Positions 1 through 64,000 of a stretch of DNA of 64,000 nucleotides are shown piece after piece. The DNA is from a virus: the IMG/VR virus record IMGVR_UViG_3300034073_004654, positions 1 to 64,000 of that record. One strand, written 5' to 3'. The notes beneath the pieces were generated by a model. It saw nothing but the letters and a program-made list of their open reading frames with translations, did no database searches and had not been told where the DNA came from. A program made the position numbers and the translations under genes. Positions within the stretch are counted from its first letter, which is position 1; each line of letters opens with the position of its first letter.

Positions 1-87
1 GTGGAGAATTATCGAGGGATTTGTCAAAGGTGCGGTCAAACCGGACAAGTTCATATTTCGGAAGTGAAGTGTCTCAGGCATAAGTGA
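1..87 (+). CDS. 3' end of a small zinc-ribbon-like protein (partial)
   Basis: An open frame enters at the left edge and stops at TGA 85-87. The visible residues include CQRCGQTG and a later Cys and His, a pattern typical of small zinc-binding phage proteins. The start probably lies outside the window, although a GTG at position 1 cannot be excluded. A strong hairpin terminator follows directly, so this is the last gene of its transcript. No specific function can be given. Confidence 0.5.
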   Translation: MENYRGICQRCGQTGQVHISEVKCLRHK

Positions 88-97
88 ATGAAAAAGA

Positions 98-127
98 GAA
101 ATGCGCCATTGGGGGTGGCGCATTTTA
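98..127. terminator. Bidirectional intrinsic terminator
   Basis: A near-perfect hairpin (AATGCGCCA pairing with TGGCGCATT, G-rich loop) lies between two convergent genes. It is followed by TTTT on the plus strand and preceded by an A-rich run that serves the minus-strand gene. Confidence 0.8.
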
Positions 128-151
128 AAATTAATCAATAAGATTTAATTC

Positions 152-565
152 TCAATAGGCTTCTGGATCGCATTTTCGACAAGTTCCATCACATGATCCA
201 TTTCCGCAAGCTGGAGCATAATATTCTTTTTGCCAACGATATTTCCTATCCTCATAATCGCGATCTATTATTTTTGCTTCAAGCATATCTTCATTATCAT
301 AAAGAGTAATTTTTCTTTTATTGATGTCTACATAGTTTTCCATGCCAATTTTACGACCTTTTAGAGATTCTATGTTTTTGACTTTCTCTACAACATCTTC
401 CCAATTTTTTCCAGTTACATCATATCTTTCAGTCACATCTCCAAATAAAGGCGATATCATTACAAAATAATTTGTTTCTTTTGCTTCTTCAGAAGATTCC
501 AAGGAACCAAGCTTATATTTAACGCTATAATAATTTGCAACTTTAAGAATTGATTTTAATGACAT
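152..565 (-). CDS. Leader-bearing phage protein with C-terminal Cys cluster
   Basis: The 137-residue protein opens with MSLKSILKVANYYSVKY, one of six copies in the window of the type A N-terminal leader. The remainder is a small alpha/beta-looking domain of unknown function. It ends in CGNGSCDGTCRKCD, four cysteines that could bind a metal or form disulfides. It converges on the preceding gene and shares its terminator. Upstream on its strand the DNA is AT-rich, with no clear TTGACA box. By analogy with T4 internal head proteins the leader may direct packaging into the virion; this is inference. Confidence 0.8.
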   Translation of the reverse strand: MSLKSILKVANYYSVKYKLGSLESSEEAKETNYFVMISPLFGDVTERYDVTGKNWEDVVEKVKNIESLKGRKIGMENYVDINKRKITLYDNEDMLEAKIIDRDYEDRKYRWQKEYYAPACGNGSCDGTCRKCDPEAY

Positions 566-716
566 AGTAATTATCCTTTTGACAACTGGTATTGTAAACA
601 GACATATGTTTTATAGAAGCATATAACTAAATGTAGAAAAATGTAGAAAATTATTTATTATTTTTTTTATTTTGCAAATTTTATTTTGCAAACAGGTAAT
701 ATGAGTACATATACTT

Positions 717-1934
717 GTGCAATTAGTAGAGAGGCATAGAATCAATAAAAATTCCTATAAAGGAAAGATTCTTGATAAGAAATTATTTTTATCAAAAAAT
801 CTTTATAATTCTGCCGTCTATCATTTTAGAAAACATTTTGAAATTACCGGAACTTATCTAGGTTATCATGTCTTAGATAAACAGTTCGCTTTAGAAAATC
901 AAATAGATTACAGGGCGCTACCGGCTAAAGTCGCACAACACGTATTGATGCAAGTTGATGACGCTTTTAAAAGCTTTTTTAAGGCACTTAAATCATTTAG
1001 AAAGAATCCTGTCAAGTTTACCTCAGCTCCAAAATTACCAGGATTCAAACACAAAACTAAAGGTAGAAATTTATTAATTTTCACTTCTCAAGCAATATCT
1101 AAGAAAAAAATGTCACCTTCTGGAATTGCTGAATTGCCATTACCAACAAAAATTCCACACAAAGATATCTGTCAAGTCAGAATAACTCCCGGCGACATTT
1201 ATCACACAATTGAAATAGTATACAATAAAACTGAAAAGCCTAAATCTAATGGTAATGTTATTGCTGCGTTAGACCCTGGAGTATCTAATTTAGCTACGGT
1301 TACTTTTACAAAAGGATCTCCTATAATCATTCCAGGTGGTCCGCTAAAATCTATAAATCAGTTTTATAATAAAAAACGATCTGAATTGCAGTCCAAATTA
1401 ACAGGAGATCAAAAAACTTCAAAACAAATTAAAAAACTTACTTCTAAGCGCAACGATAAAATATCTGATTATATGCATAAAGCTAGTCGATATTTAGTTA
1501 ATCATTTAGTTTCTCATGGAGTGTTCAAATTAGTTATCGGACACAACAAATCCTGGAAACAAGAGACTAATATGGGTAATAAAAATAATCAAAATTTTAT
1601 TAATATCCCGCATAGCAAATTTTTTGCTTTGTTAAAATATAAATGTGCTTTAGAAGGAATAGATATTGTAGAAAGAGAAGAAAGTTACACTAGCAAATGT
1701 AGTTTTCTAGATTTAGAGCCCATTAAGAAGCAGAAAAAATATATGGGAAGAAGATTGAAAAGAGGCTTATTTAAGTCTAAATCTGGAACCAAAATAAATG
1801 CTGATGTTAATGGCTCTTACAATATCTTGAGAAAGGAAATCCCAGAAGCTTTTAGTGATGGGATAGAGGCTGTATTAGTTCAGCCAATAAGGATAAAACC
1901 TTATAAAAATAAATTGTGGAATATTTTTCTATAA
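717..1934 (+). CDS. tnpB: TnpB-like RNA-guided nuclease (IS200/IS605 OrfB family)
   Basis: The 405-residue protein begins at GTG 717 with MQLVERHRI, a typical TnpB opening. The RuvC-like triad is visible: ALDPG with Asp near 186, VEREESYTSKC with Glu near 321, and NADVNGSYN with Asp near 363. Only the first zinc-finger area (TSKC) remains and the usual second CxxC pair is missing, as in some TnpB lineages. No TnpA transposase and no terminal hairpins were found around it, so it may be a stranded or domesticated copy. It shows little similarity to the second TnpB at 11 kb, so it was probably acquired separately. TnpB proteins cut DNA next to a short TAM under guidance of an RNA from the element end. 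No guide RNA could be placed here. Confidence 0.9.
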   Translation: MQLVERHRINKNSYKGKILDKKLFLSKNLYNSAVYHFRKHFEITGTYLGYHVLDKQFALENQIDYRALPAKVAQHVLMQVDDAFKSFFKALKSFRKNPVKFTSAPKLPGFKHKTKGRNLLIFTSQAISKKKMSPSGIAELPLPTKIPHKDICQVRITPGDIYHTIEIVYNKTEKPKSNGNVIAALDPGVSNLATVTFTKGSPIIIPGGPLKSINQFYNKKRSELQSKLTGDQKTSKQIKKLTSKRNDKISDYMHKASRYLVNHLVSHGVFKLVIGHNKSWKQETNMGNKNNQNFINIPHSKFFALLKYKCALEGIDIVEREESYTSKCSFLDLEPIKKQKKYMGRRLKRGLFKSKSGTKINADVNGSYNILRKEIPEAFSDGIEAVLVQPIRIKPYKNKLWNIFL

Positions 1935-1970
1935 TTTATTGAACTATAATTTAATATTTAATTATTGATT

Positions 1971-2384
1971 ATGAAGTACAAAAACAATCTCAGCAATATT
2001 TCCGGCAATTCTTATTTTGAGGTGATTGAGCCGTTTGAGGCATATATTCCTGTGGGGAAATATCTTTCCAATAGTTTTGTTGGAAGTTCTCAGATGCTTG
2101 GAATAGCTTATCAAAAGATTACTCTACAGCCCAAGGATCAAATTCATGATTTGTTTGGAGGAGTTTTTGTAAGTTATCAGAATCGAATGGTTCCAATAAA
2201 GATGCAACTATCCGATAAGCATCCTTTTGAAAAGGTTTATGGATACGAAGAAGAAATTTTCCCTGTAGAGAAGCTAAAGAAAATTGATTTGGTAGAAGGC
2301 AAGAAGTATTGCAATGATTTGCCGGATGTACCTAAGCCCAAACAATATTTTGGACGTGGGATTGATTCCGTGATTGGGGCTTGA
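1971..2384 (+). CDS. Hypothetical phage protein
   Basis: The 137-residue protein starts at ATG 1971; a TTG two codons upstream is less likely. No signal peptide, membrane segment or familiar motif is visible. The C-terminus is Pro/Lys/Gly-rich (DVPKPKQYFGRG). It follows tnpB by 36 bases without a consensus promoter. Its stop overlaps the -35 box of the next promoter. Confidence 0.75.
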   Translation: MKYKNNLSNISGNSYFEVIEPFEAYIPVGKYLSNSFVGSSQMLGIAYQKITLQPKDQIHDLFGGVFVSYQNRMVPIKMQLSDKHPFEKVYGYEEEIFPVEKLKKIDLVEGKKYCNDLPDVPKPKQYFGRGIDSVIGA

Positions 2385-2408
2385 CAAGTAAAGATTCGGT
2401 CTTATACT
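2381..2408 (+). promoter_or_regulatory. Sigma70-type promoter, AAAGAT-spacer family
   Basis: TTGACA at 2381, a 16-bp spacer containing AAAGATT, and TATACT at 2403. It drives the operon starting at 2431 and makes the upstream GTG at 2410 an unlikely start because that lies before the transcript begins. Confidence 0.8.
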
Positions 2409-2430
2409 GGTGAAAGCTATGGGAGGCGAT

Positions 2431-2628
2431 ATGGATATTACCACGGTTTGCGGCGAGAAGTTTAATTATGAAGATTCTTGCGATATGGCATTTATGATTT
2501 ATCGTCGATTCGGGCGGGAAATGGAATCTGCTCATATTGCTTGGAAGCGCCTATTGCAGAATAGTTGCGAGTTCTCTCAGTTTGAGAAAATGGTTCTTAA
2601 TGGTCGGAGCCGTCATTATAAGGATTGA
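2431..2628 (+). CDS. Small hypothetical protein
   Basis: The 65-residue protein starts at ATG 2431 with a strong GGGAGGCG ribosome site. It is first in a run of small genes (2431-3505) downstream of a consensus promoter. It is rich in Met, Cys and basic residues and has no recognisable domain. Confidence 0.75.
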   Translation: MDITTVCGEKFNYEDSCDMAFMIYRRFGREMESAHIAWKRLLQNSCEFSQFEKMVLNGRSRHYKD

Positions 2629-2631
2629 GAT

Positions 2632-2802
2632 ATGGGTTTGACAGCAGGATTTATCAAACTTCCTACCGAACCTGGATTTTATTTTTCTAATAAAATTAGA
2701 CTTACAATTATTCCATATGCCAGCTTGTATTTAATTAATGTTATTTGTTTTGGATATAAGCTTTATTTCGGGATAGATAATGGCTGGAAAGGTTTGAAAT
2801 GA
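2632..2802 (+). CDS. Small hydrophobic protein
   Basis: A 56-residue frame from ATG 2632, three bases after the previous gene. It overlaps the next start by ATGA, a sign of translational coupling. The middle (TIIPYASLYLINVICFGYKL) is hydrophobic enough for one membrane span. Function is unknown. Confidence 0.6.
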   Translation: MGLTAGFIKLPTEPGFYFSNKIRLTIIPYASLYLINVICFGYKLYFGIDNGWKGLK

Positions 2803-3005
2803 AAGTTTGGATGCTGTCAATTCATCATAATAATGGCGAATGGTCAATTATTGATCTTTATAGTTGTAGGGAATTGGCTTTAAAAGCTGCCCATAGACAA
2901 AAGCATCCTGATGAAGATTTGACTTGGAATGAAGTGGGTTTTGATGCCTGGGATGCTGGAGCTTATACTATGAGAATCGAAGACTATAAAGTTAAGGGAA
3001 TTTGA
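2799..3005 (+). CDS. Small hypothetical protein
   Basis: A 68-residue protein opening MKVWMLSIHHNNGEWSII, with an ELALKAA motif afterwards. This layout recurs in phage proteins that look like small beta-sheet domains. It overlaps the upstream stop (ATGA) and precedes the next gene by three bases, so it is an internal operon gene. Function is not known. Confidence 0.75.
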   Translation: MKVWMLSIHHNNGEWSIIDLYSCRELALKAAHRQKHPDEDLTWNEVGFDAWDAGAYTMRIEDYKVKGI

Positions 3006-3008
3006 AAA

Positions 3009-3314
3009 ATGAGCCCCAAAGAAATTCAAGAACGTAAAAAAGTGGTTCAAAGACTAGCTGCCAATTATCGGTGGGGTGATATACCTATGCCTAAAGGAGA
3101 TAAGCTGGTTTTTAAAACCATTAATGGAATTGACTTTTATATGGTAGGTCATAATTCCAGCCATGAGTTTTATTTGGGACTAGATGAAGCGGGTAATTAT
3201 TGGGCTCGTTCTTTTGGAGAAGAAATTTCTTATGATGAAGATAGTGAACCTGAATATAAGGAGCACATTCATCAAGTAGATAATTTGGAAGATGCTTATT
3301 TGGGGCATCTATGA
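3009..3314 (+). CDS. Hypothetical protein, paralogue of the 36149-36445 gene
   Basis: A 101-residue protein. Its core, GIDFYMVGHNSSHEFYLGLD, closely matches GIEYYMVGRNNTQQFYLGID in the protein encoded at 36149-36445. Both continue with an acidic stretch and end near YLGHL or YIGHC, so the pair are clear paralogues 33 kb apart. The core suggests a small beta-rich fold. It overlaps the next gene by four bases. Function is unknown. Confidence 0.75.
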   Translation: MSPKEIQERKKVVQRLAANYRWGDIPMPKGDKLVFKTINGIDFYMVGHNSSHEFYLGLDEAGNYWARSFGEEISYDEDSEPEYKEHIHQVDNLEDAYLGHL

Positions 3315-3505
3315 AGATCGAAGTTATAGAGATCAAAGATAATCCTGACGGATCTGCTGAATATATTTTTGAGGTAGATGAGGAAGCCAAAGCTAGTATT
3401 ATGAAAGCTACTGGAATGAAACGCTGGAGCAAAAAGAAGTTTCAGGAGTTTGTAATTCAAGCTTTGGATCATCATATTCGTTTAGGTGATTCTGAGAAGA
3501 TTTAA
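3311..3505 (+). CDS. Small hypothetical protein
   Basis: A 64-residue protein with a beta-like start (MKIEVIEIKDNPDGSAEYIF) and a Lys-rich helical end (KRWSKKKFQEFVIQALDHH). The shape could suit a small nucleic-acid-binding protein, but no family is recognised. It is the last gene of the 2431 operon and overlaps its predecessor by ATGA. Confidence 0.75.
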   Translation: MKIEVIEIKDNPDGSAEYIFEVDEEAKASIMKATGMKRWSKKKFQEFVIQALDHHIRLGDSEKI

Positions 3506-3546
3506 GTCAAAGTTTGAACTGGGTTATAACATAGAGTGAAAGGGTC

Positions 3547-3574
3547 TTGACAAGAAAAGATCCTGTGTTATCTT
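3547..3574 (+). promoter_or_regulatory. Sigma70-type promoter, AAAGATC-spacer family
   Basis: TTGACA at 3547, a 16-bp spacer with AAAAGATCC, and TATCTT at 3569, upstream of the gene at 3597. Confidence 0.8.
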
Positions 3575-3596
3575 ATTGGCAGGAAGGTACAAGATC

Positions 3597-3785
3597 ATGC
3601 CGAATATGAGTTATTGTCGATTTGAGAACACATGCCAAGATTTTCAAGATTGTTTGGAAGCCTTGGAAAATAATGGAATTGATAGCTTGTCTGATAATGA
3701 GCGATATTATGCTGAGAAGCTATTGAATCTTTCTAAGAAGTTAATTCAAGCTATTGATTCTGAAGATTCAGAAGATTCTGAGTGA
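3597..3785 (+). CDS. Small conserved phage protein (MSYCRFENT family)
   Basis: The 62-residue protein begins MPNMSYCRFENTCQDFQDC, an opening I recognise from many phage genomes, where it remains without a known function. ATG 3597 fits the GGAAGG ribosome site; the upstream TTG frame runs back into the -10 box. The C-terminus is a short SEDSEDSE acidic repeat. Confidence 0.8.
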   Translation: MPNMSYCRFENTCQDFQDCLEALENNGIDSLSDNERYYAEKLLNLSKKLIQAIDSEDSEDSE

Positions 3786-3806
3786 AATTATTTAAGGAGA
3801 ATTATC

Positions 3807-4577
3807 ATGCCTAACTGGTGCAATAATAGTGCAACGATTACTGGTCCCATTGACATTCTTAAGGAATTGGAGGCTGTTCAGCTTTCTTTTCAGGAGCTTT
3901 TTCCTTGTCCTCAAGAATTGCTAGATACTACTGCTCCTGCTGTTTATAATGATAAGGACAAGGTAAAGATTAACGAAGAGAAGTTTGGATATTCTGATTG
4001 GTATAGTTGGCAGGTTGGCAATTGGGGAACTAAATGGGATCTATCGCTTCAAAGTCTTGATTTGGATGATAACGGAGATGGTACAGGTTGTTTACATGCC
4101 GGATTTGATACGGCTTGGAGTCCTCCTGTAGAATTTATGAAAAATCTTTATGAGAAGTATAAGGATCGAGGTTTGAATATTCGGATGGAATATTTTGAGC
4201 CTGGCTGTGGTTTTCTTGGAATTGTAGATACGAGCGAAGGTGAATTTATTGATGAATATCATGAATTTGAAACGGCGTCTGAGCTAGAAGATTGCATTAA
4301 GGAATTGGGCGAGCATTGTCTGGCGAAGTATGAGCTGGAATATCTACAGGAACGAGAAGAAGAAGAACGTCAAGAGCGAGAAAAAGCCGAAGAAGCAAAG
4401 ACCGAGGAAAAGGTAACTGTAAAAGCGGCTGCTAAGAAGTCGGCAAAGACTACTGTAAAGAAAGCTGCTGCTAAGAAAACCGTTAAGAAGGCAGCGGTTA
4501 AAAAGGCGGCAGTTAAGAAGGCTGCAAGTAAAAAGGCAGTTAAAGCTCCTGCAAGTAAAAAGTCAGTTAAGAAGTAA
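3807..4577 (+). CDS. YubB/Api92-like ferredoxin-fold protein with histone H1-like tail
   Basis: The 256-residue protein starts MPNWCNNSATITGP, the signature of the YubB/Api92-like ferredoxin-fold family found on phages and plasmids. A matching segment around residues 60-150 includes WGTKWD and FDTAWSPP. From about residue 170 it becomes a charged coiled-coil-like helix (EREEEERQEREKAEEAK). It then ends in about 60 residues of repeated KKAA, KKAV and KKAAS units like bacterial histone H1-like tails. The tail implies DNA or RNA binding. A strong AAGGAG site precedes the ATG. Confidence 0.85.
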   Translation: MPNWCNNSATITGPIDILKELEAVQLSFQELFPCPQELLDTTAPAVYNDKDKVKINEEKFGYSDWYSWQVGNWGTKWDLSLQSLDLDDNGDGTGCLHAGFDTAWSPPVEFMKNLYEKYKDRGLNIRMEYFEPGCGFLGIVDTSEGEFIDEYHEFETASELEDCIKELGEHCLAKYELEYLQEREEEERQEREKAEEAKTEEKVTVKAAAKKSAKTTVKKAAAKKTVKKAAVKKAAVKKAASKKAVKAPASKKSVKK

Positions 4578-4578
4578 G

Positions 4579-4929
4579 ATGGAAACTTCAGAATTTGCAA
4601 TTCCCAAGAATCTTTCTGTAGCGGGAAGTTCTGCTTATTCGGCGATTATGAATATCCTGAATAAGTATGAGGCGAAATCGGGAGGTTGCAAGACATTTTA
4701 TTCTCCTAGCGAATGGGCAGAGCGAGGAGAAAAATATGGTAAGACTTCTCATTTGATTATTGTTTATGATGGTGGGGATGTTGGAAATTTTTTCAATATG
4801 AATCATGAGCAATATAAATTGTATGAGGAAATGCAGCAAGAATTGCGGAAGGCTGGGTTTTATTTCGAGGAATGCACTGGCTGGTATTCTGCTGTTTACG
4901 ACTTTATCAATAACTACATTTATCCTTAG
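4579..4929 (+). CDS. Conserved phage protein of unknown function
   Basis: A 116-residue protein. The stretches NLSVAGSSAYSAIMN, GGCKTFYSPSEW, LIIVYDGGDVGNFFNM and FYFEECTGWYSAVY recur in small proteins of many unrelated phages, but no activity is known. It starts one base after the YubB-like gene, so the two are probably co-translated. A large inverted repeat follows. Confidence 0.8.
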   Translation: METSEFAIPKNLSVAGSSAYSAIMNILNKYEAKSGGCKTFYSPSEWAERGEKYGKTSHLIIVYDGGDVGNFFNMNHEQYKLYEEMQQELRKAGFYFEECTGWYSAVYDFINNYIYP

Positions 4930-4941
4930 TGACATTACATA

Positions 4942-4997
4942 AAATGACACTACATATATTGTAATGTAATGTATATACAATATATGTAGTGTCATTT
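4942..4997. repeat. 22-bp perfect inverted repeat
   Basis: The left arm 4942-4963 (AAATGACACTACATATATTG, then TA) is exactly complementary to 4976-4997, with a 12-base centre that itself contains short ATGTAAT repeats. It lies between two genes, just upstream of the ribosome site at about 5010. A strong RNA hairpin or an operator are both possible. The right arm is not followed by a U tract, so a normal terminator is unlikely. Confidence 0.75.
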
Positions 4998-5021
4998 AAT
5001 TATAAGTATTGGGAGGCGGCT

Positions 5022-5318
5022 ATGATTTGCAAATTTTGTCAAGGCGTTGGAGTTCTTGGATATTTTGTGGAGGGGTGTTATTTTGAGGAATCTTGCGAGG
5101 AGTGTCAGGAAACCGGACATTTATCGGATTCTCAAATTCGGGAGAATGAAAAGGATTATTTGGTAGATTATTTGGCGGATTTGGAATTTGGGAATAAGTT
5201 ATATTCTTTGGGGGAATTTCAGGAGGTACAACTTCGAGTATTTCGAGAGTTGAATCAAATGGACAAGGTAGAACCTGAGAAGGTAAATCTTTTATTGAAT
5301 TGGGCTAATGCTTATTGA
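5022..5318 (+). CDS. DnaJ-type zinc-finger-like small protein
   Basis: A 98-residue protein from ATG 5022, preceded by GGGAGGCGG. Two CxxC pairs (ICKFCQGVG and CEECQETGH) form one DnaJ-like zinc centre. The rest is an acidic helical region. The protein at 39030-39506 has the same arrangement (CVGCEGSG and CLECLGTGE) and is a paralogue. Such proteins may be assembly or chaperone adaptors; no function is proven. Confidence 0.75.
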   Translation: MICKFCQGVGVLGYFVEGCYFEESCEECQETGHLSDSQIRENEKDYLVDYLADLEFGNKLYSLGEFQEVQLRVFRELNQMDKVEPEKVNLLLNWANAY

Positions 5319-5360
5319 ATATGAGCGGTAATAATGACATATTAAAATAAGGAATTAAAT

Positions 5361-6635
5361 ATGTCGTTAAAAGATTTAATTAAAGTTGGAAATTATTACG
5401 AAATTAAATATAAATTTTTAAAATTTGCGGAAGATGATGCTCATGCTCGTTCTATTGCTTTAATGAAATTTCTTTCTGGGATAGCTAAAGAATTAGGAAT
5501 TGCAGAGCACGTTTATGTTGTAGGTGGGGCGGTTAGAAATTATCTTATTGGTCAGCCTATAAAAGATATAGATGTAGTTATTGATTCTGTATTATCTGGT
5601 TATGATTCTGAATGGTTTGCTGAGCAGATAGCAAAGAAAATACAACCTGTTAAAAGTAAATTGACTACCAATAATTACGGGGTAGCGATTTTATCTATTG
5701 ATCCATCTTGGGTATTAGATGGTCATTCTATGTTAGGTCCAAAAGGAACTGGAGAAACAATAGAAATAGCCAATGCTAGAAAAGAATCTTATGGTGGATC
5801 GGAGGGTAAAGGATATAAGCCTCATTCAGTAGAAACTGCTACCATTGAAGAAGATTTATTGCGTAGAGAATTTACATTTAATACTCTTTTGTGGAGGCTA
5901 TCTAACTTAGCAGAAGGACCGGAAAAAGCTGAAGTATTAGATTTATTGGGTCGAGGCAAGTCAGATTTATCTGAAAAAATTTTAAGAACTCCGGCAGATC
6001 CGGATAAAACATTTTCTGATGATCCTACCAGGATGTTACGAGCTATTAAGTTTGTAGCTAAATATAATTTTAAAGTTCCTGAAGATATGTTGGAGAGTAT
6101 TAGGCGCAATGCTTTTAGATTAAATCAAATGCCTTGGAATGCTGTTAGAAATATTTTAATAGATGATATTTTAAAAGCTCCGAATCCAAGAAGGTCAGTA
6201 ATGTTATTGAAGGAGATGAGGCTAGCAGATGCATTAAAAGAAATGATTGAATCCAATCCTGAATTTAAGACTTCTTTGGGAAGAAGTTTTAATGATAATA
6301 CAGATCCGATGTTATTGTTGGATCTATTGGATTTGGATTGGGACATGAAAACGCCTATAAGTTTCTTAAACAATATACAACAAGAAAGATTACGAGAATT
6401 ATTGTTAGAAATGGATGAATCCGATGGTCGCGAATATGTTAAGGCTCTAATTAAGCCTCCTGTTGATTTGCAGTTCTTTTTTAAGAATTTTAACATTCCA
6501 GAAAAAGAGCGCAAGGGAGTTATTTCTATTGCAAGAGATTCTCTTTTAGAAAATCCAAATTTATTAGAAGATCTTAAAAGTCTAACAAGTGAAGTTGAAA
6601 GTAAGTTGGGGAAAATCTGGCGTCGCAACGATTGA
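5361..6635 (+). CDS. cca: CCA-adding tRNA nucleotidyltransferase with N-terminal phage leader
   Basis: The 424-residue protein has the class II poly(A) polymerase/CCA-adding head domain. GGAVRN is near residues 54-60, DIDVVID near 69-75 with the metal-binding Asp pair, RREFTFN near 168, and DPTRMLRAIKF near 221, followed by a helical RNA-binding body. The enzyme adds or repairs the 3' CCA of tRNAs. This fits the tRNA genes here that lack an encoded CCA (16433, 30300 and 58837). The first 17 residues, MSLKDLIKVGNYYEIKY, are not part of the enzyme family. They are the type A leader seen on unrelated proteins in this window, so the enzyme may be packaged and injected. It has no consensus promoter and the upstream DNA is AT-rich. 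Confidence 0.9.
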   Translation: MSLKDLIKVGNYYEIKYKFLKFAEDDAHARSIALMKFLSGIAKELGIAEHVYVVGGAVRNYLIGQPIKDIDVVIDSVLSGYDSEWFAEQIAKKIQPVKSKLTTNNYGVAILSIDPSWVLDGHSMLGPKGTGETIEIANARKESYGGSEGKGYKPHSVETATIEEDLLRREFTFNTLLWRLSNLAEGPEKAEVLDLLGRGKSDLSEKILRTPADPDKTFSDDPTRMLRAIKFVAKYNFKVPEDMLESIRRNAFRLNQMPWNAVRNILIDDILKAPNPRRSVMLLKEMRLADALKEMIESNPEFKTSLGRSFNDNTDPMLLLDLLDLDWDMKTPISFLNNIQQERLRELLLEMDESDGREYVKALIKPPVDLQFFFKNFNIPEKERKGVISIARDSLLENPNLLEDLKSLTSEVESKLGKIWRRND

Positions 6636-6646
6636 CATTTTAGGTG

Positions 6647-6674
6647 TTGACAAGTAAAAGATCGTGGCTATGTT
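6647..6674 (+). promoter_or_regulatory. Sigma70-type promoter, AAAGATC-spacer family
   Basis: TTGACA at 6647, a 16-bp spacer with AAAAGATCG, and TATGTT at 6669, upstream of the DUF2786-type gene. Confidence 0.8.
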
Positions 6675-6727
6675 GTAGTGGACGGTAGAGATACCGTGCT
6701 AAAATTCTCGTTAACTGAGAGGTAATC

Positions 6728-7447
6728 ATGGATCTTGATAAGGTTATTTCCAAAGTTCAGAAGCTCTTGGCATTGTCGAAGTCGGATAATGCTGGAGAAG
6801 CGGCAGCGGCGATGAATGCGGCAAATAAGCTGATTGATCAGTATCGTTTGTCGTTGGCTGATCTGGAAACTTCTGAGGATACTTTAGATCCTATGATGGA
6901 AGATTCCGAGGCGGTTTATGAAACCGGCAGGATTGTCCAATGGAAATCTTTTTTGGTTGGAGTATTGTCGAAGCATTATGGTTGTGCTTTGTTCAATCAA
7001 ACGACTTTTCCCAAGGGTCGTAAAGTTTCGCATTATAAGTTGGTGGGGCGAAAGAGCGATATTGCCATTGTGCGATATTTCGTTTCATATCTTATGAATG
7101 AGTGCCAGCGTCTTTGTGAAAAAGAGGCGCATGGTAAGGGCAAAGTTTTTGCTAACTCGTATTGTACGGGATTCGTGGCAGGAATTCAGTCACAATTGGC
7201 GGCTAGTCGAAAAGAAGCGGAAAAGGAAGCCACTGGTTCGGCAATTGTAGCAATTAACCGCCGAGTGGAGGAAGCCAATAATTTCATGAATACTTTGTAT
7301 CGTTTGAAATCTTCTAATTCTTCTTCTCAGGCACGCACGGATTATAGCGCGTATTCGCGTGGTTTGCAGCAAGGAAAGAATTTGCATTTGGGAGCGGGCT
7401 TGAATTCCGGTGGTTCTACTTCTGGGATTCGTTTGCTGGGCAATTGA
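6728..7447 (+). CDS. DUF2786-family protein
   Basis: The 239-residue protein has the DUF2786 signature at its start (KVQKLLALSKSDNAGEAAAAMNAA), a helical segment repeated in many phages and bacteria. A middle region (residues 60-170) resembles the domain that usually follows it, with HYGCALF and KLVGRKSDIAIVRYFVSYL. The C-terminus is Ser/Gly-rich. DUF2786 proteins are unassigned but common in mobile elements. The gene has its own promoter and terminator, so it is a single-gene unit. Confidence 0.85.
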   Translation: MDLDKVISKVQKLLALSKSDNAGEAAAAMNAANKLIDQYRLSLADLETSEDTLDPMMEDSEAVYETGRIVQWKSFLVGVLSKHYGCALFNQTTFPKGRKVSHYKLVGRKSDIAIVRYFVSYLMNECQRLCEKEAHGKGKVFANSYCTGFVAGIQSQLAASRKEAEKEATGSAIVAINRRVEEANNFMNTLYRLKSSNSSSQARTDYSAYSRGLQQGKNLHLGAGLNSGGSTSGIRLLGN

Positions 7448-7460
7448 AAATATAGGTTTG

Positions 7461-7500
7461 GGGCGGTTCCTAATAAAAACCGCCCGCATTTATTTATATT
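7461..7500 (+). terminator. Intrinsic terminator
   Basis: GGGCGGTT pairs with AACCGCCC at 7478-7485, followed by a T-rich stretch. It closes the DUF2786-type gene. Confidence 0.8.
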
Positions 7501-7519
7501 TTAAAATTAAGGCAAAAAT

Positions 7520-7864
7520 ATGTCAATTGATAATTTTGTTAGAAAGAATAAAGATCTAGGATTTCGACCTGCTAAGTATTTTCGTTATGAGGGGTCGGAG
7601 GGAATTCGTAATTTAGCTCGATTGGCTAAGGGATTGGGATATGAAGATCCCATGAATCTTGGTTATTTTGATGGGGCATGTTATGGTGATTTGATTTATT
7701 TGCTCGAAGATAATCCTGGGCTTGTAGAAGTGATGCTGGATTGGTTGGAGGAAAATTTCGAGTCTGAATTGGATGATGATTCCGAGGATGATGATTCTGA
7801 AGATGACGAGGACGATGATTCTGAAGATTTGGATAGCGACGATAAAGATGATGAGGAAGATTGA
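7520..7864 (+). CDS. Hypothetical protein with acidic tail
   Basis: A 114-residue protein. An N-terminal globular part of about 75 residues (FRPAKYFRYEGSEGIRNLA) precedes a long Asp/Glu/Ser tail built from DDSEDDD-like units. Such tails often mimic DNA or bind basic partners, and several lysine-rich proteins are encoded in this window. No promoter is seen between it and the terminator upstream. Function is unknown. Confidence 0.75.
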   Translation: MSIDNFVRKNKDLGFRPAKYFRYEGSEGIRNLARLAKGLGYEDPMNLGYFDGACYGDLIYLLEDNPGLVEVMLDWLEENFESELDDDSEDDDSEDDEDDDSEDLDSDDKDDEED

Positions 7865-7875
7865 GGAGTTAAATC

Positions 7876-8364
7876 ATGGCTGAATATTATACATTGTTTT
7901 GCGAAAAGCTTGAGATTCGTACTTCTGAGGAATATGAGTGGCTAAAGCGAGTTTATGCTTGGACGCCAGAAGAAGATGGGGGAATAAATCTCGAGGATAT
8001 GGAAGCAGAAATTGAGCGAGTAAAGGAAGAACTTGGCTTTGATCTAAGTTATGAAGATTTTGATACTTTTCCAGAACATCAATATGAATTGACTTCTGAA
8101 TCTCTCAGGGTATATTCTGAGGAAGATTTAAGTACGGGAACGGTTAGCAGGATTATTCAGGGATTTCTGCGGAAATTTCGCCCTGATGAATGTTTTTCAA
8201 TTACTTGGGCTTTTACTTGTAGTAAAACTTGGGTAGGGGAATTTGCGGGAGGGGCGGTATTTATCACGGCAGATAAGATTGAAGATCATCATGTTCGTAA
8301 TTTCGTGATGCAAAAAGAAATGGAACATGAGAAAAGAATTGCAGCTAAGAAAAAGGCAATTTAA
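7876..8364 (+). CDS. Conserved phage protein of unknown function
   Basis: A 162-residue protein starting with a clear GGAG site. FSITWAFTCSKTWVGEFAGGAVFIT in its second half matches a motif I associate with unassigned phage proteins. A basic helical tail (MEHEKRIAAKKKAI) ends it. It is the middle gene of the 7520-8640 unit. Confidence 0.8.
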   Translation: MAEYYTLFCEKLEIRTSEEYEWLKRVYAWTPEEDGGINLEDMEAEIERVKEELGFDLSYEDFDTFPEHQYELTSESLRVYSEEDLSTGTVSRIIQGFLRKFRPDECFSITWAFTCSKTWVGEFAGGAVFITADKIEDHHVRNFVMQKEMEHEKRIAAKKKAI

Positions 8365-8388
8365 GAAAGCATAAAAGTAAGGTAAATT

Positions 8389-8640
8389 ATGGCAAAGGCA
8401 TTTGAATCTCCTGTAACTTTGGATATGGTTATTTACGATAGTTTTGATTATGTAGATGGAAAGGGAGCGACCAGAAATGTTGTTCGAAAACTAATTCCTA
8501 AAAAGCTTCCTACTTCTAAGAACGAGTCTATTCTATTTAAGGTCTATGAAGATAATGATGTGGAATTTGGTTTAATGATGATGCCAATTTCTGAGTTTAA
8601 CAAGTATGTAAACAGAGGTGAATTTAAGATTGCTTGTTAA
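8389..8640 (+). CDS. Small hypothetical protein
   Basis: An 83-residue, probably beta-rich protein with the motif LMMMPISEFNKYVNRGEF. The protein at 12355-12636 has a parallel ending (IFKMPFSEFKDKVEKGDY), so the two are likely paralogues. The gene ends at a strong terminator. Function is unknown. Confidence 0.75.
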   Translation: MAKAFESPVTLDMVIYDSFDYVDGKGATRNVVRKLIPKKLPTSKNESILFKVYEDNDVEFGLMMMPISEFNKYVNRGEFKIAC

Positions 8641-8644
8641 AAAC

Positions 8645-8685
8645 AAATATCTCTCAAGGTAAAAATCTTGAGAGATATTTTTTTT
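8645..8685 (+). terminator. Intrinsic terminator
   Basis: A 14-bp perfect stem (AAATATCTCTCAAG with CTTGAGAGATATTT) and eight T residues directly after the stop of the gene at 8389-8640. Confidence 0.9.
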
Positions 8686-8724
8686 GGTTATAATTTAACA
8701 TTATAATATACTTAAGGAGAAATT

Positions 8725-9282
8725 ATGTCATTAAAAAGCATGTTAAAAGTAGCTGATTATTATAATGTTAAATATGGTTTTGATAAATATAGCGGAGATG
8801 TAAGGGTAGAACAAACGGGTCAGGGCAAAGTAGCGGAGTTGCTTTTCTCACAAAATCCTGCGGCGAATTTGTTGAGCTTAAAACAAGCTAGCAATGATCT
8901 AATCACTATGACATTTGTAGATAAAATTAGAAAGTTATCAGAAGATAAAGCTGAAGGAAATAATCTTACTGTTTCTTTATATCCTGAAATTTTGGTAGCA
9001 TCTCAAAACTCAGGGACTATTACTCCCAAGGCAACTATAGATATTACCATGTCTCCTGGTGAGAAGTCTTTTATAGGAGATCCTGAAACTCAAAAATTAA
9101 TTAATGAATTACAAGTAGCTTATAATCAAGAATATAAAAAATTATCTCGTCAGAGTTTTGAAGCCAGAGCAAAAGAGATAAGTAGCAAAAATCAATTTTA
9201 CGAAAATTTGAATGCAGCTGGAAACGATGAAAATACTGTTAAATCTAAATTCACTGTTTCTCAAACGGATGTGTTTGAATAA
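8725..9282 (+). CDS. Leader-bearing phage protein
   Basis: The 185-residue protein starts MSLKSMLKVADYYNVKYGF, a type A leader, after a strong AAGGAG site. The remainder is a hydrophilic alpha/beta-looking sequence with no known family. It stands alone between two terminators. Its promoter region contains TATAAT-like AT-rich DNA without a TTGACA box, unlike the small genes around it, which would suit a separate late class. Packaging into the capsid is inferred from the leader alone. Confidence 0.8.
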   Translation: MSLKSMLKVADYYNVKYGFDKYSGDVRVEQTGQGKVAELLFSQNPAANLLSLKQASNDLITMTFVDKIRKLSEDKAEGNNLTVSLYPEILVASQNSGTITPKATIDITMSPGEKSFIGDPETQKLINELQVAYNQEYKKLSRQSFEARAKEISSKNQFYENLNAAGNDENTVKSKFTVSQTDVFE

Positions 9283-9320
9283 TTTAAAAGTTTCATGATT
9301 CAATTAATCAAAGATCTTTC

Positions 9321-9361
9321 GGCAACTCTTGCTGTTATTAGCGGAGTTGCCATTTTCTTTT
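9321..9361 (+). terminator. Intrinsic terminator
   Basis: GGCAACTC at 9321 pairs with GAGTTGCC at 9344, followed by ATTTTCTTTT. Confidence 0.8.
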
Positions 9362-9388
9362 ACTATTATTTCTTGTTTTGATAGCTGC

Positions 9389-9405
9389 AAACTATCTGCA
9401 ATTAA
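9389..9405 (+). promoter_or_regulatory. Upstream promoter repeat, copy 1
   Basis: AAACTATCTGCAATTAA lies just before the -35 box at 9410. The identical 17-mer occurs at 19200-19216, again immediately upstream of a -35 box. It may be an UP-like element or a shared operator. Confidence 0.6.
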
Positions 9406-9409
9406 GTTG

Positions 9410-9437
9410 TTGACAGGTAAAGATCGCGCCTTATGTT
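9410..9437 (+). promoter_or_regulatory. Sigma70-type promoter, AAAGATC-spacer family
   Basis: TTGACA at 9410, a 16-bp spacer with AAAGATCG, and TATGTT at 9432, driving the gene at 9477. Confidence 0.85.
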
Positions 9438-9476
9438 GGTAGGGTCGCAGATAGAAGCGATCAAAGGAAGCAAATT

Positions 9477-9986
9477 ATGAACTATACTCTTGAGATTGTT
9501 CCCGATATCGATCCGATTAATCCTCGTGAAGATAGGGAATTTAGCACTATCTATTATAGTTCTTATCGTTATACTCTTGGTGATGAGTGCGTTTCTAAAG
9601 AGGAGATTGATCGCATTATCGAAGATAAGGATATGGTGTATCTTCCGGTTTATGCTTATATCCATGGTGGGGTAATGCTGAATACTTCTGGATTTTCTTG
9701 TCCTTGGGATTCTGGAATGAGCGGTATTATTGCGGTATCCAAGGATAAGATTCGCCGGATTTACAATACCAAGCGAGTTACTAAGAAGATTCTGGAGCAA
9801 GTTAATAATCGTCTTAAGGCGGAAGTTGAGGAGTTTTCTCAATATCTGAACGGTGAAGTCTACGGTTTCCAGGTTAAGGACGCAAACGGAGATATTGTGG
9901 AAAGCTGTTACGGATTTTATTCCGAGGAGGATGCAGAATCCGAGGGTAAGACAGTTTTGGATTATTTCAATAAGAAGGCGGCTTGA
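9477..9986 (+). CDS. Conserved phage protein of unknown function
   Basis: A 169-residue protein starting MNYTLEIVPDIDPINPRED. VYLPVYAYIHGGVMLNTSGFSCPWDSGMSG is its most distinctive region (a Cys and several Gly in a beta-like context), and KVYGF-like motifs appear later. The family is widespread in large phages without an assigned role. Its own promoter lies 40 bases upstream. Its stop is one base before the next ATG. Confidence 0.85.
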   Translation: MNYTLEIVPDIDPINPREDREFSTIYYSSYRYTLGDECVSKEEIDRIIEDKDMVYLPVYAYIHGGVMLNTSGFSCPWDSGMSGIIAVSKDKIRRIYNTKRVTKKILEQVNNRLKAEVEEFSQYLNGEVYGFQVKDANGDIVESCYGFYSEEDAESEGKTVLDYFNKKAA

Positions 9987-9987
9987 T

Positions 9988-10146
9988 ATGATTCAATATT
10001 ATTCCGGGGAGAATTTCGATAAGATTACGAACCTAGCATTGAAACTGGCAGATCAAGCCAGAAATAATGGTAGGGTTAATCCTCAATATGGATATTCTTC
10101 TGAGGATTGGGCGGAAGCTCAAAAGTTGATTCATAACAAGGCTTGA
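9988..10146 (+). CDS. Small hypothetical protein
   Basis: A 52-residue protein from ATG 9988, directly after the upstream stop. Helical, with the motif YGYSSEDWAEAQKL near its end. Its last codons overlap the -35 box of the next promoter. Confidence 0.65.
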   Translation: MIQYYSGENFDKITNLALKLADQARNNGRVNPQYGYSSEDWAEAQKLIHNKA

Positions 10147-10170
10147 CGTTAAAAGATTCTGAGTTATCTT
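10143..10170 (+). promoter_or_regulatory. Sigma70-type promoter, AAAGATC-spacer family
   Basis: TTGACG at 10143, a 16-bp spacer with AAAAGATTC, and TATCTT at 10165. Confidence 0.8.
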
Positions 10171-10197
10171 ATAAGGTAAAGGATAAGGGAGGTTATT

Positions 10198-10644
10198 ATG
10201 GGTTTGGATATGTATCTCAGCCGTAAGACGTATGTTAAGAATTGGGGATACGATACTTGGAAGGTTACAGTTACCTTTGAGGGTAAGCCTTCTCATATCG
10301 ATCCGGCAAAGATTGCTTATATTGAGGAGGAGATTGGATATTGGCGAAAAGCCAATCAAATTCATAAGTGGTTTGTGGATAATGTCCAAGATGGAAAGGA
10401 CGATTGTGGGGATTATTATGTTTCCCATGAGAATTTGGCAAAGTTGAAGGATCTTTGTCAAAAGGTTTTGGACAATCCTAATTTGGGATCTCAATTGCTT
10501 CCTACTACCAGTGGTTTTTTCTTTGGTAATACGGATTATGACCAGGATTATCTGGATGATCTGAGGGAAACTATTAAGATTTGCGATGATGCCATGTCGG
10601 TGGAATCTGGCAAGGCAAGTCTTTACTATAGTTCTAGTTGGTGA
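10198..10644 (+). CDS. Conserved phage protein (MGLDMYL family)
   Basis: A 148-residue protein. The opening MGLDMYLSRKTY, the motif EIGYWRKANQIHKWFVDNVQ with a following DDCGDYYVS, and SGFFFGNTDYDQDYLDDL identify a very common phage family of unknown function. A GGGAGG site precedes the ATG and the gene ends at a hairpin terminator, so it is transcribed alone from the promoter at 10143. Confidence 0.85.
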   Translation: MGLDMYLSRKTYVKNWGYDTWKVTVTFEGKPSHIDPAKIAYIEEEIGYWRKANQIHKWFVDNVQDGKDDCGDYYVSHENLAKLKDLCQKVLDNPNLGSQLLPTTSGFFFGNTDYDQDYLDDLRETIKICDDAMSVESGKASLYYSSSW

Positions 10645-10654
10645 AATTAAGTAG

Positions 10655-10700
10655 CTCCAAGGGATAATCTTTAGAGTGAGGTTATCCCTTGGAGTTATAA
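10655..10700 (+). terminator. Probable intrinsic terminator
   Basis: A 13-bp perfect stem (CTCCAAGGGATAA at 10655 with its complement at 10682-10694), followed by TTATAATTT, a weak U tract. Confidence 0.65.
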
Positions 10701-10719
10701 TTTGAGAAAGTTGTTTCAT

Positions 10720-10995
10720 ATGAACAGAATTGGATATTGGCAGCATCTTATGTTGAAAAACATCTTTAATACCAGGCAAGGAGCTTTTTATTCTCTTATG
10801 GAGCTGCGGGGAAATGCCAGGAAATACGAGCCAGTATATCAAAGGCATTTGCTAAAGGCGATTGAATTGCATAATGCTGGTGTGATTTCTGGAAAAAATC
10901 GAAAGCGTTGTTCGCCTATTCCTATGGGATATCGAATTGAGATTGGAAAATATGGTCCTAAAGGTGGTAAGGGATATTTGCTGGTAAAGATTTGA
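10720..10995 (+). CDS. Small basic hypothetical protein
   Basis: A 91-residue protein (ATG 10720; an in-frame TTG at 10702 is also possible). It is rich in Arg, Lys and Gly and ends in MGYRIEIGKYGPKGGKGYL. A nucleic-acid-binding role is plausible but unproven. The split tRNA-Leu gene begins eight bases after it. Confidence 0.65.
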   Translation: MNRIGYWQHLMLKNIFNTRQGAFYSLMELRGNARKYEPVYQRHLLKAIELHNAGVISGKNRKRCSPIPMGYRIEIGKYGPKGGKGYLLVKI

Positions 10996-11013
10996 GTGAA
11001 TATGTCGCTGTGG

Positions 11014-12186
11014 TCAATTACCACCAGCACAAGGCTGGTGGCTTGTAAGTAGCATTTCTGCCCCTACAATAGGCTGATTGACAACAGCCCCATTGGATAG
11101 CTTATAGCTATCCAATGCTCTAATGCTAATATTTCTACTAGCATTCAAGTCTGCATTTAGTTTAAATCCACAGCTTTTACAGCAAAAATTAGCTTGATTT
11201 TTCCTGTTCTTTTTATCTATGTTTCCACACTTGCTACATTTTTGACTAGTATAAGCTGGATTTACATAAACTACATTTATGCCTTTTGCTATTGCTTTAT
11301 AAATCAAAAACTGTTCTAACTGATAATAATTCCAGCTATTTAAAGCTGCTCTTTGACGTTTTCTGACTTTTTGATTTCTAATACCAGTCAATTTCTCTAA
11401 AGCAATAGTGTCACCTGAATTTAAACTGTTTATTATTTCTTTACTTATCTTATGATTAAGATCTGCCTTAAACCGTTTTTCCTTACCTGATAATTTCTTA
11501 AGGTGTCTTTTAGCAGATTTGCTTCCATTTTTTTGTAAGTTACTTCTTAATGTTTTACGTTTCTGGCAAATTAATTTTAATTTATCTCCAGAATAAAATT
11601 TATTATTTGAAGTAACAGCTAGTTTGTTTATTCCTCTATCAACTCCTAAAAATTTTCCATTCGATTTAATATCTTCAATATCTTTTTCAAAAGATATGTG
11701 TAAGTAGACCTTTCCTTTTTTAAGGACAAGATCAGCACTGGTATATTTCCATCCATCAAAATAATGCTGATAATATACTGGAATATTTAGTTTAATTTTT
11801 TTCCTACCATCAATTGTTAAAATTGACACTTCTCCAGATTTAAGCAAAGAATAGCTATTACAATCTAATCTAATAGAGGACAGTTTGGATTGTGGACATT
11901 TGCTGTATTTATTTTTACTTTTAATGCTTTTTAAAGCTTCTACTGCTTTGGTTCTGGCTGAAATAGCTAATTGTGATGGTAGGTTAAAATTGGCTCTACA
12001 ATCTTGGTAAGTTAATTTATGAAGTTCAATAGCGTTAGATATTTTATTATCATAGCCAACTTGACAAACTAAGTTAAATGCATTAGTATAGGCTTGCAAC
12101 GATGGTAGAATTTGATCTACCTTCATATTAAGTTTTAACTTAGCAGTCCTACATAGCTTCATATATGAATATATAAAGTTATGCAT
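11014..12186 (-). CDS. tnpB: TnpB RNA-guided nuclease
   Basis: The 390-residue protein has the full RuvC-like triad: GVDRG with Asp near 183, IALEKLTG with Glu near 263, and NADLNASRN with Asp near 345. A complete zinc finger lies between the last two (CSKCG then CCKSCG). TnpB uses an RNA transcribed from the right element end as guide and cuts DNA beside its TAM, which keeps the element from being lost after excision. The right-end hairpin overlaps the last codons (HQPCAGGN), as is usual for the guide RNA scaffold. Met9 (12162), opening MKLCRTAKLKLN, may be the true start. The flanking guide would match the 5' half of the tRNA-Leu gene. Confidence 0.92.
   Translation of the reverse strand: MHNFIYSYMKLCRTAKLKLNMKVDQILPSLQAYTNAFNLVCQVGYDNKISNAIELHKLTYQDCRANFNLPSQLAISARTKAVEALKSIKSKNKYSKCPQSKLSSIRLDCNSYSLLKSGEVSILTIDGRKKIKLNIPVYYQHYFDGWKYTSADLVLKKGKVYLHISFEKDIEDIKSNGKFLGVDRGINKLAVTSNNKFYSGDKLKLICQKRKTLRSNLQKNGSKSAKRHLKKLSGKEKRFKADLNHKISKEIINSLNSGDTIALEKLTGIRNQKVRKRQRAALNSWNYYQLEQFLIYKAIAKGINVVYVNPAYTSQKCSKCGNIDKKNRKNQANFCCKSCGFKLNADLNASRNISIRALDSYKLSNGAVVNQPIVGAEMLLTSHQPCAGGN
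11021..11041. repeat. IS right-end hairpin
   Basis: CCACCAGC, loop ACAAG, GCTGGTGG: an imperfect-palindrome end structure also present at 12221-12241 with a single loop change. In this family such hairpins are recognised by TnpA and form part of the TnpB guide RNA scaffold. Confidence 0.85.
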
Positions 12187-12220
12187 AGAAATTTAAAAAA
12201 ATTAGAAAGGGGCAATTCCT

Positions 12221-12241
12221 CCACCAGCACGAGGCTGGTGG
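12221..12241. repeat. IS left-end hairpin
   Basis: CCACCAGC, loop ACGAG, GCTGGTGG. It is followed by TATCCTTGCCAAGAAGAT up to the element boundary; the same tail is kept in the relic at 39551-39568. Confidence 0.85.
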
Positions 12242-12354
12242 TATCCTTGCCAAGAAGATTATGAAATTGGCAAACATCGGGCTCTTAAAAAGCCCCGCTT
12301 AACGGTTTATCGGTTCAAATCCGATCAGCGGCACCAATAATTCAACATAAAACC

Positions 12355-12636
12355 ATGAGTGATTTACAAGTTTTAGAAGATATCCAGGTTTGCACGGTAG
12401 TAATTGATAGAACACCATATACCAGTTCCGGTGCAATTTTAAGGAAACATGAATTAATGGTGGTTTCAATTGCTCCAAAATGGAATCATGACTTTATCAG
12501 TTTAGCCAAATTCATTGTTTTGGGGAATGGAAATTCCGATATTCGGATTTTTAAGATGCCTTTTTCTGAATTTAAAGATAAAGTGGAAAAAGGCGATTAT
12601 GTAGTGGTAGATATTGTGGCAGATCAATCGCAGTAA
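12355..12636 (+). CDS. Small hypothetical protein
   Basis: A 93-residue protein beginning 18 bases after the tRNA-Leu 3' end. The motif FKMPFSEFKDKVEKGDYVV parallels LMMMPISEFNKYVNRGEF in the protein at 8389-8640, so the two are likely paralogues. Its 3' end overlaps the convergent gene by 13 bases. Function is unknown. Confidence 0.7.
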   Translation: MSDLQVLEDIQVCTVVIDRTPYTSSGAILRKHELMVVSIAPKWNHDFISLAKFIVLGNGNSDIRIFKMPFSEFKDKVEKGDYVVVDIVADQSQ

Positions 12637-12962
12637 TCAACTTCTACCAAATAATAATTTGGCAAATCATCTTCGATTAAGATTCCATGTTCTTCTAACA
12701 TGGGAGTAAGTTCAAGAACTTCGATCAATCTTTCATTTTCTTTTTCAAAAGACTTTGAGATATCAGGATCTTCAGAGTTTCTTTTAACCCAATCATTCAT
12801 TAATCTATGATAAGCCTGCTTTAATCCTTGGAAAGTGGCTAATTTCAAATGATTATCTCTTAGTAAGGATTCGGCTTTCTCTTTGTTAGAAAAAATTTTA
12901 ATAGGAATCGAGATAGATTCATTATTGGAACGATAATGTTGCATTAAAACATAAACCTTCAT
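12624..12962 (-). CDS. Hypothetical helical protein
   Basis: A 112-residue protein from ATG 12962 (MKVYVLMQHYRSNNESISIP); an upstream in-frame extension would run into the neighbouring leader. The start resembles small phage proteins of the MKVYVL type with a beta strand then long helices (KEKAESLLRDN, FEKENERLIEVLEL). Its opposite orientation breaks an otherwise co-directional block. Confidence 0.7.
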   Translation of the reverse strand: MKVYVLMQHYRSNNESISIPIKIFSNKEKAESLLRDNHLKLATFQGLKQAYHRLMNDWVKRNSEDPDISKSFEKENERLIEVLELTPMLEEHGILIEDDLPNYYLVEVDYCD

Positions 12963-13002
12963 AATAATATGATGTTTTATGCAATTGCTAAGAAGGAGAG
13001 AT

Positions 13003-13209
13003 ATGAGCAAGCAATCTTTTGAAGATAATGCAATTAGTTTTCCAATTTGCGATGGGGTAGAACTATCTGTTTCTGCATCGGATGATAGCAGGAAAGTAAA
13101 TATTCATGTTGGAAATCAAGATGTTGGAATTTATTTAGAGCCGAATAAGAAGCAATTGCAGCGATTGATTCGAAATTTGAAGCAAATTGAAAGCGGGCTA
13201 AAGGGTTAA
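13003..13209 (+). CDS. Small hypothetical protein
   Basis: A 68-residue protein from ATG 13003 with a perfect AAGGAGAG site. It has an N-terminal beta-like half (VELSVSASDDSRKVNIHVGNQ) and a C-terminal helix (KKQLQRLIRNLKQIESG). No family is recognised. Confidence 0.75.
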   Translation: MSKQSFEDNAISFPICDGVELSVSASDDSRKVNIHVGNQDVGIYLEPNKKQLQRLIRNLKQIESGLKG

Positions 13210-13211
13210 AA

Positions 13212-13424
13212 ATGTCTTATATTCAAAAAGGTGATAAAATTTTGGTTTATGGAAAGCCTGCTATTGCCACTTCTAACGAATACACCAAGTTAGTTTATGA
13301 TTCTTATGATTATGATTTAGAATCTTGGGGTTACGAAGGAGGAACCGCAACGGGCTACATTAATGTAGAATACGAAAACGGGGTTGTAGCATCGGTTCCA
13401 ACGCGAATTTGCAGCAAGGCATAA
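13212..13424 (+). CDS. Small hypothetical protein
   Basis: A 70-residue Tyr- and Gly-rich protein (MSYIQKGDKILVYGKPAIAT), likely a small beta barrel. It starts two bases after the previous stop, forming a two-gene unit. Function is unknown. Confidence 0.75.
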   Translation: MSYIQKGDKILVYGKPAIATSNEYTKLVYDSYDYDLESWGYEGGTATGYINVEYENGVVASVPTRICSKA

Positions 13425-13441
13425 CAAATTGATTTAACGGC

Positions 13442-13469
13442 TTGACAAGAAAAGATCCTGCATTATGTT
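13442..13469 (+). promoter_or_regulatory. Sigma70-type promoter, AAAGATC-spacer family
   Basis: TTGACA at 13442, a 16-bp spacer with AAAAGATCC, and TATGTT at 13464. Confidence 0.85.
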
Positions 13470-13492
13470 ACAGGGTGAGGCTAGGGGCAATT

Positions 13493-13708
13493 ATGAAAGA
13501 AAAGGCTAATTCTGACATGATTCAAGAAGATATTTTTCATCAATTGAAGGTTACGATTCAAGAAGCAATTGTAGCGGAGTGCGGAAAATCTGAATCTGTG
13601 GTTAAATTGGATGATTGGGAGGATCTATTTTGGGCAAGTAGGGCTTTGGGTCGATATTTGACCGATCAAGAATGGAATGCAATTGGCAAGTCTGCCGGAT
13701 ATTTTTGA
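13493..13708 (+). CDS. Small helical hypothetical protein
   Basis: A 71-residue acidic helical protein from ATG 13493 with an AGGGGC site; the longer frame back to 13442 starts on the promoter and is excluded. The motif LDDWEDLFWASRALGRYLTDQEW resembles phage proteins that bind host enzymes only in general style. Confidence 0.75.
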   Translation: MKEKANSDMIQEDIFHQLKVTIQEAIVAECGKSESVVKLDDWEDLFWASRALGRYLTDQEWNAIGKSAGYF

Positions 13709-13719
13709 TGTAGATGGTC

Positions 13720-13747
13720 TTGACAAGAAAAGATCCTGAGTTATACT
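13720..13747 (+). promoter_or_regulatory. Sigma70-type promoter, AAAGATC-spacer family
   Basis: TTGACA at 13720, a 16-bp spacer with AAAAGATCC, and TATACT at 13742. Its first 22 bases are nearly identical to the promoter at 13442. Confidence 0.85.
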
Positions 13748-13767
13748 GATTGGAGATGGAGGCAGCT

Positions 13768-14298
13768 ATGAGTTTTTTTAATGATCTTTCGGTTATTCGT
13801 CCTGATTCTACCTTTTTGACTCTGAAAGGTTATCGTTCGCAGTTTGACGAGGTGGCAGATTATAACATTGTATTTCATGTTAGTTATGAAAATGCTTTGA
13901 AGAAGTCGGTTGCTATTCTCGAGAATTATGTTCCCGGTGATCTTTTGGAAGAAAAGGCTAAGAACGAGCTAATTGCAGGTTACAAGGCTTCTTTGTATAA
14001 GATTGCCAATGATTCCGAGAGTGAATCGGAGCATTATGCAAAGGTTTTGGATGAGGCTGGCAAGGCAATTAAGGGAGTAAAGGTTCACCGAGAGACGGGT
14101 ATTGCTTATATTTTCGGTTTGCTTCATCGAAAGCATGTGATTAAGGCTGGAGAGTATAAGAACAGCAATAAGCAGGCTTTTACTTTGGTTAAGGATAGTC
14201 TGAGGAAGCTAACTCCTGTCAATAAGTGGCGACAATTTATTGTTAAGCCTGGGCAGGTTGAGGCGATTAAGGTTGAGAATTTGACTTTGCTTCCTTGA
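13768..14298 (+). CDS. Hypothetical protein
   Basis: A 176-residue protein (ATG 13768, GGAGG site). It opens MSFFNDLSVIRPDSTFLTLKGYRS. The sequence is mixed, with a central RETGIAYIFGLLHRKHVIK segment and a C-terminal KWRQFIVKPGQVEAIKVENL. Similar unassigned proteins occur in large phages. It is the first gene of the unit that runs to 15276. Confidence 0.75.
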   Translation: MSFFNDLSVIRPDSTFLTLKGYRSQFDEVADYNIVFHVSYENALKKSVAILENYVPGDLLEEKAKNELIAGYKASLYKIANDSESESEHYAKVLDEAGKAIKGVKVHRETGIAYIFGLLHRKHVIKAGEYKNSNKQAFTLVKDSLRKLTPVNKWRQFIVKPGQVEAIKVENLTLLP

Positions 14299-14345
14299 TT
14301 CAGGTTTCTGAGAGTTATTACTTTAGCTATAAGGGAATTGATAAC

Positions 14346-14579
14346 ATGAAGATCGGACAGCGAGTAATGATTAACAATGTTGATGGTCCCCATACTTTTG
14401 GGGTATATGCTGGAACCGCTGTAATGCAGCGGTTTGAGAATTCCGATATGGAAACTATGGCAATTGTCCGATTGGATATGGGAGATTGTGGATATATTTT
14501 GCCGGATGGTCGAGGAAAGAAGCCTGTAAATTTTGTGAGTTGTGTGGTTGTTCATCCTAGTAATTTGACGGTTGCTTGA
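14346..14579 (+). CDS. Small hypothetical protein
   Basis: A 77-residue protein from ATG 14346 (MKIGQRVMINNVDGPHTFGVYAG). A likely small SH3-like or beta-barrel domain with the motif AIVRLDMGDCGYILPDGRG. It sits 47 bases after the previous stop; no separate promoter is seen. Confidence 0.75.
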   Translation: MKIGQRVMINNVDGPHTFGVYAGTAVMQRFENSDMETMAIVRLDMGDCGYILPDGRGKKPVNFVSCVVVHPSNLTVA

Positions 14580-14590
14580 GGGAGGTTATT

Positions 14591-14965
14591 ATGGGATATT
14601 ATATGAGCCAGGTAGATGCGGATTTCTTTATTTCCAAAAAGAATTTCCCTGATGTAATTAGGGCAATTCACCAGATGGATTCTGATGGTTCTTGGGTTCG
14701 TTCTGATTTCCGAGAAACCAAGGATCTTGAGGAGATTTTTAATTGTTGGCGATGGGAAATCTTTTTCGACGAAGATGGGGATGTGACGGATATTTCTTTC
14801 CGTGGTGAGAAGTTGGGGGATGATGAACTTTTGTTTAAGGCAATTGCGCCATATGTGAAGAAGGGTTCATTTATTCAGATGAATGGGGAGGGTACGGATC
14901 AATGGCGTTGGGTCTTTAATGGGGTTAGTTGTTACGAGCAACATCCTAGGGTAATTTGGGATTGA
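14591..14965 (+). CDS. Conserved phage protein (MGYYMSQ family)
   Basis: A 124-residue protein from ATG 14591 with a GGGAGG site. The pattern YYMSQVDADFFISKKN, then WRWEIFFDEDGDVTDISF, then a terminal GSFIQMNGEGTDQWRWVF, is a recurrent phage and bacterial small-protein family. The WRW and FDEDGDI pieces suggest a conserved beta-sheet domain. Function is unknown. Confidence 0.8.
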   Translation: MGYYMSQVDADFFISKKNFPDVIRAIHQMDSDGSWVRSDFRETKDLEEIFNCWRWEIFFDEDGDVTDISFRGEKLGDDELLFKAIAPYVKKGSFIQMNGEGTDQWRWVFNGVSCYEQHPRVIWD

Positions 14966-14979
14966 AAGGAAAAAAAACA

Positions 14980-15276
14980 ATGACAAAGATTACTGTTGTA
15001 GTTAAAGAGCCTGGTAAGACTCCTGAAGTTAAAGAGATTGATGATACTTTGGAGTCTATGCAGGAAGTAGTTGGTGGATATATTGAACTGGTAGCTATGC
15101 CCAATAATCTTGATTTTTATGTTAATGAGGAGGGGTTAGCCGAGGGATTGCCGTTTAATACCCATATTCGAGGAGTTCCGGTAGTGGGTACGGTTTTTGC
15201 AGCTTCGAGGAATTCTAGTGGAGATACCATTGGATTGACTAAATCTCAGATTGACAAGGTAATGACCTTAATTTAA
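14980..15276 (+). CDS. DUF3846-like protein
   Basis: A 98-residue protein from ATG 14980. The arrangement VKEIDDTLESMQEVVGGYIE, then NEEGLAEGLPFNTHI and GTVFAASRNSSGD, matches the DUF3846 family of small proteins in phages and plasmids, which has no known activity. An A-rich ribosome site (AAAGGA) precedes it. A tRNA gene follows twelve bases later. Confidence 0.8.
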   Translation: MTKITVVVKEPGKTPEVKEIDDTLESMQEVVGGYIELVAMPNNLDFYVNEEGLAEGLPFNTHIRGVPVVGTVFAASRNSSGDTIGLTKSQIDKVMTLI

Positions 15277-15287
15277 AATAAGACTTT

Positions 15288-15364
15288 CCGACCTTAGCTC
15301 AATTGGTTAGAGCATCCGACTCATAATCGGCAGGTTTTCGGTTCAAGTCCGAAAGGTCGGACCA
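15288..15364 (+). tRNA. tRNA with CAU anticodon (Met or Ile2), encoded CCA
   Basis: A full cloverleaf: acceptor CCGACCT with AGGTCGG, D-stem GCTC/GAGC, anticodon loop CTCATAA, T-arm TTCGG/CCGAA with loop TTCAAGT, ending ACCA. Base pair 27-43 is mismatched. A TilS-like gene in the window means this could be the Ile2 type read as AUA after lysidine formation. The T-loop TTCAAGT also resembles Ile2 rather than elongator Met; this is a weak hint. Confidence 0.92.
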
Positions 15365-15391
15365 TTTACATATAACTATACGGAGTTTATT

Positions 15392-15565
15392 ATGAGCCAA
15401 TTTTATATCCGAGCGGTTAATGAGTTCGATGACAATGGTGCGGCATTGTTTTGGAACAATGAATTTGGTTGGGTAAATCAATCCGAGGCGGATATTTTTT
15501 CTTCCGAGGAAATGATTGAGTTTGATTTGCCGATGGGCGGAGTTTGGCAAAAGTTTTTTAATTGA
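15392..15565 (+). CDS. Small acidic hypothetical protein
   Basis: A 57-residue protein (MSQFYIRAVNEFDDNGAALFW) beginning 28 bases after the tRNA, with a CGGAG site. It has an NQSEADIFSSEEMIEFDLP motif near the end. It was probably missed by length cut-offs; spacing and ribosome site support it. Confidence 0.65.
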   Translation: MSQFYIRAVNEFDDNGAALFWNNEFGWVNQSEADIFSSEEMIEFDLPMGGVWQKFFN

Positions 15566-15578
15566 GGGAGGTTAAATC

Positions 15579-15809
15579 ATGAATATTATTAATCACGAGA
15601 GTATTGTTGATGTTAAACCCATTCAGATTGTTTCGGGGTGTCGTCCTCACCGAAAGGTTTTGAGGCATATTCCTGAGAATAAGATCACTCCTTATGTGAT
15701 TCATATTGAAAATCTCGAGGTTGAAGGAGATAATCTTGTTCATTTGGATTTTCATGCAGGTCATTACTTTAGGGATCTAGAGTCTGCCAAGCTAGCTTTT
15801 GGTAATTGA
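15579..15809 (+). CDS. Small hypothetical protein
   Basis: A 76-residue protein with a GGGAGG site. It is beta-rich in appearance, with His residues spread through it (CRPHRKVLRHI, HLDFHAGHYFRD). No family is recognised. It lies in a run of small genes with 13-20 base gaps. Confidence 0.75.
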   Translation: MNIINHESIVDVKPIQIVSGCRPHRKVLRHIPENKITPYVIHIENLEVEGDNLVHLDFHAGHYFRDLESAKLAFGN

Positions 15810-15828
15810 AATAATAAGGAAAATCCTC

Positions 15829-16035
15829 ATGGAAGCTATTATTAAAGAAGCGGGCAACGGATTTCCTACAATTGGTGATGTTCTGGAGAATGACGAAGGA
15901 TGTTTTAAGGTAACATCTTATATTGGACCAATCCATACCAGCGGTTTTGGGAAGCCCAATTATATTTATGCGACTGTAGAGCCGACTCAAGATTCTGATG
16001 ATATTTTCCAGGCTCATTTAATTGTCCAGAATTAA
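15829..16035 (+). CDS. Small hypothetical protein
   Basis: A 68-residue protein from ATG 15829 (MEAIIKEAGNGFPTIGDVLEN), after an AAGGAAAA site. GDVLENDEGCFKVTSYIGPIH looks like a small beta-barrel fold of the type used in phage regulatory peptides. Function is unknown. Confidence 0.7.
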   Translation: MEAIIKEAGNGFPTIGDVLENDEGCFKVTSYIGPIHTSGFGKPNYIYATVEPTQDSDDIFQAHLIVQN

Positions 16036-16040
16036 AGTAG

Positions 16041-16069
16041 TTGACTTGGAAAAGAACTTGTGTTAGAAT
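16041..16069 (+). promoter_or_regulatory. Sigma70-type promoter
   Basis: TTGACT at 16041, a 17-bp spacer with AAAAGAAC, and TAGAAT at 16064. Confidence 0.7.
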
Positions 16070-16095
16070 AGTTGTGCAGAGTGAGGGAGACTAAA

Positions 16096-16308
16096 ATGAA
16101 CAAATACGGTATGATTATTGAGGAAAAGCGGGTCCATTTCGTGATTGTGGAAGCCGAGGATGAAGATCGGGCAATTGAAATTGCAGCGGAAATGGGCGTT
16201 GATGATTATGACCAAACGGATATTGGCGGAGATTGGGATGTGACTACTTGCCAAAAGTTTAAGATTAGTGAATCTGACAAGGTAATTGCTAAGAAGGTAC
16301 TTGGCTGA
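16096..16308 (+). CDS. Small hypothetical protein
   Basis: A 70-residue protein from ATG 16096 (GAGGGAGA site): MNKYGMIIEEKRVHFVIVEA, then EDEDRAIEIAAEM. The beta-then-helix layout matches many phage microproteins of unknown function. The longer frame back to 16072 starts at the -10 box and is rejected. Confidence 0.75.
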   Translation: MNKYGMIIEEKRVHFVIVEAEDEDRAIEIAAEMGVDDYDQTDIGGDWDVTTCQKFKISESDKVIAKKVLG

Positions 16309-16345
16309 GTTAAGTAGACTTGCTAAACAAAGATGTTTTGAGGTG

Positions 16346-16374
16346 TTGACGGGGTAAAGATCATGCGTTATGGT
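16346..16374 (+). promoter_or_regulatory. tRNA promoter, AAAGATC-spacer family
   Basis: TTGACG at 16346, a 17-bp spacer with AAAGATCA, and TATGGT at 16369, 59 bases before tRNA-Leu(CAA). It shows that the family also drives RNA genes. Confidence 0.75.
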
Positions 16375-16432
16375 GTAGCTATGAGTGCAAGGGGACCGCC
16401 TAATCATTGATAGTTGTGGGATTGTGAGATAT

Positions 16433-16514
16433 GCCACGGTGGAGAAATCGGAAAACTCAGGAGACTCAAAATTTCCCGCTTAACAGCTTGTCGGTTCGAT
16501 CCCGACCCGTGGTA
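16433..16514 (+). tRNA. tRNA-Leu(CAA)
   Basis: Acceptor GCCACGG with CCGTGGT, D-stem GAG/CTC, anticodon stem GGAGA/TTTCC with loop CTCAAAA (anticodon CAA), a 13-base class II variable region and T-arm GTCGG/CCGAC. Only CA follows the discriminator, so the CCA end is not fully encoded and would need the CCA-adding enzyme. Confidence 0.92.
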
Positions 16515-16546
16515 CAAAGATATTTTAATTAGTGAGGACAAAGCAA

Positions 16547-16765
16547 ATGGCAAAAATTCAGTTCTGCGATGGTTGTCATAAGGAACGTAAGAACGTAATT
16601 TCTTGTGGTCGCGATTCTAATGGCGATCCCGACGCTCCTGATTTGTGTTTTATTTGTCGCAAGGAAGCTGAGAAGTTTCGTTGTTGGTCGCATAAGGCAG
16701 GAAAGTATATTCCTAACACTTGGGTCTATACTTTTAATGAAGTAACTGATTCGGTTGTTTACTGA
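16547..16765 (+). CDS. Small zinc-finger protein
   Basis: A 72-residue protein from ATG 16547. Two Cys pairs (CDGCHKER and CFICRKEAE) form a likely treble-clef or zinc-ribbon centre, with a further Cys-containing FRCWSHK segment. A nucleic-acid or protein-binding role is probable. It is transcribed downstream of the tRNA-Leu. Confidence 0.75.
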   Translation: MAKIQFCDGCHKERKNVISCGRDSNGDPDAPDLCFICRKEAEKFRCWSHKAGKYIPNTWVYTFNEVTDSVVY

Positions 16766-16784
16766 TTACCTGAGAGGATAGAAA

Positions 16785-17174
16785 ATGGGCGCTGAACTTA
16801 TTTCTGCGGTTCTTGAGATTGATCACAATGTCCAGCCTGATTGGGATAAGGCTGAGAATTTCATCCGTAATATGGATGATTTGACGATGGTTAATCTGTA
16901 TTTCAAGATTATTGACCTAGGTAATGAATATATCCAGGAAGATTTGCCTGAAATTGTCAAGGATATTGAACATGCTCGTCAAGGATTTTTGGATGCTTTG
17001 AATGATTGTTTGGCAGGTTGGCAAAACAGTCATAGGTTTATGAATAAGATTCGGCTTAAGAATAGCACGATTTTGCTGGCGGCTGGTGAAACTTGGGGAG
17101 ATAGTGTTCATCAATGCGACAGTATTATGTTGTTTGATGGTTGCGGGGCAGCAAAAGAAGCCGGATTTTACTGA
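16785..17174 (+). CDS. Hypothetical helical protein
   Basis: A 129-residue mostly helical protein (MGAELISAVLEIDHNVQPDW), with VKDIEHARQGFLDALNDCLAGW in the middle and a Gly/Cys-containing end (MLFDGCGAAKEAGFY). Similar unassigned proteins accompany small-gene clusters in phages. It precedes 17195 by 20 bases. Confidence 0.75.
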   Translation: MGAELISAVLEIDHNVQPDWDKAENFIRNMDDLTMVNLYFKIIDLGNEYIQEDLPEIVKDIEHARQGFLDALNDCLAGWQNSHRFMNKIRLKNSTILLAAGETWGDSVHQCDSIMLFDGCGAAKEAGFY

Positions 17175-17194
17175 AACAAGATTTTAGGAGCAAT

Positions 17195-17428
17195 ATGAGC
17201 AAAGTTCTTTTATCTACCAGCGGTTATGGCGGCTATTATGCCAGTCTTTTAAGTGATGAAGAAGCTCCAGGTTATGAAAATGATGGTTGCTGCGTGGTAG
17301 AAATTCCTGAATCTAAAGCCGCCGAATGGAAAGAGCTTTGTTACAAAATGGATGAATTTCAAAGGCTTTGGAAAAAGCTTAGTAATGAATGGTATGATGA
17401 GTTTGGGTTTGATCCTAAGAAGGGTTAA
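17195..17428 (+). CDS. Small hypothetical protein
   Basis: A 77-residue protein from ATG 17195 (MSKVLLSTSGYGGYYASLLS). It has the Gly/Tyr-rich start and acidic centre (EEAPGYENDGCCVVEIPES) of an unassigned phage family, and an amphipathic terminal helix. Confidence 0.75.
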   Translation: MSKVLLSTSGYGGYYASLLSDEEAPGYENDGCCVVEIPESKAAEWKELCYKMDEFQRLWKKLSNEWYDEFGFDPKKG

Positions 17429-17437
17429 ATAAGTCTA

Positions 17438-17644
17438 ATGCAGCTTTATTGTATAGGATATACAGAAGATGATTCTCCTACGGGCAAAGTTCTTTCTTGG
17501 AAAAAGAAGGCTAACGGAGAAGATGATGTTTATGAAGATTATGGGTTAGCTTTAGAGGCTATTGAGAATGATGGTTGGTGGGGTTATGTTTTAGAATATC
17601 CTCAAGGAATCCATCCTGGGTGGAAAGATAAGATTAAAGGTTAA
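17438..17644 (+). CDS. Small hypothetical protein
   Basis: A 68-residue protein with no strong ribosome site (AAATAAGTCT precedes the ATG). The residues YGLALEAIENDGWWGYVLEY form a helix-strand motif also seen loosely in the protein at 2799-3005. Function is unknown. Confidence 0.65.
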   Translation: MQLYCIGYTEDDSPTGKVLSWKKKANGEDDVYEDYGLALEAIENDGWWGYVLEYPQGIHPGWKDKIKG

Positions 17645-17646
17645 TT

Positions 17647-17856
17647 ATGGAATTTCAAACTCGTTCTGAAGTCAACGGCATGGGGTATTACGATTCTTTG
17701 GGTGCGGCTATGAAAGCTGCTGCAAAGGATTCGACTATCTGGAAGATTTCCTTTACGGTTGGAAAGGAAAGCGTTAGATTGGTTAAGCGAGATGGTCAAT
17801 GGATTTACGAGCCATTGTTTCCGATGGATCGAGTTAATTTGGAATTCATGGATTGA
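17647..17856 (+). CDS. Small hypothetical protein
   Basis: A 69-residue protein starting two bases after the previous stop. The motif DSLGAAMKAAAKDSTIWKISF is a helix-strand unit. Function is unknown; it is part of the 16547-18298 transcript. Confidence 0.7.
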   Translation: MEFQTRSEVNGMGYYDSLGAAMKAAAKDSTIWKISFTVGKESVRLVKRDGQWIYEPLFPMDRVNLEFMD

Positions 17857-17865
17857 GGGGTAAAT

Positions 17866-18054
17866 ATGGAATTTTCTCAAGAAGATTTGGTTATTATTCG
17901 CAAAGCTCTTTGTGCATATCAGGAGCATTTGACACCATCTGCATCGTATGTTAAAGAAATTGCAGATTGGTCTGGTAAGGTTGCCAATGTTCAGCACAAG
18001 CTAAACAAGATTTTGCTCAACAGCGAAAGTTTGATTAATCGAGATAGTCGTTAA
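17866..18054 (+). CDS. Small helical hypothetical protein
   Basis: A 62-residue all-helical protein (SQEDLVIIRKALCAYQEHL, then KVANVQHKLNKILLN), with a GAGGGG site. A generic helix-turn-helix of this size may be a protein-binding peptide; no family is recognised. Confidence 0.7.
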   Translation: MEFSQEDLVIIRKALCAYQEHLTPSASYVKEIADWSGKVANVQHKLNKILLNSESLINRDSR

Positions 18055-18070
18055 ATTAGGAAAAACGATT

Positions 18071-18298
18071 ATGGAAAAATACATTGACAGGGTTGATATC
18101 CAAGATATTGCCGAGGAGCATCATCTTGGAAATGTTTATTTCGAGTGGCGAACGGCGGTCAATACAGGAAAGCAATTTGAGGCTGGATATGTAATGCGAG
18201 ACAATAGGAAAGTCTTGTTTTGCAAGAGTAGTATTTTTGCTCCAAAGGGTCATTTCTATCTTTGCAATGAGTTTCGGGAAATCAACGGAACTGACTAG
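18071..18298 (+). CDS. Small hypothetical protein
   Basis: A 75-residue protein, last in its co-directional run. Mixed beta sequence (HHLGNVYFEWRTAVNTGKQ, then SSIFAPKGHFYLCNEFREI). It converges on the leader-bearing gene at 18391, separated by a shared hairpin. Confidence 0.7.
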   Translation: MEKYIDRVDIQDIAEEHHLGNVYFEWRTAVNTGKQFEAGYVMRDNRKVLFCKSSIFAPKGHFYLCNEFREINGTD

Positions 18299-18356
18299 AA
18301 TTTCTGTCTAGTGAAAAAATCTGTTTATTTACAAATAATTTTAAATTTTCAAATTA

Positions 18357-18388
18357 AAAAACCAGGAATTATTTTCCTGGTTTTTTTA
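18357..18388. terminator. Bidirectional intrinsic terminator
   Basis: AACCAGGAA pairs with TTCCTGGTT around a five-base loop, with A and T runs on both sides, between convergent genes. Confidence 0.85.
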
Positions 18389-18390
18389 TT

Positions 18391-19056
18391 TCATAAATAT
18401 GTTAGATTTACTAAGCCCGAAAGCTCTTTAAATTGCTTCAAGTCATATTCATCTTCTATATCAGATAGCTTTTGAATAATATTTTCAATTGCCTGGTTTC
18501 TTTCTTGCCATTTTTCAGGGAATTTTGGTAGTTTTTTCTTTAAGAGAATATTATATAATTTTTTTAATTCCTTTTCTGCTTCAAATAAACGCTCATCTTT
18601 GGAGCCTTTTTTTAACAATCCTGTTATTGCTTCATATAAAGACTGTATGCGATTTCTAATTATGCTTTCTTGGGGGTGTAATTTCGGGCTCGAGCTTTCA
18701 AATTTTATATGATTATATAATGTTGTAAATTTTGGAGATTTTAAATATGATTCTCTTATTTTTATAAGCCTTTGAAAAGCATTTTCAATTTTTTCAGAGT
18801 TGCGTGGATCTGTTTGTAAATCGTACACTATTTCTTCTAGTTCTTTTTTTGCTAAGGCTAATTGTTGCTGTTCGGCAGCAGAATATTTAACAGCTTCGGT
18901 AGGACTTAATGCTTGTTTTAATCCGCCGTATAAACTTCTCATGCCTTTCATAATGGATAAATTATCAGGTTTTTGAATATTATTTTGAGACAATTTATCA
19001 AAACCATATTTAATATTATAATAATTTGCTACTTTGATAATTGAATTTAATGACAT
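18391..19056 (-). CDS. Leader-bearing helical protein
   Basis: The 221-residue protein opens MSLNSIIKVANYYNIKYGF, the type A leader. The remainder is almost entirely helical and charged, with repeated LKKxL-like heptads suggesting coiled coils (around residues 60-110 and 130-190). No enzyme motif is visible. Isolated between a shared terminator and an AT-rich upstream region without TTGACA. A structural or internal head protein would fit, but only the leader supports it. Confidence 0.8.
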   Translation of the reverse strand: MSLNSIIKVANYYNIKYGFDKLSQNNIQKPDNLSIMKGMRSLYGGLKQALSPTEAVKYSAAEQQQLALAKKELEEIVYDLQTDPRNSEKIENAFQRLIKIRESYLKSPKFTTLYNHIKFESSSPKLHPQESIIRNRIQSLYEAITGLLKKGSKDERLFEAEKELKKLYNILLKKKLPKFPEKWQERNQAIENIIQKLSDIEDEYDLKQFKELSGLVNLTYL

Positions 19057-19199
19057 GTCGATTACCCTTTAAACTCTTACATTAATATTTAATTATTAGT
19101 AAAAAGTTAGCAGAAGCTTTAGAAGATCAACGAAACTAAATGGTTTTCCAGTCATCCAAAAAAGCCGACCCAGCTATTCCGAAAATTTGCCACCCTAAT

Positions 19200-19216
19200 A
19201 AACTATCTGCAATTAA
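19200..19216 (+). promoter_or_regulatory. Upstream promoter repeat, copy 2
   Basis: An exact copy of the AAACTATCTGCAATTAA element at 9389-9405, again a few bases upstream of a -35 box. Confidence 0.6.
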
Positions 19217-19220
19217 AGCG

Positions 19221-19249
19221 TTGACTTGGAAAACATCCCGACTTATACT
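19221..19249 (+). promoter_or_regulatory. Sigma70-type promoter
   Basis: TTGACT at 19221, a 17-bp spacer with AAACATCC, and TATACT at 19244. Confidence 0.8.
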
Positions 19250-19269
19250 GTAGATCGAGAGGTAGTACC

Positions 19270-19683
19270 ATGCCGAAAATTGATCCTATTTCTGGTTGTT
19301 CTGTTATGACTATGACTGAGTTTTGGGCTGCTGAAGCTCAAAAGGAAGGAAAAGATGTAGCAGAAGTTATGGAAGATTTCCATAATGATATTGCTGCCGA
19401 TGAGGAAAAGACTCGACAAGGAATGTTGAAAGATTTTTCGGGAGCTTTGGAGAAGCTTAAGGAATATTATGATCCTGAATATGATGATTCAGGATTGGTT
19501 CCGGTAGAAGTTCTGGAAATTACCGACGCTGATTGTTCTTATGGTTATAGCAAATCAAAGAGCAGCTTTGTCGCAAAGGTTCGATTTGAAGATCAAGTGC
19601 GAAATGTTCAGTATTCCGAGGTTTCGCACAATGGCAGCTTTTACGAGCCGCCCGATTTTGAGGCTAATTGCGTAATTCTTTGA
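19270..19683 (+). CDS. Hypothetical protein
   Basis: A 137-residue protein (GAGAGGTAG ribosome site). It has a helical N-terminus (TMTEFWAAEAQKEGKDVAEVME) and a beta-like C-terminal half with conserved aromatic residues. It is first in the unit 19270-20768. Function is unknown. Confidence 0.75.
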   Translation: MPKIDPISGCSVMTMTEFWAAEAQKEGKDVAEVMEDFHNDIAADEEKTRQGMLKDFSGALEKLKEYYDPEYDDSGLVPVEVLEITDADCSYGYSKSKSSFVAKVRFEDQVRNVQYSEVSHNGSFYEPPDFEANCVIL

Positions 19684-19697
19684 GAGGAGAAAATATT

Positions 19698-19979
19698 ATG
19701 AATAAAACAATTCTTTTGGTTACGATCTTTTGTAGCGGTTGTGCAAAGGAAACAGTTGTCCAATCGCCAGATAAAGTAGTTGTTATTCAAGCTCCGTGCG
19801 GGTCAAATCCTGATAATTTTGATCAAGCGGGAAATATTCTTGTCAATGGGGCTCGTTGGACATATAATCAAGCAAAGAATACTTACGAATGGGTGTTTTC
19901 TGAGGAAAATCAGAAAAAAGCTATGGATTTGCTAACTGACGCTAAGAAGAAGGCTGAAAATTTCGTTCAATCGGAATAA
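19698..19979 (+). CDS. Putative small lipoprotein
   Basis: A 93-residue protein from ATG 19698 (GAGAGGAG site). MNKTILLVTIFCSGCAK is a short signal peptide with a lipobox ending at Cys15, so it should be lipidated and anchored to a membrane. The mature part ends in a charged helix (KKAMDLLTDAKKKAENF). Phage lipoproteins often act in superinfection exclusion or lysis; either is speculative here. Confidence 0.7.
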   Translation: MNKTILLVTIFCSGCAKETVVQSPDKVVVIQAPCGSNPDNFDQAGNILVNGARWTYNQAKNTYEWVFSEENQKKAMDLLTDAKKKAENFVQSE

Positions 19980-19991
19980 AGGAGAAATATC

Positions 19992-20534
19992 ATGAGCGCA
20001 GATAATGCCATTGTTATTGGTAAGTTCCTAGTTAATGGAAAGGTAGCATTTTCCGTAGTAGAAACAAGTGCCATCGACAATGTTGATTATTATCGAAATC
20101 GAGGCAATTCTCGAGAATTGCAAGAGTACGTTCATGATATTTGGAAGCGTGGAAAATTTTTCCTTGATGAAAAGGAAGCTTTGACTTATGCTCATACCAC
20201 AAATAATGAGTGTGGAACCGAATACGGAGTAATCAGCATTGATTTCTCCGATATTTCTCCTATGCCAAGCTTGGTGAGTTTCGTGGATGCTGCAAAGTTT
20301 GCCGAAAACTATGAGTCAAAAGATATGAGAAAGACTCAGCCGGAAATCAAACTGGATAAAGAGTGGGTGGCTGAAACTCTAGGCATTTTCAAAGGTTTAC
20401 TAGCAGCATGTCCAATGACCGAATCAAAAGAATTTGAGCTTTGGATGATGCACCAAATTCACAAAATGTGGCAAGACAAAAAAATTTCAGGAAATCAAGT
20501 AGCTTTGCTGTTGGATGAAGTTTGCTGTTACTGA
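19992..20534 (+). CDS. Conserved phage protein (MSADNAI family)
   Basis: A 180-residue protein. MSADNAIVIGKFLVNGKVAFSV, a DEKEALTYAHTT helix and TEYGVISIDFSD identify a family common in large phages with no assigned role. The C-terminal third is helical. It precedes 20541 by six bases. Confidence 0.85.
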   Translation: MSADNAIVIGKFLVNGKVAFSVVETSAIDNVDYYRNRGNSRELQEYVHDIWKRGKFFLDEKEALTYAHTTNNECGTEYGVISIDFSDISPMPSLVSFVDAAKFAENYESKDMRKTQPEIKLDKEWVAETLGIFKGLLAACPMTESKEFELWMMHQIHKMWQDKKISGNQVALLLDEVCCY

Positions 20535-20540
20535 GGTAAT

Positions 20541-20768
20541 ATGGAAAATCTAACTGTAGCAGAATTGTTGGCAAAGCGAGCTAAAGAAAAAGAACAAGGT
20601 GATTGGTATCCTGCTAGTGGAGGAACAGAAACTCCATTTCTTACTAGATCGAGACGCCGATTGCTGTATGTTTGGCAACCGTCTACTGGTAAACATGCTT
20701 ATTTGGACTGCGACACTGATCTAATTCTTTCAGATGAAGAAGCTGAAATAGCCTTGTCCATGTATTAA
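20541..20768 (+). CDS. Small hypothetical protein
   Basis: A 75-residue basic protein with a helical start (LTVAELLAKRAKEKEQGDWYP) and a beta C-terminus. Last gene of the 19270 unit. Function is unknown. Confidence 0.7.
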   Translation: MENLTVAELLAKRAKEKEQGDWYPASGGTETPFLTRSRRRLLYVWQPSTGKHAYLDCDTDLILSDEEAEIALSMY

Positions 20769-20788
20769 AAAAATCTTATTATGTGGTC

Positions 20789-20816
20789 TTGACAAGATAT
20801 TATCCGTGTTTATGTT
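20789..20816 (+). promoter_or_regulatory. Sigma70-type promoter
   Basis: TTGACA at 20789, a 16-bp spacer (AGATATTATCCG part), and TATGTT at 20811. Confidence 0.8.
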
Positions 20817-20853
20817 AGCGGGAAGGGCAACACAGACCAAGAAAGAAATAATT

Positions 20854-20928
20854 ATGTTGAGTTTAATTGAATTCCTGGTTGTTTCCAGTCTTTTGTCGGT
20901 TTCCTTTTTCTTTCAAGGATCGAATTAA
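20854..20928 (+). CDS. Possible 24-residue membrane peptide
   Basis: A short frame MLSLIEFLVVSSLLSVSFFF between the promoter and the next gene. It is almost wholly hydrophobic, so it could be a membrane microprotein or an upstream regulatory frame. It ends one base before ATG 20930. No good ribosome site is seen. Confidence 0.4.
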   Translation: MLSLIEFLVVSSLLSVSFFFQGSN

Positions 20929-20929
20929 A

Positions 20930-21184
20930 ATGGCTAAGAAGTGCAATTGTCATAAGAATCGAGAAGCTGCCGTTGCTAAAGGCATGGATTGGCACGAGGC
21001 TCATCGCAAATATTCTAAGTCTGGATATCATGAGCATCGTTGCGAGTGCAATTGTGGTTGTAAAAACGATACTCTTGGTTATAAGCATTGCGTAAGCTGT
21101 AGCTTTGACAAAAACTGTTGTAAACTCCGAGATCAAATTGGCATGAATATTCTTGGCTTGCCAGTTTTTGCCAGCGACAATTGA
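20930..21184 (+). CDS. Cys/His-rich small protein
   Basis: An 84-residue protein from ATG 20930. It holds about twelve Cys and six His residues in clusters such as CNCHKNRE, HRCECNCGCKND and KHCVSCSFDKNCC. This density suggests two or three bound zinc ions or an iron-sulfur site. It sits in the unit starting at the 20789 promoter. A novel metal-binding function is possible. Confidence 0.75.
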   Translation: MAKKCNCHKNREAAVAKGMDWHEAHRKYSKSGYHEHRCECNCGCKNDTLGYKHCVSCSFDKNCCKLRDQIGMNILGLPVFASDN

Positions 21185-21196
21185 TTTAGAGGGAAT

Positions 21197-21508
21197 ATGT
21201 TTGAAGTAGTTTACAATGATTGTTATGGCGGGTTTAGCCTAAGCAATAAAGCTCTGAATTGGCTTAAGGAAAATGGGATGGATTTGGGAGATAATTGTTA
21301 TCCTCTTGATAGCGAACTGCCCCGCCATCATCCTCTTTTGGTGAAATGTGTAAAAGAGCTTGGTCAGGAAGCTGGAAATCAATATTCTAATCTTGTTATT
21401 GCTGAAGTTTCCAGCAAATCTGGAAAATATTTGATTCGAGAATATGATGGATTGGAGTGGGTGGAAACTCCAGATTCTATTAATTGGGTAGATGCAGCTG
21501 TTCTTTGA
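21197..21508 (+). CDS. Conserved phage protein
   Basis: A 103-residue protein. MFEVVYNDCYGGFSLSNKALNWLKE, followed by a LPRHHPLLVKCVKELG motif and SSKSGKYLIREYDGLE, is a pattern seen in many phage and bacterial unassigned proteins. Function is unknown. Confidence 0.8.
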   Translation: MFEVVYNDCYGGFSLSNKALNWLKENGMDLGDNCYPLDSELPRHHPLLVKCVKELGQEAGNQYSNLVIAEVSSKSGKYLIREYDGLEWVETPDSINWVDAAVL

Positions 21509-21519
21509 AAGGAAATATT

Positions 21520-21843
21520 ATGTTTAATCTTGATACTTGTAAGAATCTTGGGAATCAATTTCAAGCGGAAGTTACTCCTTGCTACCAAGAAGATAAGGTA
21601 AAAGGAGTTCATCTAAAACTTCGTAATTCTTGGACAGTTTCAATTCAGTGGGGATATGGAACTTATACTAACAATCGAAATTCTATGGAACATGATTCTT
21701 GCGAAGATGCGGAAATTGCCGCTTGGGATCATAATGATGAATGGTATGATTTTGGTTATGACCAAGTAAAGGGCGGCTGTAATTTTGAGACAGTCAAAAA
21801 CTTTATTAAGGAAATTGCCAGCAAACCAAGTCATCTAAACTAA
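21520..21843 (+). CDS. Hypothetical protein
   Basis: A 107-residue protein from ATG 21520 (GAAAGGAAA site). LRNSWTVSIQWGYGTYTNNR and AEIAAWDHNDEWYDFGYDQ recur together in phage proteins of unknown role. The C-terminus is helical. The longer frame from 21484 overlaps the upstream gene and is rejected. Confidence 0.75.
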   Translation: MFNLDTCKNLGNQFQAEVTPCYQEDKVKGVHLKLRNSWTVSIQWGYGTYTNNRNSMEHDSCEDAEIAAWDHNDEWYDFGYDQVKGGCNFETVKNFIKEIASKPSHLN

Positions 21844-21857
21844 GAAATATTGTTCCA

Positions 21858-22067
21858 ATGCATTCTTTTACGATCTACTGGAGTTATAATTTTCCTTTTT
21901 GCCACGCTATTCCGCAAATTGGAACTACTATTGTCCGAGCAGAATCCAAAGAGAAGGCATTGGAACAATTCAAAGATATTGGTTATCCCACTATTAGCCT
22001 TAATGGTAAAGGCTATTATAGAGTAGAGAAAATTGAATCAGGCAGTTTGATTAATTACAAGATATGA
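21858..22067 (+). CDS. Small hypothetical protein, paralogue of 24600-24800
   Basis: A 69-residue protein. FTIYWSYNFPFCHAIPQIG, then ESKEKALEQFKDIGYPTI, and a GKGYYRVEKIE end. The protein at 24600-24800 has the same layout (IHWRFCLSNW, SEAKIKFREAGYYDV, KNGYFRIENI). No function is known. Confidence 0.75.
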   Translation: MHSFTIYWSYNFPFCHAIPQIGTTIVRAESKEKALEQFKDIGYPTISLNGKGYYRVEKIESGSLINYKI

Positions 22068-22154
22068 TTTATTTTGTAATCTTGACTTTGATTTTTTGTT
22101 TAATTTTTTCCATTGCATTAAGTTAATAATTTAACTTAATTAAGAGAGGTTAAC

Positions 22155-22301
22155 GTGAAAATTAAACGTAGAAAAAAGAAAGAGCCAAGAAACATTGTTG
22201 TAATGGATATGATTCTTAATCCAAAGGATTGCAAAATTACAAATCGAAATTCCAAAAGATTAAACAATCCAAGAAAAAAATTTTGGGATTTTGAAGATTG
22301 A
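22155..22301 (+). CDS. Small basic protein
   Basis: A 48-residue protein with GTG start and GAGAGG site. MKIKRRKKKEPRNIVVMDM and KRLNNPRKKFWDFED give a strong positive charge with an acidic tip. RNA or DNA binding is likely. It was below the usual length threshold. Confidence 0.6.
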   Translation: MKIKRRKKKEPRNIVVMDMILNPKDCKITNRNSKRLNNPRKKFWDFED

Positions 22302-22320
22302 TAAGATCTTTTTTTGTGCC

Positions 22321-22348
22321 TTGACAAGAAATAAATCGTGATTAACTT
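22321..22348 (+). promoter_or_regulatory. Sigma70-type promoter
   Basis: TTGACA at 22321, a 16-bp spacer (AGAAATAAATCG part), and TAACTT at 22343. A weak member of the spacer family. Confidence 0.65.
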
Positions 22349-22387
22349 GCTTGTAGTGGATGGCTTTCCACTATATACAAGGACATT

Positions 22388-22588
22388 ATGAATAAAATAA
22401 TTGTTAATTTCGACAATGTTCGTCCTGGCGATGTTTTTGAAATTTGCGAAGATGGTAACTGGACGGCAATTAGTACGATTAAAAAGTCTGACCCTGATAG
22501 TTTTGCAGAACTTTTAACAGCCTTGCAAAAGGGATTTGTTGATTTTGGAAGAATGGTTCCTTGTCGAGCTGTCCGATTTCTTAATTGA
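22388..22588 (+). CDS. Small hypothetical protein
   Basis: A 66-residue protein. VNFDNVRPGDVFEICEDGNW looks like a small beta domain, followed by a helix (ELLTALQKGFVDFG). It opens the unit leading to the metalloprotease-like gene. Confidence 0.7.
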   Translation: MNKIIVNFDNVRPGDVFEICEDGNWTAISTIKKSDPDSFAELLTALQKGFVDFGRMVPCRAVRFLN

Positions 22589-22595
22589 TTAAATT

Positions 22596-23042
22596 ATGCT
22601 CACTATTCAAGAGAAAAAGCAAGCCGTTCAATTAAAAAAGATTGCCCTGGATAAGCTTTCTTCTCATGGAATTCAAGACAAGTTTACTGTTAAAATTAAA
22701 CCTGTTCAAAAGAACTGGGTAGCTCAATATCGGGGCAAGAGTCAGTTTTCTTCTGGCGGATCAATTTTTTGGCTTTCTTCTGAGTTGCTAAATAATCCAG
22801 ATGAGTTTGTCATTTCTGTTTTACATGAGTATGGTCATGTCATTGCAGAATTTGCTTGGATGCAAAGCCCTGATTTAAGTCAACTTATCCAAGATAATTG
22901 GAAAGGTGAATTTCATGGTCGTCCTTGGAACGAAGAAAATTTTGCAGAAGAGTTCGCTCAATATTTGGCAGGTAGATTCTGTTCTTCCAAAGAAATTCTG
23001 AATCAAGTAATTGTTCAATTTATTAAGGATGCATTAACGTGA
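22596..23042 (+). CDS. Putative zinc metallopeptidase (HExxH)
   Basis: A 148-residue protein. HEYGHVIAEF near residues 77-81 is a gluzincin-type HExxH zinc site, and ENFAEEFAQYLAG around 125 could supply the third ligand. The size and motif spacing fit phage and plasmid minimal metallopeptidases of the ImmA or SprT-like kind. Residues 1-70 are a basic beta-rich region that may bind substrate. Target unknown: host repressor cleavage or virion processing are both open. Confidence 0.7.
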   Translation: MLTIQEKKQAVQLKKIALDKLSSHGIQDKFTVKIKPVQKNWVAQYRGKSQFSSGGSIFWLSSELLNNPDEFVISVLHEYGHVIAEFAWMQSPDLSQLIQDNWKGEFHGRPWNEENFAEEFAQYLAGRFCSSKEILNQVIVQFIKDALT

Positions 23043-23122
23043 AAAATATTTTAATCAATGTTTCTGTAGCAGCAGTTACAGTTTTTCCATTTGTTTTTGG
23101 AATTGCTATGATTATTTTTTAG
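23039..23122 (+). CDS. 27-residue membrane peptide
   Basis: GTG 23039 overlaps the upstream stop (GTGA). The peptide MKNILINVSVAAVTVFPF and the following FGIAMIIF is one membrane span. Translational coupling makes it plausible despite its size. Confidence 0.45.
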   Translation: MKNILINVSVAAVTVFPFVFGIAMIIF

Positions 23123-23131
23123 GAGGTTATT

Positions 23132-23323
23132 ATGTTTTTGGCAAAGCTATATGACAAGGGAAGTGGAACTCCAATTTGTTTGGATTTTGAAAACAAACCG
23201 CATTCTCATATTTTTCTAAATGGAAAACTTTATTCGCTGATTAATAATGAGCTTGTTTCTGAACATGGTTACAAACAAACTTATTATTATGGTCAATCGT
23301 ATTTCGAGAGCGTTACTAGGTGA
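23132..23323 (+). CDS. Small hypothetical protein
   Basis: A 63-residue protein with an AGGAGG site. Tyr/His-rich, probably beta. Last gene before the promoter at 23351. Function is unknown. Confidence 0.7.
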   Translation: MFLAKLYDKGSGTPICLDFENKPHSHIFLNGKLYSLINNELVSEHGYKQTYYYGQSYFESVTR

Positions 23324-23350
23324 TCTTGTTTACTTTCTTGCATTGCAGTG

Positions 23351-23378
23351 TTGACACTTAATTTTGAGTGGTTAAGTT
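23351..23378 (+). promoter_or_regulatory. Sigma70-type promoter
   Basis: TTGACA at 23351, a 16-bp spacer, and TAAGTT at 23373, upstream of the well-expressed-looking Cys-rich gene. Confidence 0.7.
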
Positions 23379-23419
23379 CATTGTGTGGCTGAGAGTCACG
23401 CCTAACGGAGAGGTAATTT

Positions 23420-24142
23420 ATGAGCAAGAATAATTTTTCCGCCGCATACGTCAGCAATTCCAAGAACGTCAAGCTTTCCAAGACTGGAAAGGGTGTAGAT
23501 GCTACTTATTCCAGCATTAAGGCTACCTGTCCTAAAGATTGTAAGCTTAAGAATGAGGGGTGCTATGCCCAAATCGGAAATACTTTCTTTACCGTAAAGC
23601 GTTTGGATCAAAACGCTGGTAAGAAGTCTGGAATTGCGGTTGCCAATGAGGAAGCATTGGCAATTGATAATGCTTGGAAGGGCGGAAAGGTGCCTAATGG
23701 GCAGCTTTTGCGGCTTCATGTTTCGGGGGATTGCACTACGGATAATTCCGCAAAGATCGTTAGTAGTGCGGCAGAACGCTGGCTTAATCGTGGCGGAAAG
23801 AATGTTTGGTCTTATACCCATGCTTGGCGTAGGGTTAAGCGAAATTCTTGGGGTAAGGTCAATGTCCTGGCAAGTATGGAAAATCCCAAGGACGGAAAGC
23901 TGGCAATTAAGCGCGGCTATGCACCGGCTTTGGTAGTGGGCTCTTTCAAGAACGATAAGGCATTTGTGAAGGAGGGAATTCGTTGGATTCCTTGTCCGGC
24001 GCAAACCAAGGAAAATGTAACTTGCGCTGATTGCAAGTTGTGTCATAATGTCGATAAGCTGGTAGAGCGTAATGCCGGAATTGCTTTTGAGACTCACGGA
24101 GCCCAAAAGAATAAGGCAAAGCGTCATTTGACGGTTCTTTGA
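23420..24142 (+). CDS. Conserved Cys-motif phage protein
   Basis: A 240-residue protein. TCPKDCKLKNEGCYAQIGN (about residues 35-52) and ENVTCADCKLC (about 204-214) are two Cys clusters of a family recurring in actinophages and other phages. The centre holds LRLHVSGDCTTDN and NVWSYTHAWRRV. The clusters suggest metal or iron-sulfur binding, but no activity is established. G and C are more frequent at third codon positions than in the leader-bearing genes, suggesting strong expression. A long antisense frame exists here but is not credible. Confidence 0.85.
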   Translation: MSKNNFSAAYVSNSKNVKLSKTGKGVDATYSSIKATCPKDCKLKNEGCYAQIGNTFFTVKRLDQNAGKKSGIAVANEEALAIDNAWKGGKVPNGQLLRLHVSGDCTTDNSAKIVSSAAERWLNRGGKNVWSYTHAWRRVKRNSWGKVNVLASMENPKDGKLAIKRGYAPALVVGSFKNDKAFVKEGIRWIPCPAQTKENVTCADCKLCHNVDKLVERNAGIAFETHGAQKNKAKRHLTVL

Positions 24143-24225
24143 ATTGAAAAGGTAAGCTATTAATAGAATAGCGAGAATGGTTGCGAGGTTGGGGCAAACC
24201 ATTCAAAGATTTAAGGAGGATAATT

Positions 24226-24579
24226 ATGAGCTTTTCCTTTGTTTATAATGTGGAGCGATTGCGTCATATTGAAACGGGCAAATTGATCACTGAATCTCAA
24301 TTTGAAAAAATGGCAGAGCTTCTTAATTTCGAAGTAGTAGCAATTGATGTATTAAATGCTCAATATGAGCTGGTAGACATATCCTTGGACGTAGAAGGAA
24401 GTGGATATTATTCTCCTGGTCGAATTCATGGCGATCCCTTGGATTGTTATCCTGAAGAATTCGAGTATGAACTTTGCTCTATTACCTATGATGGTCAAGA
24501 CTGGGAAAATTTGGTAACGGACAGTGAGCGAGAAGCTATTTTGGAAGAGCTTTCTGATAAAGTCTATCATGGAGAATAA
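24226..24579 (+). CDS. Hypothetical protein
   Basis: A 117-residue acidic protein from ATG 24226 with a perfect AAGGAGG site (the in-frame ATG upstream lies before it). SFVYNVERLRHIETGKLITE and ELVDISLDVEGSGYYSPGR are the notable regions. Function is unknown. Confidence 0.75.
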   Translation: MSFSFVYNVERLRHIETGKLITESQFEKMAELLNFEVVAIDVLNAQYELVDISLDVEGSGYYSPGRIHGDPLDCYPEEFEYELCSITYDGQDWENLVTDSEREAILEELSDKVYHGE

Positions 24580-24599
24580 CCGTTAATGGTGGTTAAATT

Positions 24600-24800
24600 A
24601 TGAATAATTATAAAATTCATTGGCGATTTTGTTTGTCTAATTGGCTGGCACATACTTTCCCCGATTCCGTTAAAACTGGAGTTGCAGAAGTTTCTGCTAA
24701 AAATACTTCCGAAGCAAAAATTAAATTTCGAGAAGCCGGATATTATGATGTAACCCAAGATAAGAATGGTTACTTTAGAATAGAAAATATTATCCAATAA
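24600..24800 (+). CDS. Small hypothetical protein, paralogue of 21858-22067
   Basis: A 66-residue protein. It shares the strand, helix, Tyr/Phe-rich strand layout of the product at 21858-22067, with aligned motifs around NTSEAKIKFREAGYYDV and NGYFRIENI. Function is unknown. Confidence 0.75.
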   Translation: MNNYKIHWRFCLSNWLAHTFPDSVKTGVAEVSAKNTSEAKIKFREAGYYDVTQDKNGYFRIENIIQ

Positions 24801-24851
24801 CATCTGCACAATTACAAAAATTAAAATCTAGGATTAGAAAGAAATAATAAT

Positions 24852-25235
24852 ATGAAAATTTTAATCCTAGATGATATGAAACACAGACATGATGCTTTTG
24901 ATGAAAGATATTCTAGCGATCAAATTGATCATGCCTATACTTATTCTGATTTTTTAGATCTTCTTATAAATAAATCTCCCTATGATATCATCATGCTAGA
25001 TCATGATTTAGATGACTTGGTTAAAAATTATGATTATTATTATGATGGCTGGGGAAGAAAAAGACCCTATAACGGACAACACGCAGCTATAAAAGTTACA
25101 GAACTTCCCGAAGAATTGCTGCCTCAAAAAGTGATCATTCAATCCGTTAACAAACAAGGCGCTCAAGCCATATTTAATATCATTCAAAATCGTGGACTAG
25201 ATGTGGTTTTGGAACCTTTTGATTCAAATCAATAA
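24852..25235 (+). CDS. Receiver-like domain protein (cREC type)
   Basis: A 127-residue protein. MKILILDDMKHRHDAF provides the acidic pair of a receiver domain. YDIIMLDHDLDD supplies the central Asp, and NGQHAAIKV and KVIIQSVNKQGAQAIFNII complete the pattern. This is the cyclic-phosphate-processing receiver family (cREC) known from bacterial and phage genomes, which lacks a partner kinase. A role linked to nucleotide 2',3'-cyclic phosphates or RNA repair has been proposed for the family. It stands without a kinase here. Confidence 0.75.
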   Translation: MKILILDDMKHRHDAFDERYSSDQIDHAYTYSDFLDLLINKSPYDIIMLDHDLDDLVKNYDYYYDGWGRKRPYNGQHAAIKVTELPEELLPQKVIIQSVNKQGAQAIFNIIQNRGLDVVLEPFDSNQ

Positions 25236-25237
25236 TT

Positions 25238-25456
25238 ATGATTTTTTCTGTTGATTATCTTAACGGTCTTTGGAAAATCAATATCAACAATTCTCTGGCA
25301 GAAAATGAGTTGTTTGATTCTTCTCTGAAAACATTAAATCAAAACTGCAAAATTAAATCAGTTTTTTTGAACAATACCGTTTGGGCTTTTGAGGATATTC
25401 GTATGTTTGCAGACGCATGTGTTAGCTTACGAGAACGTGGCTTTGTTCAAGATTAA
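25238..25456 (+). CDS. Small hypothetical protein
   Basis: A 72-residue protein starting two bases after the receiver-like gene. DYLNGLWKININNSLAENEL then AFEDIRMFADACVSLRERG. Co-translation suggests a linked role. Function is unknown. Confidence 0.7.
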   Translation: MIFSVDYLNGLWKININNSLAENELFDSSLKTLNQNCKIKSVFLNNTVWAFEDIRMFADACVSLRERGFVQD

Positions 25457-25463
25457 TTTAATT

Positions 25464-25500
25464 AAAAGCCCGTTGACATTATCGTCAACGGGCTTTTCTT
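25464..25500 (+). terminator. Intrinsic terminator
   Basis: A 14-bp stem (AAAAGCCCGTTGAC with GTCAACGGGCTTTT) and CTTT after the gene at 25238-25456. Confidence 0.9.
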
Positions 25501-25521
25501 TATGATTGCAAGGAGATAAAT

Positions 25522-25938
25522 ATGGGATGGTTTGGTTACGGAATTTATGATGGAGATGAAACTCAAACTTGTCATTATGCTTATATCCGTTGGGCAAAGA
25601 TAGAATCCAACAAAAAAAAGATCAATGACTGGCTAACTGTTTCTGGTACAGTCTTGCCAGAAGATAAACGTCAACTACTTGTTACAAATTCCAATCTAAT
25701 TCTTAAAAAACTAAAGAAGCCTAAGTTCTGGGACGAAGAATCGGCTATTGAATGGCAAATGCTTTTAGCTTTGTTCGTCGATAATAATTTAGCGACTCCA
25801 GAACTAATTCATAATACTGGAGTTGAAGCTACTGAATTTCTAATGGGTCAACATGCCGAAGAATTCGACTCCCCCAGGAAACGAAAATATCGGTTGCGAA
25901 AGTTTTTGAACAAAGCAAAAGAATTGAGAAACTCATGA
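25522..25938 (+). CDS. DUF4259-like protein
   Basis: A 138-residue protein. The start MGWFGYGIYDGDETQTCHY resembles the MGxWGxGxFxxDxA opening of DUF4259 proteins, which are found beside toxins and phage genes without known activity. The rest is helical with a basic end (SPRKRKYRLRKFLNKAKEL). It overlaps the next gene by ATGA. Confidence 0.6.
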   Translation: MGWFGYGIYDGDETQTCHYAYIRWAKIESNKKKINDWLTVSGTVLPEDKRQLLVTNSNLILKKLKKPKFWDEESAIEWQMLLALFVDNNLATPELIHNTGVEATEFLMGQHAEEFDSPRKRKYRLRKFLNKAKELRNS

Positions 25939-26192
25939 TTTATCGAGTCTCTATCTTAACCGAACTTCTTGTCGAAGCCGATAACGAAACCGAAGCCCGC
26001 AAAATTGGCTTTAGGAATGTTGTTGAAGAAATCAAAAATGGAACAGCAAAGTTATATCGTATGGAGCTTTTAGAATCTCAAGAAGATTTAAAAGGAGATG
26101 AACGAGGCTCTTTACCTTGGCGTTCTTCCGATAGAAAAACTCTACCAGAGTTAAGGGTGGAAGAAATTTTACCATCAGGTTTGGACTTGTAA
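25935..26192 (+). CDS. Small hypothetical protein
   Basis: An 85-residue protein. MIYRVSILTELLVEADNETEARKIGFRN is a strand-helix motif like the sensor fold of many phage microproteins. The C-terminal half is charged. Coupled to the previous gene by a four-base overlap. Confidence 0.7.
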   Translation: MIYRVSILTELLVEADNETEARKIGFRNVVEEIKNGTAKLYRMELLESQEDLKGDERGSLPWRSSDRKTLPELRVEEILPSGLDL

Positions 26193-26194
26193 TC

Positions 26195-26374
26195 ATGAAT
26201 GATTTTAATATCTTCGGATTTCATTTCCACAAAACCAACCCCGGAGAAATCAGCCACCAAGCAACTTGGGTTTGTTTCTACGGGGATTGCTATTTTCAAA
26301 CCAATGACTCTTTAATTAAATTAATTTTAGAAATCATCAAAGAATATAAACAAGATAAGCATTTAACAGGATGA
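26195..26374 (+). CDS. Small hypothetical protein
   Basis: A 59-residue protein from ATG 26195, two bases after the previous stop: NDFNIFGFHFHKTNPGEISHQ, then WVCFYGDCYFQTNDSLI. Aromatic and probably beta-sheet. The last gene before the convergent minus-strand gene. Confidence 0.6.
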   Translation: MNDFNIFGFHFHKTNPGEISHQATWVCFYGDCYFQTNDSLIKLILEIIKEYKQDKHLTG

Positions 26375-26406
26375 TTATTCCTCATATTCATTCTCATCCT
26401 CATCAT

Positions 26407-26442
26407 CTTAGTCTTCGTCTTCATCTTAGTCTTCGTCTTCAT
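26407..26442. repeat. 18-bp tandem duplication carrying a stop codon
   Basis: CTTAGTCTTCGTCTTCAT occurs twice in tandem at the 3' end of the minus-strand gene. Each copy holds its own in-frame stop, so the coding frame now ends at the first copy met by the ribosome (26426-26428). Surrounding sequence repeats TCATCC units coding for acidic residues. Confidence 0.7.
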
Positions 26443-27547
26443 CCTCATCCTCATCCTTAATATATGAAAGGAATTTACCTAAATCATTATTAACTAATTC
26501 TTCTTCCCACCCATGTTCAAAATAGTTTAATAATTCCTTCATTTTTGATAAACATCCAATCATCCAGCTTCTTAAAGCTGAGGAATCTGTCTGCTCTATG
26601 ATAGATGATTCTGTAATTTTTTTATTATATTCATCAAAAATATTTTGTAATTTAAAAGCGTTCCATGCATTTGAAGATGTGAAACCTTCTAATGGCTTTA
26701 AAGCAAAAGCTATAAAATTGTCCACATTGGACAGCATTTGATGTTTTAATTTTGACAATATACCATCTACCAATTGTTTTACTTTTGGCGGCACTTCTTT
26801 GGATTTAGAAATATAACTTTCTGATAAATTTGGTTTGATTTTATCAAATTTATTTCTAAGCTCTGCTTTGGCAATATGAAATATTTCTTCAATGGTTTGA
26901 ATTATTTCTCTTTTAGAGTGCCCTTTAAAATTCTTTATGAATAAAAATCTTATATACCCAGCTAGTCCTTGAGAGGTTTCATTTATAGGCTGAAATCCGC
27001 TTAAAGATGAAGCTAAATCTTCATTTAACTGATCCATCAATGTAATAACTTCCTTATTATCTTTGTCTTTTTGAGTTGTTAATTGATTAACAAAGTCATG
27101 TTCTATTACTTGGTGAATTAAATCATGAATTAATATAAAAATAGGACTTTCAACATTTTCGCTTTTGGAATCTAGAACACCTTGATTTTCTAAATGATTT
27201 AAAATATCATAAGCGTTAATTTTTGGAAATTTCTGATTATAAGAATCGCAAATAAATTTAATTAATTCTTTGGTTTTATCGTGAGATAAATAAAATGACT
27301 TTATGTCCTTATCTGAAGAACTACCTATGATTCCATAATTAATTTCTAAATTCTTAATAGCATTTTTGATTTTATTATCGAAAATAGCAAAATTATTTAT
27401 ATCGTTATTAATTTTTGCCATTCTATTGCCAAACCAAAGACCTGAATGTAATTTTTTACCGAGCGGCTCTCTTAACTGAAATAACTCAGGAGAAGCAGCC
27501 AGTTTGGCAAATAAATTAACAGCTCTATTTAACAGCTTAATATCCAT
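26426..27547 (-). CDS. Leader-bearing helical protein with acidic tail
   Basis: The 373-residue protein starts MDIKLLNRAVNLFAKLAAS (ATG 27547), a type B leader ending in KLA. The body is long and helical (residues 40-350) without a known domain; FILIHDLIHQVIEHDFVNQL around 165 carries His pairs but no classical metal site. It ends in a DEDEDED tail next to a tandem duplication. Upstream DNA is AT-rich and lacks TTGACA. A packaged protein is inferred from the leader. Confidence 0.8.
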   Translation of the reverse strand: MDIKLLNRAVNLFAKLAASPELFQLREPLGKKLHSGLWFGNRMAKINNDINNFAIFDNKIKNAIKNLEINYGIIGSSSDKDIKSFYLSHDKTKELIKFICDSYNQKFPKINAYDILNHLENQGVLDSKSENVESPIFILIHDLIHQVIEHDFVNQLTTQKDKDNKEVITLMDQLNEDLASSLSGFQPINETSQGLAGYIRFLFIKNFKGHSKREIIQTIEEIFHIAKAELRNKFDKIKPNLSESYISKSKEVPPKVKQLVDGILSKLKHQMLSNVDNFIAFALKPLEGFTSSNAWNAFKLQNIFDEYNKKITESSIIEQTDSSALRSWMIGCLSKMKELLNYFEHGWEEELVNNDLGKFLSYIKDEDEDEDED

Positions 27548-27592
27548 GAAATAATATCTTGATATTAACATATTAAACTTACAAAGGGCATT

Positions 27593-27868
27593 ATGAGCGG
27601 CGGACATTTTAATTACAGCGGCTATATCTATTTCCAAGTAGAAGAATTTGCCGATCAATTAGAAAAAGATATTGCCAATAACAATACCCCAGATGAATAT
27701 GGTTATTCCCCAGGCTATAATGATGAAGTCATAGCTTATCTGAAATCCCAAGTTTCTAAGATTAGACAAATGGCGGAAACTATGCGAGCTATTGATTACC
27801 TGTATTCAGGAGATCATGGCGAAGATTCTTTCATGGAAATTGTTAAGAAAATTGAGAAGTCTAAGTGA
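27593..27868 (+). CDS. Conserved phage protein (MSGGHFNY family)
   Basis: A 91-residue protein. MSGGHFNYSGYIYFQVEEFAD is the hallmark of a widespread phage family. The rest is helical with ETMRAIDYLYSGDHGEDSF, the usual ending. Function is unknown. It is divergent from the gene upstream. Confidence 0.85.
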   Translation: MSGGHFNYSGYIYFQVEEFADQLEKDIANNNTPDEYGYSPGYNDEVIAYLKSQVSKIRQMAETMRAIDYLYSGDHGEDSFMEIVKKIEKSK

Positions 27869-27955
27869 TATTGTTAATCGAATAATGTCATAGCTTTTTG
27901 TCATAGCTTGTCATAGCTTAAACTTACTATTAAGTGAATATTTTCATATTCAAAT

Positions 27956-28624
27956 ATGAAAATATCAAGTTTAATTAATACCATTAATAAATTTGCAACA
28001 TTAGTTAAATTAGCATCCAATTCTCTTGAAAAAGAAACCATGGGTATAATACATATTCCCTTTGGGCGAGAGTTTATGCTCAAGGAAACCATAAGAATTC
28101 CCAGTTCCAAAGAAGGTCAATTTTATTATTTGAACCCAGGAACGGCTCTTAAGATAGTCGATTATACTTCAGATGGGACTCCTAAATGGAGCGTCTCTGG
28201 ATGGTATTCAGAAAGAATTTTTAATTTATCAGAAGAAGATAAATTAAAACTTTTAGATTTAAGAAGCTTTTTTTCAGAGGCAGCTAGCCTTTTAAAAGGT
28301 GGTAAATTTTTTCCACCAGAATCAAATAATATTAAAGTTTTTAAAATTATTAATGACGAAAATTTAGAAATCTTTATTAGTTTTGATCCGGAACTTAACA
28401 TTGAAACTTATGGTCTTGAAGAAGATCAATATCTTAGCCCCTCCCAAACTTATAAAGAAGAGCAATCCAAAAACGATCCAAATAAAAAATTTAAATCTTT
28501 AAGAAAAGAAGCCATAAGAGCTTTTTCTTCACCCCTTGCATTTCTTCGATTCTGTGGAGTTCCTATCAAATTAGATGTGTTAGGCGATGACCCATCTATC
28601 TTAGAAGAAGAACAAGAAGATTGA
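27956..28624 (+). CDS. Leader-bearing hypothetical protein
   Basis: A 222-residue protein. MKISSLINTINKFATLVKLASN is a type B leader. A beta-rich central domain (IHIPFGREFMLKETIRIPSSK, WSVSGWYSERIF) is followed by a helical C-terminus. Upstream are direct repeats of GTCATAGCTT and a TTCATATTCAAATATGAA palindrome that overlaps the start codon. No enzyme motif is recognised. Confidence 0.8.
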   Translation: MKISSLINTINKFATLVKLASNSLEKETMGIIHIPFGREFMLKETIRIPSSKEGQFYYLNPGTALKIVDYTSDGTPKWSVSGWYSERIFNLSEEDKLKLLDLRSFFSEAASLLKGGKFFPPESNNIKVFKIINDENLEIFISFDPELNIETYGLEEDQYLSPSQTYKEEQSKNDPNKKFKSLRKEAIRAFSSPLAFLRFCGVPIKLDVLGDDPSILEEEQED

Positions 28625-28639
28625 TTCGCCCAAGGAATT

Positions 28640-28831
28640 ATGAGCAGTAAAACTTCTTCAGTCTTTTCTGGCTTCCTCGTTGTCATCGAAGGTAAATCCG
28701 AAAAACTATTCTCGGATTCTAAAGATGCCATTAACTTCGTGATTAAAGAAAAATCCAAACCAGTTACCCTCTACCATCCAGAAGGATATGTCATTCTTAG
28801 CAAAAACCAAGAAGCCGCTAAGAAAAATTAA
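28640..28831 (+). CDS. Small hypothetical protein
   Basis: A 63-residue protein 15 bases after the leader-bearing gene, with a CAAGGAA site. GFLVVIEGKSEKLFSDSKDAINFVIKEK is a strand-helix unit. Function is unknown. Confidence 0.65.
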   Translation: MSSKTSSVFSGFLVVIEGKSEKLFSDSKDAINFVIKEKSKPVTLYHPEGYVILSKNQEAAKKN

Positions 28832-28832
28832 T

Positions 28833-29744
28833 TTATATTTTTACGTTCCTCAAATATCTTAAATAATGTTCTACTGGAGTTTCTTTATTTTCTTGTCGAG
28901 AGGTTTTTCCGGCTGGCTTTGGAAGTCGATTCTCTGCCGGTAAAATTTCTTCAATCCCTGCACGATCTAACATATCACTGTGAGTTGTTTTAATTTTTCC
29001 AGCATTGTCCTCCACAAATGATATGAAAACCCTTCCAGGCATTTTATTGTTATTCATAAATGATCCAATCTCACCAGCCAATGAATTAATCGCCGCTTCA
29101 TAAGCCTCTTTATCAAATGGAATGATTTCCTTCTTACCCAATGGAGTTTTTGGATAATCTTTTGTCTCTAATCCACCAGCTCTCATTACCGGATCTTTAA
29201 ATAATCCAGGATTATCATATTGAGGAAAATCATCCCAGAAATCTTGAGGCACTACCCCTAAAGGTTCGCTAATCGTCACAAAATAAATTTCTCCATTGAT
29301 CGGCAATTCCCCAGACTTTGCCATCTCTAAAATTCGATGATAAGCATTGTATAAATCAGATTTTTTAGGTCTGGTTAATCCCCAAGGCTTTGTCTTTGCA
29401 CAAGGTACTAAAATAATTACCTTGTAACGCTTAGGGATTTTAAACCCCCTCATCTTATCCATCCATCCTTTAATTTTAGGATGATTCAATAATTTAACAG
29501 TTTCTCCAGGAGTATAAGCCGTCAGTTCCGAATCCAATTTCGGATTAGATCTCTTGCTTCGATTTAATAAATACTCTCTAAAAGGTTCCCATTTCTCACG
29601 ACCTACATATGGAAAGTTTGAACCAGAACGAGATTGCCCTAATTGCCCCCTCTCAATATCAGATAAATCTATAGATGCTCTTTCATTCTCAGATGCTAAT
29701 CTGTAAAAGGCGTCTACTGCTTGAGCTAATTTCCAAATTTTCAT
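28833..29744 (-). CDS. DUF5591/archaeosine-synthase-like protein with N-terminal leader
   Basis: A 303-residue protein from ATG 29744. It opens MKIWKLAQAVDAFYRLASEN, a type B leader ending RLA. From about residue 108 the sequence reads VIILVPCAKTKPWG, then SDLYNAYHRILEMA, then YFVTISEPLGVVPQDFWD and PQYDNPGLF. This is the pattern of DUF5591, the domain found in archaeosine synthase and related 7-deazaguanine proteins. The C-terminal domain (residues 215-300) includes HSDMLDRAGIEEI. A role in modified-guanine chemistry on tRNA or DNA is possible. The leader suggests it enters the host with the genome. No TGT catalytic motif was seen. Confidence 0.7.
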   Translation of the reverse strand: MKIWKLAQAVDAFYRLASENERASIDLSDIERGQLGQSRSGSNFPYVGREKWEPFREYLLNRSKRSNPKLDSELTAYTPGETVKLLNHPKIKGWMDKMRGFKIPKRYKVIILVPCAKTKPWGLTRPKKSDLYNAYHRILEMAKSGELPINGEIYFVTISEPLGVVPQDFWDDFPQYDNPGLFKDPVMRAGGLETKDYPKTPLGKKEIIPFDKEAYEAAINSLAGEIGSFMNNNKMPGRVFISFVEDNAGKIKTTHSDMLDRAGIEEILPAENRLPKPAGKTSRQENKETPVEHYLRYLRNVKI

Positions 29745-29802
29745 ATAGTTATGTTTGCTAAATGATATGCCGCTGACCAAATATTATTCAACTTTGTCGA
29801 GC

Positions 29803-29831
29803 TTGACAGCGTAAAGTAAGAGTGTTATAGT
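29803..29831 (+). promoter_or_regulatory. Sigma70-type promoter
   Basis: TTGACA at 29803, a 17-bp spacer with GTAAAGTAAG, and TATAGT at 29826. ATG codons at 29832 and 29838 follow at once, so the mRNA may be leaderless. Confidence 0.75.
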
Positions 29832-30026
29832 ATGAGCATGAACGAGGTCGAGACAAACCAAAATCAACTAAGCCTACTCTTTGAATCTATCAGAGATTCC
29901 TTGGATAGACTCCAAAAAGTTGAGCCAAAAACCGCTTCCAGATGGATGGATAAAATTCAATGGCTGAAAGAAGATTTGGAAAAAGATGCCAGACAGGCGG
30001 AAAAATGGAGCGAAATGAAGGCTTGA
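29832..30026 (+). CDS. Small helical protein, possibly from a leaderless mRNA
   Basis: A 64-residue protein. The expected transcription start falls on or near the second ATG (29838), leaving no room for a ribosome site. It is wholly helical and charged (LLFESIRDSLDRLQKVEPK, WLKEDLEKDARQAEKW). Function is unknown. The stop overlaps the next promoter. Confidence 0.6.
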   Translation: MSMNEVETNQNQLSLLFESIRDSLDRLQKVEPKTASRWMDKIQWLKEDLEKDARQAEKWSEMKA

Positions 30027-30050
30027 CAGGAAAAAAGGAAGGGTTATAGT
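30023..30050 (+). promoter_or_regulatory. tRNA-cluster promoter
   Basis: TTGACA at 30023, a 16-bp spacer rich in A and G, and TATAGT at 30045, upstream of tRNA-Arg and tRNA-Asn. Confidence 0.8.
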
Positions 30051-30096
30051 AAGGGTGTCGAGAGTGTGAGAGAGAGTAAGTAGTTAAGATATATAT

Positions 30097-30166
30097 GCCT
30101 TGCGGGACGGATTCCCAGTGAAAACTTCTAATTTTTACGTTCTATGTTCGACTCATAGGCAAGGCG
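30097..30166 (+). tRNA. tRNA-Arg(UCU), short, with unusual D-arm
   Basis: Acceptor GCCTTGC with GCAAGGC, anticodon stem GAAAA/TTTTT with loop CTTCTAA (anticodon UCU), and T-arm CTATG/CATAG with loop TTCGACT. The D region (GGGACGGATTCCCAGT) does not form a normal arm: GGGA/TCCC would leave no 8-9 linker. Total length is only 70 bases and no CCA is encoded. Either a minimal phage tRNA or a decaying one. Confidence 0.65.
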
Positions 30167-30299
30167 CTAACCTTAAAGGTTCGAATCTTAAATTAAAAAA
30201 TAAAAGCATAGGTAAAATAAAAAAAATGATGTAAGTAAAAAAATCTTGATATAGAATAAGAAGCTAAAAACAAAACAAGCAAAGACACTGAACATATAT

Positions 30300-30579
30300 T
30301 CTGGAGTAGCACAATAGGTGGTGCAATCGGCTGTTTATAAATGGCAGCTTTCTATAGTAATGTAGATTGAAAAAGACTCTAAATTCAGGGAACCCTTCAT
30401 CGAAAGATATGGCAATCCTGAGCCAAACCGGGAAACCGGGAGGTGCAGAGACTATAATGGGTCCATCCTTTAAAGAGGATGATGGGATAGTCCAGACTAC
30501 AAACAATAGAAATATTGGTAATGAAAATTATAGTAGCAAAGTAACCGATTGGTTATTGGTTCGACCCCAATCTCCAGAG
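30300..30579 (+). tRNA. tRNA-Asn(GUU) split by a group I intron
   Basis: The 5' exon 30300-30334 has acceptor TCTGGAG, D-arm GCAC/GTGC and anticodon stem ATCGG, then CTGT. The 3' exon 30542-30579 has TAA, CCGAT, TGGTT, T-arm ATTGG/CCAAT with loop TTCGACC, and acceptor CTCCAGA. Joining the exons gives stem ATCGG, loop CTGTTAA, stem CCGAT, a perfect 7-base loop with anticodon GUU. All stems pair fully. CCA is not encoded. The intron separates the second and third anticodon bases. Confidence 0.92.
30335..30541 (+). ncRNA. Group I self-splicing intron (207 nt)
   Basis: P1 pairs exon GCTGT with the internal guide GGCAGC at 30343-30348, with the required U-G at the splice site; the intron ends in G. 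P4 is TCAGG with CCTGA, P7 is GACTAT (about 30450) with ATAGTC (about 30487), and P8 is CATCCT with AGGATG. P6 shows CCGG, loop GAAA, CCGG; P9 shows CAATA, loop GAAA, TATTG. These are the ordered core elements of a small group I ribozyme. No reading frame lies inside it; an HNH nuclease gene follows the tRNA. Confidence 0.9.
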
Positions 30580-30662
30580 CAAATAAAACGAGGCTAGTTA
30601 ATTCTAGTCTCGTTTTTTTTATTTCTAGTCGAGAGGCTATAATAATTACACATCATAGCCTT

Positions 30663-31232
30663 ATGAGTAATCGTTCGGAACATGTAAAAAAATGGAGAAA
30701 AAATTCTAAACAAAGGATCATTGCTGCTATGGGCGGATCTTGTTGTATCTGCGGATATAACAAATGCGACTCTTCTTTGGCAATGCATCATTTGGATCCG
30801 TCTAAAAAAGATTTTACTTTTGGCTCAGTAAGAGCCAGTCCAGTAAATTGGCAGACCGTTGTTGAAGAATTAAGAAAGTGTATTTTGGTTTGTCACAACT
30901 GCCATTCTGAAATACACGCAGGCATTACACCTGTTCCAGAAAATCATCCAAAATTCGACGAGTCTTATGCCGATTATAAGATGGATAGAAAATATAGATC
31001 TTATACTCCATGTTTGTTTTGCAATAAATTAAAGGGTAAAAGTTTTAAATATTGTTCTCCAGAGTGCGCTTCCAAATCATCTCGTAAAGTGGATTGGGAT
31101 CTTATAGATTTAGAAGAAGAATTAAAAACAAAATCAGTTTTAAAGCTATCAAAAGAATTAGGCTGTTCCGATGTTGCCATTCATAAAAGATTAAAAAGAA
31201 TGGGGTTAAAAAATAAATCCCCCTCCCCTTAA
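30663..31232 (+). CDS. HNH endonuclease beside the intron-bearing tRNA
   Basis: A 189-residue protein from ATG 30663 (the longer frame starts inside the tRNA and is rejected). CCICGYNKCDSS and later CILVCHNCHSEIHAG bracket LAMHHLDPSKKDF, a typical zinc-stabilised HNH core. A second zinc pair (CLFCNKLKGKSF, YCSPEC) and a terminal helix-turn-helix (LSKELGCSDVAIHKRLKRM) give it DNA-binding ability. HNH enzymes next to introns often act as homing endonucleases for them. It lies 84 bases after the tRNA-Asn. Confidence 0.88.
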   Translation: MSNRSEHVKKWRKNSKQRIIAAMGGSCCICGYNKCDSSLAMHHLDPSKKDFTFGSVRASPVNWQTVVEELRKCILVCHNCHSEIHAGITPVPENHPKFDESYADYKMDRKYRSYTPCLFCNKLKGKSFKYCSPECASKSSRKVDWDLIDLEEELKTKSVLKLSKELGCSDVAIHKRLKRMGLKNKSPSP

Positions 31233-31263
31233 TCAACTTTCCTTTACCAGTCCTCCTTCTTAG

Positions 31264-31312
31264 TAAAGGATCATTTACTAGTAACTTTGGATAATAAAGG
31301 ATCGTTTACTAG
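31264..31312. repeat. Direct repeats with internal dyads upstream of the leader cluster
   Basis: TAAAGGATCATTTACTAG at 31264 and TAAAGGATCGTTTACTAG at 31295, 31 bases apart (about three helical turns). Copy 1 carries an inverted pair AGTAAA/TTTACT. They lie upstream of a TATAAT box at about 31335 and of the first leader-bearing gene of the 31.4-35.4 kb set, so may be operators. Confidence 0.65.
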
Positions 31313-31366
31313 CTAGCGACCTTTGATTAATTCGGTATAATGACATTGGAACATTAAGGATAGCTC

Positions 31367-32389
31367 ATGTCAAAAATCTCAAAAATCCTAGAAGCCTGCG
31401 ATATTTTCTCTCGTCTTGTAAAAAAAGCTGATTATTCAGCTGACATTACAGATGGCAAGAAAGCTTTAAATAATTTGAAATCCGTCATTGAGGGATTGGA
31501 TATTGAATCTTTTAGAAGGATTTTAGAAGAGGAAAATGACGAATATCGTTATTTACCTGGAAGATTAATGGGGGATAAATATAAAGATTGCAGGGTTCAA
31601 TTTCAATATAAGGATGAACCGCAAAAAGAAGATAAGTTTATTAATTTTGAAATAGTTAACAGGGATGATTACGAGGATTATGAAGCTTATGAGGATGATA
31701 AGCCAATATCCACTCCAATTGGACCTGCCATTTTACAAGACGGCTATGATTTAGAATTAATATTAGATATTGATAGTTTTTCAAGTCATCGAAATTATTT
31801 ATTTAGTGAAGGTCGAACTCGTCCCAGTGAATTTTTTGAATTTAAAATAGAAGAAGGAGCTGAAGAAGATGAATACATTAATGACTTAGATGAGGCTTAT
31901 TTAATTGGATTAAAGAAAGCAATTATTAAGGCTTGTTCAAAGGAGCAGCCTGCATTTTATCATGAGGTGGCTCATTTAAGAAGAATGAGAAAGCAAAACC
32001 CTATAGAATTTATTAAGCAATGGAACCCATCAAAATCGCCCAATGTACCATTAAATTTGATGAAAGCTAATTTTAAAACTGATACTGAGTTATATCCACA
32101 GGAGTTGGAGCGATTTTCTAATGAACTTCGCAAATTAATTAATGAATTTAATTTAAGAAAAAGCAAAAGAGATCCTTCTTGGGAGGAGCTAAGTTTCTTG
32201 GATTTCTTGGATCAAATTTATGATATGCGGTCCAAACATAATTTTATTACATCTATGAAGGGAAGAATGGATATCGGTCTTGGTTTCTATGATGAATATG
32301 ATGATTATTCAAAATCCGCGATAAAAAGAATTTCCAAGTTTTACGATGACATGGTAGCTGGGAAATTTAAAGATACGCTTGGCATTTAA
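31367..32389 (+). CDS. Leader-bearing acidic protein
   Basis: The 340-residue protein starts MSKISKILEACDIFSRLVKK, then ADYSAD: the clearest type B leader. A beta-rich acidic centre (residues 60-170) precedes a helical C-terminus with PAFYHEVAHLRRMRKQNP; its HEVAH is an HExxH-like pentapeptide at about 202-206, so a metallopeptidase cannot be excluded. First of three type B leader genes nearby (32407 and 34627 follow). No consensus promoter, only TATAAT plus upstream repeats. Confidence 0.82.
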   Translation: MSKISKILEACDIFSRLVKKADYSADITDGKKALNNLKSVIEGLDIESFRRILEEENDEYRYLPGRLMGDKYKDCRVQFQYKDEPQKEDKFINFEIVNRDDYEDYEAYEDDKPISTPIGPAILQDGYDLELILDIDSFSSHRNYLFSEGRTRPSEFFEFKIEEGAEEDEYINDLDEAYLIGLKKAIIKACSKEQPAFYHEVAHLRRMRKQNPIEFIKQWNPSKSPNVPLNLMKANFKTDTELYPQELERFSNELRKLINEFNLRKSKRDPSWEELSFLDFLDQIYDMRSKHNFITSMKGRMDIGLGFYDEYDDYSKSAIKRISKFYDDMVAGKFKDTLGI

Positions 32390-32406
32390 TAATTGAACAT
32401 AAAGTT

Positions 32407-33255
32407 ATGTCAAAGATTGTGAAACTTTTAAAAGCCTGCGAGATATTTTCTCAATTGGTTAAGAGTGCTCAAGAGCAATTAGAATTACCTTTTGGTGAAG
32501 ATTTGAAATATGGCGATCCTGGATATTGGGAATATGCCAACGATGAATCAATTAATTATGATTTTGATGAATGGGTTAATGGATACATCACCATAACGTA
32601 TACTGATTTATTTAAGTTTTTTGACAGGTTAGAAATAAAATATAAAGCTTGTGGAAAAACTTTGCAACCAGCATGGGGATTGGTTTTTAATCATGATGAT
32701 GAAAAATACGTTTTAACTTTTGAAGGAAAAGTTAGTAACATTGAGGAGTTAAGACGATCTGAGAATGAATGTGATTCTCCTACTGAAGCTAAGAGTTTTG
32801 TTGTTGGGGCTGATGAAGATGATTTAGATAGATATGTAGGAGAATCTACGATAAGCGAAGATTTTTGGGAGTCTCCATCGGTCTTATATCATGCTACAAG
32901 TTTTGATAATAAAGAAGACATTTTAGAGGATGGATTAATTGCAAAAAATGATGCTAGGGCGATTATAAATAAATCTGTTGGTTCGGCAGTTTTTACAAGC
33001 ACCAATCCTGATGCAATTGATGCTTATGGTGGATTAATCTTTGAAATTGACACTCAAGCAATGAAAGCAAATGGTTACACTCCAGAGATCGGAATAGAGC
33101 CAGACATCATTGAAGGCGAAAGAAAGCAATCATTGGCTCATATGGTTGGATTAGAAGATTATAATTATGATTATACCGACATTGGGGTGGACCCTGATAC
33201 CATCATTGTTTTTGGCGATATACCTAGTGAATATTTAAAGGTTTACCAAGAATAA
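32407..33255 (+). CDS. ADP-ribosyltransferase-like protein with N-terminal leader
   Basis: The 282-residue protein opens MSKIVKLLKACEIFSQLVKS, a type B leader. Around residue 160 it reads VLYHATSFDNKEDILEDGLI, then SAVFTSTNPDAIDAYGGLIFEID. A first-strand His with a Tyr/Ser-Thr strand and later acidic residues is the usual outline of the ADP-ribosyltransferase fold (H-Y-E type). T4 packages its Alt ADP-ribosyltransferase in the head with a leader and injects it to modify host RNA polymerase. A similar job is the best hypothesis. The catalytic Glu is not certain. Confidence 0.7.
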   Translation: MSKIVKLLKACEIFSQLVKSAQEQLELPFGEDLKYGDPGYWEYANDESINYDFDEWVNGYITITYTDLFKFFDRLEIKYKACGKTLQPAWGLVFNHDDEKYVLTFEGKVSNIEELRRSENECDSPTEAKSFVVGADEDDLDRYVGESTISEDFWESPSVLYHATSFDNKEDILEDGLIAKNDARAIINKSVGSAVFTSTNPDAIDAYGGLIFEIDTQAMKANGYTPEIGIEPDIIEGERKQSLAHMVGLEDYNYDYTDIGVDPDTIIVFGDIPSEYLKVYQE

Positions 33256-33265
33256 TCAATTTCGT

Positions 33266-33294
33266 TTGACACAATAGTTGTCGAGAGTTATATC
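33266..33294 (+). promoter_or_regulatory. Probable sigma70-type promoter with structured leader
   Basis: TTGACA at 33266, a 17-bp spacer, and TATATC at 33289. The leader contains two hairpins, at 33304-33322 (GCATCTAA/TTAGATGC) and 33340-33358 (CTAATC/GATTAG), before the MazG-like gene. Confidence 0.55.
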
Positions 33295-33387
33295 ATCCCC
33301 ACCGCATCTAAACCTTAGATGCAAAATAAACCTACAAATCTAATCGTTTACTGATTAGTTTATTAATTATTTAAAAAGGAAAGCAAT

Positions 33388-33750
33388 ATGAGTATTTTAG
33401 ATCAAATTAATGCATGGGCAAATGAGCGAGGGCTACTTAACATTGAATGGGATAAAACAGCTCATGCTTCATTTATTGCGGAGGAGTTAAGCGAGTTTCT
33501 TCGGGCTAAGAATGGCAATGAAGAAATGGATGCTTTATGTGACATTATTGTTTTTGCGGCAAATGCCATGAGGATTCGGGGATATGATCCTAATGTAGCG
33601 ATGGAAGAAACGTTGAAAGAGATTAATAGTCGAACGGGGGCATTTAATCCTGCTACGGGCAAATGGGAGAAGTTCAAGACTCCTGAAGCCATGGCATTGT
33701 GGTATGCGGCAGATTATGATAAGGCTAAGTTAGATTCATCGAAAAGTTGA
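33388..33750 (+). CDS. MazG-like nucleotide pyrophosphohydrolase
   Basis: A 120-residue protein. HASFIAEELSEFLRA and EEMDALCDIIVFAANAMRIRG supply the two acidic helices (ExxE and ExxD) of the all-alpha NTP pyrophosphohydrolase fold, and MEETLKEINSRTG is the common third helix. These enzymes hydrolyse nucleoside triphosphates, which in phages may clean modified pools or lower ppGpp. Preceded by AAAAAGGAAAG and its own promoter region. Confidence 0.82.
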   Translation: MSILDQINAWANERGLLNIEWDKTAHASFIAEELSEFLRAKNGNEEMDALCDIIVFAANAMRIRGYDPNVAMEETLKEINSRTGAFNPATGKWEKFKTPEAMALWYAADYDKAKLDSSKS

Positions 33751-33820
33751 TTAGAGTGGTTTGTTAAATCTTTTAATTCAGACAATAATTAAATATAAGT
33801 CTATAGTTATAGGAGATGAA

Positions 33821-34624
33821 ATGTCATTAAAAGATTTAATTAAAGTAGCGAATTATTATAATGTTAAATATAGTCTTGAAGCCGAAGAATCTTTAATAAA
33901 GGAAGCGGCTGGCAAATATGATCATATTGATTTTAGACCACCTGAATCTGTGGCAAAAGCAGCGGCGAGGGGATTGGAGCTGCGTAAGAAGAATAAAGGC
34001 AAAGGCGGATTATCTGTGCAGCAGGCACATAAGCAAGGAATAGGATCTGGGGTAGCTAGGGCTGCGTCTTTAAAAAATCGAAAAACTTTAAGTCCAGCTA
34101 CTGTGCGTAGGATGAAGGCATTTTTTGATCGTCATGAAAAGAACAAGGGCGCTAGCGGTGGAAAACCTTTAGCACAAGATAAAGGGCATATTTCTTGGTT
34201 GCTTTGGGGTGGCGATCCTGGTCGAAGCTGGGCGAATAAAATAGTAAATCAAATGAATGCAGCAGATAAAAAAACAGTTAGAGCGGCTATTGAATATTTA
34301 TTACGCAAGAATGGCAGTGCTTCTATTTACCCTCATCCAAGCTCCGAGGAAAGGTTATTTAATCCTGACATGGTGGGGCAAGTCATTCAAGAAATTGGTG
34401 GTCGGGAAAATTTCGATTCTCTTTTGCCGAGAGAAAACCAAATAGCTGATTTTATATCTGCTAAGGAAATTCTATTAGAGAAAGTAAAGAACGCTTATGA
34501 AGAATATAAGGCTTTAAATCCATATAGCTTTGATGATGATGATGAGAAAGCTCAAGCATATCAATTGGTAATTCAATATATTGAGAATTCTATTGATGAT
34601 GCGAAAAATTTGTACAGGAACTGA
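33821..34624 (+). CDS. Leader-bearing protein with a conserved phage virion-type domain
   Basis: The 267-residue protein from ATG 33821 starts MSLKDLIKVANYYNVKYSL. The next domain (about residues 35-165) contains YDHIDFRPPESVAKAAARGL, GGLSVQQAHKQGIGSGVARA, a VRRMKAFFDRHEKN helix and SWLLWGGDPGRSWANKI. This set recurs in many large phages as an unassigned domain; I do not trust a DUF number. The C-terminal part is helical. The tagging of a widespread domain supports a portable leader. Confidence 0.82.
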   Translation: MSLKDLIKVANYYNVKYSLEAEESLIKEAAGKYDHIDFRPPESVAKAAARGLELRKKNKGKGGLSVQQAHKQGIGSGVARAASLKNRKTLSPATVRRMKAFFDRHEKNKGASGGKPLAQDKGHISWLLWGGDPGRSWANKIVNQMNAADKKTVRAAIEYLLRKNGSASIYPHPSSEERLFNPDMVGQVIQEIGGRENFDSLLPRENQIADFISAKEILLEKVKNAYEEYKALNPYSFDDDDEKAQAYQLVIQYIENSIDDAKNLYRN

Positions 34625-34626
34625 GT

Positions 34627-34992
34627 ATGTCAAAGGCTATTAAAATTCTACAAACCTGTGAGGCGTTTTCTTCCTTGGTAAGGAAAGCGGATTATCTAAC
34701 GGACCCAATAGATGATAGGAAGGAGTATTCTATTTATTCGGAAGATGAGGTTAGTCTATTGGACTTAGAATTTAGCAACCTAATTAGAAAATTTTATATA
34801 GAGAAGAATTTACAAAATCCTGGATTTACTTTTCCTGATTATTTACTTGAAAAGTACAAGATATCTACTAAAGAAGAATTTATTAAATACATAACTGAAA
34901 AATTAAATGTAAATGAATATGACGAGATTGACAAGATGGGTAAATTTTACGATCGAATGACCAGGGGAGATTTTGATCAATTGATTCAATAA
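34627..34992 (+). CDS. Leader-bearing small protein
   Basis: The 121-residue protein begins MSKAIKILQTCEAFSSLVRK, then ADYLTD, closely matching the leader of the 31367 protein. The rest is acidic and helical and ends MGKFYDRMTRGDFDQLI, like the end of the 31367 protein (ISKFYDDMVAGKFKDTL). It therefore looks like a paralogue with the middle removed. It starts two bases after the previous gene. Confidence 0.82.
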   Translation: MSKAIKILQTCEAFSSLVRKADYLTDPIDDRKEYSIYSEDEVSLLDLEFSNLIRKFYIEKNLQNPGFTFPDYLLEKYKISTKEEFIKYITEKLNVNEYDEIDKMGKFYDRMTRGDFDQLIQ

Positions 34993-35017
34993 TCGGGCAT
35001 CAAATTAAAGGAAATAA

Positions 35018-35383
35018 ATGTCGATAGCAAATCTTGTTAAATTAGCCAATTATTATGAAGTTAAATATAAATTCGCATCTGGATATGATTTAAGAGAGCG
35101 TTCCGTCGATTTTTGGAATGAAGTAGAGTCTGAATCAAAACAATTGGTTACAAATTTTATGGCAGTAAATGCCGAAGGTGATCTTGGGGGAGAAGAAGCG
35201 GCTAAGTTAGCCTTCAATATGCAAAGTGAAATTGATAATTTGGTTGAAAATTTTTCATTAAAATTTAATGAAAAATTTTCGAAAAATCTTGACAAAATAA
35301 AATTAAAAGAATACATTGAGCTAACCATACAAGAAGAATTAGAATCAATTTCTGAAACATTAAACATTGAATTGCCTAATTAA
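35018..35383 (+). CDS. Leader-bearing small protein
   Basis: The 121-residue protein starts MSIANLVKLANYYEVKYKF, a diverged type A leader. The remainder is acidic and helical. A 35-bp near-perfect palindrome (35246-35280) lies inside the coding sequence, giving NFSLKFNEKF. It overlaps the start region of the next gene. No family is recognised. Confidence 0.8.
   Translation: MSIANLVKLANYYEVKYKFASGYDLRERSVDFWNEVESESKQLVTNFMAVNAEGDLGGEEAAKLAFNMQSEIDNLVENFSLKFNEKFSKNLDKIKLKEYIELTIQEELESISETLNIELPN
35246..35280. repeat. Perfect 17-bp inverted repeat inside a coding region
   Basis: GAAAATTTTTCATTAAA, one A, then the exact complement TTTAATGAAAAATTTTC. It is in frame inside the gene at 35018-35383. 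Confidence 0.8.
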
Positions 35384-35435
35384 GAAAAATCATATGATGA
35401 TGAAGAATTTCACAAATAATTATTCATTAAAAAAT

Positions 35436-36143
35436 ATGAAAAAAATAATTTTATCTTTTTTATTTTTAGTTTCTTGTGCTAGGGGCAATCACGAAACTTT
35501 TGAAGATGATGGAGCTGGGGCTGATTCTAGCTATATCGCAAACGGATCTGGCGCTGCTACTTCTGTAGCATCATCTAATTCAAGCACTTCTAACTCTGTA
35601 ACTTCGACCACAGGCTCTAGTAATTCAGTAACAATTGCCAGTAGCAGTTCTGGAGAAATGGTTTGTGTTCCTGGAACGACTCAATTATGCAACGGTCCTG
35701 GGGCATGTTTTGGGGCACAGTCTTGCAATTCGGATGGAATGAGTTATGGTGACTGCATATGTTCTAGTTCTTCTAGCGATGTGACTAGTGCAGGAATAAC
35801 TAGCGCCGGAGTAACTACTGGGGGTCAAAATTTCACATGTGATCCTTTAAACCCTGCAATTGCTTGCGGTTCTGGAAAGCAATGTTTACCTCAAACGAAT
35901 GGTGAACCTATTTGCGCTCCCGCTGGCAATGGAAACTTTTTCGATTTATGTGTAGATTTTTCTCAATGTTTACCTGGACTAGACTGTGTTAATGAAGGTG
36001 TTAATTCTTGTTGCATGGCATGGTGCAGATTGGGATATAATGATTGTCCCAATGGATTTAGTTGTGTAGAGGTTTTAGGAAATCCCTCTATTGATGGGGT
36101 GATATATGGAATATGCTGGGATGGTTTGCCCTGCATTCTTTGA
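35436..36143 (+). CDS. Secreted Ser/Thr-rich, Cys-patterned lipoprotein
   Basis: A 235-residue protein from ATG 35436 (longer in-frame starts exist at 35394-35400). MKKIILSFLFLVSCARG is a lipoprotein signal with Cys15. A Ser/Thr/Gly linker of about 70 residues follows. Then comes CVPGTTQLCNGPGACFG with QSCNSDG and CIC, a second Ser/Thr/Gly linker, and a Cys-rich domain of about 85 residues (CDPLNPAIACGSGKQC onward). This style is familiar in Myxococcota surface proteins, so it may have been taken from the host. A surface role such as exclusion or host mimicry is possible. No strong ribosome site is seen. Confidence 0.78.
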   Translation: MKKIILSFLFLVSCARGNHETFEDDGAGADSSYIANGSGAATSVASSNSSTSNSVTSTTGSSNSVTIASSSSGEMVCVPGTTQLCNGPGACFGAQSCNSDGMSYGDCICSSSSSDVTSAGITSAGVTTGGQNFTCDPLNPAIACGSGKQCLPQTNGEPICAPAGNGNFFDLCVDFSQCLPGLDCVNEGVNSCCMAWCRLGYNDCPNGFSCVEVLGNPSIDGVIYGICWDGLPCIL

Positions 36144-36148
36144 GGATT

Positions 36149-36445
36149 ATGACAGAAAATACAATTTTAGTTAGAAAATTAGCTTATATTTATAAATTTA
36201 AGACTGAGCCCGAATCATTGAAAGAGATGTTTTATTCTTTATTTTACCCCGTGGTAAAAGATGGGATTGAATATTATATGGTAGGTAGAAACAATACTCA
36301 GCAATTTTATTTGGGAATAGATAATTTTGATCAGATTTGGAAATTATCTGAAACCAATGATTTTGATGAAGAATCAGAAGTAATGAATTTTCATTTAGAA
36401 TCAGAGAAGGTATATTCTGATTTGGGATACATAGGTCATTGTTAA
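36149..36445 (+). CDS. Hypothetical protein, paralogue of 3009-3314
   Basis: A 98-residue protein from ATG 36149. GIEYYMVGRNNTQQFYLGID matches the core of the 3009 gene product, and both end in a similar Tyr/Gly-containing motif. N-terminal residues are helical. Function is unknown. Confidence 0.75.
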   Translation: MTENTILVRKLAYIYKFKTEPESLKEMFYSLFYPVVKDGIEYYMVGRNNTQQFYLGIDNFDQIWKLSETNDFDEESEVMNFHLESEKVYSDLGYIGHC

Positions 36446-36446
36446 T

Positions 36447-36875
36447 ATGTCAAATGATCGAGCAATTGTTTCTAAATCTTCCACTTATCCTTTGAGCAGG
36501 TTGAGTGCAGGTTTTGAGCCTGTTAATCAATTGCAAACTTTGCAAGAAGCAGAGAAGATGTTGGGAGTTGTGGCTCATGGCAAGTTACAAGTAATTGCCG
36601 AGCAGATTCGTTATTTGCAAGAACAAGCTAAGAAAATTATTATAGAAGCGGAGATTAATATGGAATTGCATCAAGCTAGTTGTGCTTTTGAAAAACGAGT
36701 AGGTCATATTTATCATTTATATAAGAGAGAATCTGGAGAAACATATTTTTCCATGTTGTCTGTAGAAGATTGGAATGGAAATCCTCCTCATGAATTTTTG
36801 GGTTCATATAAACTAGAGCCTGATATGTCATGGGTTAAGGCGGATTCTACTGATATTGTAGATTCTGAGCCTTGA
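36447..36875 (+). CDS. DUF2452-like protein
   Basis: A 142-residue protein. AGFEPVNQLQTLQEAEKMLG, then QVIAEQIRYLQEQAKKI, then ASCAFEKRVGHIYHLYKR and FSMLSVEDWNGNPPHEFLG match the DUF2452 family known in eukaryotes and bacteria. It is helical with a beta end. The biochemical role is not established; its presence in a phage suggests transfer. It overlaps the next gene by four bases. Confidence 0.85.
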   Translation: MSNDRAIVSKSSTYPLSRLSAGFEPVNQLQTLQEAEKMLGVVAHGKLQVIAEQIRYLQEQAKKIIIEAEINMELHQASCAFEKRVGHIYHLYKRESGETYFSMLSVEDWNGNPPHEFLGSYKLEPDMSWVKADSTDIVDSEP

Positions 36876-37060
36876 AAATGAGACATTACATTATTTCCGA
36901 AGAAGAATTAAATAAGCTTCGTTCAGCAGCTAGAAGTTTGTTTAATTCTAATATTCCAATGTTTACTGGTCAGCCTGAAACCACCAGGGATCTTTCTTTT
37001 AAAATCAAAGAAGTTATCGAAGCTGTAAGAGAATTGAATTTAGAATCTGTCAAGGATTGA
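36872..37060 (+). CDS. Small helical protein
   Basis: A 62-residue protein (MRHYIISEEELNKLRSAARS). ATGA overlap with the DUF2452-like gene indicates coupling. SFKIKEVIEAVRELN is a terminal helix. Function is unknown. Confidence 0.7.
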   Translation: MKMRHYIISEEELNKLRSAARSLFNSNIPMFTGQPETTRDLSFKIKEVIEAVRELNLESVKD

Positions 37061-37090
37061 GTTGGTTTGAAACTTTCTAGCGTTAGAGCG

Positions 37091-37119
37091 TTGACAGGTT
37101 AACTTTCCGGCATTATGTT
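37091..37119 (+). promoter_or_regulatory. Sigma70-type promoter
   Basis: TTGACA at 37091, a 17-bp spacer, and TATGTT at 37114, followed by GTGAGGAG before ATG 37144. Confidence 0.8.
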
Positions 37120-37143
37120 GAAGGGGAGTGAGGAGATTCATTT

Positions 37144-37302
37144 ATGAAGTTCAAGGTTTGGATTGAAATTGAGGCAATTGACGAAGAAAATGATGTTTAT
37201 GAGACGGCATCTCCATTCCCTGTATGTTTAGGAGAGTTTGATTCCCTGGAAGATGCGGACAAGGCTATTGTTGATTTGACTGGGCAGACTACTTTGAAGT
37301 GA
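37144..37302 (+). CDS. Small hypothetical protein
   Basis: A 52-residue acidic protein (MKFKVWIEIEAIDEENDVYE). LGEFDSLEDADKAIVDLTG gives the strand-helix outline common in this genome. Promoter and GAGGAG site support it despite the length. Confidence 0.65.
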   Translation: MKFKVWIEIEAIDEENDVYETASPFPVCLGEFDSLEDADKAIVDLTGQTTLK

Positions 37303-37323
37303 CTTTAAAAAAAGGAAAACATT

Positions 37324-37593
37324 ATGAGTTTCAATATGTCTACTTTGGCTGAGATTGATGTTAGTTCTTTGGTGGATGAGCACGGCGAGGATTCTGATTT
37401 TTATCGTTGGCTGAATGATAATGCAACTTTTGAGCATGTAGATTCTTTTGAGTTTATTCATCATTTGTTTCCCGAGGAAACTGAGGAGTTCTTTGTGAAA
37501 GAGGAGCTTTATCCTGGAATTCCCGATACTCTGAGGGCTGATATTCTGGAAGCTCGTCGAAAGGGCGCTGTTAGGGTTTGTTTTTATTGCTGA
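37324..37593 (+). CDS. Small hypothetical protein
   Basis: An 89-residue acidic protein. MSTLAEIDVSSLVDEHGEDSDFYRWL, then FIHHLFPEETEEFF, then ADILEARRKGAVRVCFYC. Part of the unit from 37144. Function is unknown. Confidence 0.75.
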   Translation: MSFNMSTLAEIDVSSLVDEHGEDSDFYRWLNDNATFEHVDSFEFIHHLFPEETEEFFVKEELYPGIPDTLRADILEARRKGAVRVCFYC

Positions 37594-37600
37594 GGTAATT

Positions 37601-38095
37601 ATGGTTTGGGTTCGTCAACATAAAGATTATAACGATAATAAGGTTCGAATTTCGGTTTTTGATACTGAAATTGCGGCAGCGAAACATGCTTGCGCTGAAA
37701 TTTTAGCTTTGCTTTCTAGCTTTGTTTTAACAGAGCAGCATCTTTTGCAAGAAGCTAGAGAGATTAATGATTTAATTGCTAAGGGTACAGTCCCAGATTA
37801 TCTTTCTGCTATTAAGAAGTGGAATAATGGACAGATTAATGATAGCGAATACCCTGAGTTTTGGAAGGTATATGAGCGTCAAATCAAAGATGAATCTCAA
37901 GCTGATAAGATTACTTTGCTGCCAGATGAATTTTTTGGAGAAACAGAAGAAGAAACTGTTATAGAAAATCATGTTGTTGCCTCTGGCGCAACGTGCAGAA
38001 AATGCAACAATCATAATGAATATGCTACCGCTGATAATGTAGATGGTACTTATCTTTGTCGAACTTGCAATATGTTTTTTAAAGTTTTCAGTTGA
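37601..38095 (+). CDS. Zinc-ribbon-ended hypothetical protein
   Basis: A 164-residue protein. Long helical N-terminal region, then TCRKCNNHNEYATADN and YLCRTCNMFFKVF, a C-terminal CxxC/CxxC zinc ribbon. The combination suggests a nucleic-acid or transcription-machinery binder. The protein at 60924-61415 has a similar C-terminal ribbon (CVECKDYFPYA and CYSCRSTCG). Confidence 0.75.
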   Translation: MVWVRQHKDYNDNKVRISVFDTEIAAAKHACAEILALLSSFVLTEQHLLQEAREINDLIAKGTVPDYLSAIKKWNNGQINDSEYPEFWKVYERQIKDESQADKITLLPDEFFGETEEETVIENHVVASGATCRKCNNHNEYATADNVDGTYLCRTCNMFFKVFS

Positions 38096-38102
38096 GGTAA
38101 AT

Positions 38103-38291
38103 ATGATTCTTCCTAAGAACAAAATTCTTTCTTTTATGCGATCTCATTTGGGTGATGTTCGAGATAATCGAACAGGCGAGATTAATCATACTTTGCTGGC
38201 AGAGATGGCAGCAAATGAACTTAATTTGTATCTAAATGATAACTATGATATTCCCGAAGAAGTTTTTGAACTAGCAACCAAATTTAACTAA
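38103..38291 (+). CDS. Small hypothetical protein
   Basis: A 62-residue helical protein from ATG 38103 (GAGGTAA site): MILPKNKILSFMRSHLGDVR, then LLAEMAANELNLYLND. Function is unknown. Confidence 0.7.
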   Translation: MILPKNKILSFMRSHLGDVRDNRTGEINHTLLAEMAANELNLYLNDNYDIPEEVFELATKFN

Positions 38292-38309
38292 TAAAACGCA
38301 ATATTAATT

Positions 38310-38726
38310 ATGAAAGCCTGGCTGTTAATAGTTACAATTGTATTATTCGGCGTCTCGGCTTTCTTTAGGAAACTGGCGGTTGATAAAATTAGCCCTTATC
38401 AATTGCAATTATTTTCCAGTTTGATTTACACGGCATTAATTCCATTTTGGGCATACTTAATTAAGTATGATGGAATACAAATAAGCTATGACACATCGGC
38501 GATAATATTTGGCATTGCCTGCGTATTAACAAATGTTGCTGGAGCAATTTTCTTTGGTAGATTATTACAATCTTCTAATAGTATTGGGAGTTTAACTGTT
38601 TTAATTGCTATTAATCCTATTGTAACATTTTTGTTGTCGATGATATTTTTGGGAGAAACTTTGACGATAAAAAAAGTTATTGCATGTGGATTGGCGGTAA
38701 TTAGTTTAATTGTATTTCACATTTAG
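38310..38726 (+). CDS. EamA-like membrane protein
   Basis: A 138-residue protein with four to five membrane spans. It matches half of an EamA/DMT transporter: KISPYQLQLFSSLIY, then a Gly-rich TM with NVAGAIFFGRLLQ, then LTVLIAINPIVTFLLS and FLGETLTIKKV. The single-repeat size suggests it acts as a dimer. The transported substrate is unknown; membrane transporters of this sort are rare in phages and may have come from the host. Confidence 0.82.
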   Translation: MKAWLLIVTIVLFGVSAFFRKLAVDKISPYQLQLFSSLIYTALIPFWAYLIKYDGIQISYDTSAIIFGIACVLTNVAGAIFFGRLLQSSNSIGSLTVLIAINPIVTFLLSMIFLGETLTIKKVIACGLAVISLIVFHI

Positions 38727-38734
38727 AAAGAATT

Positions 38735-39028
38735 ATGGAAGTCACAAATTCAAAAGATGCAATGACAATGTTGTTGGTAGCCATGCGCCGTGAAACTGTT
38801 TTGGCTTATCAAGACATGGATGAATTTACTTATGATGATGCTAATTATTATTTAGCTACTTATGTTGAACATGTTAGGAAGGCTAGGAGTTATGGTATCA
38901 AGCTCAAAGATGTTAAGAACATGTATAATTATATTGATACCATGATGAAATCACGGACGGTGATGGCTGGAGATGATGCTTTGAAATTTTACTTTGCTAA
39001 TAAGCAGTCAACTTCTCAAATGAATTAA
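38735..39028 (+). CDS. Small helical hypothetical protein
   Basis: A 97-residue protein. TMLLVAMRRETVLAYQDMDEF, then YYLATYVEHVRKARSYGIKL: all helix. A small adaptor is a guess. One base separates it from the next gene. Confidence 0.7.
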   Translation: MEVTNSKDAMTMLLVAMRRETVLAYQDMDEFTYDDANYYLATYVEHVRKARSYGIKLKDVKNMYNYIDTMMKSRTVMAGDDALKFYFANKQSTSQMN

Positions 39029-39029
39029 A

Positions 39030-39506
39030 ATGCGATATCCTGTAATTAAGTGTGTTGGATGTGAGGGTTCTGGGTTAGCATATTTTCGTCAAAATTTTGA
39101 TGGAGATATTGTGGATGAAGAATATTGTTTAGAATGTTTGGGTACTGGTGAAATTGATTTAGAAGAAGATTTCATTAAAGATATTGAGCCTCTTGCATTA
39201 AAGCTGGCATTAATTGAATTAAGAGATTTAGAAAAAGAAATTAATTGTTTTCAACTAGATCGGTCTCAGGCTGATTTAGTTTTTTCTCATTATAAAGAAA
39301 TGTTTCATGTTAGAAAACAAGAAATTATTAATGAGATTTCTCAGCTAAGAGAAAGCCAAGAAGGCTGGGATAAAATTGATTTATTGCTTCATTGGAACGA
39401 GCAAGTTTATCTGGAGGATAGATTTGCTCCAATTTCCAATTCTGTTATAATTCCTGCGGAGATGCAGGTTTATGACGATTGGATTTTTGACGAAATTCCA
39501 TTTTAA
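39030..39506 (+). CDS. DnaJ-type zinc-centre protein, paralogue of 5022-5318
   Basis: A 158-residue protein. CVGCEGSGLAYF and YCLECLGTGEI are two CxxCxGxG repeats forming a DnaJ-like zinc centre at the N-terminus, followed by a helical region and an acidic end. Same layout as the product of 5022-5318 but longer. Function is unknown. Confidence 0.78.
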   Translation: MRYPVIKCVGCEGSGLAYFRQNFDGDIVDEEYCLECLGTGEIDLEEDFIKDIEPLALKLALIELRDLEKEINCFQLDRSQADLVFSHYKEMFHVRKQEIINEISQLRESQEGWDKIDLLLHWNEQVYLEDRFAPISNSVIIPAEMQVYDDWIFDEIPF

Positions 39507-39527
39507 TTAAAATATTCATATCTTAAT

Positions 39528-39575
39528 GTCAATGACCACCAGCACAAGGCTATCCTTGCCAAGAAGATCATGAAA
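39528..39575. mobile_element. Collapsed relic of the 11-kb IS element
   Basis: GTCAATGACCACCAGCACAA at its left matches the 11013 end (one change). TATCCTTGCCAAGAAGAT at 39551 matches the other end (12242). The interior and half of the hairpin are missing, leaving 48 bases. The right flank TGAAA preserves the same TAM-like TTTCA (minus strand). It is a scar of a former insertion. Confidence 0.75.
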
Positions 39576-39617
39576 AAATGATTAATGTTGTCATTCAATA
39601 ATTCCTTATCTTAATAT

Positions 39618-40913
39618 ATGTTTAGAAATAAATTTGATAAGATAGCTTTTTGCATAGATGAATTTGAAAAGATGGTGCGCCTTAATAAAGTCGCAGATTG
39701 GGCAGGCTTTGCGCCGACAGCCACAATTACTTCAATTTTAGCGGCTCCGGCAATGGCTCCAGCGGGACTTGCATTGGATTTGGTAGGGAAAGCCATGAAA
39801 AAAAATAAAACCCAAGCACCACCTACAATAAACGCTCCAGCATCACAACCATCGGAGATGGTCGAAGAACCTGGAGATGCCATTCCAGTTCCTTCTGCCT
39901 CAAAGGCAGAGCCTAAGAAAAAAGAGACTTCCGCAGAAAATAAAACAAAGACTCCTCCTAAAGATGAAGAAGAAGAAGAAGAATATGATGCTGATCTTAA
40001 TACCGAAAGCGATGATGAAATTCTAGCTGATAATGAAAACGAAACACCTGTTTCCAAACCAAGTGTAAGGGGCGGTGGAGGTTCTAAAAAAATCGATTCT
40101 AAATATCAAAAAATAATTAATTTTTATTTAGAAAAATGGCAACAAGACAAAATTGAAGAAGATGGTTTATGGGGACCAAAAACTCAAAAAGCCCTTGATT
40201 TTATCAGCTCTTTATACGAAAATAAATATAAATTCAAGTCATCTAGCGACTTGGGCAATTTAGAACAATTATACAATAATTTAGTAGAAAGCCTAGAGTC
40301 TGAAAAAACATCGCCTGCAAAGCCATCACCTGAAAAAACATCACCTCAAATGGGATTAATTGCATCTCATAAGACAATGCAAATAAAAACCGCATCAGAT
40401 CCAGGTCAAAAATTTTCTGCACAACTTATTAATATTCAAAAAGGACTTGGATTTTTAAAAGATCTCTTTGGCGAAGATGATAGCATTGGAGACTTGAAAA
40501 ATGAAATTATTGGCTTATGGCAAGATGCCCAACTTTCTTCTATACTTAAGAATTTAAGCAACAGATATGTTCCCATAAGAGAAAATCTTATTAAGCATAT
40601 TAATGGAAATTTATATTACTCAGAATTTGCTAACAATCCTAAGAATCCAATGGCTGCTGAAAACTATAAAACATATGTAAATGAAGTTTCTAATTTTATT
40701 AATTCTTTAGATAGAAACTTTGGAATTGCCTCATCTCAACAAATTATGGGACAAGTTGAACAAAGAGAATCTAGCCCGCAGCCAGCCTCTCAACCAACTT
40801 CACTTGATTCGCCAACAGTTCCAAAAGTCCAATCACCAAAAGTTTCACCATTTGTAAATAAAGACTCATTAATTTCAGCAGTAACTACTAAATACAATCC
40901 CGAAACCATTTAA
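39618..40913 (+). CDS. Leader-bearing protein with peptidoglycan-binding-like domain
   Basis: A 431-residue protein. MFRNKFDKIAFCIDEFEKMV then RLNKVA is a type B leader. A hydrophobic Ala-rich stretch (TSILAAPAMAPAGLALDLV) follows, then a Pro/Glu-rich linker of about 90 residues. A domain around 155-200 has the LxxWQxxxxxDGxxGxxTxxAL outline of peptidoglycan-binding repeats (EEDGLWGPKTQKAL). The C-terminal half is helical with a Pro/Ser linker. A virion protein that meets the cell wall during entry is plausible. Confidence 0.75.
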   Translation: MFRNKFDKIAFCIDEFEKMVRLNKVADWAGFAPTATITSILAAPAMAPAGLALDLVGKAMKKNKTQAPPTINAPASQPSEMVEEPGDAIPVPSASKAEPKKKETSAENKTKTPPKDEEEEEEYDADLNTESDDEILADNENETPVSKPSVRGGGGSKKIDSKYQKIINFYLEKWQQDKIEEDGLWGPKTQKALDFISSLYENKYKFKSSSDLGNLEQLYNNLVESLESEKTSPAKPSPEKTSPQMGLIASHKTMQIKTASDPGQKFSAQLINIQKGLGFLKDLFGEDDSIGDLKNEIIGLWQDAQLSSILKNLSNRYVPIRENLIKHINGNLYYSEFANNPKNPMAAENYKTYVNEVSNFINSLDRNFGIASSQQIMGQVEQRESSPQPASQPTSLDSPTVPKVQSPKVSPFVNKDSLISAVTTKYNPETI

Positions 40914-40950
40914 TCAAGCTGCTTAAATTATTTTTTTAATTATTTTAGAT

Positions 40951-40978
40951 ATCTTATTAACTATAAGATTATTTTTTA
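40951..40978. terminator. Terminator between convergent genes
   Basis: ATCTTAT pairs with ATAAGAT, followed by TATTTTTT, between the genes ending at 40913 and 40981. Confidence 0.65.
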
Positions 40979-40980
40979 AT

Positions 40981-41343
40981 TCAGCCTTTGCCAGGCTTCT
41001 TGGCAGCTTTAGAAACTTCAATTCCTGGATAATGTTTCTTGACAGCTTTGGCAACTGCATTAACTAATGATTCAAGGGAGCCATTATACCATTCAGGAGC
41101 TTTGGAATATTGGTTAGCACGAGCTAAAGCATTTTGAGCTTGAGCTTTGTTGGTAATTGGAAAATGATCTTTGTCATCCTTGACTTTAGGATGCTCAGCA
41201 GGAAATACACATTTGCCCCGGCTTCTGACAGCGGCTTTTGGATCGTGTTTTTTCTCTTTCTTTTTGGCGGTTTTAATGTTTTCATAGACGACCGTCTCAA
41301 AAGCCTCTACTTCTAACAATAATTGATCGACTGAATTTTCCAT
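40981..41343 (-). CDS. Leader-bearing protein with conserved phage domain
   Basis: A 120-residue protein. The first 25 residues (MENSVDQLLLEVEAFETVVYE) are a weak leader-like helix. KHDPKAAVRSRGKCVFPAEH, then DDKDHFPITNKAQAQNALAR, then WYNGSLESLVNAVAKAVKKH form a compact family seen in many phage genomes, where it is usually found at the end of virion proteins. I cannot name the domain with certainty. It is divergent from 41377. Confidence 0.75.
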   Translation of the reverse strand: MENSVDQLLLEVEAFETVVYENIKTAKKKEKKHDPKAAVRSRGKCVFPAEHPKVKDDKDHFPITNKAQAQNALARANQYSKAPEWYNGSLESLVNAVAKAVKKHYPGIEVSKAAKKPGKG

Positions 41344-41376
41344 ATTACCTCTTAATTAATAGGAGAATATTAATAT

Positions 41377-41625
41377 ATGTCAAAGATAGCTTTTTGGAAT
41401 TATAGAGTTATTAAAAGCATAGATGATTTTGGAGAATCAACTTTTGCTATTCATGAAGTTTACTATGAAGAGAATAATCAACCTATAGCTTGTTCTGAAA
41501 ATCCTATAGGTATAATTTCAGAAACATTAGACGGATTAACAAAACAATTTGACCTTTTTAAATTGGCTTTAGATAAACCAATTTTAGAAATGAATTATTT
41601 TGAAAACTTAGAAAAAAAACCATGA
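41377..41625 (+). CDS. Small hypothetical protein
   Basis: An 82-residue protein. MSKIAFWNYRVIKSIDDFGE with STFAIHEVYYEE is a strand-rich start typical of a widespread unassigned phage family. Its stop overlaps the next ATG (ATGA). Confidence 0.7.
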   Translation: MSKIAFWNYRVIKSIDDFGESTFAIHEVYYEENNQPIACSENPIGIISETLDGLTKQFDLFKLALDKPILEMNYFENLEKKP

Positions 41626-41783
41626 CAAAAATCATTATCTCTAATGAGCAGCATAATCATCTTATCTCTCAAGGAATTAAAGATCTATTAAAGGAGTTAA
41701 CTGTTGAGGGTTTAAGCGATGAAGAAAGAAAACAGATTCTTAAAAAATATGAATGGATCAACAAATTGTTTGGTCATAGTTAA
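41622..41783 (+). CDS. Small helical protein
   Basis: A 53-residue protein overlapping the previous stop by ATGA: ISQGIKDLLKELTVEGLSDE, then ILKKYEWINKLFG. Overlap and coding quality support it. Function is unknown. Confidence 0.6.
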   Translation: MTKIIISNEQHNHLISQGIKDLLKELTVEGLSDEERKQILKKYEWINKLFGHS

Positions 41784-41788
41784 TTTAA

Positions 41789-41817
41789 ATGGCTGCCTAA
41801 TTGGCAGCTTTTTTCTT
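41789..41817 (+). terminator. Intrinsic terminator
   Basis: GCTGCC with GGCAGC and TTTTTTC. Confidence 0.75.
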
Positions 41818-41846
41818 TAAATCATTGTTTTTTTAGATATACAGTT

Positions 41847-42080
41847 ATGTCTGATGCAAATGATAATTTCGAAAATAGTTCGGAAGATATTGTTCTTGAA
41901 CCCAAAGAACATGATTGGTATGATCCTGAGATTGTTTGGACTTCTACTTATAGTCCTGATTCCATTCGCATTTCAAATTATGCTTTAAGATTTGTTTGCA
42001 AAAATTGTTTAATAGAAGTTATCGGAGTAACTGGAAGCTCTGAATTAATTGAAAAATTAAACAAAAAATCTTGTATATAA
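41847..42080 (+). CDS. Small hypothetical protein
   Basis: A 77-residue protein with an acidic start and a C-terminal FVCKNCLIEVIGVTGSS region with one CxxC. It lies 30 bases after a terminator. Function is unknown. Confidence 0.7.
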   Translation: MSDANDNFENSSEDIVLEPKEHDWYDPEIVWTSTYSPDSIRISNYALRFVCKNCLIEVIGVTGSSELIEKLNKKSCI

Positions 42081-42110
42081 CCGGGCTATATATTGGTATA
42101 ATTATCAACC

Positions 42111-42515
42111 ATGGAAAATAATTTTTTAAAAAACCTGTATGCCGCCATTGATGTTTATTATGGATATATTAAGATTGCCCAAGAAACGGGTGAAAAAATA
42201 GTTCCATTCGATCATTTAATGCAAATCGGTGAGCGTCTTGCAGGGATAAGGTCTTATCCTTATTTAAATTTAATTACAAGAATGGATAAAGAATATAATT
42301 ATATTAATCAATATAATCGCTTAAAAGAAAAATACAAAGATTTAGACGATAAAAATATAATTAATGTTGCATTTAAACTTTGGGTAGAATATTGTTTTGA
42401 AAATAACATAATATCCCAAGTAGAACAAGATGATCTTTTGAAATTGCTTGAGGATTTGAAAAAGCCAATTAGCGAATCTGAAGTTAAGGAATTATTTAGT
42501 AATGAGTTGACCTGA
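42111..42515 (+). CDS. Leader-bearing helical protein
   Basis: A 134-residue protein: MENNFLKNLYAAIDVYYGYI then KIAQETG is a type B leader ending KIA. The rest is charged helix. A TATAAT box (GGTATAATTATC) lies about 15 bases upstream without TTGACA, like the box before 31367. Function is unknown. Confidence 0.75.
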   Translation: MENNFLKNLYAAIDVYYGYIKIAQETGEKIVPFDHLMQIGERLAGIRSYPYLNLITRMDKEYNYINQYNRLKEKYKDLDDKNIINVAFKLWVEYCFENNIISQVEQDDLLKLLEDLKKPISESEVKELFSNELT

Positions 42516-42535
42516 TTCTTTCTGTCGAGCCAGTG

Positions 42536-42564
42536 TTGACACCTCAAAGTGCCCGCCTTATAGT
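42536..42564 (+). promoter_or_regulatory. Strong sigma70-type promoter
   Basis: TTGACA at 42536, a 17-bp spacer with CTCAAAGTGCCC, and TATAGT at 42559, upstream of the DUF932 gene. GTCGAGC lies nine bases before the -35 box, as at other promoters here. Confidence 0.85.
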
Positions 42565-42613
42565 GTAGAGCGTAGGGGAACGGACCCCCTGTTTAGAGAG
42601 GATATTTTTTAAA

Positions 42614-43630
42614 ATGGCACATCAGCTTGTTGATTCGGTTAAGGTTCCTGGCAAGGTTCTCATGCTTTATCGGTCGTTTGAGGGTAATTCCCTTCCTTGG
42701 CATCGTCTTGGAAAGGGTGCCGAAAAGTGGACCACCGATGAAGTCAAGGATTTCCTTGAGGTGGAAACCGAGGTTAATGTCAAGGATCTTTATGCCGAGG
42801 ATTTCCGAGTCCCCGACCGTCGTGCGGTTTTTTGGGGCGAGCGTTATCTTGGCACCATTGGTCCCGATACCGTGATTCTCCAGAACAACGACTTCTTTGA
42901 GAATCTTCGTGGTTGGGAAACGAACGGTTACGAGATCGAAACTGCCGGTTATCTTCGCGCCGGTAGTCGTGCTTGGTTTCAAGTTAACATCCCTCACGAT
43001 AAGGATGAGTTTACTGTTCGTGATGGTGATCGTATTGCGCCTTATTTCTTTATGGCGCATAGTCACGATGGCTCTTTGAGCCTAGCAAGCGGCATGGTGC
43101 AAACCCGAATCGTTTGCAACAACACTCTTTCGGTGAGTCTTAAGGAGGAAGGTGTTAGCAAGCGTAAGCATACCGGAAATGTTATCATGAAGGCAAGCGA
43201 GATTAATCACGCTGCTCGTAAGGTTCTGGATGCTGCAAAGAAGCATGTTCAGCAATATCGTTATCTGGACAGTGTTGAAGTTCCTGATAAGGAGCAGGAT
43301 GTTCTTCGTTTTGCCGAGGCTTTTGCCAAGGATATGAAGGGCAAGGATCTGGAGGTTATTGTTAAGTCCAAGGTTTTGGAGCCTGGTCGTGTTCACGAGG
43401 ATATCGTGGCTCGCTTTATGGGCGGGATTGGTTCTGAGGCTAAGACTTGTTGGGATTTGTTCAACGCTGTAACTGAGCGTAATTCCCATTCTCTTGGGAA
43501 TGCGATGGCAGATGAATCGGACGGAGATCGCATTGCTCGCCGGTTCGATAACTCGATGTTTGGTGGACAGCGAGATATTGCTAAGGCTTTGCGAGTGGCT
43601 ACAGATATGGCAAAGCTCTGGGCTGCGTGA
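42614..43630 (+). CDS. DUF932-family phage protein
   Basis: A 338-residue protein. PWHRLGKGAEKWTTDE, then YLGTIGPDTVILQNNDFFE, GYLRAGSRAWFQVNIP, PYFFMAHSHDGSLS and GMVQTRIVCNNTLSVSL are the DUF932 (phage/plasmid-like protein) hallmarks. The family is common on phages and plasmids and lacks a settled activity. The gene is richer in G and C at third positions than its neighbours and has a strong promoter and terminator, so it is probably abundant. Confidence 0.92.
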   Translation: MAHQLVDSVKVPGKVLMLYRSFEGNSLPWHRLGKGAEKWTTDEVKDFLEVETEVNVKDLYAEDFRVPDRRAVFWGERYLGTIGPDTVILQNNDFFENLRGWETNGYEIETAGYLRAGSRAWFQVNIPHDKDEFTVRDGDRIAPYFFMAHSHDGSLSLASGMVQTRIVCNNTLSVSLKEEGVSKRKHTGNVIMKASEINHAARKVLDAAKKHVQQYRYLDSVEVPDKEQDVLRFAEAFAKDMKGKDLEVIVKSKVLEPGRVHEDIVARFMGGIGSEAKTCWDLFNAVTERNSHSLGNAMADESDGDRIARRFDNSMFGGQRDIAKALRVATDMAKLWAA

Positions 43631-43637
43631 AAAAGAA

Positions 43638-43685
43638 AAATAATGGTTGCCTGATTCAATTATGGATCGGGCAACCATTATTTAA
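43638..43685 (+). terminator. Intrinsic terminator
   Basis: AAATAATGGTTGCC pairs with GGCAACCATTATTT after the DUF932 gene. Confidence 0.85.
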
Positions 43686-43708
43686 CCTCCATCTAAAACA
43701 GGTAAACT

Positions 43709-43999
43709 ATGATTTTGTATTTGGTGGCGCAAGGCGAGAATCCTGATGGTACGGAAATTCCGTCTAATAATGGTGGAGTATCTGTTTATGGCTGGGTTCG
43801 TAATCCTGAGGTAATCAAAAAGATTTATGAGGTACTGCGTCAATCTGCGATGGAGGACGGTATTGGGGAAGTAAAGTCTGTGCCATTTACTGAAAGTGAT
43901 TTGGCATTCATGACTGAGAAGAAGGCAAAGATTAGAGCGCAATCAGAAAAGGAATCTGATAAAACGCTAGACTCTTTGTTTGACAAGATTTCGATGTGA
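43709..43999 (+). CDS. Hypothetical protein
   Basis: A 96-residue protein (ILYLVAQGENPDGTEIPSNN, then VYGWVRNPEVIKKIYEVLRQ). It has a beta N-terminus and helical, basic C-terminus. A strong terminator follows immediately. Function is unknown. Confidence 0.75.
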   Translation: MILYLVAQGENPDGTEIPSNNGGVSVYGWVRNPEVIKKIYEVLRQSAMEDGIGEVKSVPFTESDLAFMTEKKAKIRAQSEKESDKTLDSLFDKISM

Positions 44000-44001
44000 A
44001 G

Positions 44002-44036
44002 AAAAAGCCCGCAGGAAACTGCGGGCTTTTTCTTTT
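44002..44036 (+). terminator. Intrinsic terminator
   Basis: AAAAAGCCCGCAG, loop GAAA, CTGCGGGCTTTTT. Confidence 0.92.
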
Positions 44037-44077
44037 GGTAAGCTACATCTTCTGCATTATTAATAACAGGAGATGTT

Positions 44078-44245
44078 ATGGAAATTTTCGAAGAAGATAC
44101 TGACAAAGATATTATTGAAGATAATATCATTCATGCTTTGCATTTAATTTTAAAAACAAAATGCAAATTCGAAGATCATGAAATTATTTCGGAGGAATTG
44201 GAGAAAGCGGAATTGGCTCTGGAAAATTTCTTGATTAAATTCTAA
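44078..44245 (+). CDS. Small acidic helical protein
   Basis: A 55-residue protein with an AGGAGA site (MEIFEEDTDKDIIEDNIIHA), then EDHEIISEELEKAELALENF. Acidic helices of this size can be inhibitors of host enzymes, which is only a guess. Confidence 0.6.
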   Translation: MEIFEEDTDKDIIEDNIIHALHLILKTKCKFEDHEIISEELEKAELALENFLIKF

Positions 44246-44297
44246 TTTTAGAAAAACTAGGCTGGCTACTTTGGAAGATTCACTAATTGTGAGAAAT

Positions 44298-45665
44298 TTA
44301 AAATTCTCTGATTCGAGCTGGTGGCTTAACCGCAAGGGCTCTTGATGCTGCTTCTTCGAGATACTTTTTTAAATCTGGTTCAATATTTTTAAAAGAATTA
44401 CCTTGTATTGCTCTGCTCATTTGATTTAAAAATGTAACTCCAAATAAATCGGATCCAGCCAGTTCAATCATTTGATTGATGCTCATTTGTTCATTTGATT
44501 CAATATTTTTCTGCTCTATTTCCCTAGCCAAATTAATTATTGAAGATCCCAGCTTATTCATTTTAATGATCTCTGCGTAAATTTGGGAAATTTCTGATCT
44601 GGTTTTATTTTCCTTTATGATTTTCTCTTTAATGTTTTCTATTGAGTTTACTATTGATGATGAATGGCTCTTCATTTCTTGATATATTGTATCTTTAGGT
44701 CTATTTAACCCAGGAGCACCAGCTTCTCCTTTTACTAAATATTTTTGCATTAAGTCATTAATTACTCTGCTATTATCTCTGCGTTCGGTGGCGGCTGCGG
44801 GAGTGGAAGAATTAGAGGGTGCGGTGCTTTGAGCGGGTTTTGCCCCTCTATAATATTCTAAATATTGTTGTCTCCATTCTTTGGAACCAAAGTCAGCCTT
44901 GCTTAATCTGGCTATTTTAGCTAAATTATTATAAATAGTAGTCCCTACAGAAGAAAGTTGTTTGTTTGTAGTTTCTAAAAACGCTTTATAAAATGATGGT
45001 TTATCAGTTGGTGGGTTTGCAGAGCGATCATAAATTGATTTTAATAGCCTTGCTGCCATAAAGGCTGATTGCATATTATTAAATATTTGAGGGTTTATTT
45101 CTTTAAGATTTGAATTTCCATAGTTTGCCCACCAATTTTTTAATTGGACATAAACTTGCTTCCCATTTTCAGACCATGTTGGGTCAATTTTTCCTTTTGT
45201 AAAACTCAGCCCCGTAGTGGCTACATATTTAGCAGGCTCTAATAAAGAAGCTGCAATCTTGACTGCTGCCATTTTTGCTTTTTTAACATCCCCTGATTCT
45301 AATGCTTGTATTTGAGTTTCATTTTTTGGTGAAACTTTATTAGATGAAACTTTATTAGATGAAATTTCTTTAAATAGGTTAGGAAGATCTTTATCAGAAT
45401 AAAACTTTCCATTTGTAGGAATTGATTTAAAAGCATTGCTTTTTGTATCTCCTTTTACATACCAATATCCAGGATCTCCTAAAACCCAAAAATAATAGAT
45501 CTTATCTTTTATTAAGACCAAAGCCCCTCTGGTATTTCTTCCCGAAAATTCAAATCCAAAATCAGCCGCATATTGCCCAAGTAAAGACAAATTAACATCT
45601 TTTAGTGGTGTATCTGCTTGTTGAGCCCATTTTAATAATTTTTTCATTCTTAATGAATAAGCCAT
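44298..45665 (-). CDS. Leader-bearing large helical protein
   Basis: A 455-residue protein: MAYSLRMKKLLKWAQQADTP is a type B-like leader ending WAQQA. Residues 25-95 form a beta domain (FEFSGRNTRGALVLIKDKIY, GDPGYWYVKGDTK). Residues 165-280 match the protein at 49294-49785: WSENGKQVYVQLKNWW versus WSKSGKFIYRSLKEWK, and FGSKEWRQQYLEYYR versus FSSKELREEYLKQRK. The C-terminus is coiled-coil-like. AT-rich start region, no TTGACA. Probably virion-associated. Confidence 0.78.
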   Translation of the reverse strand: MAYSLRMKKLLKWAQQADTPLKDVNLSLLGQYAADFGFEFSGRNTRGALVLIKDKIYYFWVLGDPGYWYVKGDTKSNAFKSIPTNGKFYSDKDLPNLFKEISSNKVSSNKVSPKNETQIQALESGDVKKAKMAAVKIAASLLEPAKYVATTGLSFTKGKIDPTWSENGKQVYVQLKNWWANYGNSNLKEINPQIFNNMQSAFMAARLLKSIYDRSANPPTDKPSFYKAFLETTNKQLSSVGTTIYNNLAKIARLSKADFGSKEWRQQYLEYYRGAKPAQSTAPSNSSTPAAATERRDNSRVINDLMQKYLVKGEAGAPGLNRPKDTIYQEMKSHSSSIVNSIENIKEKIIKENKTRSEISQIYAEIIKMNKLGSSIINLAREIEQKNIESNEQMSINQMIELAGSDLFGVTFLNQMSRAIQGNSFKNIEPDLKKYLEEAASRALAVKPPARIREF

Positions 45666-45753
45666 GTATATTCCTCAAAGGTGTTATTATTCAATATATC
45701 TTAATATTGCAGCAATATATATTAATATTGCAACAACTTTGTTCAATTAGCTC

Positions 45754-45781
45754 TTGACACTTAATTATACCGCGCTATAGT
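45754..45781 (+). promoter_or_regulatory. Sigma70-type promoter with hairpin leader
   Basis: TTGACA at 45754, a 16-bp spacer, and TATAGT at 45776. The 5' leader (45790-45896) starts with a hairpin AGCGTAA/TTACGCT at 45792-45811 and is otherwise unstructured. Confidence 0.8.
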
Positions 45782-45896
45782 ATATCTGCCTAGCGTAAGA
45801 ATCTTTACGCTCAAGTAAAATCGTTGAACCAATTACAAATTCGTGTAAGTCAATTCAACATTATCAACAATATATAACAAATATTAAAGAGGTCAT

Positions 45897-46253
45897 ATGA
45901 CAACATCAACTCGTTCACGTTCAACTCGCTCGACAGATTCATCAGAATCAACAACATCACGTTCAACTCGAACAGAACCTGCTTCACGCTCAACTGCTCG
46001 TAAAACCGCTGCTAAAAAAACCACAAAACCTAAACCACCCAAAGATACCAAAAAACCCGTCAAACGTGCTTCTGGCACAGCCTCATCAGTGACGAAACGA
46101 GCTACTAAAAAAGTAGCTTCAAAGTCAGCTCCTAAAGTAGCTCGTAAGACCGCTTCAAAAAGCCAAGACAAGGGCAAAGATGGCAAAAAGGGCGGCAAGG
46201 GAACCAAGAGCAAAGGTAAGCGAACAGAAACAGTTACTTCAACTGTAAGCTGA
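45897..46253 (+). CDS. Histone H1-like basic protein
   Basis: A 118-residue protein made almost only of Ser, Thr, Arg, Lys, Ala and Pro. The first third is Ser/Thr/Arg-rich (TRSRSTRSTDSSES). The rest is KKTAK, KKVASKSAPK and KGGKGTKSKGKR units, like bacterial and phage histone H1-like proteins that coat DNA. Strong promoter and AAAGAGG site. A role in condensing phage DNA or silencing host DNA is likely. The Lys tail of the 3807 protein resembles it. Confidence 0.85.
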   Translation: MTTSTRSRSTRSTDSSESTTSRSTRTEPASRSTARKTAAKKTTKPKPPKDTKKPVKRASGTASSVTKRATKKVASKSAPKVARKTASKSQDKGKDGKKGGKGTKSKGKRTETVTSTVS

Positions 46254-46266
46254 CTTTTTCCCTAAT

Positions 46267-46338
46267 AATCATGCAGAGGAGAATAATTAAACTCGTTCAT
46301 TTGAAAAATAACTGGTGAAAATCCAGTCGCATGATATT
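46267..46338 (+). ncRNA. Possible structured leader RNA
   Basis: ATCATGC at 46268 can pair with GCATGAT at 46329, enclosing ACTGG, TGAAAAT, CCAGT at 46311-46327. The loop motif GGTGAAAATCC also occurs in cobalamin riboswitches, but the other required boxes are absent. Located just before the gene at 46342, with the closing arm seven bases from its start codon. Confidence 0.35.
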
Positions 46339-46341
46339 TTT

Positions 46342-46545
46342 ATGAAAATTAAACTATTAAATCCAATTCTTTATCTGATGGGCGACTATGACGGCAAAAC
46401 TGTTTATTTCGAATGCACCATGAAAGATCTTAGAGCCCCAGATAAAGAAGTTCAAATTTCTTGGATTGTTAACAGTGGAGAAGTTAAAGTAGATTACATT
46501 CCCATTGGTTTAATTCAAAATATTCGGGAAGAAAAATTAAAGTAA
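46342..46545 (+). CDS. Small hypothetical protein
   Basis: A 67-residue protein from ATG 46342; a GTG at 46315 lies within the possible structured leader and is unlikely. Beta-rich (NPILYLMGDYDGKTVYFEC, KEVQISWIVNSGEVK). Function is unknown. Confidence 0.7.
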   Translation: MKIKLLNPILYLMGDYDGKTVYFECTMKDLRAPDKEVQISWIVNSGEVKVDYIPIGLIQNIREEKLK

Positions 46546-46588
46546 ATTTCATAATTTAAAATTATGATTTATATAGCATAATCATGCT

Positions 46589-47197
46589 ATGATTTTAAAA
46601 TCACGTCCTGGAAAATTAAATTTACCCTTAGTTTCTGCTCCTGCTCCAAGCTATTCTACTCCTGATACAAATTCAGAAAATTATAATAAAAATAAATTAC
46701 CCTCCGGATTAGAATCAGTTAAAATTTCTACTCCATCAGGATATACGGTTCCTTCTAGAATTCCTCCGGAAATTTTAGCCAAAGCTCAGTCTTTACTCAA
46801 AGCGAGAGCTTCAAAAAATTTACCATTTAATTATTCCGAAACTTTCTTCTTTGAAGAAGACGGAAAAATTAATGAATATCTTGCTTTGATTACTTTGCAT
46901 TTTGATAATCATCCCAAAAGATTTTTAGAATCTCTAGATGGAGAAAAAGAACCGCACCCGCCTTTTTGGCACCCTGGAGTTTCTATATTTAAAAAAATAA
47001 ACGCTTCATCTTTAGAAGATAGAAAAAGAAAGAAAAAAATTAGAAAAGAAAAATCAAACAACTCCCTTCTGGAGGATGATTTAACAAAAAATTTAGAACA
47101 ATTTCTTGAAGAGAATTCTTCTTCAAATTTCAACGTTGAAAAACTTTCTTTCTTAGTTGAAGAGTTTAACAATTTAATTATTAAATTTTCAAAATAA
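46589..47197 (+). CDS. Hypothetical protein
   Basis: A 202-residue protein with a Pro/Ser-rich N-terminus, then SRIPPEILAKAQSLLKARAS and EEDGKINEYLALITLHFDNH. A Lys-rich stretch (DRKRKKKIRKEKSN) leads into an acidic helical end. No family is recognised. It precedes 47200 by two bases. Confidence 0.7.
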   Translation: MILKSRPGKLNLPLVSAPAPSYSTPDTNSENYNKNKLPSGLESVKISTPSGYTVPSRIPPEILAKAQSLLKARASKNLPFNYSETFFFEEDGKINEYLALITLHFDNHPKRFLESLDGEKEPHPPFWHPGVSIFKKINASSLEDRKRKKKIRKEKSNNSLLEDDLTKNLEQFLEENSSSNFNVEKLSFLVEEFNNLIIKFSK

Positions 47198-47199
47198 TT

Positions 47200-47565
47200 A
47201 TGACTGAATGGCAAGATAATCTTAAAAAGAAATATCCTTTAACCTTATCTCATCTAGGATATTTTGAATGTGATGAAGGTTGGTCATCTATTTTAGACGA
47301 TCTTTGTTCAGTTATAGAAAACCATCTCAAGCATCAAAAGATTGAAGAGCACTATGCCGTTCAAGTAAAAGAAAAATTTGGCGGACTTAGATTCTATATG
47401 AGTTCATATGATGAATTTATTGAAGGTGCTATTACTTTAGCTGAAAAACAATCCGTTCATATTTGTGAAGTTTGCGGTAATTCTGGTAAAACAGAAAATC
47501 TAAAAGGCTGGTCTAAAACTCTTTGTTTAGAGCATTTAAACCAATTAAAAAAAGATGATCGATAA
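47200..47565 (+). CDS. Conserved phage zinc-site protein
   Basis: A 121-residue protein. FECDEGWSSILDDLCSVIEN, then VQVKEKFGGLRFYMSSYDEF, then AEKQSVHICEVCGNSGKTEN and LCLEHL is a recurrent phage family: a helical domain with the KEKFGGLRFY motif and a CxxC zinc site. Function is unknown. Overlaps the next gene by eleven bases. Confidence 0.85.
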   Translation: MTEWQDNLKKKYPLTLSHLGYFECDEGWSSILDDLCSVIENHLKHQKIEEHYAVQVKEKFGGLRFYMSSYDEFIEGAITLAEKQSVHICEVCGNSGKTENLKGWSKTLCLEHLNQLKKDDR

Positions 47566-47836
47566 TTTTGAAACCAACATCAAAAGCATTAAGAAATTAA
47601 TCTCTGTTATCTCTGGCAGAGATTCCGATGTAACCATTACTTATAAAGGCAATAGTTATGGAATTACTAAATGCTGGAACATTAAATGCGATAATCGAGA
47701 ATTAAATCACGAAAATTATCAATTGGGCGCAGAAGAATTAGTTGCAACTCTTAAAAAGGAATTGCAAGACAAAATTAATTCTGCCGAGCAGCAAGCCGCT
47801 AATTACCGTCAACTTCTTGGTGAACTAAGCAATTAA
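47555..47836 (+). CDS. Hypothetical protein
   Basis: A 93-residue protein (ISVISGRDSDVTITYKGNSY, then LVATLKKELQDKINSAEQQA). The beta start and coiled-coil end are typical of small phage accessory proteins. Function is unknown. Confidence 0.7.
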   Translation: MIDNFETNIKSIKKLISVISGRDSDVTITYKGNSYGITKCWNIKCDNRELNHENYQLGAEELVATLKKELQDKINSAEQQAANYRQLLGELSN

Positions 47837-47869
47837 TTTCAATGATGGCGATAATTTTGCATATTATTG

Positions 47870-48001
47870 ATGTGGTGGGCATGGTTCCTCCTTCTAATAA
47901 TATCATTTCTACCTTTGTTGTTAGATTGGCGGAATAGCTTATTAATATTATTATTCGTTCCTTTAATTATAGAATTTTATCTTTGCTATTGTAAAAAATA
48001 A
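47870..48001 (+). CDS. Possible 43-residue membrane protein
   Basis: A frame of 43 residues: MWWAWFLLLIISFLPLLLDW, a charged turn, then LLILLFVPLIIEFYLCYC. Two membrane spans in a hairpin, like small holins. It overlaps an alternative short frame at 47842. No firm ribosome site. Confidence 0.45.
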   Translation: MWWAWFLLLIISFLPLLLDWRNSLLILLFVPLIIEFYLCYCKK

Positions 48002-48057
48002 TTTCCATTGAGTTAATTAAAAGATATTATGATTTGATATATATTTTGAGGTAAATT

Positions 48058-48273
48058 ATGATTGGATATGTACGACAATTAGATCTAGATGGAACTTTAA
48101 GAATTAGAGAATCGGATTATTCTTATTCTCCAACATTATTTGAAGGTAAATTTGATAGCAGCAATGTAGAAATTTTAACAGAAGCTTTTAAAAAAAGTTT
48201 GCCAGTAGAATTTGATGTTAAAGATGGCTGTTTAGTTTCGGCTAAAATCTTTAAACATCCTAAGATTTACTGA
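48058..48273 (+). CDS. Small hypothetical protein (cold-shock-like outline)
   Basis: A 71-residue beta-rich protein (IGYVRQLDLDGTLRIRESDY, then PVEFDVKDGCLVSAKIFK). The order of strands and the closing VxFxVxxG-like stretch resemble a very diverged OB or cold-shock fold. It converges on the HNH gene with a 14-base overlap. Confidence 0.65.
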   Translation: MIGYVRQLDLDGTLRIRESDYSYSPTLFEGKFDSSNVEILTEAFKKSLPVEFDVKDGCLVSAKIFKHPKIY

Positions 48274-48661
48274 TTCTTTTATCTAGTCTTTTTTCTTTAG
48301 CAATTTTCCAAATTTCTTCAAAGGTTTTTTCTTTTTTAAGAATTTGGCTAATATATTCGTCTATATTTACAGAATATTTGGTAAACGATCCGCCATGACC
48401 TATTCTTAGGTGGCACTCTTGAGTGCTCATACATAACGTAATTAAATTTTTAGGGTCTAATTCTAATTCTGGATAATCATCAAATGGCAACTTGTGATGC
48501 ACTTGCAATCTTATTTTAGATCCGCAAGCGGCACAATGATTATTCTTTAGAAGAAATTCTTCTCTAACTTTCCTCCAATGTGGCGAACGTTTTTTTGTAC
48601 TATGTAAATCTCTGGTGGCGTTTTTTAATAAGCTCCACCCATATTTAATAGTTTTAATCAT
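48260..48661 (-). CDS. HNH endonuclease
   Basis: A 133-residue protein. HCAACGSKIRLQVHHKLPF gives the CxxC and HH of an HNH core; DPKNLITLCMSTQECHLRIGHGG gives the N and second H with another Cys pair. Basic N-terminus (KKRSPHWRKVREEFL) is usual. Enzymes of this type act as homing endonucleases or in genome packaging. It sits next to the DUF5872-like gene. Confidence 0.88.
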   Translation of the reverse strand: MIKTIKYGWSLLKNATRDLHSTKKRSPHWRKVREEFLLKNNHCAACGSKIRLQVHHKLPFDDYPELELDPKNLITLCMSTQECHLRIGHGGSFTKYSVNIDEYISQILKKEKTFEEIWKIAKEKRLDKRISKS

Positions 48662-48669
48662 TTGTTAGT

Positions 48670-49281
48670 TCAATAATATTTATTTTTTGATCTAACTTTC
48701 GCTGCTTCTGTATTGGGGACTATTGGTTTTTTGCTTCTTTTTTTCTTTTGGTCGGTAGCTTTTCTTTGTTTTGGAGTTAAGCTACGCCATTTCTTCTCTG
48801 GAAGATATCTGCCTTTGGCATCATTGGAATCTAACAAAATATCATTTGCTTTATTTTTATCTTTTTTCTTAGATTTTTTCTTGTAATCAGAAAGATACAT
48901 CCATTTTTGCTTGGTCCACTTTTTCATTTTATTAGTTCTGGCGGTGGGTTTTTTACCACGATAACCGCCTCCACGTTGTTTATAAAGTTTAGTGGCAAGC
49001 TGCATTGCTCTGGCAGAATGTTTTCCGCCCATTCTAGATTTGGCTTCGCTTTTACACTTTGCCCATAAAGAAGGATTGGTTTTTGTGGCAATTCCAGATT
49101 TTTTCTTTTGCTTCTTTTTAGCAGATTTAAAAATCTCTTCTTTTTTCATTTGGGCTTCGATTTGTTTTAAATCATCTAACAAATCTGAATAAGCCATTTC
49201 TTCTTGATATTTGTCTTTATAAATATCTGCCACTTCTTTAACGCTAAGGTCTCTAGATTGAGTGAATTGCTTAAAAGACAT
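48670..49281 (-). CDS. Lysine-rich protein with DUF5872-like domain
   Basis: A 203-residue very basic protein. An N-terminal helix (MSFKQFTQSRDLSVKEVADI) may be a weak leader. NPSLWAKCKSEAKSRMGGKH then SARAMQLATKLYKQRGGGY resembles DUF5872, known in phages and giant viruses. The end GRYLPEKKWRSLTPKQRKA with KKKRSKK is a common C-terminal companion. DNA binding inside the virion is likely. Domain assignment is moderate. Confidence 0.75.
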   Translation of the reverse strand: MSFKQFTQSRDLSVKEVADIYKDKYQEEMAYSDLLDDLKQIEAQMKKEEIFKSAKKKQKKKSGIATKTNPSLWAKCKSEAKSRMGGKHSARAMQLATKLYKQRGGGYRGKKPTARTNKMKKWTKQKWMYLSDYKKKSKKKDKNKANDILLDSNDAKGRYLPEKKWRSLTPKQRKATDQKKKRSKKPIVPNTEAAKVRSKNKYY

Positions 49282-49293
49282 TTTGTTCCGTTA

Positions 49294-49785
49294 TTAAAAT
49301 CTTTTTCTTTGTTTTAGATATTCTTCCCGCAATTCTTTAGAAGAAAAATCTGTTTTATAATATTTTGAAGCTCTTATAATTTTCTCTGATGCTTTCAATG
49401 ACGAATCTTTAATTGCGTTAGAGAGTTCTTCCCAATAACCCTGCCAAGACTCGGGCGATCCTTCATGCCAAGGAGTGCTTTGAAACAATTCAAATGCTTC
49501 TTTAGCTTTATTCATTTCTTCAAAAGCTTGATTTAAAAGCTTAGCTACTTCAGATCCAGCAGCAGATAACTTTGAATAAGATGTTAATTTCCATTCTTTT
49601 AAAGAACGATAAATAAATTTTCCACTTTTACTCCACTCTGTAAAGTTCCACTCTTCCCCCATAGTATCGGGTGGAAGATTTTTCATGTTATTAATGACTT
49701 TAATATGAGGCATCAATGAATTAATAATTTTCATTGTTTGACTTGGTATATTTTCTAACATTGCTAATTTAATATTTTTATTCAT
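49294..49785 (-). CDS. Hypothetical protein, domain paralogue of 44298-45665
   Basis: A 163-residue protein from ATG 49785. MNKNIKLAMLENIPSQTMKI may be a degenerate leader. Most of its length matches residues about 165-280 of the 44298 protein, so it is a stand-alone copy of that domain. Helical throughout. Function is unknown. Confidence 0.75.
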   Translation of the reverse strand: MNKNIKLAMLENIPSQTMKIINSLMPHIKVINNMKNLPPDTMGEEWNFTEWSKSGKFIYRSLKEWKLTSYSKLSAAGSEVAKLLNQAFEEMNKAKEAFELFQSTPWHEGSPESWQGYWEELSNAIKDSSLKASEKIIRASKYYKTDFSSKELREEYLKQRKRF

Positions 49786-49844
49786 ATCTGTTCTCACTAT
49801 ATCATAATATGATAATATTGAGCGAAACTATCTTCTTAATGTGC

Positions 49845-49872
49845 TTGACATTAAATTGTTGCGCCTTATCTT
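49845..49872 (+). promoter_or_regulatory. Sigma70-type promoter
   Basis: TTGACA at 49845, a 16-bp spacer, and TATCTT at 49867. Confidence 0.8.
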
Positions 49873-49904
49873 GTTGTGTGTAAGTTGGTTTGCCAAGGAA
49901 AATT

Positions 49905-50492
49905 ATGAATACTCTAGAAAGAATTAAGAATGCATGTGATTGGGTCAATGCCAAGGGCAAGGGATCTAAGGATACTACTAAAGTAACTACTCAAGTAAAG
50001 TGGGCAGATTGGGAGCGTAAGTGGTTTTCGCCTGCGATGGCAGTTCTTTGGTATTCGGAAGTTCATCAGTCTGGCGAAAATGCTTACGATACTTTTTGGA
50101 TTCCAAATAATGCCACTTGGATTAGCAAGGTAGCTTCTTATCTTGAAGTTACTGAAGAATGGGTAGAGACATTTGTTAATCAATGTTATGGCAAGTGTCC
50201 TTCTGAGCAATATACATTTAGCATTACTTTTGATGGATTGGGACCAGATCCTTCCGGCTCATACAATAATGTTAGCTTGAAGAATCCTAAGTTTGAATTT
50301 CAAAAGGTAAATACTAATGTAGAAATGCTTGAAGAAGTCAGGTATTGTCTTGAGAATTACGGAGATATTTCATCGGGGGTTTCGGTTCCTTATTGGACCA
50401 AGAACCCCCCAATTGAAGTATATAAGGGCAAGCTAATGAAGGCTGCTTATGAATTATTTGCGGCTATGGAAGCTTGCAATCATAATGATTAA
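49905..50492 (+). CDS. Hypothetical phage protein
   Basis: A 195-residue protein from ATG 49905. MAVLWYSEVHQSGENAYDTF, then a helical ISKVASYLEVTEEWVETFVN, a FSITFDGLGPDPSGSYNNVS strand region, and a helical end. No family recognised. It converges on a leader-bearing gene five bases later. Confidence 0.78.
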   Translation: MNTLERIKNACDWVNAKGKGSKDTTKVTTQVKWADWERKWFSPAMAVLWYSEVHQSGENAYDTFWIPNNATWISKVASYLEVTEEWVETFVNQCYGKCPSEQYTFSITFDGLGPDPSGSYNNVSLKNPKFEFQKVNTNVEMLEEVRYCLENYGDISSGVSVPYWTKNPPIEVYKGKLMKAAYELFAAMEACNHND

Positions 50493-50497
50493 TTAAA

Positions 50498-51034
50498 TCA
50501 ATCTTCTTCGTCATCTTCCTCGTCATCTTCTTCAATTTCTTTAAAGAAAACGGCGATGCCTCCTTCATATGCTGAATTTACTATATTGTAATCAATATTA
50601 TCAAGTGGGACATATTCTACATACATATCTTGATCGCTATATGTAGTATATTTTTTTAATAAACTTAAAGCATATGCCTTTTGCTCTTCAATGCTTTTAT
50701 ATGGTTGTTCCGTAAACATGCCAAATCTAAAAACAAATGTCGGTTTTTTGCTGAAATAATTAGCGTCTGGTATTGCCATTGTAGATTCAATGATGCATAC
50801 TGGTGCGTCTGATCTGGGTGGCTTACCTTTTTGAGGTTTAAATACAGACTGCCTAGGAAATACAGTTTTAATTATATTTTTAGTAGATGGGTCTAAAAGT
50901 CCCACCCAAGAATCAAATATAGCTTTTTGCTGACCTTCGTCTTTGACCTTTGGAAGCTTTGCTATTTTTGTTAAGTATTCACTTGTTCTTCTTAATAAAA
51001 GATCGGAAGCTTTATTTAAAAAATCATATTTCAT
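50498..51034 (-). CDS. Leader-bearing protein with acidic tail
   Basis: A 178-residue protein. MKYDFLNKASDLLLRRTSEY, then LTKIAKLPK, is a longer type B leader ending KIA. A beta domain with PVCIIESTMAIPDANYFSKK and PTFVFRFGMF follows. The tail is EEDDEEDDEED. AT-rich start, no TTGACA. Function is unknown. Confidence 0.78.
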   Translation of the reverse strand: MKYDFLNKASDLLLRRTSEYLTKIAKLPKVKDEGQQKAIFDSWVGLLDPSTKNIIKTVFPRQSVFKPQKGKPPRSDAPVCIIESTMAIPDANYFSKKPTFVFRFGMFTEQPYKSIEEQKAYALSLLKKYTTYSDQDMYVEYVPLDNIDYNIVNSAYEGGIAVFFKEIEEDDEEDDEED

Positions 51035-51120
51035 ATTTAATTTCCTCTAGGCAATTATAACCGCTAATATATTTAATTATTATTATGTGCGATAATATCC
51101 TATAATTATATAGGATATTT

Positions 51121-51315
51121 GTGAAGCTTCCATATGAATATGTTTCAAAACATGTAGAACTCTTATATCAAAAACAATTTAAATCTCATCAGATTAGTGA
51201 AATTAATCAATGGTGTGATTTTATAATTGGATATATTGAGCTATGTGGCTGGACTACGGAAGAATATATAATTGCTATGTTTGAAGAATTAAGGAAAAAG
51301 CAAAAACCTCCTTAA
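51121..51315 (+). CDS. Small helical protein
   Basis: A 64-residue protein with GTG start. All helix (HVELLYQKQFKSHQISEINQ, then WTTEEYIIAMFEELRKKQ). The ribosome site is weak. Function is unknown. Confidence 0.6.
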   Translation: MKLPYEYVSKHVELLYQKQFKSHQISEINQWCDFIIGYIELCGWTTEEYIIAMFEELRKKQKPP

Positions 51316-51324
51316 TATGAACCC

Positions 51325-51352
51325 TTGACAAGATAAAGAAGATGATTAAGCT
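51325..51352 (+). promoter_or_regulatory. Sigma70-type promoter
   Basis: TTGACA at 51325, a 16-bp spacer with AGATAAAGAAG, and TAAGCT at 51347. Confidence 0.65.
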
Positions 51353-51393
51353 AGGGTGGTCAAGGGCAACGGCTCATCAAATATGGAGTAATT

Positions 51394-51597
51394 ATGGATC
51401 TTAAAAGTTTAATCAATAAAAGCATTGAAACAAACAAGCCTGTAAAACTTTCGCCAAAGTTAACCTTGGCGGCGCAACAAAAAAACAATCAAGTTCTCGT
51501 AAAGTTAAGTATGCGTGGAAATTTAATTTGGACAGACTCTAATACACTGGATAAGATTACAGAAGATTTAGCAATTGAAATTGATAATTACGAGTGA
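51394..51597 (+). CDS. Small hypothetical protein
   Basis: A 67-residue protein (MDLKSLINKSIETNKPVKLS) ending in an acidic helix. It precedes a basic/acidic microprotein. Function is unknown. Confidence 0.7.
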   Translation: MDLKSLINKSIETNKPVKLSPKLTLAAQQKNNQVLVKLSMRGNLIWTDSNTLDKITEDLAIEIDNYE

Positions 51598-51605
51598 ATT
51601 TAATT

Positions 51606-51776
51606 ATGAGTAAGCGTCGAAATTCTAATATGGACAATTTTAATGATGACTTTCAAAATCTTGATTTCAAAGATGATTTCTTTGAAGATCGAGAAGAAAA
51701 CTTTGGGCGCAAGTTTCGAGAGAAAAATCTAAGAGACTTTAAGAAAGAGCGTCGTCGTCAAAAAGAATCATGGTAA
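51606..51776 (+). CDS. Small charged protein
   Basis: A 56-residue protein from ATG 51606. It is half acidic (NDDFQNLDFKDDFFEDREEN) and half basic (RKFREKNLRDFKKERRRQKE). Probably disordered, a nucleic-acid binder by charge. Confidence 0.65.
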   Translation: MSKRRNSNMDNFNDDFQNLDFKDDFFEDREENFGRKFREKNLRDFKKERRRQKESW

Positions 51777-51808
51777 CAGTTGATGTGAAACTAACTACAA
51801 TTTGACTC

Positions 51809-51836
51809 TTGACGCTATTAAGTTGATGGTTATCTT
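51809..51836 (+). promoter_or_regulatory. Sigma70-type promoter
   Basis: TTGACG at 51809, a 16-bp spacer, and TATCTT at 51831. Confidence 0.75.
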
Positions 51837-51855
51837 GTAATCAGAGGCAAGAGCT

Positions 51856-52194
51856 ATGCGTATTTGTATTGAGTGTGAAATTGAATTTGATGAGCGTTCT
51901 CCTGAAAAGCGCAGGGTTGGTGGATTGATTTCTTGTTGCCCAGATTGTAGCAAGGAAACTACTATTAAATATGCTGGTGTGCAAGCCGCTGATGGCAAGC
52001 AGGCTCAAGCTACTATTTTGAAATTTAAGTCTGAGCAAGATAAGAAACAATATATTAATTTCTGGCAAAATAACAGTGGTTTCCATAAAGGAAAAAGTTG
52101 CCAGTTAGGAGCGCATCTTTCCACTACTCCTAACATAAGTTTTCAAACTATTACAGCCTTTAATCCTACTAATCATAAAGGCAAAGCTCTGTAA
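51856..52194 (+). CDS. Zinc-ribbon-like protein
   Basis: A 112-residue protein. RICIECEIEFDERSPEKRRVGG then ISCCPDCSKE has paired Cys motifs of a zinc ribbon at the N-terminus. A basic, Lys/Gln-rich middle and Ser/Thr-rich end follow. A strong terminator closes the gene. A transcription or DNA-binding role is plausible. Confidence 0.75.
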   Translation: MRICIECEIEFDERSPEKRRVGGLISCCPDCSKETTIKYAGVQAADGKQAQATILKFKSEQDKKQYINFWQNNSGFHKGKSCQLGAHLSTTPNISFQTITAFNPTNHKGKAL

Positions 52195-52206
52195 CTAAAA
52201 ATAATT

Positions 52207-52238
52207 AAAATCCCCAGGAAAAATCCTGGGGATTTTTT
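52207..52238 (+). terminator. Intrinsic terminator
   Basis: AAATCCCCAGGA, loop AAAA, TCCTGGGGATTT and further T residues. Confidence 0.92.
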
Positions 52239-52285
52239 TATTTCCAGTTTAATAATATTAAGATATATTTGCATCGGAATAAAAT

Positions 52286-53221
52286 ATGAATAAATACGAA
52301 AAAATACTTTTATCATGTGCTGCCTTTGATGAAATGATAAAACGAGCCGTCAGACGGACTTTATCTACACCCGTTTCTCCTAGACCTTCATTTAGGGCTC
52401 CAAGGTCCAGCCCTCCAAGCATTCCGGTATTAGATCCTCCAACAATTAGAACGCCATCAAGTCGAGCACCTACAACCACTTTAGATGGAGGTCCTCCAAC
52501 AGTTGTGGATAGTCGCCCACCTATGTCCTCTCCTGTTTCATCTCAATCAGCCGCAACAGTTGTGGATAGTCGTCCCCCTATTTCATCTTCTATGTCATCT
52601 CCTTCTCTTGTTCCGCCTGCTAGTAAAGTTCCACCAGCGGCAGCCACTGCTTTGAAAACTAGATTGAGAAGTCTTTTAACTAGCGGCTTAACTGGTGGCA
52701 AAGACTTATTCTCAAAGAATCCCAAAAAAGCCGCAGCAGCAGTTTTATTAGGTGGCGTTGCACTTATTTATTATGCTTTAAAAGGAAAATCTCCCTCAAC
52801 TGACAATGAAGAAATGAAAGAAGTTATTGATATTGCGATAAAAAACAATCTATCAGAACTTCCAAAGCCTGCCGAATTATTTAACAAATTAAATGATATT
52901 AATTCTTTTTTCCAAGAAAAAGCTGCTAAAAATACAAAAATTGCAGAGAAGTTTGGGGTATACATAGAGAAGACAAGTGATATAATTAATGATTTAAATT
53001 CATTATCTAATATTCAATTAGATGTTAATAATACGCAATCTGTTGTTAATTTCATTAAAGAATCTAAAAGAATGGAACCTAAGTTGGGTGAATATCTTGC
53101 CATTTCAAAATTAACTCAAGATAAGATTGTAATGCCAGAGTTAAACCAAGAAATTGGTGAAGTTAATTCCATGTTAGAACAATATCAAGTTCTTTTTAGC
53201 CAAGTCAAAAATATAAGTTAA
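52286..53221 (+). CDS. Leader-bearing Pro-rich membrane-segment protein
   Basis: A 311-residue protein. MNKYEKILLSCAAFDEMIKR then AVRRT is a type B leader. Residues 25-120 are Pro/Ser/Thr-rich with repeated TVVDSRPP units. A membrane segment (AAAVLLGGVALIYYALKG) lies near 150, then a helical C-terminal domain that aligns with the next gene's product. First of four tandem leader genes (52286-56676). Confidence 0.8.
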   Translation: MNKYEKILLSCAAFDEMIKRAVRRTLSTPVSPRPSFRAPRSSPPSIPVLDPPTIRTPSSRAPTTTLDGGPPTVVDSRPPMSSPVSSQSAATVVDSRPPISSSMSSPSLVPPASKVPPAAATALKTRLRSLLTSGLTGGKDLFSKNPKKAAAAVLLGGVALIYYALKGKSPSTDNEEMKEVIDIAIKNNLSELPKPAELFNKLNDINSFFQEKAAKNTKIAEKFGVYIEKTSDIINDLNSLSNIQLDVNNTQSVVNFIKESKRMEPKLGEYLAISKLTQDKIVMPELNQEIGEVNSMLEQYQVLFSQVKNIS

Positions 53222-53227
53222 GAAGTT

Positions 53228-54373
53228 ATGAAAAAAATAAAAAACATATTAGATCAGTCGATTGAATTTGAATCTATAGTTAAAAAAGCTTTTTGGAAGT
53301 CATTTAAAAGTCTTGTGACTGGGACTCGACCTATGAGAGTTCCCCCTGGAGGAACTAGACCAATACCTAGAAGGGTTCCACAAGGCTTTAATGTTATGGA
53401 AGCAACGCCTACCGGACCAGTGTTAAAAAGAGGAATAAAAGAAATCAGTCCAGGAGTTTATGAATTAGAACCGGGATTTAAAATAAATCAAACTGCTGGA
53501 ACAATAGAACCAATTAAGCCAAGTTTGCCACCTGGATATTCTCCTGAATCTGGAGGAATGTTAGCTAAATTGACTGATGCTGAATTATTAAGTTTATATG
53601 ATACAGACTTAAAGCAACTACAATTTAAAATTTCAGATTTAGACAAATTGCCCGATGCCTGGAAAAAGCCCGATGGTAGTGATATAAATCTAACCCCGGA
53701 ACAAATCGCAACAGTGCAATCAGAAGTTCGAATTCAAAATCAAAAAATCAGAGATAAAATAAAAGAATTAAAAAAAATAGATCGCAGCACGGTTCGAGGT
53801 GAAGCTTGGTCTGAATTAAAAGGTTCTAAGGGATTTAAATTTACCGCTGGTACGAGTGCTTTAATTGGTCTTGTTACAATTTATAAATTATTTTCCAATG
53901 ACGATCCAAAAACGGATAGCGATGAAAAGAAAAACGTCATCAATAAAAGTCCTTTATCAAGTTATTTGGCAGGAGCACCAAACTCATTAGAAGTGATTAA
54001 GAATTTAAATTCGCTATTAGCAATTTTAAATTCTGTCATGAATCAATCAGGTGAGCTTCGCTCACAAGATCTTGCTACGCTAAATAATTTTATTAGAGAA
54101 ACTAGAACGGCTAAAAGATCCATGGAAAATTTTGCTAAATTAAAATTAGATTTAGATGATATGAATTCAGTTCAGCAATATATAATAAATTTAAATTCTT
54201 TAGAAGAAGCATTAATGAAATTTAATGTTACATTGATGGATATATCTGATATTGCTGCCAAATCAAGAAATATGAAACTATTAAGCATTGTCAACCAATT
54301 AGATGAAGCTTTTTCTGAATATTCCAATATAATCACAAAGGCAAAAAGCTTATCAGCTTCTGACAATATTTAA
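53228..54373 (+). CDS. Leader-bearing membrane-segment protein
   Basis: A 381-residue protein starting MKKIKNILDQSIEFESIVKK then AFWK. A basic Pro/Gly stretch (RPMRVPPGGTRPIPRR) follows, then helices (residues 110-185), a hydrophobic segment (TAGTSALIGLVTIYKLF, about 208-224) and a C-terminal helical domain. That domain aligns with the preceding protein: KLDLDDMNSVQQYI with IQLDVNNTQSVVNF. A tandem duplication with divergent middles. Confidence 0.8.
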   Translation: MKKIKNILDQSIEFESIVKKAFWKSFKSLVTGTRPMRVPPGGTRPIPRRVPQGFNVMEATPTGPVLKRGIKEISPGVYELEPGFKINQTAGTIEPIKPSLPPGYSPESGGMLAKLTDAELLSLYDTDLKQLQFKISDLDKLPDAWKKPDGSDINLTPEQIATVQSEVRIQNQKIRDKIKELKKIDRSTVRGEAWSELKGSKGFKFTAGTSALIGLVTIYKLFSNDDPKTDSDEKKNVINKSPLSSYLAGAPNSLEVIKNLNSLLAILNSVMNQSGELRSQDLATLNNFIRETRTAKRSMENFAKLKLDLDDMNSVQQYIINLNSLEEALMKFNVTLMDISDIAAKSRNMKLLSIVNQLDEAFSEYSNIITKAKSLSASDNI

Positions 54374-54385
54374 TAAGAAAAAATT

Positions 54386-55159
54386 ATGAACAATAAAATT
54401 TTAAACTTAGTCGGTTCTATTGATAAATTTCAAACCTTAATTAGAAAAAATGCCGTTGCTCCTGCCGCTGCTGGTGCCGCCGCGAGCACCACTCAAATAG
54501 CAATATTAATAGCTCTAATTCCAATTGTTAGTCGCGGGATAGACAAATTTTTTAACACTACTAAACTCCCAGATGATGCTAAAAGAATTCAAGAAAATTT
54601 ATTAGATTATAAAGAAGATTATCAAGATGAAGATTGGTTTAAGCCATTTGCTAATGAATATAATAGTTTTTTAGATAAATTAAATATTTTAATTAAAGGA
54701 AATGAAGAAATAATTAACTTATTAGCCCTTCCTAAGGGCGAAGAAACTAACGAAAAAATTGCTATAGAAATACAAAAATTTCTAACTGCCCTGGGAGAAG
54801 CTGAAAGATTAGCCCCTGGAGTAAATGCATTTCTGGAAGAAAACAAAAATTCTGCCACCAAAGCCCTTGATTTTGTCGGAGAAACCTTTGGCGCTCTTGG
54901 AATAAAAACAGATTCCATGGCTGCACAAGCTGGAATAATGTCATTTTATCAACATTCTCAATACGAGAGACTCAAGTTAGAACAAATATTAATTGACGCT
55001 ACTAAAGAAAAAAAATCTACTCCTTCACAGGGCAGAAAATTCGATCTCAATCAGCCATTAATTGAAGAAGAAAAACAGAAGGGATCGGAAAGAAATCCTC
55101 CAGCTCAAATTTCTTCCGTTGAAGATTTTGCAAACATATTTAATGTTGAAGCCGAATGA
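54386..55159 (+). CDS. Leader-bearing membrane-segment protein
   Basis: A 257-residue protein: MNNKILNLVGSIDKFQTLIR then KNAVAP. An Ala-rich segment runs into a membrane span (TQIAILIALIPIVSRGI, about 36-52). The rest is helical, ending in a Pro/Ser/Glu-rich region. Same leader, span and helix architecture as its two upstream neighbours. Confidence 0.8.
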   Translation: MNNKILNLVGSIDKFQTLIRKNAVAPAAAGAAASTTQIAILIALIPIVSRGIDKFFNTTKLPDDAKRIQENLLDYKEDYQDEDWFKPFANEYNSFLDKLNILIKGNEEIINLLALPKGEETNEKIAIEIQKFLTALGEAERLAPGVNAFLEENKNSATKALDFVGETFGALGIKTDSMAAQAGIMSFYQHSQYERLKLEQILIDATKEKKSTPSQGRKFDLNQPLIEEEKQKGSERNPPAQISSVEDFANIFNVEAE

Positions 55160-55188
55160 ATAAGACCACTTTACATCTTGGAATATAA

Positions 55189-56676
55189 ATGAGAAACTAT
55201 TCAAAAATTCTTAAACAAGCAAAAAATTTTGAAAAAAAAGTACATGAAGTCAATCCTTCAGTTGTCGTAACAGAACATGAAGGCGTAGACCCTGTTTCTT
55301 ATATGGCTTTTAATAATTTAAAAACCGTTATCAATGATGCCACCGAATTATTATCTATTTTAAATAATGAAGATGATCTTCCTCAATGGGTAGATGAAAT
55401 GTTAGCTATGTCTAAAGGCAATGTGTCTAAAGCTTTAGATTATGTCCGATCTGAAAAAACTGAAACAGAATCTTTGCTAGAAGATGAAGACCATGATCAT
55501 GAATTAATAGCAGAGGGTCAATATCGAGGCTTCTTATCTTCTGTTAAAGACGTTTTTAATAGACCTAAAACAGATCTCGAAATTAAATTGGTACAAATTG
55601 ACGAAGAACTTAGAGATGCTTTCTTATCTTATGGTCCATCAGAATTATCATTGACTAAAAATTTAAATTTGGCTCAAAAATCAATTAATGAAAATAACTT
55701 CTTAAAAGCAAGAAAGCATTTAACGGATTTTAATAATGCCTTGCAATTCATGTCAAATAGAGCAACTGATTTTATTAATTATTCTAAGCTCCCAGGTAAA
55801 CAAGCTGGGTTTTTCGATTTTTTTAAAAGTAAAAAAGAACAACCTGTTCGCACAGAGATTTCTCAATTATTGTTTGAACAATTTAATAAATTAATTCTTG
55901 CTGGGGAAAGTACCTTAATAGCGGTTAAATCTATTTTTGAAATGCTGGATAAATATCGTTCAGATAAAAATATTAATGCTTATATAAGCATGTTAGAATC
56001 ATTGAAAAATGAACAAAGAATTTTTAGTGAAAAATTCGACACTCTTAAAAAAGAATATTTTATGTATTTAGGCGAAACTGGCAGTGAAATGATTGGTAGT
56101 ACTTTAAAAGAAATGAAAAAAGACCTGTATCAGCCTAAAGAAGATAAATATGTTGGAGTTGGCGGATTGGAAACATCTCAAGCTCCAATTAAAGCATTAA
56201 AATTTGAAGTTCCGCCACCAGAAGCTAAAAAAGATCAATTTACAGGATATGATGTTTCCGCTCCAGAATCTGAGTTATCTCCTTGGGCAAAACAAATGTT
56301 GCCAGTTTCTCCCAAATTTGATCGTGTAGATGAAACGGGAGAATGCCCATGCGGTAGTAGATTGCCATGGCTTGCATGTCATGGATTTGACGAGAATAAA
56401 TTTGAAAAAATGAGGGATGAAATAACGGACAAAATGGCAAAAGACATAATGATTAAAAAGAATATTTCTTACAAAGAAGCAAAAGAAGAAGTAAAAGAAG
56501 AAGCAGAAAGACAAGCAGAAATTAGATATTATAACTGGGTTAATCTTTATCTTGCTCGTAAAGCCAGGATAGAAGCAGAAAAAGAAGCTAAAAAAGAAGA
56601 GAATCGTCAAAAGAGAATTAAAGATTATTTAAAATTTGAATCTAATGTTGAACATATATTTCCACAAAGAGCATAA
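55189..56676 (+). CDS. Leader-bearing protein with SEC-C-like motif
   Basis: A 495-residue protein: MRNYSKILKQAKNFEKKVHE is a type B leader. A long helical body (residues 40-320) precedes a Pro-rich linker. Then GECPCGSRLPWLACHGFD, near 385, is the SEC-C-like zinc motif (CxCxSx8CH) known from SecA and many other proteins. A coiled-coil tail of Lys/Glu (about 420-480) ends it. The zinc motif suggests docking on a partner. Last of the four tandem leader genes. Confidence 0.8.
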   Translation: MRNYSKILKQAKNFEKKVHEVNPSVVVTEHEGVDPVSYMAFNNLKTVINDATELLSILNNEDDLPQWVDEMLAMSKGNVSKALDYVRSEKTETESLLEDEDHDHELIAEGQYRGFLSSVKDVFNRPKTDLEIKLVQIDEELRDAFLSYGPSELSLTKNLNLAQKSINENNFLKARKHLTDFNNALQFMSNRATDFINYSKLPGKQAGFFDFFKSKKEQPVRTEISQLLFEQFNKLILAGESTLIAVKSIFEMLDKYRSDKNINAYISMLESLKNEQRIFSEKFDTLKKEYFMYLGETGSEMIGSTLKEMKKDLYQPKEDKYVGVGGLETSQAPIKALKFEVPPPEAKKDQFTGYDVSAPESELSPWAKQMLPVSPKFDRVDETGECPCGSRLPWLACHGFDENKFEKMRDEITDKMAKDIMIKKNISYKEAKEEVKEEAERQAEIRYYNWVNLYLARKARIEAEKEAKKEENRQKRIKDYLKFESNVEHIFPQRA

Positions 56677-56737
56677 TCCACTGGTTATTTAATCCAGCCT
56701 ATTCTACAAAAATTTCTATAAGCTAAAAACAATTGAC

Positions 56738-56766
56738 TTGACTCGGACCTTGGTTGGTGCTACACT
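56738..56766 (+). promoter_or_regulatory. Sigma70-type promoter
   Basis: TTGACT at 56738, a 17-bp spacer, and TACACT at 56761, upstream of the TilS-like gene. Confidence 0.7.
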
Positions 56767-56787
56767 CTTCATATTGAGGAGTGTAAC

Positions 56788-57387
56788 ATGATTCGTTTTC
56801 TTGATAAGCTTCCCCGAGAATGTGTTGTTGCTTGTTCTGGTGGTGCTGATTCTATGGCAGCATTGTCTTTTCTTACCAATCATACTAAACGCAATGTTAC
56901 CGTTGCTTATTTTGATCATGGTACAGAATTTGGCACTCAAGCTAAAACCTTCGTTCAAGATTTTTGCTCGTTCAATGGTTTGTCATTAACCATTGGCTCT
57001 ATTAATTCCGAAAAGCCTAAGGATGAATCTTGGGAAGAATATTGGCGGAATCAACGCTATCGCTTCCTGCATAGCTTTGACTTGCCTGTTATTACCGCCC
57101 ATAACCTTAATGACCAAATGGAAACCTGGCTGTTCACAGGCTTTCATGGAAATTCTCGACTAATCCCATATCAAAACAAGAACGTTATTCGACCATTCAT
57201 GTTGACTCTTAAGTCTGAATTGATCGAGTGGTGCAAATTCAAAAATGTTCCCTGGCTGGAAGATCCGTCAAATCAGAACACCAACTTCATGCGAAATAAA
57301 ATTCGACATGATATTTTGCCGGAAGTTCTAAAAGTTAATCCGGGATTCGATAAAGTCATTCTTAAGAAAGTTATGGAATTGATTTAA
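56788..57387 (+). CDS. TilS-like tRNA(Ile)-lysidine synthase
   Basis: A 199-residue protein with the PP-loop SGGADSMAAL near residues 17-26, then VTVAYFDHGTEFG, HNLNDQMETWLFTGFHGN near 110 and LKSELIEWCKFKNVPWLEDPSN. These are the N-terminal domain motifs of TilS, which uses ATP and lysine to make lysidine at C34 of tRNA-Ile2(CAU). Usual enzymes have extra C-terminal domains (430 residues in E. coli); here only the catalytic domain remains. Two CAU tRNAs are encoded in the window. Another PP-loop substrate cannot be excluded. Confidence 0.85.
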   Translation: MIRFLDKLPRECVVACSGGADSMAALSFLTNHTKRNVTVAYFDHGTEFGTQAKTFVQDFCSFNGLSLTIGSINSEKPKDESWEEYWRNQRYRFLHSFDLPVITAHNLNDQMETWLFTGFHGNSRLIPYQNKNVIRPFMLTLKSELIEWCKFKNVPWLEDPSNQNTNFMRNKIRHDILPEVLKVNPGFDKVILKKVMELI

Positions 57388-58391
57388 TGCCAAATTTTTT
57401 AACTATATTAGGTTTTGCAGCCACTTCTTTTATTTCTATTTGGGCATTCCTTAAATATCTTGTTCTTGGTCAATATCGCCTAGACAATGATACTAGTAAG
57501 CGCTTGATTTCTACCATTATTAAATCAAACGCTAAACAGTGGATCTTAAATAAAGATCTTGTTATTCCTCCCAAATTTCCAGAGCAATACGAAGCTTTTG
57601 TTATCTTAAATGGTTTGTATTTTTTCTTTTCCAAAACAGAGAGATTAATGACCGCAGGATGGCAATCTAAAGAAAATATTTCTTTTATTTCTTTTCCTAG
57701 ATGGCAAAGAACAAGAATCGATGCCCTTTTAAGAGGCGAGGGTTTTAGCGATAACACAATTCCAGTTATGGCATTATTGCCTTCATCTACGGATCGTTTA
57801 GGAGAATTAGTTTGCGATCCTAATCCACCTTTATATTTAGATCCTTCCTTATATCAAGACATTGAAGATGATGTAATTCAGGTTTTAGGAGGCAAGAAGA
57901 ATAAAACGGGCTGTTTGTTATATGGTCCTCCTGGTAATGGCAAAACTCAATTTGCTAAATATCTTGCCAGGAAATATCAGCTACCAATCTATGCTATCTA
58001 TTTAAATCCCGAATATAACAATTTGGATTTAGCAATGATGTTTGCTTCTATCCCTCAAAGATGCATTATTTTGATGGAAGACTTTGATAATTATTTTAAC
58101 AAAAGAAATTGCATTATCAAAAATGAAAATGTCAGATTTACTTTTGATGCCATCATTAATGCTTTAGATGGAATTCATAATGATTACAAACAAGTTGTTT
58201 TCATTATGACTGCGAATAATATTTCGCATATTGATTCGGCAATTAAAGATAGAAGGTCTAGATTTCAATTCGTTAAAAGATTTGGACCACCATCTGATAA
58301 GATTAGGTTAAAGATTCTTGGAGACCCAAGTTTGGTTAAAGAAACCAAGGGATTATCCTTAGATCAAGTTTTTGCTAGGAAAACCAAGTAA
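57387..58391 (+). CDS. BCS1-like AAA+ ATPase with N-terminal membrane span
   Basis: A 334-residue protein starting on the last base of the TilS-like gene. A hydrophobic segment (LTILGFAATSFISIWAFLKY) gives a membrane anchor. GPPGNGKTQ near 180-188 is Walker A, IILMEDFDN near 226-234 is Walker B, and DRRSRF near 288 supplies the arginine region. The layout (membrane span, unique domain, AAA) matches BCS1-like ATPases, which move folded proteins across membranes or unfold targets. Rare in phages. Confidence 0.85.
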   Translation: MPNFLTILGFAATSFISIWAFLKYLVLGQYRLDNDTSKRLISTIIKSNAKQWILNKDLVIPPKFPEQYEAFVILNGLYFFFSKTERLMTAGWQSKENISFISFPRWQRTRIDALLRGEGFSDNTIPVMALLPSSTDRLGELVCDPNPPLYLDPSLYQDIEDDVIQVLGGKKNKTGCLLYGPPGNGKTQFAKYLARKYQLPIYAIYLNPEYNNLDLAMMFASIPQRCIILMEDFDNYFNKRNCIIKNENVRFTFDAIINALDGIHNDYKQVVFIMTANNISHIDSAIKDRRSRFQFVKRFGPPSDKIRLKILGDPSLVKETKGLSLDQVFARKTK

Positions 58392-58453
58392 ATCAATGTA
58401 ATAAGCGGGCATATAATTCGTTAGAACTTGTTTTAACGCACAACGGAGATTTA

Positions 58454-58645
58454 ATGAATTATATTGAACATGAGAGCGGCTATCGTTTAGCGATGGCAAT
58501 GATGCGTAAGAAGGTAGATTATTATCTTGATAATTTAGAAAATTCTGGAATGTCGGAGCAATCTAAAAAAGAAATGCGAAAAATCCTTCAAGATATTTTT
58601 GAAACTACGGAATTTGATTATGAAGAGGCGGTAGCCGATGATTGA
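58454..58645 (+). CDS. Small acidic helical protein
   Basis: A 63-residue helical protein (SGYRLAMAMMRKKVDYYLDN, then SKKEMRKILQDIFETTEFDY) with a strong terminator directly after. Preceded by ACGGAG. Function is unknown. Confidence 0.7.
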   Translation: MNYIEHESGYRLAMAMMRKKVDYYLDNLENSGMSEQSKKEMRKILQDIFETTEFDYEEAVADD

Positions 58646-58647
58646 AC

Positions 58648-58678
58648 AAAAGCCCTCGAGAAATAGAGGGCTTTTTAA
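58648..58678 (+). terminator. Intrinsic terminator
   Basis: AAAAGCCCTC with GAGGGCTTTT and further T residues, at the start of the gene-free stretch 58646-58968. That stretch also holds a promoter, a tRNA and a second terminator. Confidence 0.9.
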
Positions 58679-58765
58679 TTTGAACTATTAAGTAATTCTT
58701 ACAAGTTGATTGCCTTGACATTATGATTTCCTTGTCGAGCCAAGATTCCTTCAAGAAATAGAGGC

Positions 58766-58793
58766 TTGACAGCGAAACAAAGTGAGTTATAGT
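58766..58793 (+). promoter_or_regulatory. tRNA promoter
   Basis: TTGACA at 58766, a 16-bp spacer, and TATAGT at 58788, 44 bases before the tRNA. Nearly the same box and flank (TATAGTATG) occur at 29826. Confidence 0.8.
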
Positions 58794-58836
58794 ATGAAGG
58801 TGAGACGAACAAGACTGTAAAATAGTGAATAATTTC

Positions 58837-58913
58837 CCGACCTTAGCTCAATATTTGGTTAGAGCAGTGCGCTCATAACGCAACGGTTCACGGTTCAAGT
58901 CCGTGAGGTCGGA
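58837..58913 (+). tRNA. tRNA with CAU anticodon (Met or Ile2), no CCA encoded
   Basis: Acceptor CCGACCT with AGGTCGG (same as the 15288 tRNA), D-stem GCTC/GAGC with a long loop, anticodon arm GTGCG, CTCATAA, CGCAA, and T-arm CACGG/CCGTG with loop TTCAAGT. Base pair 27-43 is mismatched. The discriminator A is followed by CAA, so CCA must be added. With TilS nearby it may be Ile2. Confidence 0.9.
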
Positions 58914-58920
58914 CAAATCG

Positions 58921-58956
58921 CCCGCTTAATAGCAATGTTAAGCGGGATTCCTTTTT
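58921..58956 (+). terminator. Terminator after tRNA
   Basis: CCCGCTTAA with TTAAGCGGG and a CCTTTTT tail. Confidence 0.85.
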
Positions 58957-58968
58957 AAGGAGAAAAAA

Positions 58969-59268
58969 ATGAACATCTATCAAATTCCAACCCACAGAGA
59001 TTTAATTTATTTTTGGCTGGAAACTCATTTTCCAGATGCACCTGCTGCTGTCTTTTTTGATCCATTAGGAAATGGCAATAGAATTGATGATATTGCTGAA
59101 TTTGTAGACTTGAATTCTAAAGAAATCGGAAAGCTTATCACTGCTGACATTTTAATTCTTCCTATGGATTTGGAAAAACTAACCAATTTTGTTAATAACC
59201 TTGATGAAGATGTTTACGGTTACGTCGAGGCTTGGGACGGCAAAGCTATCATCACCACCAACTCCTAA
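58969..59268 (+). CDS. Hypothetical protein
   Basis: A 99-residue protein with an AAGGAG site. THRDLIYFWLETHFPDAPAAVF, then NGNRIDDIAEFVDLNSKEIG, then acidic helix and a VEAWDGKAIITT strand. Function is unknown. Confidence 0.75.
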   Translation: MNIYQIPTHRDLIYFWLETHFPDAPAAVFFDPLGNGNRIDDIAEFVDLNSKEIGKLITADILILPMDLEKLTNFVNNLDEDVYGYVEAWDGKAIITTNS

Positions 59269-59295
59269 CCATTAATATTATCGCATTTAATTGAC

Positions 59296-59325
59296 TTGAC
59301 ACAATGTAGCACATTGCGTTATAGT
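59296..59325 (+). promoter_or_regulatory. Sigma70-type promoter
   Basis: TTGACA at 59296, an 18-bp spacer, and TATAGT at 59320. The leader carries two short hairpins (GAGC/GCTC and AAGCTT/AAGCTT) before the transglycosylase gene. Confidence 0.7.
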
Positions 59326-59401
59326 TACCTACATCAAGTAAACTCGGAGCGTTCGCTCTTTAACCAAGCTTTGTAACCGAAGCTTATAGGATACTTTTTT
59401 T

Positions 59402-59959
59402 ATGGAAACACTATCAACATGGATTTTTGCTGTTCTTGTTACTCTTTCTAATCCTGAAAGAGCAGCTAAATATTCAAAAGAATCAGTAGAAGAAATGAAG
59501 ACCCGCTATCAATCTATCGCAAATGATATGGCAGAAGTTATTACTACTTCAGATCCATTATTTGAATCCTCAGATAATCTGTATCGTACTGCTGCCGTGC
59601 TATCTTCATTGGCTTTATATGAAAGCAGCTTTCATAAATCCGTAGATGAAGGACATTCTCGTGGAGATAACGGACGCTCTTGGTGTCTTATGCAAATCAA
59701 TCTAGGTAAATCCAATGTTAAAATTGGCTCTGAAGAAATGAAAGCTTGGAAAGGCAAAGATCTAGTAGAAGATCGCAAAAAATGCTTTAAAGTTGGTTTG
59801 GAAATGGTTCGAAAATCAATCAATGCCTGCAATTCTAATAATGACGTATTAAGTGTGTATACCAGTGGTAAATGTTTGAAGAATGAGCCCAAAGCTAAGC
59901 AACGCTGGGGAACGGCTATGAAAATTCTTAAACGCCACCCAAGAGAAGAAAAACCCTGA
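59402..59959 (+). CDS. Lytic transglycosylase-like protein
   Basis: A 185-residue protein. ALYESSFHKSVDEGHSRGDN (catalytic Glu near 74) and WCLMQINLG (near 98) are the ES and GLMQI motifs of soluble lytic transglycosylases. Residues 1-20 (METLSTWIFAVLVTLSNPER) may be a weak export signal. The enzyme would cleave glycan strands of peptidoglycan. In a phage accessory region it could help lysis or entry. Cys residues 97, 124 and others might form disulfides outside the cytoplasm. Confidence 0.78.
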   Translation: METLSTWIFAVLVTLSNPERAAKYSKESVEEMKTRYQSIANDMAEVITTSDPLFESSDNLYRTAAVLSSLALYESSFHKSVDEGHSRGDNGRSWCLMQINLGKSNVKIGSEEMKAWKGKDLVEDRKKCFKVGLEMVRKSINACNSNNDVLSVYTSGKCLKNEPKAKQRWGTAMKILKRHPREEKP

Positions 59960-60016
59960 TACTTGAGGTTGGGATTTTAGAATATCTACCAATTAATAAT
60001 CATATTTTAAGTTAAA

Positions 60017-60088
60017 ATGATTTATTTGTTTTGGTTAGCAGTGATATTAATTCCTTCTCTAATGGTTTTTTCTTTAGTTAAAAGGTAA
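60017..60088 (+). CDS. Possible 23-residue membrane peptide
   Basis: MIYLFWLAVILIPSLMVFSL ending VKR: a single hydrophobic span with a basic end, two bases before the next gene's start. No clear ribosome site. Confidence 0.4.
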   Translation: MIYLFWLAVILIPSLMVFSLVKR

Positions 60089-60090
60089 TT

Positions 60091-60387
60091 ATGATAAAAG
60101 AGCAATATAATCAGCTATTATTTTTAAAAGTTTCTGGGCTAGCTAATCAATTAAATCAGCTAGTTGAAGAGTTTAAAGTTGAACCAACAGCAGAAAACTT
60201 TGATTCTTTTCAGAAATGGCAAAAATTAAATAGCTTGCATATTGCTCTTTTAGATTTGCAATTAGAAGTTGGAAGAGATTTTCACAATCAATCTAAACCA
60301 ACGAGCCCAGAATCCAATTCAAGCAAATCATTTTTCTCAACAATGAGTTATCAAGATTATGAAAAACTTACCAGAAAAAAGAAATAG
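60091..60387 (+). CDS. Helical protein, possible leader
   Basis: A 98-residue protein. MIKEQYNQLLFLKVSGLANQ and LNQLVEEF are leader-like but weak. A helical centre and Ser/Asn-rich linker follow. Overlaps the start of the next gene by 29 bases. Function is unknown. Confidence 0.65.
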   Translation: MIKEQYNQLLFLKVSGLANQLNQLVEEFKVEPTAENFDSFQKWQKLNSLHIALLDLQLEVGRDFHNQSKPTSPESNSSKSFFSTMSYQDYEKLTRKKK

Positions 60388-60598
60388 AATTTTAAAACTT
60401 GCCAAGGTTTTAAAATTAACTCCAACTGGAAAAACCAGATTGGAAAAAGATCTTGCCAGTCAGATTTGGTGGATTTTAGGTTGTGTTGAAGGGGAACAGC
60501 CTTTGCCTGGAACCCGAGGATGCGCTACTATGATGGAAGCCTTAGAAAACGTCGAGGGCTGGTTAGCCCCCGAATTTACCGCCATGGATAAATCATGA
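60359..60598 (+). CDS. Small hypothetical protein
   Basis: A 79-residue protein. A basic helical start (KRNRILKLAKVLKLTPTGKT) and SQIWWILGCVEGEQPLPGTR. The start at 60359 overlaps the previous gene. Function is unknown. Confidence 0.6.
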   Translation: MKNLPEKRNRILKLAKVLKLTPTGKTRLEKDLASQIWWILGCVEGEQPLPGTRGCATMMEALENVEGWLAPEFTAMDKS

Positions 60599-60657
60599 GT
60601 CAATATTTATTATTAGCTTTATATTGGGGCTTGGTGCAACAGGGCTCTAAAAAATAA
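60595..60657 (+). CDS. Possible 20-residue membrane peptide
   Basis: MSQYLLLALYWGLVQQGSKK begins with an ATGA overlap on the previous stop. Translational coupling and hydrophobicity favour a real microprotein, but evidence is thin. Confidence 0.35.
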   Translation: MSQYLLLALYWGLVQQGSKK

Positions 60658-60688
60658 CTCTATTAATGTTATTAGGTTTAGATTAATA

Positions 60689-60919
60689 ATGATAAACAAA
60701 ACTAGAGTCATTCAGATATTATCCGATGCTATTGTTGCTACCTTTGAACAAGGACTGGATGATGGAGAGCATTTTAGAACTTCTTTAGCAAATTCTTGCA
60801 CTTCTGAACAACTCTCTGAGATTACTCAAGATGATATTAAAGCTGCTCTTTTAGAGTCTAAGGCAGATCTATTAAATTTAACCTTTGTAATGATTGACGA
60901 ATTAATTAACAAAAAATAA
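60689..60919 (+). CDS. Small helical protein
   Basis: A 76-residue helical protein (RVIQILSDAIVATFEQGLDD, then EITQDDIKAALLESKADLLN). Function is unknown. Confidence 0.7.
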   Translation: MINKTRVIQILSDAIVATFEQGLDDGEHFRTSLANSCTSEQLSEITQDDIKAALLESKADLLNLTFVMIDELINKK

Positions 60920-60923
60920 AATT

Positions 60924-61415
60924 ATGTCAGTAACATTTAAAGATTTAGCCACAGGCTATACAGTAGAAGTTAAAATTGAAAATCAAAGTAATGGAAAAAT
61001 TGCTTTATTCGATCATATTCCTTATAATGTAAATTTAGAAAAATTACCAACATTACCATTTAAAATTATCGGGTTAAATTCTACTTATTTAAGTGACGGT
61101 AACGATGTTTGTGTTATGATTCAGATTCCGGACGATTATCCAAATTTAGGCTGGAGCTTCATTGATCAAGATGAAATTGATGAGTGGAAAAGCTTGGGGT
61201 GGAAGCTAATTGATAATATTGATAAATCTATCACTGTATATCTAATTAATATTCAAACAGTAGATTCTATTAAGTCTAAAGGCGTTTCTTTAAAAAGCTA
61301 TGGTCATAGCTGCGTTGAATGCAAAGATTATTTCCCGTATGCCGAAGCTAATATGTCAGATGGGCGTCTGCTATGTTATTCTTGCCGATCGACTTGCGGC
61401 TGGAAATATCGATGA
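60924..61415 (+). CDS. Zinc-ribbon-ended hypothetical protein
   Basis: A 163-residue protein. A beta-rich body (FKDLATGYTVEVKIENQSNG, VMIQIPDDYPNLGWSFIDQ) ends in SCVECKDYFPYAEANM with LLCYSCRSTCGW, a zinc ribbon. Same ending type as the 37601 protein. Function is unknown. Confidence 0.75.
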   Translation: MSVTFKDLATGYTVEVKIENQSNGKIALFDHIPYNVNLEKLPTLPFKIIGLNSTYLSDGNDVCVMIQIPDDYPNLGWSFIDQDEIDEWKSLGWKLIDNIDKSITVYLINIQTVDSIKSKGVSLKSYGHSCVECKDYFPYAEANMSDGRLLCYSCRSTCGWKYR

Positions 61416-61478
61416 TTTAGTTGTCGAGCCTATTAATTATCCTACATATCTTATGTTAACTTACATGGAGGTAGGATA

Positions 61479-62123
61479 ATGTGGCATAGAATGATAATAT
61501 ATTTTATAGTTTTTTCAGTGTGTTTATATCCAATACATGTATCAAAATCTTCCGAGCTATCCAATTCTATAATAAAAGAACAAGTGATAGTATCATTGCC
61601 CATGGAAGAAAAGATAGAACTTCCGATTCAAAGCGTTGAAAATAATCTTGTCAAGAAAGAAACTGATTCTAAAAAACTTAGAGTAAAAAAAATTCTCACG
61701 GAGATTTCGGAAACAGACTTAAAAGAACTTCTAGCCAAAACTCATTTAGAAGTTTTTAATAAACCAGCCTCAGATAAAAGAATACATATGGCTTGGGCGC
61801 AAATTGCTTTTGAAAACGGCAGAGGCAAAAAGGTATATAATTATAATTTAGGTAATATTGGAGGTCATCCTACAACTCCGGTGTTACCATATTATCGAGT
61901 GGCGGGTTCTAGATTCAGAAGTTTTGAATCCTTTGAAGAAGGAGCCAAATTTTACTGGCAACATTTAAAAGAGCGATGTTCAGGAGCTTTACCTTATTTT
62001 GATTTGGGAGATCCTTATACTGCCAGCATTGCTCTTGGAAAATGCGGATACTATCGCTCAGATGTAGAACATTATTTAAAAAATTTATCTTCTTTGTATT
62101 TCGAGTCTTATAAAAAACTTTAA
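61479..62123 (+). CDS. Secreted peptidoglycan hydrolase (glucosaminidase/lysozyme-like)
   Basis: A 214-residue protein with an AGGTAGG-type ribosome site and a signal sequence (MWHRMIIYFIVFSVCLYPIH). The catalytic domain spans about 85-205: HMAWAQIAFENGRGKKVYNY (Glu near 112), NLGNIGGHP, YRVAGSRFRSFESFEEGAKF and a terminal LGKCGYYRSDVEHYLKNLSS. This is the glucosaminidase/lysozyme-like outline of exported phage and bacterial lysins. A signal-arrest or exported endolysin is likely. A second hydrolase lies at 59402. Confidence 0.82.
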   Translation: MWHRMIIYFIVFSVCLYPIHVSKSSELSNSIIKEQVIVSLPMEEKIELPIQSVENNLVKKETDSKKLRVKKILTEISETDLKELLAKTHLEVFNKPASDKRIHMAWAQIAFENGRGKKVYNYNLGNIGGHPTTPVLPYYRVAGSRFRSFESFEEGAKFYWQHLKERCSGALPYFDLGDPYTASIALGKCGYYRSDVEHYLKNLSSLYFESYKKL

Positions 62124-62432
62124 ATGTCAACGATAACAATTGACAATTTTAATTATCTAAAAAAGATAATTTCCTCCATCGAAAATAAACGTCGCAGGAG
62201 GAAATTATCTTTTATTTTTTATCGTCCTGCTTGCGTGTGCTGCAAAGAAAAAGCTTATGCTGTTTCTTTTGAAAATGATATGATTCGGTTCTTAACCAAA
62301 GATTCTTTTTTGACTTTAGATCATATCATTCCAGTTTCTTTGAAAGGAAAAAAAGAAGCCATTGGCAATTGGCAAGTCATGTGCTTGAAATGCAATCAGC
62401 GTAAAGGTAATAGAATTAATTTTTCAGCTTGA
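62124..62432 (+). CDS. HNH endonuclease
   Basis: A 102-residue protein starting directly after the hydrolase stop. ACVCCKEKAYAVSF, TLDHIIPVSLKGKKEAIGNW and VMCLKCNQRKGNRI give the paired Cys, DH and N-W/K-CN-KG pattern of compact HNH nucleases. A homing enzyme or a packaging-associated nuclease. Confidence 0.88.
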   Translation: MSTITIDNFNYLKKIISSIENKRRRRKLSFIFYRPACVCCKEKAYAVSFENDMIRFLTKDSFLTLDHIIPVSLKGKKEAIGNWQVMCLKCNQRKGNRINFSA

Positions 62433-62456
62433 CGATTTATCGAGACGTAGTATCAT
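62429..62456 (+). promoter_or_regulatory. Sigma70-type promoter
   Basis: TTGACG at 62429 (overlapping the HNH stop), a 16-bp spacer, and TATCAT at 62451. Confidence 0.65.
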
Positions 62457-62505
62457 TGTTGTGCCATCAGCAAGATGGTCTTTTAATAAAGAAAGGAAAA
62501 GCATT

Positions 62506-62847
62506 ATGAATTTTCGAGTGGACCCTCTTACCGTTGTTACAACGCTTCATTCAATGATTGAACAAAATAACGGTCGAATGACCGTTATCAAAGCAGTTCA
62601 CCGGCTTGCAGCTAAAGGACTTGCTTTGCCTGGAAAAACAGACAAAGAACAGGCTCAAGTGCTTAATTCTCTTATTTCATTGTGTAGCCCTGGTATTTTT
62701 GATATTCGACCAGGGAAGAACGGCGGGATCGGTCTGCCTTCTATGCACTCTCTTGCTTCTAGGGGCTCTCTGGCAGGGCTAGTGTCACAAGCCGCCAGCG
62801 ACGCAGAAGGGCAGGAGGAGCTTTCAGAATTTAAAACCGGCACTTGA
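62506..62847 (+). CDS. Hypothetical protein
   Basis: A 113-residue protein from ATG 62506 (GAAAGGAAAAG site). VDPLTVVTTLHSMIEQNNGR, then AVHRLAAKGLALPGKTDKEQ, GKNGGIGLPSMHSLASRGSL. It has somewhat higher GC than its neighbours in the second half. Function is unknown. Confidence 0.72.
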   Translation: MNFRVDPLTVVTTLHSMIEQNNGRMTVIKAVHRLAAKGLALPGKTDKEQAQVLNSLISLCSPGIFDIRPGKNGGIGLPSMHSLASRGSLAGLVSQAASDAEGQEELSEFKTGT

Positions 62848-62855
62848 AAGATCTT

Positions 62856-63065
62856 ATGGATTTAGCAATCCAAATTTGGAACGATACATTAAGGGGATTT
62901 AAAAATAACCCCAATACAATCACTGTTTACGCTTCAATTTCAGATACTTGGAATAATAAAATTACACCTGCCATAATCAAAGATATAAAAAAATATGCAA
63001 AATCATTAGGTTATAAGGCAGAAGTTGAGTTGAGCAAGTTCAATTGGCTAATTCTTAGAAAGTGA
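62856..63065 (+). CDS. Small hypothetical protein
   Basis: A 69-residue protein from ATG 62856; TTG 62844 overlaps the previous stop and is an alternative. VYASISDTWNNKITPAIIKD, then KKYAKSLGYKAEVELSKFNW. The pattern is seen in phage microproteins without function. Confidence 0.68.
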   Translation: MDLAIQIWNDTLRGFKNNPNTITVYASISDTWNNKITPAIIKDIKKYAKSLGYKAEVELSKFNWLILRK

Positions 63066-63078
63066 GCAAGGAGATTTT

Positions 63079-63300
63079 ATGGCTTTATATTTAGAAAATA
63101 CAGGAAAAGTTTTTTTTCGAAATGGTTTGCCCAGTTCTATTTTTTGGAAACCAGAAGTTTTAGACAAGGGTCTCACTGTTGACGCTTTACAAAATCAAGC
63201 AGATGAAGAACTTAGAGTTTGTGGATTTCGAGTTAAAGTAGGTCAAGTAAAATTTGAAGAAGAAAATCACGTTTTGTTTGCCAGGGTTTGGTGGCAGTAA
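63079..63300 (+). CDS. Small hypothetical protein
   Basis: A 73-residue protein with an AAGGAGA site. Mixed strand and helix (ALYLENTGKVFFRNGLPSSI). Function is unknown. Confidence 0.7.
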   Translation: MALYLENTGKVFFRNGLPSSIFWKPEVLDKGLTVDALQNQADEELRVCGFRVKVGQVKFEEENHVLFARVWWQ

Positions 63301-63305
63301 ATCAT

Positions 63306-63758
63306 ATGACTCATAATCATTTGCCTGCAAGATTATATCATCTTGCTTCGAGTGATCATGGGTCTTTTATCAATTGGCATCCTAGAAGCTTTGGAATCAA
63401 TCGACCATCTTTTGAGCCCCAAACTTCTAGGATTTGTTTTTCTTTATCTGTTTCTGGTTGTTTGCTATCTTTGGGTTACATCGCCACTCAATATAAAGAA
63501 TGGCATCTTTATTCAACTATGAGCTCATATTACCAACCAAAAACAACTGACGTTGTAGATTCTAGTGTCACTGAAGAAGTTTGGAGGCTATCAGAAACCG
63601 CAATGAATAAAATTCATATCTTTTCTTCTCAGGAAAAATCAGAGCTAGAAAAACATTTGTATTTTACTTCTGGTAATCCATCTGCTATTAAATATCAATT
63701 ACAGTCTAAGATTAAAATAGAAAAAGTTTTAAGGAAATTTATTGATGCCAAAACATAA
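63306..63758 (+). CDS. Conserved phage protein, tandem paralogue 1
   Basis: A 150-residue protein from ATG 63306. ARLYHLASSDHGSFINWHPR and a following EPQTSRICFSLSVSGCLLSLG match a phage family with an LYH..S...PR...G....PR.CF..S..GC pattern. It starts with a YH strand like ADP-ribosyltransferase folds, but identity is uncertain. Overlaps a paralogue at 63745 by 14 bases. Confidence 0.72.
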   Translation: MTHNHLPARLYHLASSDHGSFINWHPRSFGINRPSFEPQTSRICFSLSVSGCLLSLGYIATQYKEWHLYSTMSSYYQPKTTDVVDSSVTEEVWRLSETAMNKIHIFSSQEKSELEKHLYFTSGNPSAIKYQLQSKIKIEKVLRKFIDAKT

Positions 63759-64000
63759 TTCAAAAACCCCCGAATATTTATATCATATTACTCAAGAAGA
63801 TGTTTCAGACCAGCCTTTTACTTGGGTGCCTAAAAAAGTTGGCTCACATAGATGTTACCTAGAGCCTAAAACTCCAAGAATTTGTTTCTCAAAAAATATT
63901 TCAGGTTGCTTTATTACCCTTGGAGAGTGCTTGAAATCCAATAAAGATATTTCAATATTAAAAACAATCAAACCGGTGCATTATTATACTCCAACCTCCA
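63745..64000 (+). CDS. Conserved phage protein, tandem paralogue 2 (partial at window end)
   Basis: An open frame from ATG 63745 to the window edge: EYLYHITQEDVSDQPFTWVP, then YLEPKTPRICFSKNISGCFI. It aligns with the preceding protein, so the two genes arose by tandem duplication. The C-terminus lies outside the window. Confidence 0.72.
   Translation, partial: MPKHNSKTPEYLYHITQEDVSDQPFTWVPKKVGSHRCYLEPKTPRICFSKNISGCFITLGECLKSNKDISILKTIKPVHYYTPTS

Follow-up and report, generated by a model that had tools for sequence, protein, structure and literature searches.

The locus at positions 30300-30579 of the window, by which we mean the whole stretch of 64,000 nucleotides of viral DNA analysed here, raises the question of whether a phage tRNA gene can be interrupted inside its anticodon by a group I intron and still give rise to a tRNA. 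A preliminary description of the sequence had claimed that a phage tRNA-Asn(GUU) at this place has its anticodon split by a group I intron, and the claim is supported by a covariance model, by the geometry of the junction, by covariation and by an intronless homologue.

The split tRNA-Asn gene and its intron

The tRNA-Asn(GUU) gene lies on the plus strand and consists of a 35-nt 5' exon, a 207-nt intron and a 38-nt 3' exon, in the layout TCTGGAG-TA-GCAC...GTGC-A-ATCGG-CTGT / 207 nt / TAA-CCGAT-TGGTT-ATTGG-TTCGACC-CCAAT-CTCCAGA-G (Table 1). The acceptor stem (TCTGGAG/CTCCAGA) and the anticodon stem (ATCGG/CCGAT) pair across the insert, and the D and T stems are formed as well. With introns allowed, ARAGORN reported the same gene as tRNA-Asn(gtt)i(36,207), and it folded the 73 nt of the joined exons into a standard cloverleaf, tRNA-Asn(gtt), with the 7-nt loop CTGTTAA and G73. 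No intron-containing tRNA was called by ARAGORN in 30 shuffled windows (1.92 Mb). The exons part between U35 and U36, inside the anticodon. We placed the junction there because the pairing of the guide GCAGC with GCUGU of the exon ends in a U.G at U35, because the last nucleotide of the intron is a G (30541) and because the exon halves close a seven-base loop; guide pairing, final G and loop size are independent of one another.

Table 1. Features of the intron-bearing tRNA-Asn locus and associated genes, with positions in the window.
Feature	Position	Strand	Details and evidence
Phage tRNA nucleotidyltransferase	5361..6635	+	phrog_2244, E 2.9e-33; PolyA_pol head domain, E 2e-16
tRNA-Asn 5' exon	30300..30334	+	acceptor, D arm, 5' strand of anticodon stem, C32 U33 G34 U35; ARAGORN and sequence
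Group I intron, 207 nt	30335..30541	+	RF00028, 62 bits; ARAGORN i(36,207); terminal G at 30541
P1 guide GCAGC	30344..30348	+	pairs with exon GCUGU 30330-30334, U.G at 5' splice site; 97.2% of P1 cells paired in 18 homologues
P2 hairpin	30351..30366	+	strands 30351-30356/30361-30366, GTAA loop; compensatory changes in 7/7 pairs
P3 5' strand GACTC	30375..30379	+	partner GGGTC 30459-30463, pseudoknot with P7; compensatory changes in 5/5 pairs
P4 with P5 inside	30385..30421	+	P4 strands 30385-30390/30416-30421; P4 cells 100% paired; compensatory changes in 3/6 pairs
P6 and extension	30422..30444	+	P6 strands 30422-30424/30442-30444; pair counts in homologues
P7	30450..30492	+	GACTA 30450-30454/TAGTC 30488-30492; encloses P3 3' strand and P8; invariant in 18/18 homologues
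P8	30464..30481	+	CATCC 30464-30468/GGATG 30477-30481; pair counts in homologues; compensatory changes in 3/5 pairs
P9 and second conserved 3' hairpin	30504..30531	+	P9 30504-30508/30513-30517; hairpin 30518-30522/30527-30531; RF00028 and pair counts
tRNA-Asn 3' exon	30542..30579	+	U36 A37 A38, 3' strand of anticodon stem, variable loop, T arm, acceptor, G73
Intrinsic terminator	30585..30616	+	13 pairs, then TTTTATTT; directly 3' of tRNA-Asn
Free-standing HNH endonuclease, 189 aa	30663..31232	+	phrog_35854, E 7.8e-38; starts 83 nt after tRNA-Asn

The intron is compact and contains no ORF. When the region was scanned with permissive filters, Rfam RF00028 matched at 30325-30519 with 62 bits (E 2.9e-15, cut-off 50), the outcome of a comparison with a group I covariance model that the preliminary description had proposed. 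A folding z-score of -3.5 and the covariation described below also speak against a chance resemblance. The same description had held that all tRNA stems pair across the 207-nt insert, that the joined anticodon loop has exactly seven bases and that the exon/guide helix, P4, P6, P7, P8 and P9 are visible. The first was borne out by ARAGORN with introns allowed and by the sequence, the second was recovered by ARAGORN on the joined exons, and all the helices are present at the coordinates of Table 1.

Protein-spliced tRNA introns of archaea and eukaryotes usually lie at 37/38. An intron of that type shares with ours its position in the anticodon loop, but we consider this reading next to impossible, given a length of 207 nt, a full group I core with RF00028 above its cut-off, a terminal G, a U.G in P1, an invariant P7 and a junction at 35/36 rather than 37/38. 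A short archaeal or eukaryotic intron at 37/38 with a splicing-endonuclease motif was rejected as a candidate, being contradicted by the sequence.

In the whole window, the tRNA-Asn gene (30300-30579) was absent from ARAGORN output without intron mode, and the 62-bit intron was absent from a fast Rfam gathering scan. Intron-split tRNAs escape both tRNA finders at default settings and fast Rfam scans, so that phage and Patescibacteria genomes may seem to be without tRNAs that they have, and the earlier view that phage introns lie in protein genes in part reflects this blind spot. Elsewhere in the window, a CAU tRNA whose D loop is enlarged (58837-58913; Rfam 57 bits) was missed by ARAGORN, and the tRNA-Leu (16433) and tRNA-Arg (30097) of ARAGORN were not among the Rfam gathering matches. 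Just 3' of this tRNA-Arg (30097-30167), AAAGGTTCGAATCTT (30168-30200) resembles a lone T arm and is perhaps a remnant tRNA.

Covariation, recurrence and ancestry of the intron

In an alignment of 18 phage tRNA-Asn genes that carry the U35/U36 intron, we counted the pairs of the cloverleaf, P1-P8 and the 3' hairpin, with P3/P7 treated as a pseudoknot. In this set, 97.0% of cells were paired, compared with 75.8% in shuffled sequences and 30-44% with partners slid, and three homologues whose P7-P9 region deviates somewhat (L072, L076 and L124) contributed some of the cells left unpaired in P3 and P8. Compensatory changes were observed in 42 of the 65 pairs (by helix in Table 1), including all seven pairs of the acceptor stem and all five of the anticodon stem, both of which span the intron. 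The phage exons diverge widely in sequence and keep their pairing. Unless the exons are joined and used, compensated variation in exon stems across an intron is not expected. Intronless relatives, which the preliminary description had suggested looking for, were also found: a tRNA-Asn in viral contig L287 (5304-5378), 89% identical over 64 nt, reads uninterrupted through ...CGGCTGTTAACCG..., with CTGTTAA exactly at the predicted junction. This homologue and the geometry of the junction support the placing of the splice site between U35 and U36 in that description.

The record is a metagenomic fragment in which splicing is predicted, and a decayed, non-splicing intron in a tRNA pseudogene is an alternative reading. 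We judge such decay very improbable, as every tRNA and intron helix is intact and covarying, including the stems whose halves stand on either side of the intron, and as pairing has been maintained among widely divergent phage exons. The locus is thus very probably a functional phage tRNA-Asn(GUU) gene with a predicted self-splicing group I intron. In the proposed reaction, the guide GCAGC would pair with GCUGU of the 5' exon in the transcript, an external guanosine would attack after U35, and the freed U35 would attack after the terminal G (30541), so that the halves would join into the 7-nt loop CUGUUAA. CCA is absent from the 3' end of the gene (30542..30579) and is not encoded; as an accessory part, the phage tRNA nucleotidyltransferase (5361-6635) would presumably supply it and complete the 3' end of tRNA-Asn.

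The same U35/U36 intron in tRNA-Asn was present in at least 39 IMG/VR phage contigs (pattern scans, ARAGORN and our own junction caller) and in at least 75 bacterial contigs (pattern scan of bacterial and archaeal genomes, ARAGORN and the same caller), both counts being lower bounds and biased to Asn, since the scan patterns were built around GTAA. Among the matches listed, most bacterial carriers belong to lineages of Patescibacteria; the rest are from Omnitrophota, Elusimicrobiota and, in single cases, other groups. Many genes that ARAGORN assigned to 'Thr-TGT', 'Asp-GTC', 'His', 'Tyr' or 'SeC' are tRNA-Asn with a shifted junction, and junctions were re-called by our own script; a nearest intron in tRNA-Asp was dropped because ARAGORN isotypes for intron genes often rest on such a shift. 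Searching GenBank phages with four introns as queries yielded no tRNA-Asn intron, and plasmids gave no match. A chance resemblance or an assembly artefact might be suspected in a single metagenomic record whose gene is missed by default tools, but the same architecture at the same nucleotide in the 39 or more phage contigs, and the lack of any such call in the shuffled windows, already contradict this explanation, which we regard as extremely unlikely.

The scans also recovered phage introns in tRNA-Leu(UAA), tRNA-Arg(UCU), tRNA-Lys and others. Among deposited phages, introns interrupt tRNA-Met in Klebsiella phage Muenster and Escherichia phage TH47 and tRNA-Leu(UAA) in two huge-phage assemblies as well as in Agrobacterium phage Atu_ph07. 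A further one lies in Microcoleus phage My-WqHQDG, in a tRNA-Arg(CCU) gene of 286 nt. The tRNA-Leu(UAA) and tRNA-Arg(CCU) loci of Atu_ph07, the huge-phage assemblies and the Microcoleus phage are L002:1243-1604, L005:1308-1598, L004:1311-1596 and L305:68-854; RF00028 gave no match on L002, L004 and L005 (E at most 0.01) and may therefore miss some tRNA introns. The tRNA-Met(CAU) genes of the two jumbo phages (L008:1458-1767 in Muenster, L303:628-933 in TH47) carry their group I intron after U36 and are unannotated, and related introns occur in KP13-7, RCIP0023, phiKp_21 and Turkey5. In a 484-kb phage (LR756508, L009:1358-2380), two tRNAs with apparent introns (Lys, Arg) lie close to a HEARO RNA (RF02033, 144 bits), and in a deep-sea autographivirus two group I introns (L007:767-947 and 1476-1656) follow in quick succession beside fragments of a capsid gene.

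A tree built from 118 tRNA introns, in which the bootstrap is not fully settled and the deeper branching is uncertain, placed the window intron in a supported clade (99/94) whose 23 members all come from phage tRNA-Asn genes, and within it in a subclade of eight rows (99/80), its closest relative being 83% identical. Most bacterial tRNA-Asn introns grouped apart from the phage clade. Judged by their sequences, the U35/U36 introns of the 23-member clade are of common ancestry, in the same tRNA and at the same junction, and the window intron is one member of a phage clade specialised on a single site.

Other genes of the phage were also compared. Ten relatives of the CCA-adding enzyme were found; none of the nine searched records carrying such relatives had an RF00028 match, and one record of 416 kb with a relative has an intronless tRNA-Asn. 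The protein encoded near the locus at 31367-32389 had no relatives in IMG/VR. The window holds two transposase genes of phrog_506 type, at 717-1934 (+) and 11014-12186 (-), and further along the record (65084-69556; L279:1084-5556) the phage carries DUF444, SpoVR and PrkA genes in a row. The DUF444-SpoVR-PrkA module is otherwise known from bacterial stress and sporulation.

The HNH endonuclease beside the gene

The HNH endonuclease gene adjoining tRNA-Asn, which went unmentioned in the preliminary description and is probably part of the story, has Pfam matches below threshold only. Among the fetched loci, the two relatives closest to it (52% identity in L142, 41% in L103) are each found immediately upstream of a tRNA-Asn gene that bears an intron. 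HNH relatives were detected inside all 23 bacterial tRNA-Asn introns of at least 450 nt (tblastn E at most 1e-5) and inside two of the three long phage tRNA-Asn introns, including that of phage L154. For the short phage tRNA-Asn introns, 18 of 36 had a relative outside the intron and at most 1.5 kb away, compared with 6.3% when positions were drawn at random from the fetched phage loci; the loci behind this and the preceding counts are a non-random sample, and the 18 associations are not independent, about a dozen representing one lineage with near-identical introns and the whole perhaps four or five separate cases. The remaining 18 had no HNH of this family within 1.5 kb.

In GenBank phages, HNH relatives were also found in tRNA clusters without tRNA-Asn introns (FelixO1, CR3, DAC15 and Aci05), so that the family may move by itself. 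In Cronobacter phage CR3 the gene (L284:1321-1767) comes immediately downstream of a tRNA-Asn that has no intron, a naturally occurring locus with the endonuclease but lacking the intron. In Lak-B6, an apparent tRNA-Ser(GCT) with a 141-nt insert (L286:1179-1394) lies about 100 nt upstream of an HNH homologue.

These observations bear on two readings. The intron might splice with the HNH gene unrelated to it; that gene would then be a free-standing element of tRNA clusters, mobile in its own right, and the intron itself would move by recombination or by an unlinked endonuclease. The homologues in the four intronless clusters, the half of the short phage introns that have no HNH nearby and the terminator between tRNA-Asn and the HNH gene are consistent with such independence, to which we give a lesser but appreciable probability; the same family is, however, encoded within the tRNA-Asn intron in all the long bacterial cases and in phage L154, and the nearest relatives adjoin intron-bearing tRNA-Asn genes. 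We therefore favour the HNH endonuclease (30663-31232) as a probable homing partner of the tRNA-Asn intron, acting in trans. On the simplest reading, the family would be a tRNA-gene endonuclease by which the intron is mobilised, its gene lying within the intron in bacteria and next to it in phages. On this model the neighbouring free-standing enzyme would cut intronless tRNA genes and most likely aid the spread of the intron by homing in trans; members of its family are encoded within the intron in Patescibacteria and in a few phages.

Comparison with known tRNA introns and homing systems

According to a 2014 review, all phage introns then known were in protein genes, despite the many tRNAs of phages (PMC3984707). 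Devoto et al. (2019) described tRNA introns in Lak megaphages which, in the accessible part of that article, are to its authors' knowledge the first known in phages (PMC6784885). As presented there, these introns resemble the window's in lying inside phage tRNA genes and in having intron-plus and intron-minus alleles; they differ in that the tRNAs named are Tyr(GTA) and Thr(TGT) and the introns are called enigmatic, an assignment to tRNA-Asn or to group I not being found in that part of the text (PMC6784885). These introns and the deposited tRNA-Met, tRNA-Leu(UAA) and tRNA-Arg(CCU) cases trim the remark in the preliminary description that phage group I introns sit mostly in protein genes. Its remark that no tRNA-Asn intron was known has likewise to be narrowed, as the exact site recurs in dozens of phage contigs and in Patescibacteria genomes. 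According to its title, a 2025 preprint by Nakagawa et al. deals with group I introns of Patescibacteria at a novel insertion site in a tRNA (bioRxiv 10.1101/2025.07.03.662931, cited in PMC12641178); that site may well be the tRNA-Asn site found here, and the title concerns bacteria, not phages. Our search of the open-access literature turned up no account of a phage tRNA-Asn with a group I intron. As far as that literature could be read, the insertion site, recurrent in nature, appears to be undescribed in phages.

The tRNA-Met introns of Muenster and TH47 are alike in being group I introns in the anticodon loop of a phage tRNA (104 bits in Muenster), with an HNH annotated nearby. They differ in tRNA, Met(CAU), and in a junction after U36, and in the Muenster record the gene is not annotated as a tRNA.

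In the 'collaborative homing' of cyanophage psbA, free-standing homing endonucleases act on a neighbouring intron site. psbA homing and SegB of T-even phages resemble our locus in having the endonuclease gene outside the intron, beside an intron-bearing gene or in a tRNA context. What sets the window locus apart is that a tRNA gene is involved, together with an HNH enzyme of phrog_35854 type whose cleavage is a prediction. More tentatively, and leaning slightly to doubt, we picture a large and barely described network of anticodon-splitting tRNA-Asn introns that links phages and Patescibacteria, with one HNH family in two layouts (intron-encoded in bacteria, a separate gene next to the tRNA in phages) and with the tRNA clusters of phages harbouring and carrying the introns that interrupt essential tRNA genes of bacteria. 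Because one site in one tRNA recurs together with a matching endonuclease, the homing of introns into tRNA genes can be tested directly, and the homologues form a series in which the intron is present or absent and the endonuclease internal or external.

The introns of bacterial and plastid tRNA-Leu(UAA), tRNA-fMet, tRNA-Arg(CCU) and tRNA-Ile(CAU) are like ours small group I ribozymes in the anticodon loop, usually without an ORF, with exon-guide pairing, a U at the 5' splice site and a terminal G. Unlike them, the window intron interrupts tRNA-Asn (GUU) at U35/U36, is borne by a phage and groups in the tree with phage introns. It is a well-supported addition to the known tRNA group I introns.
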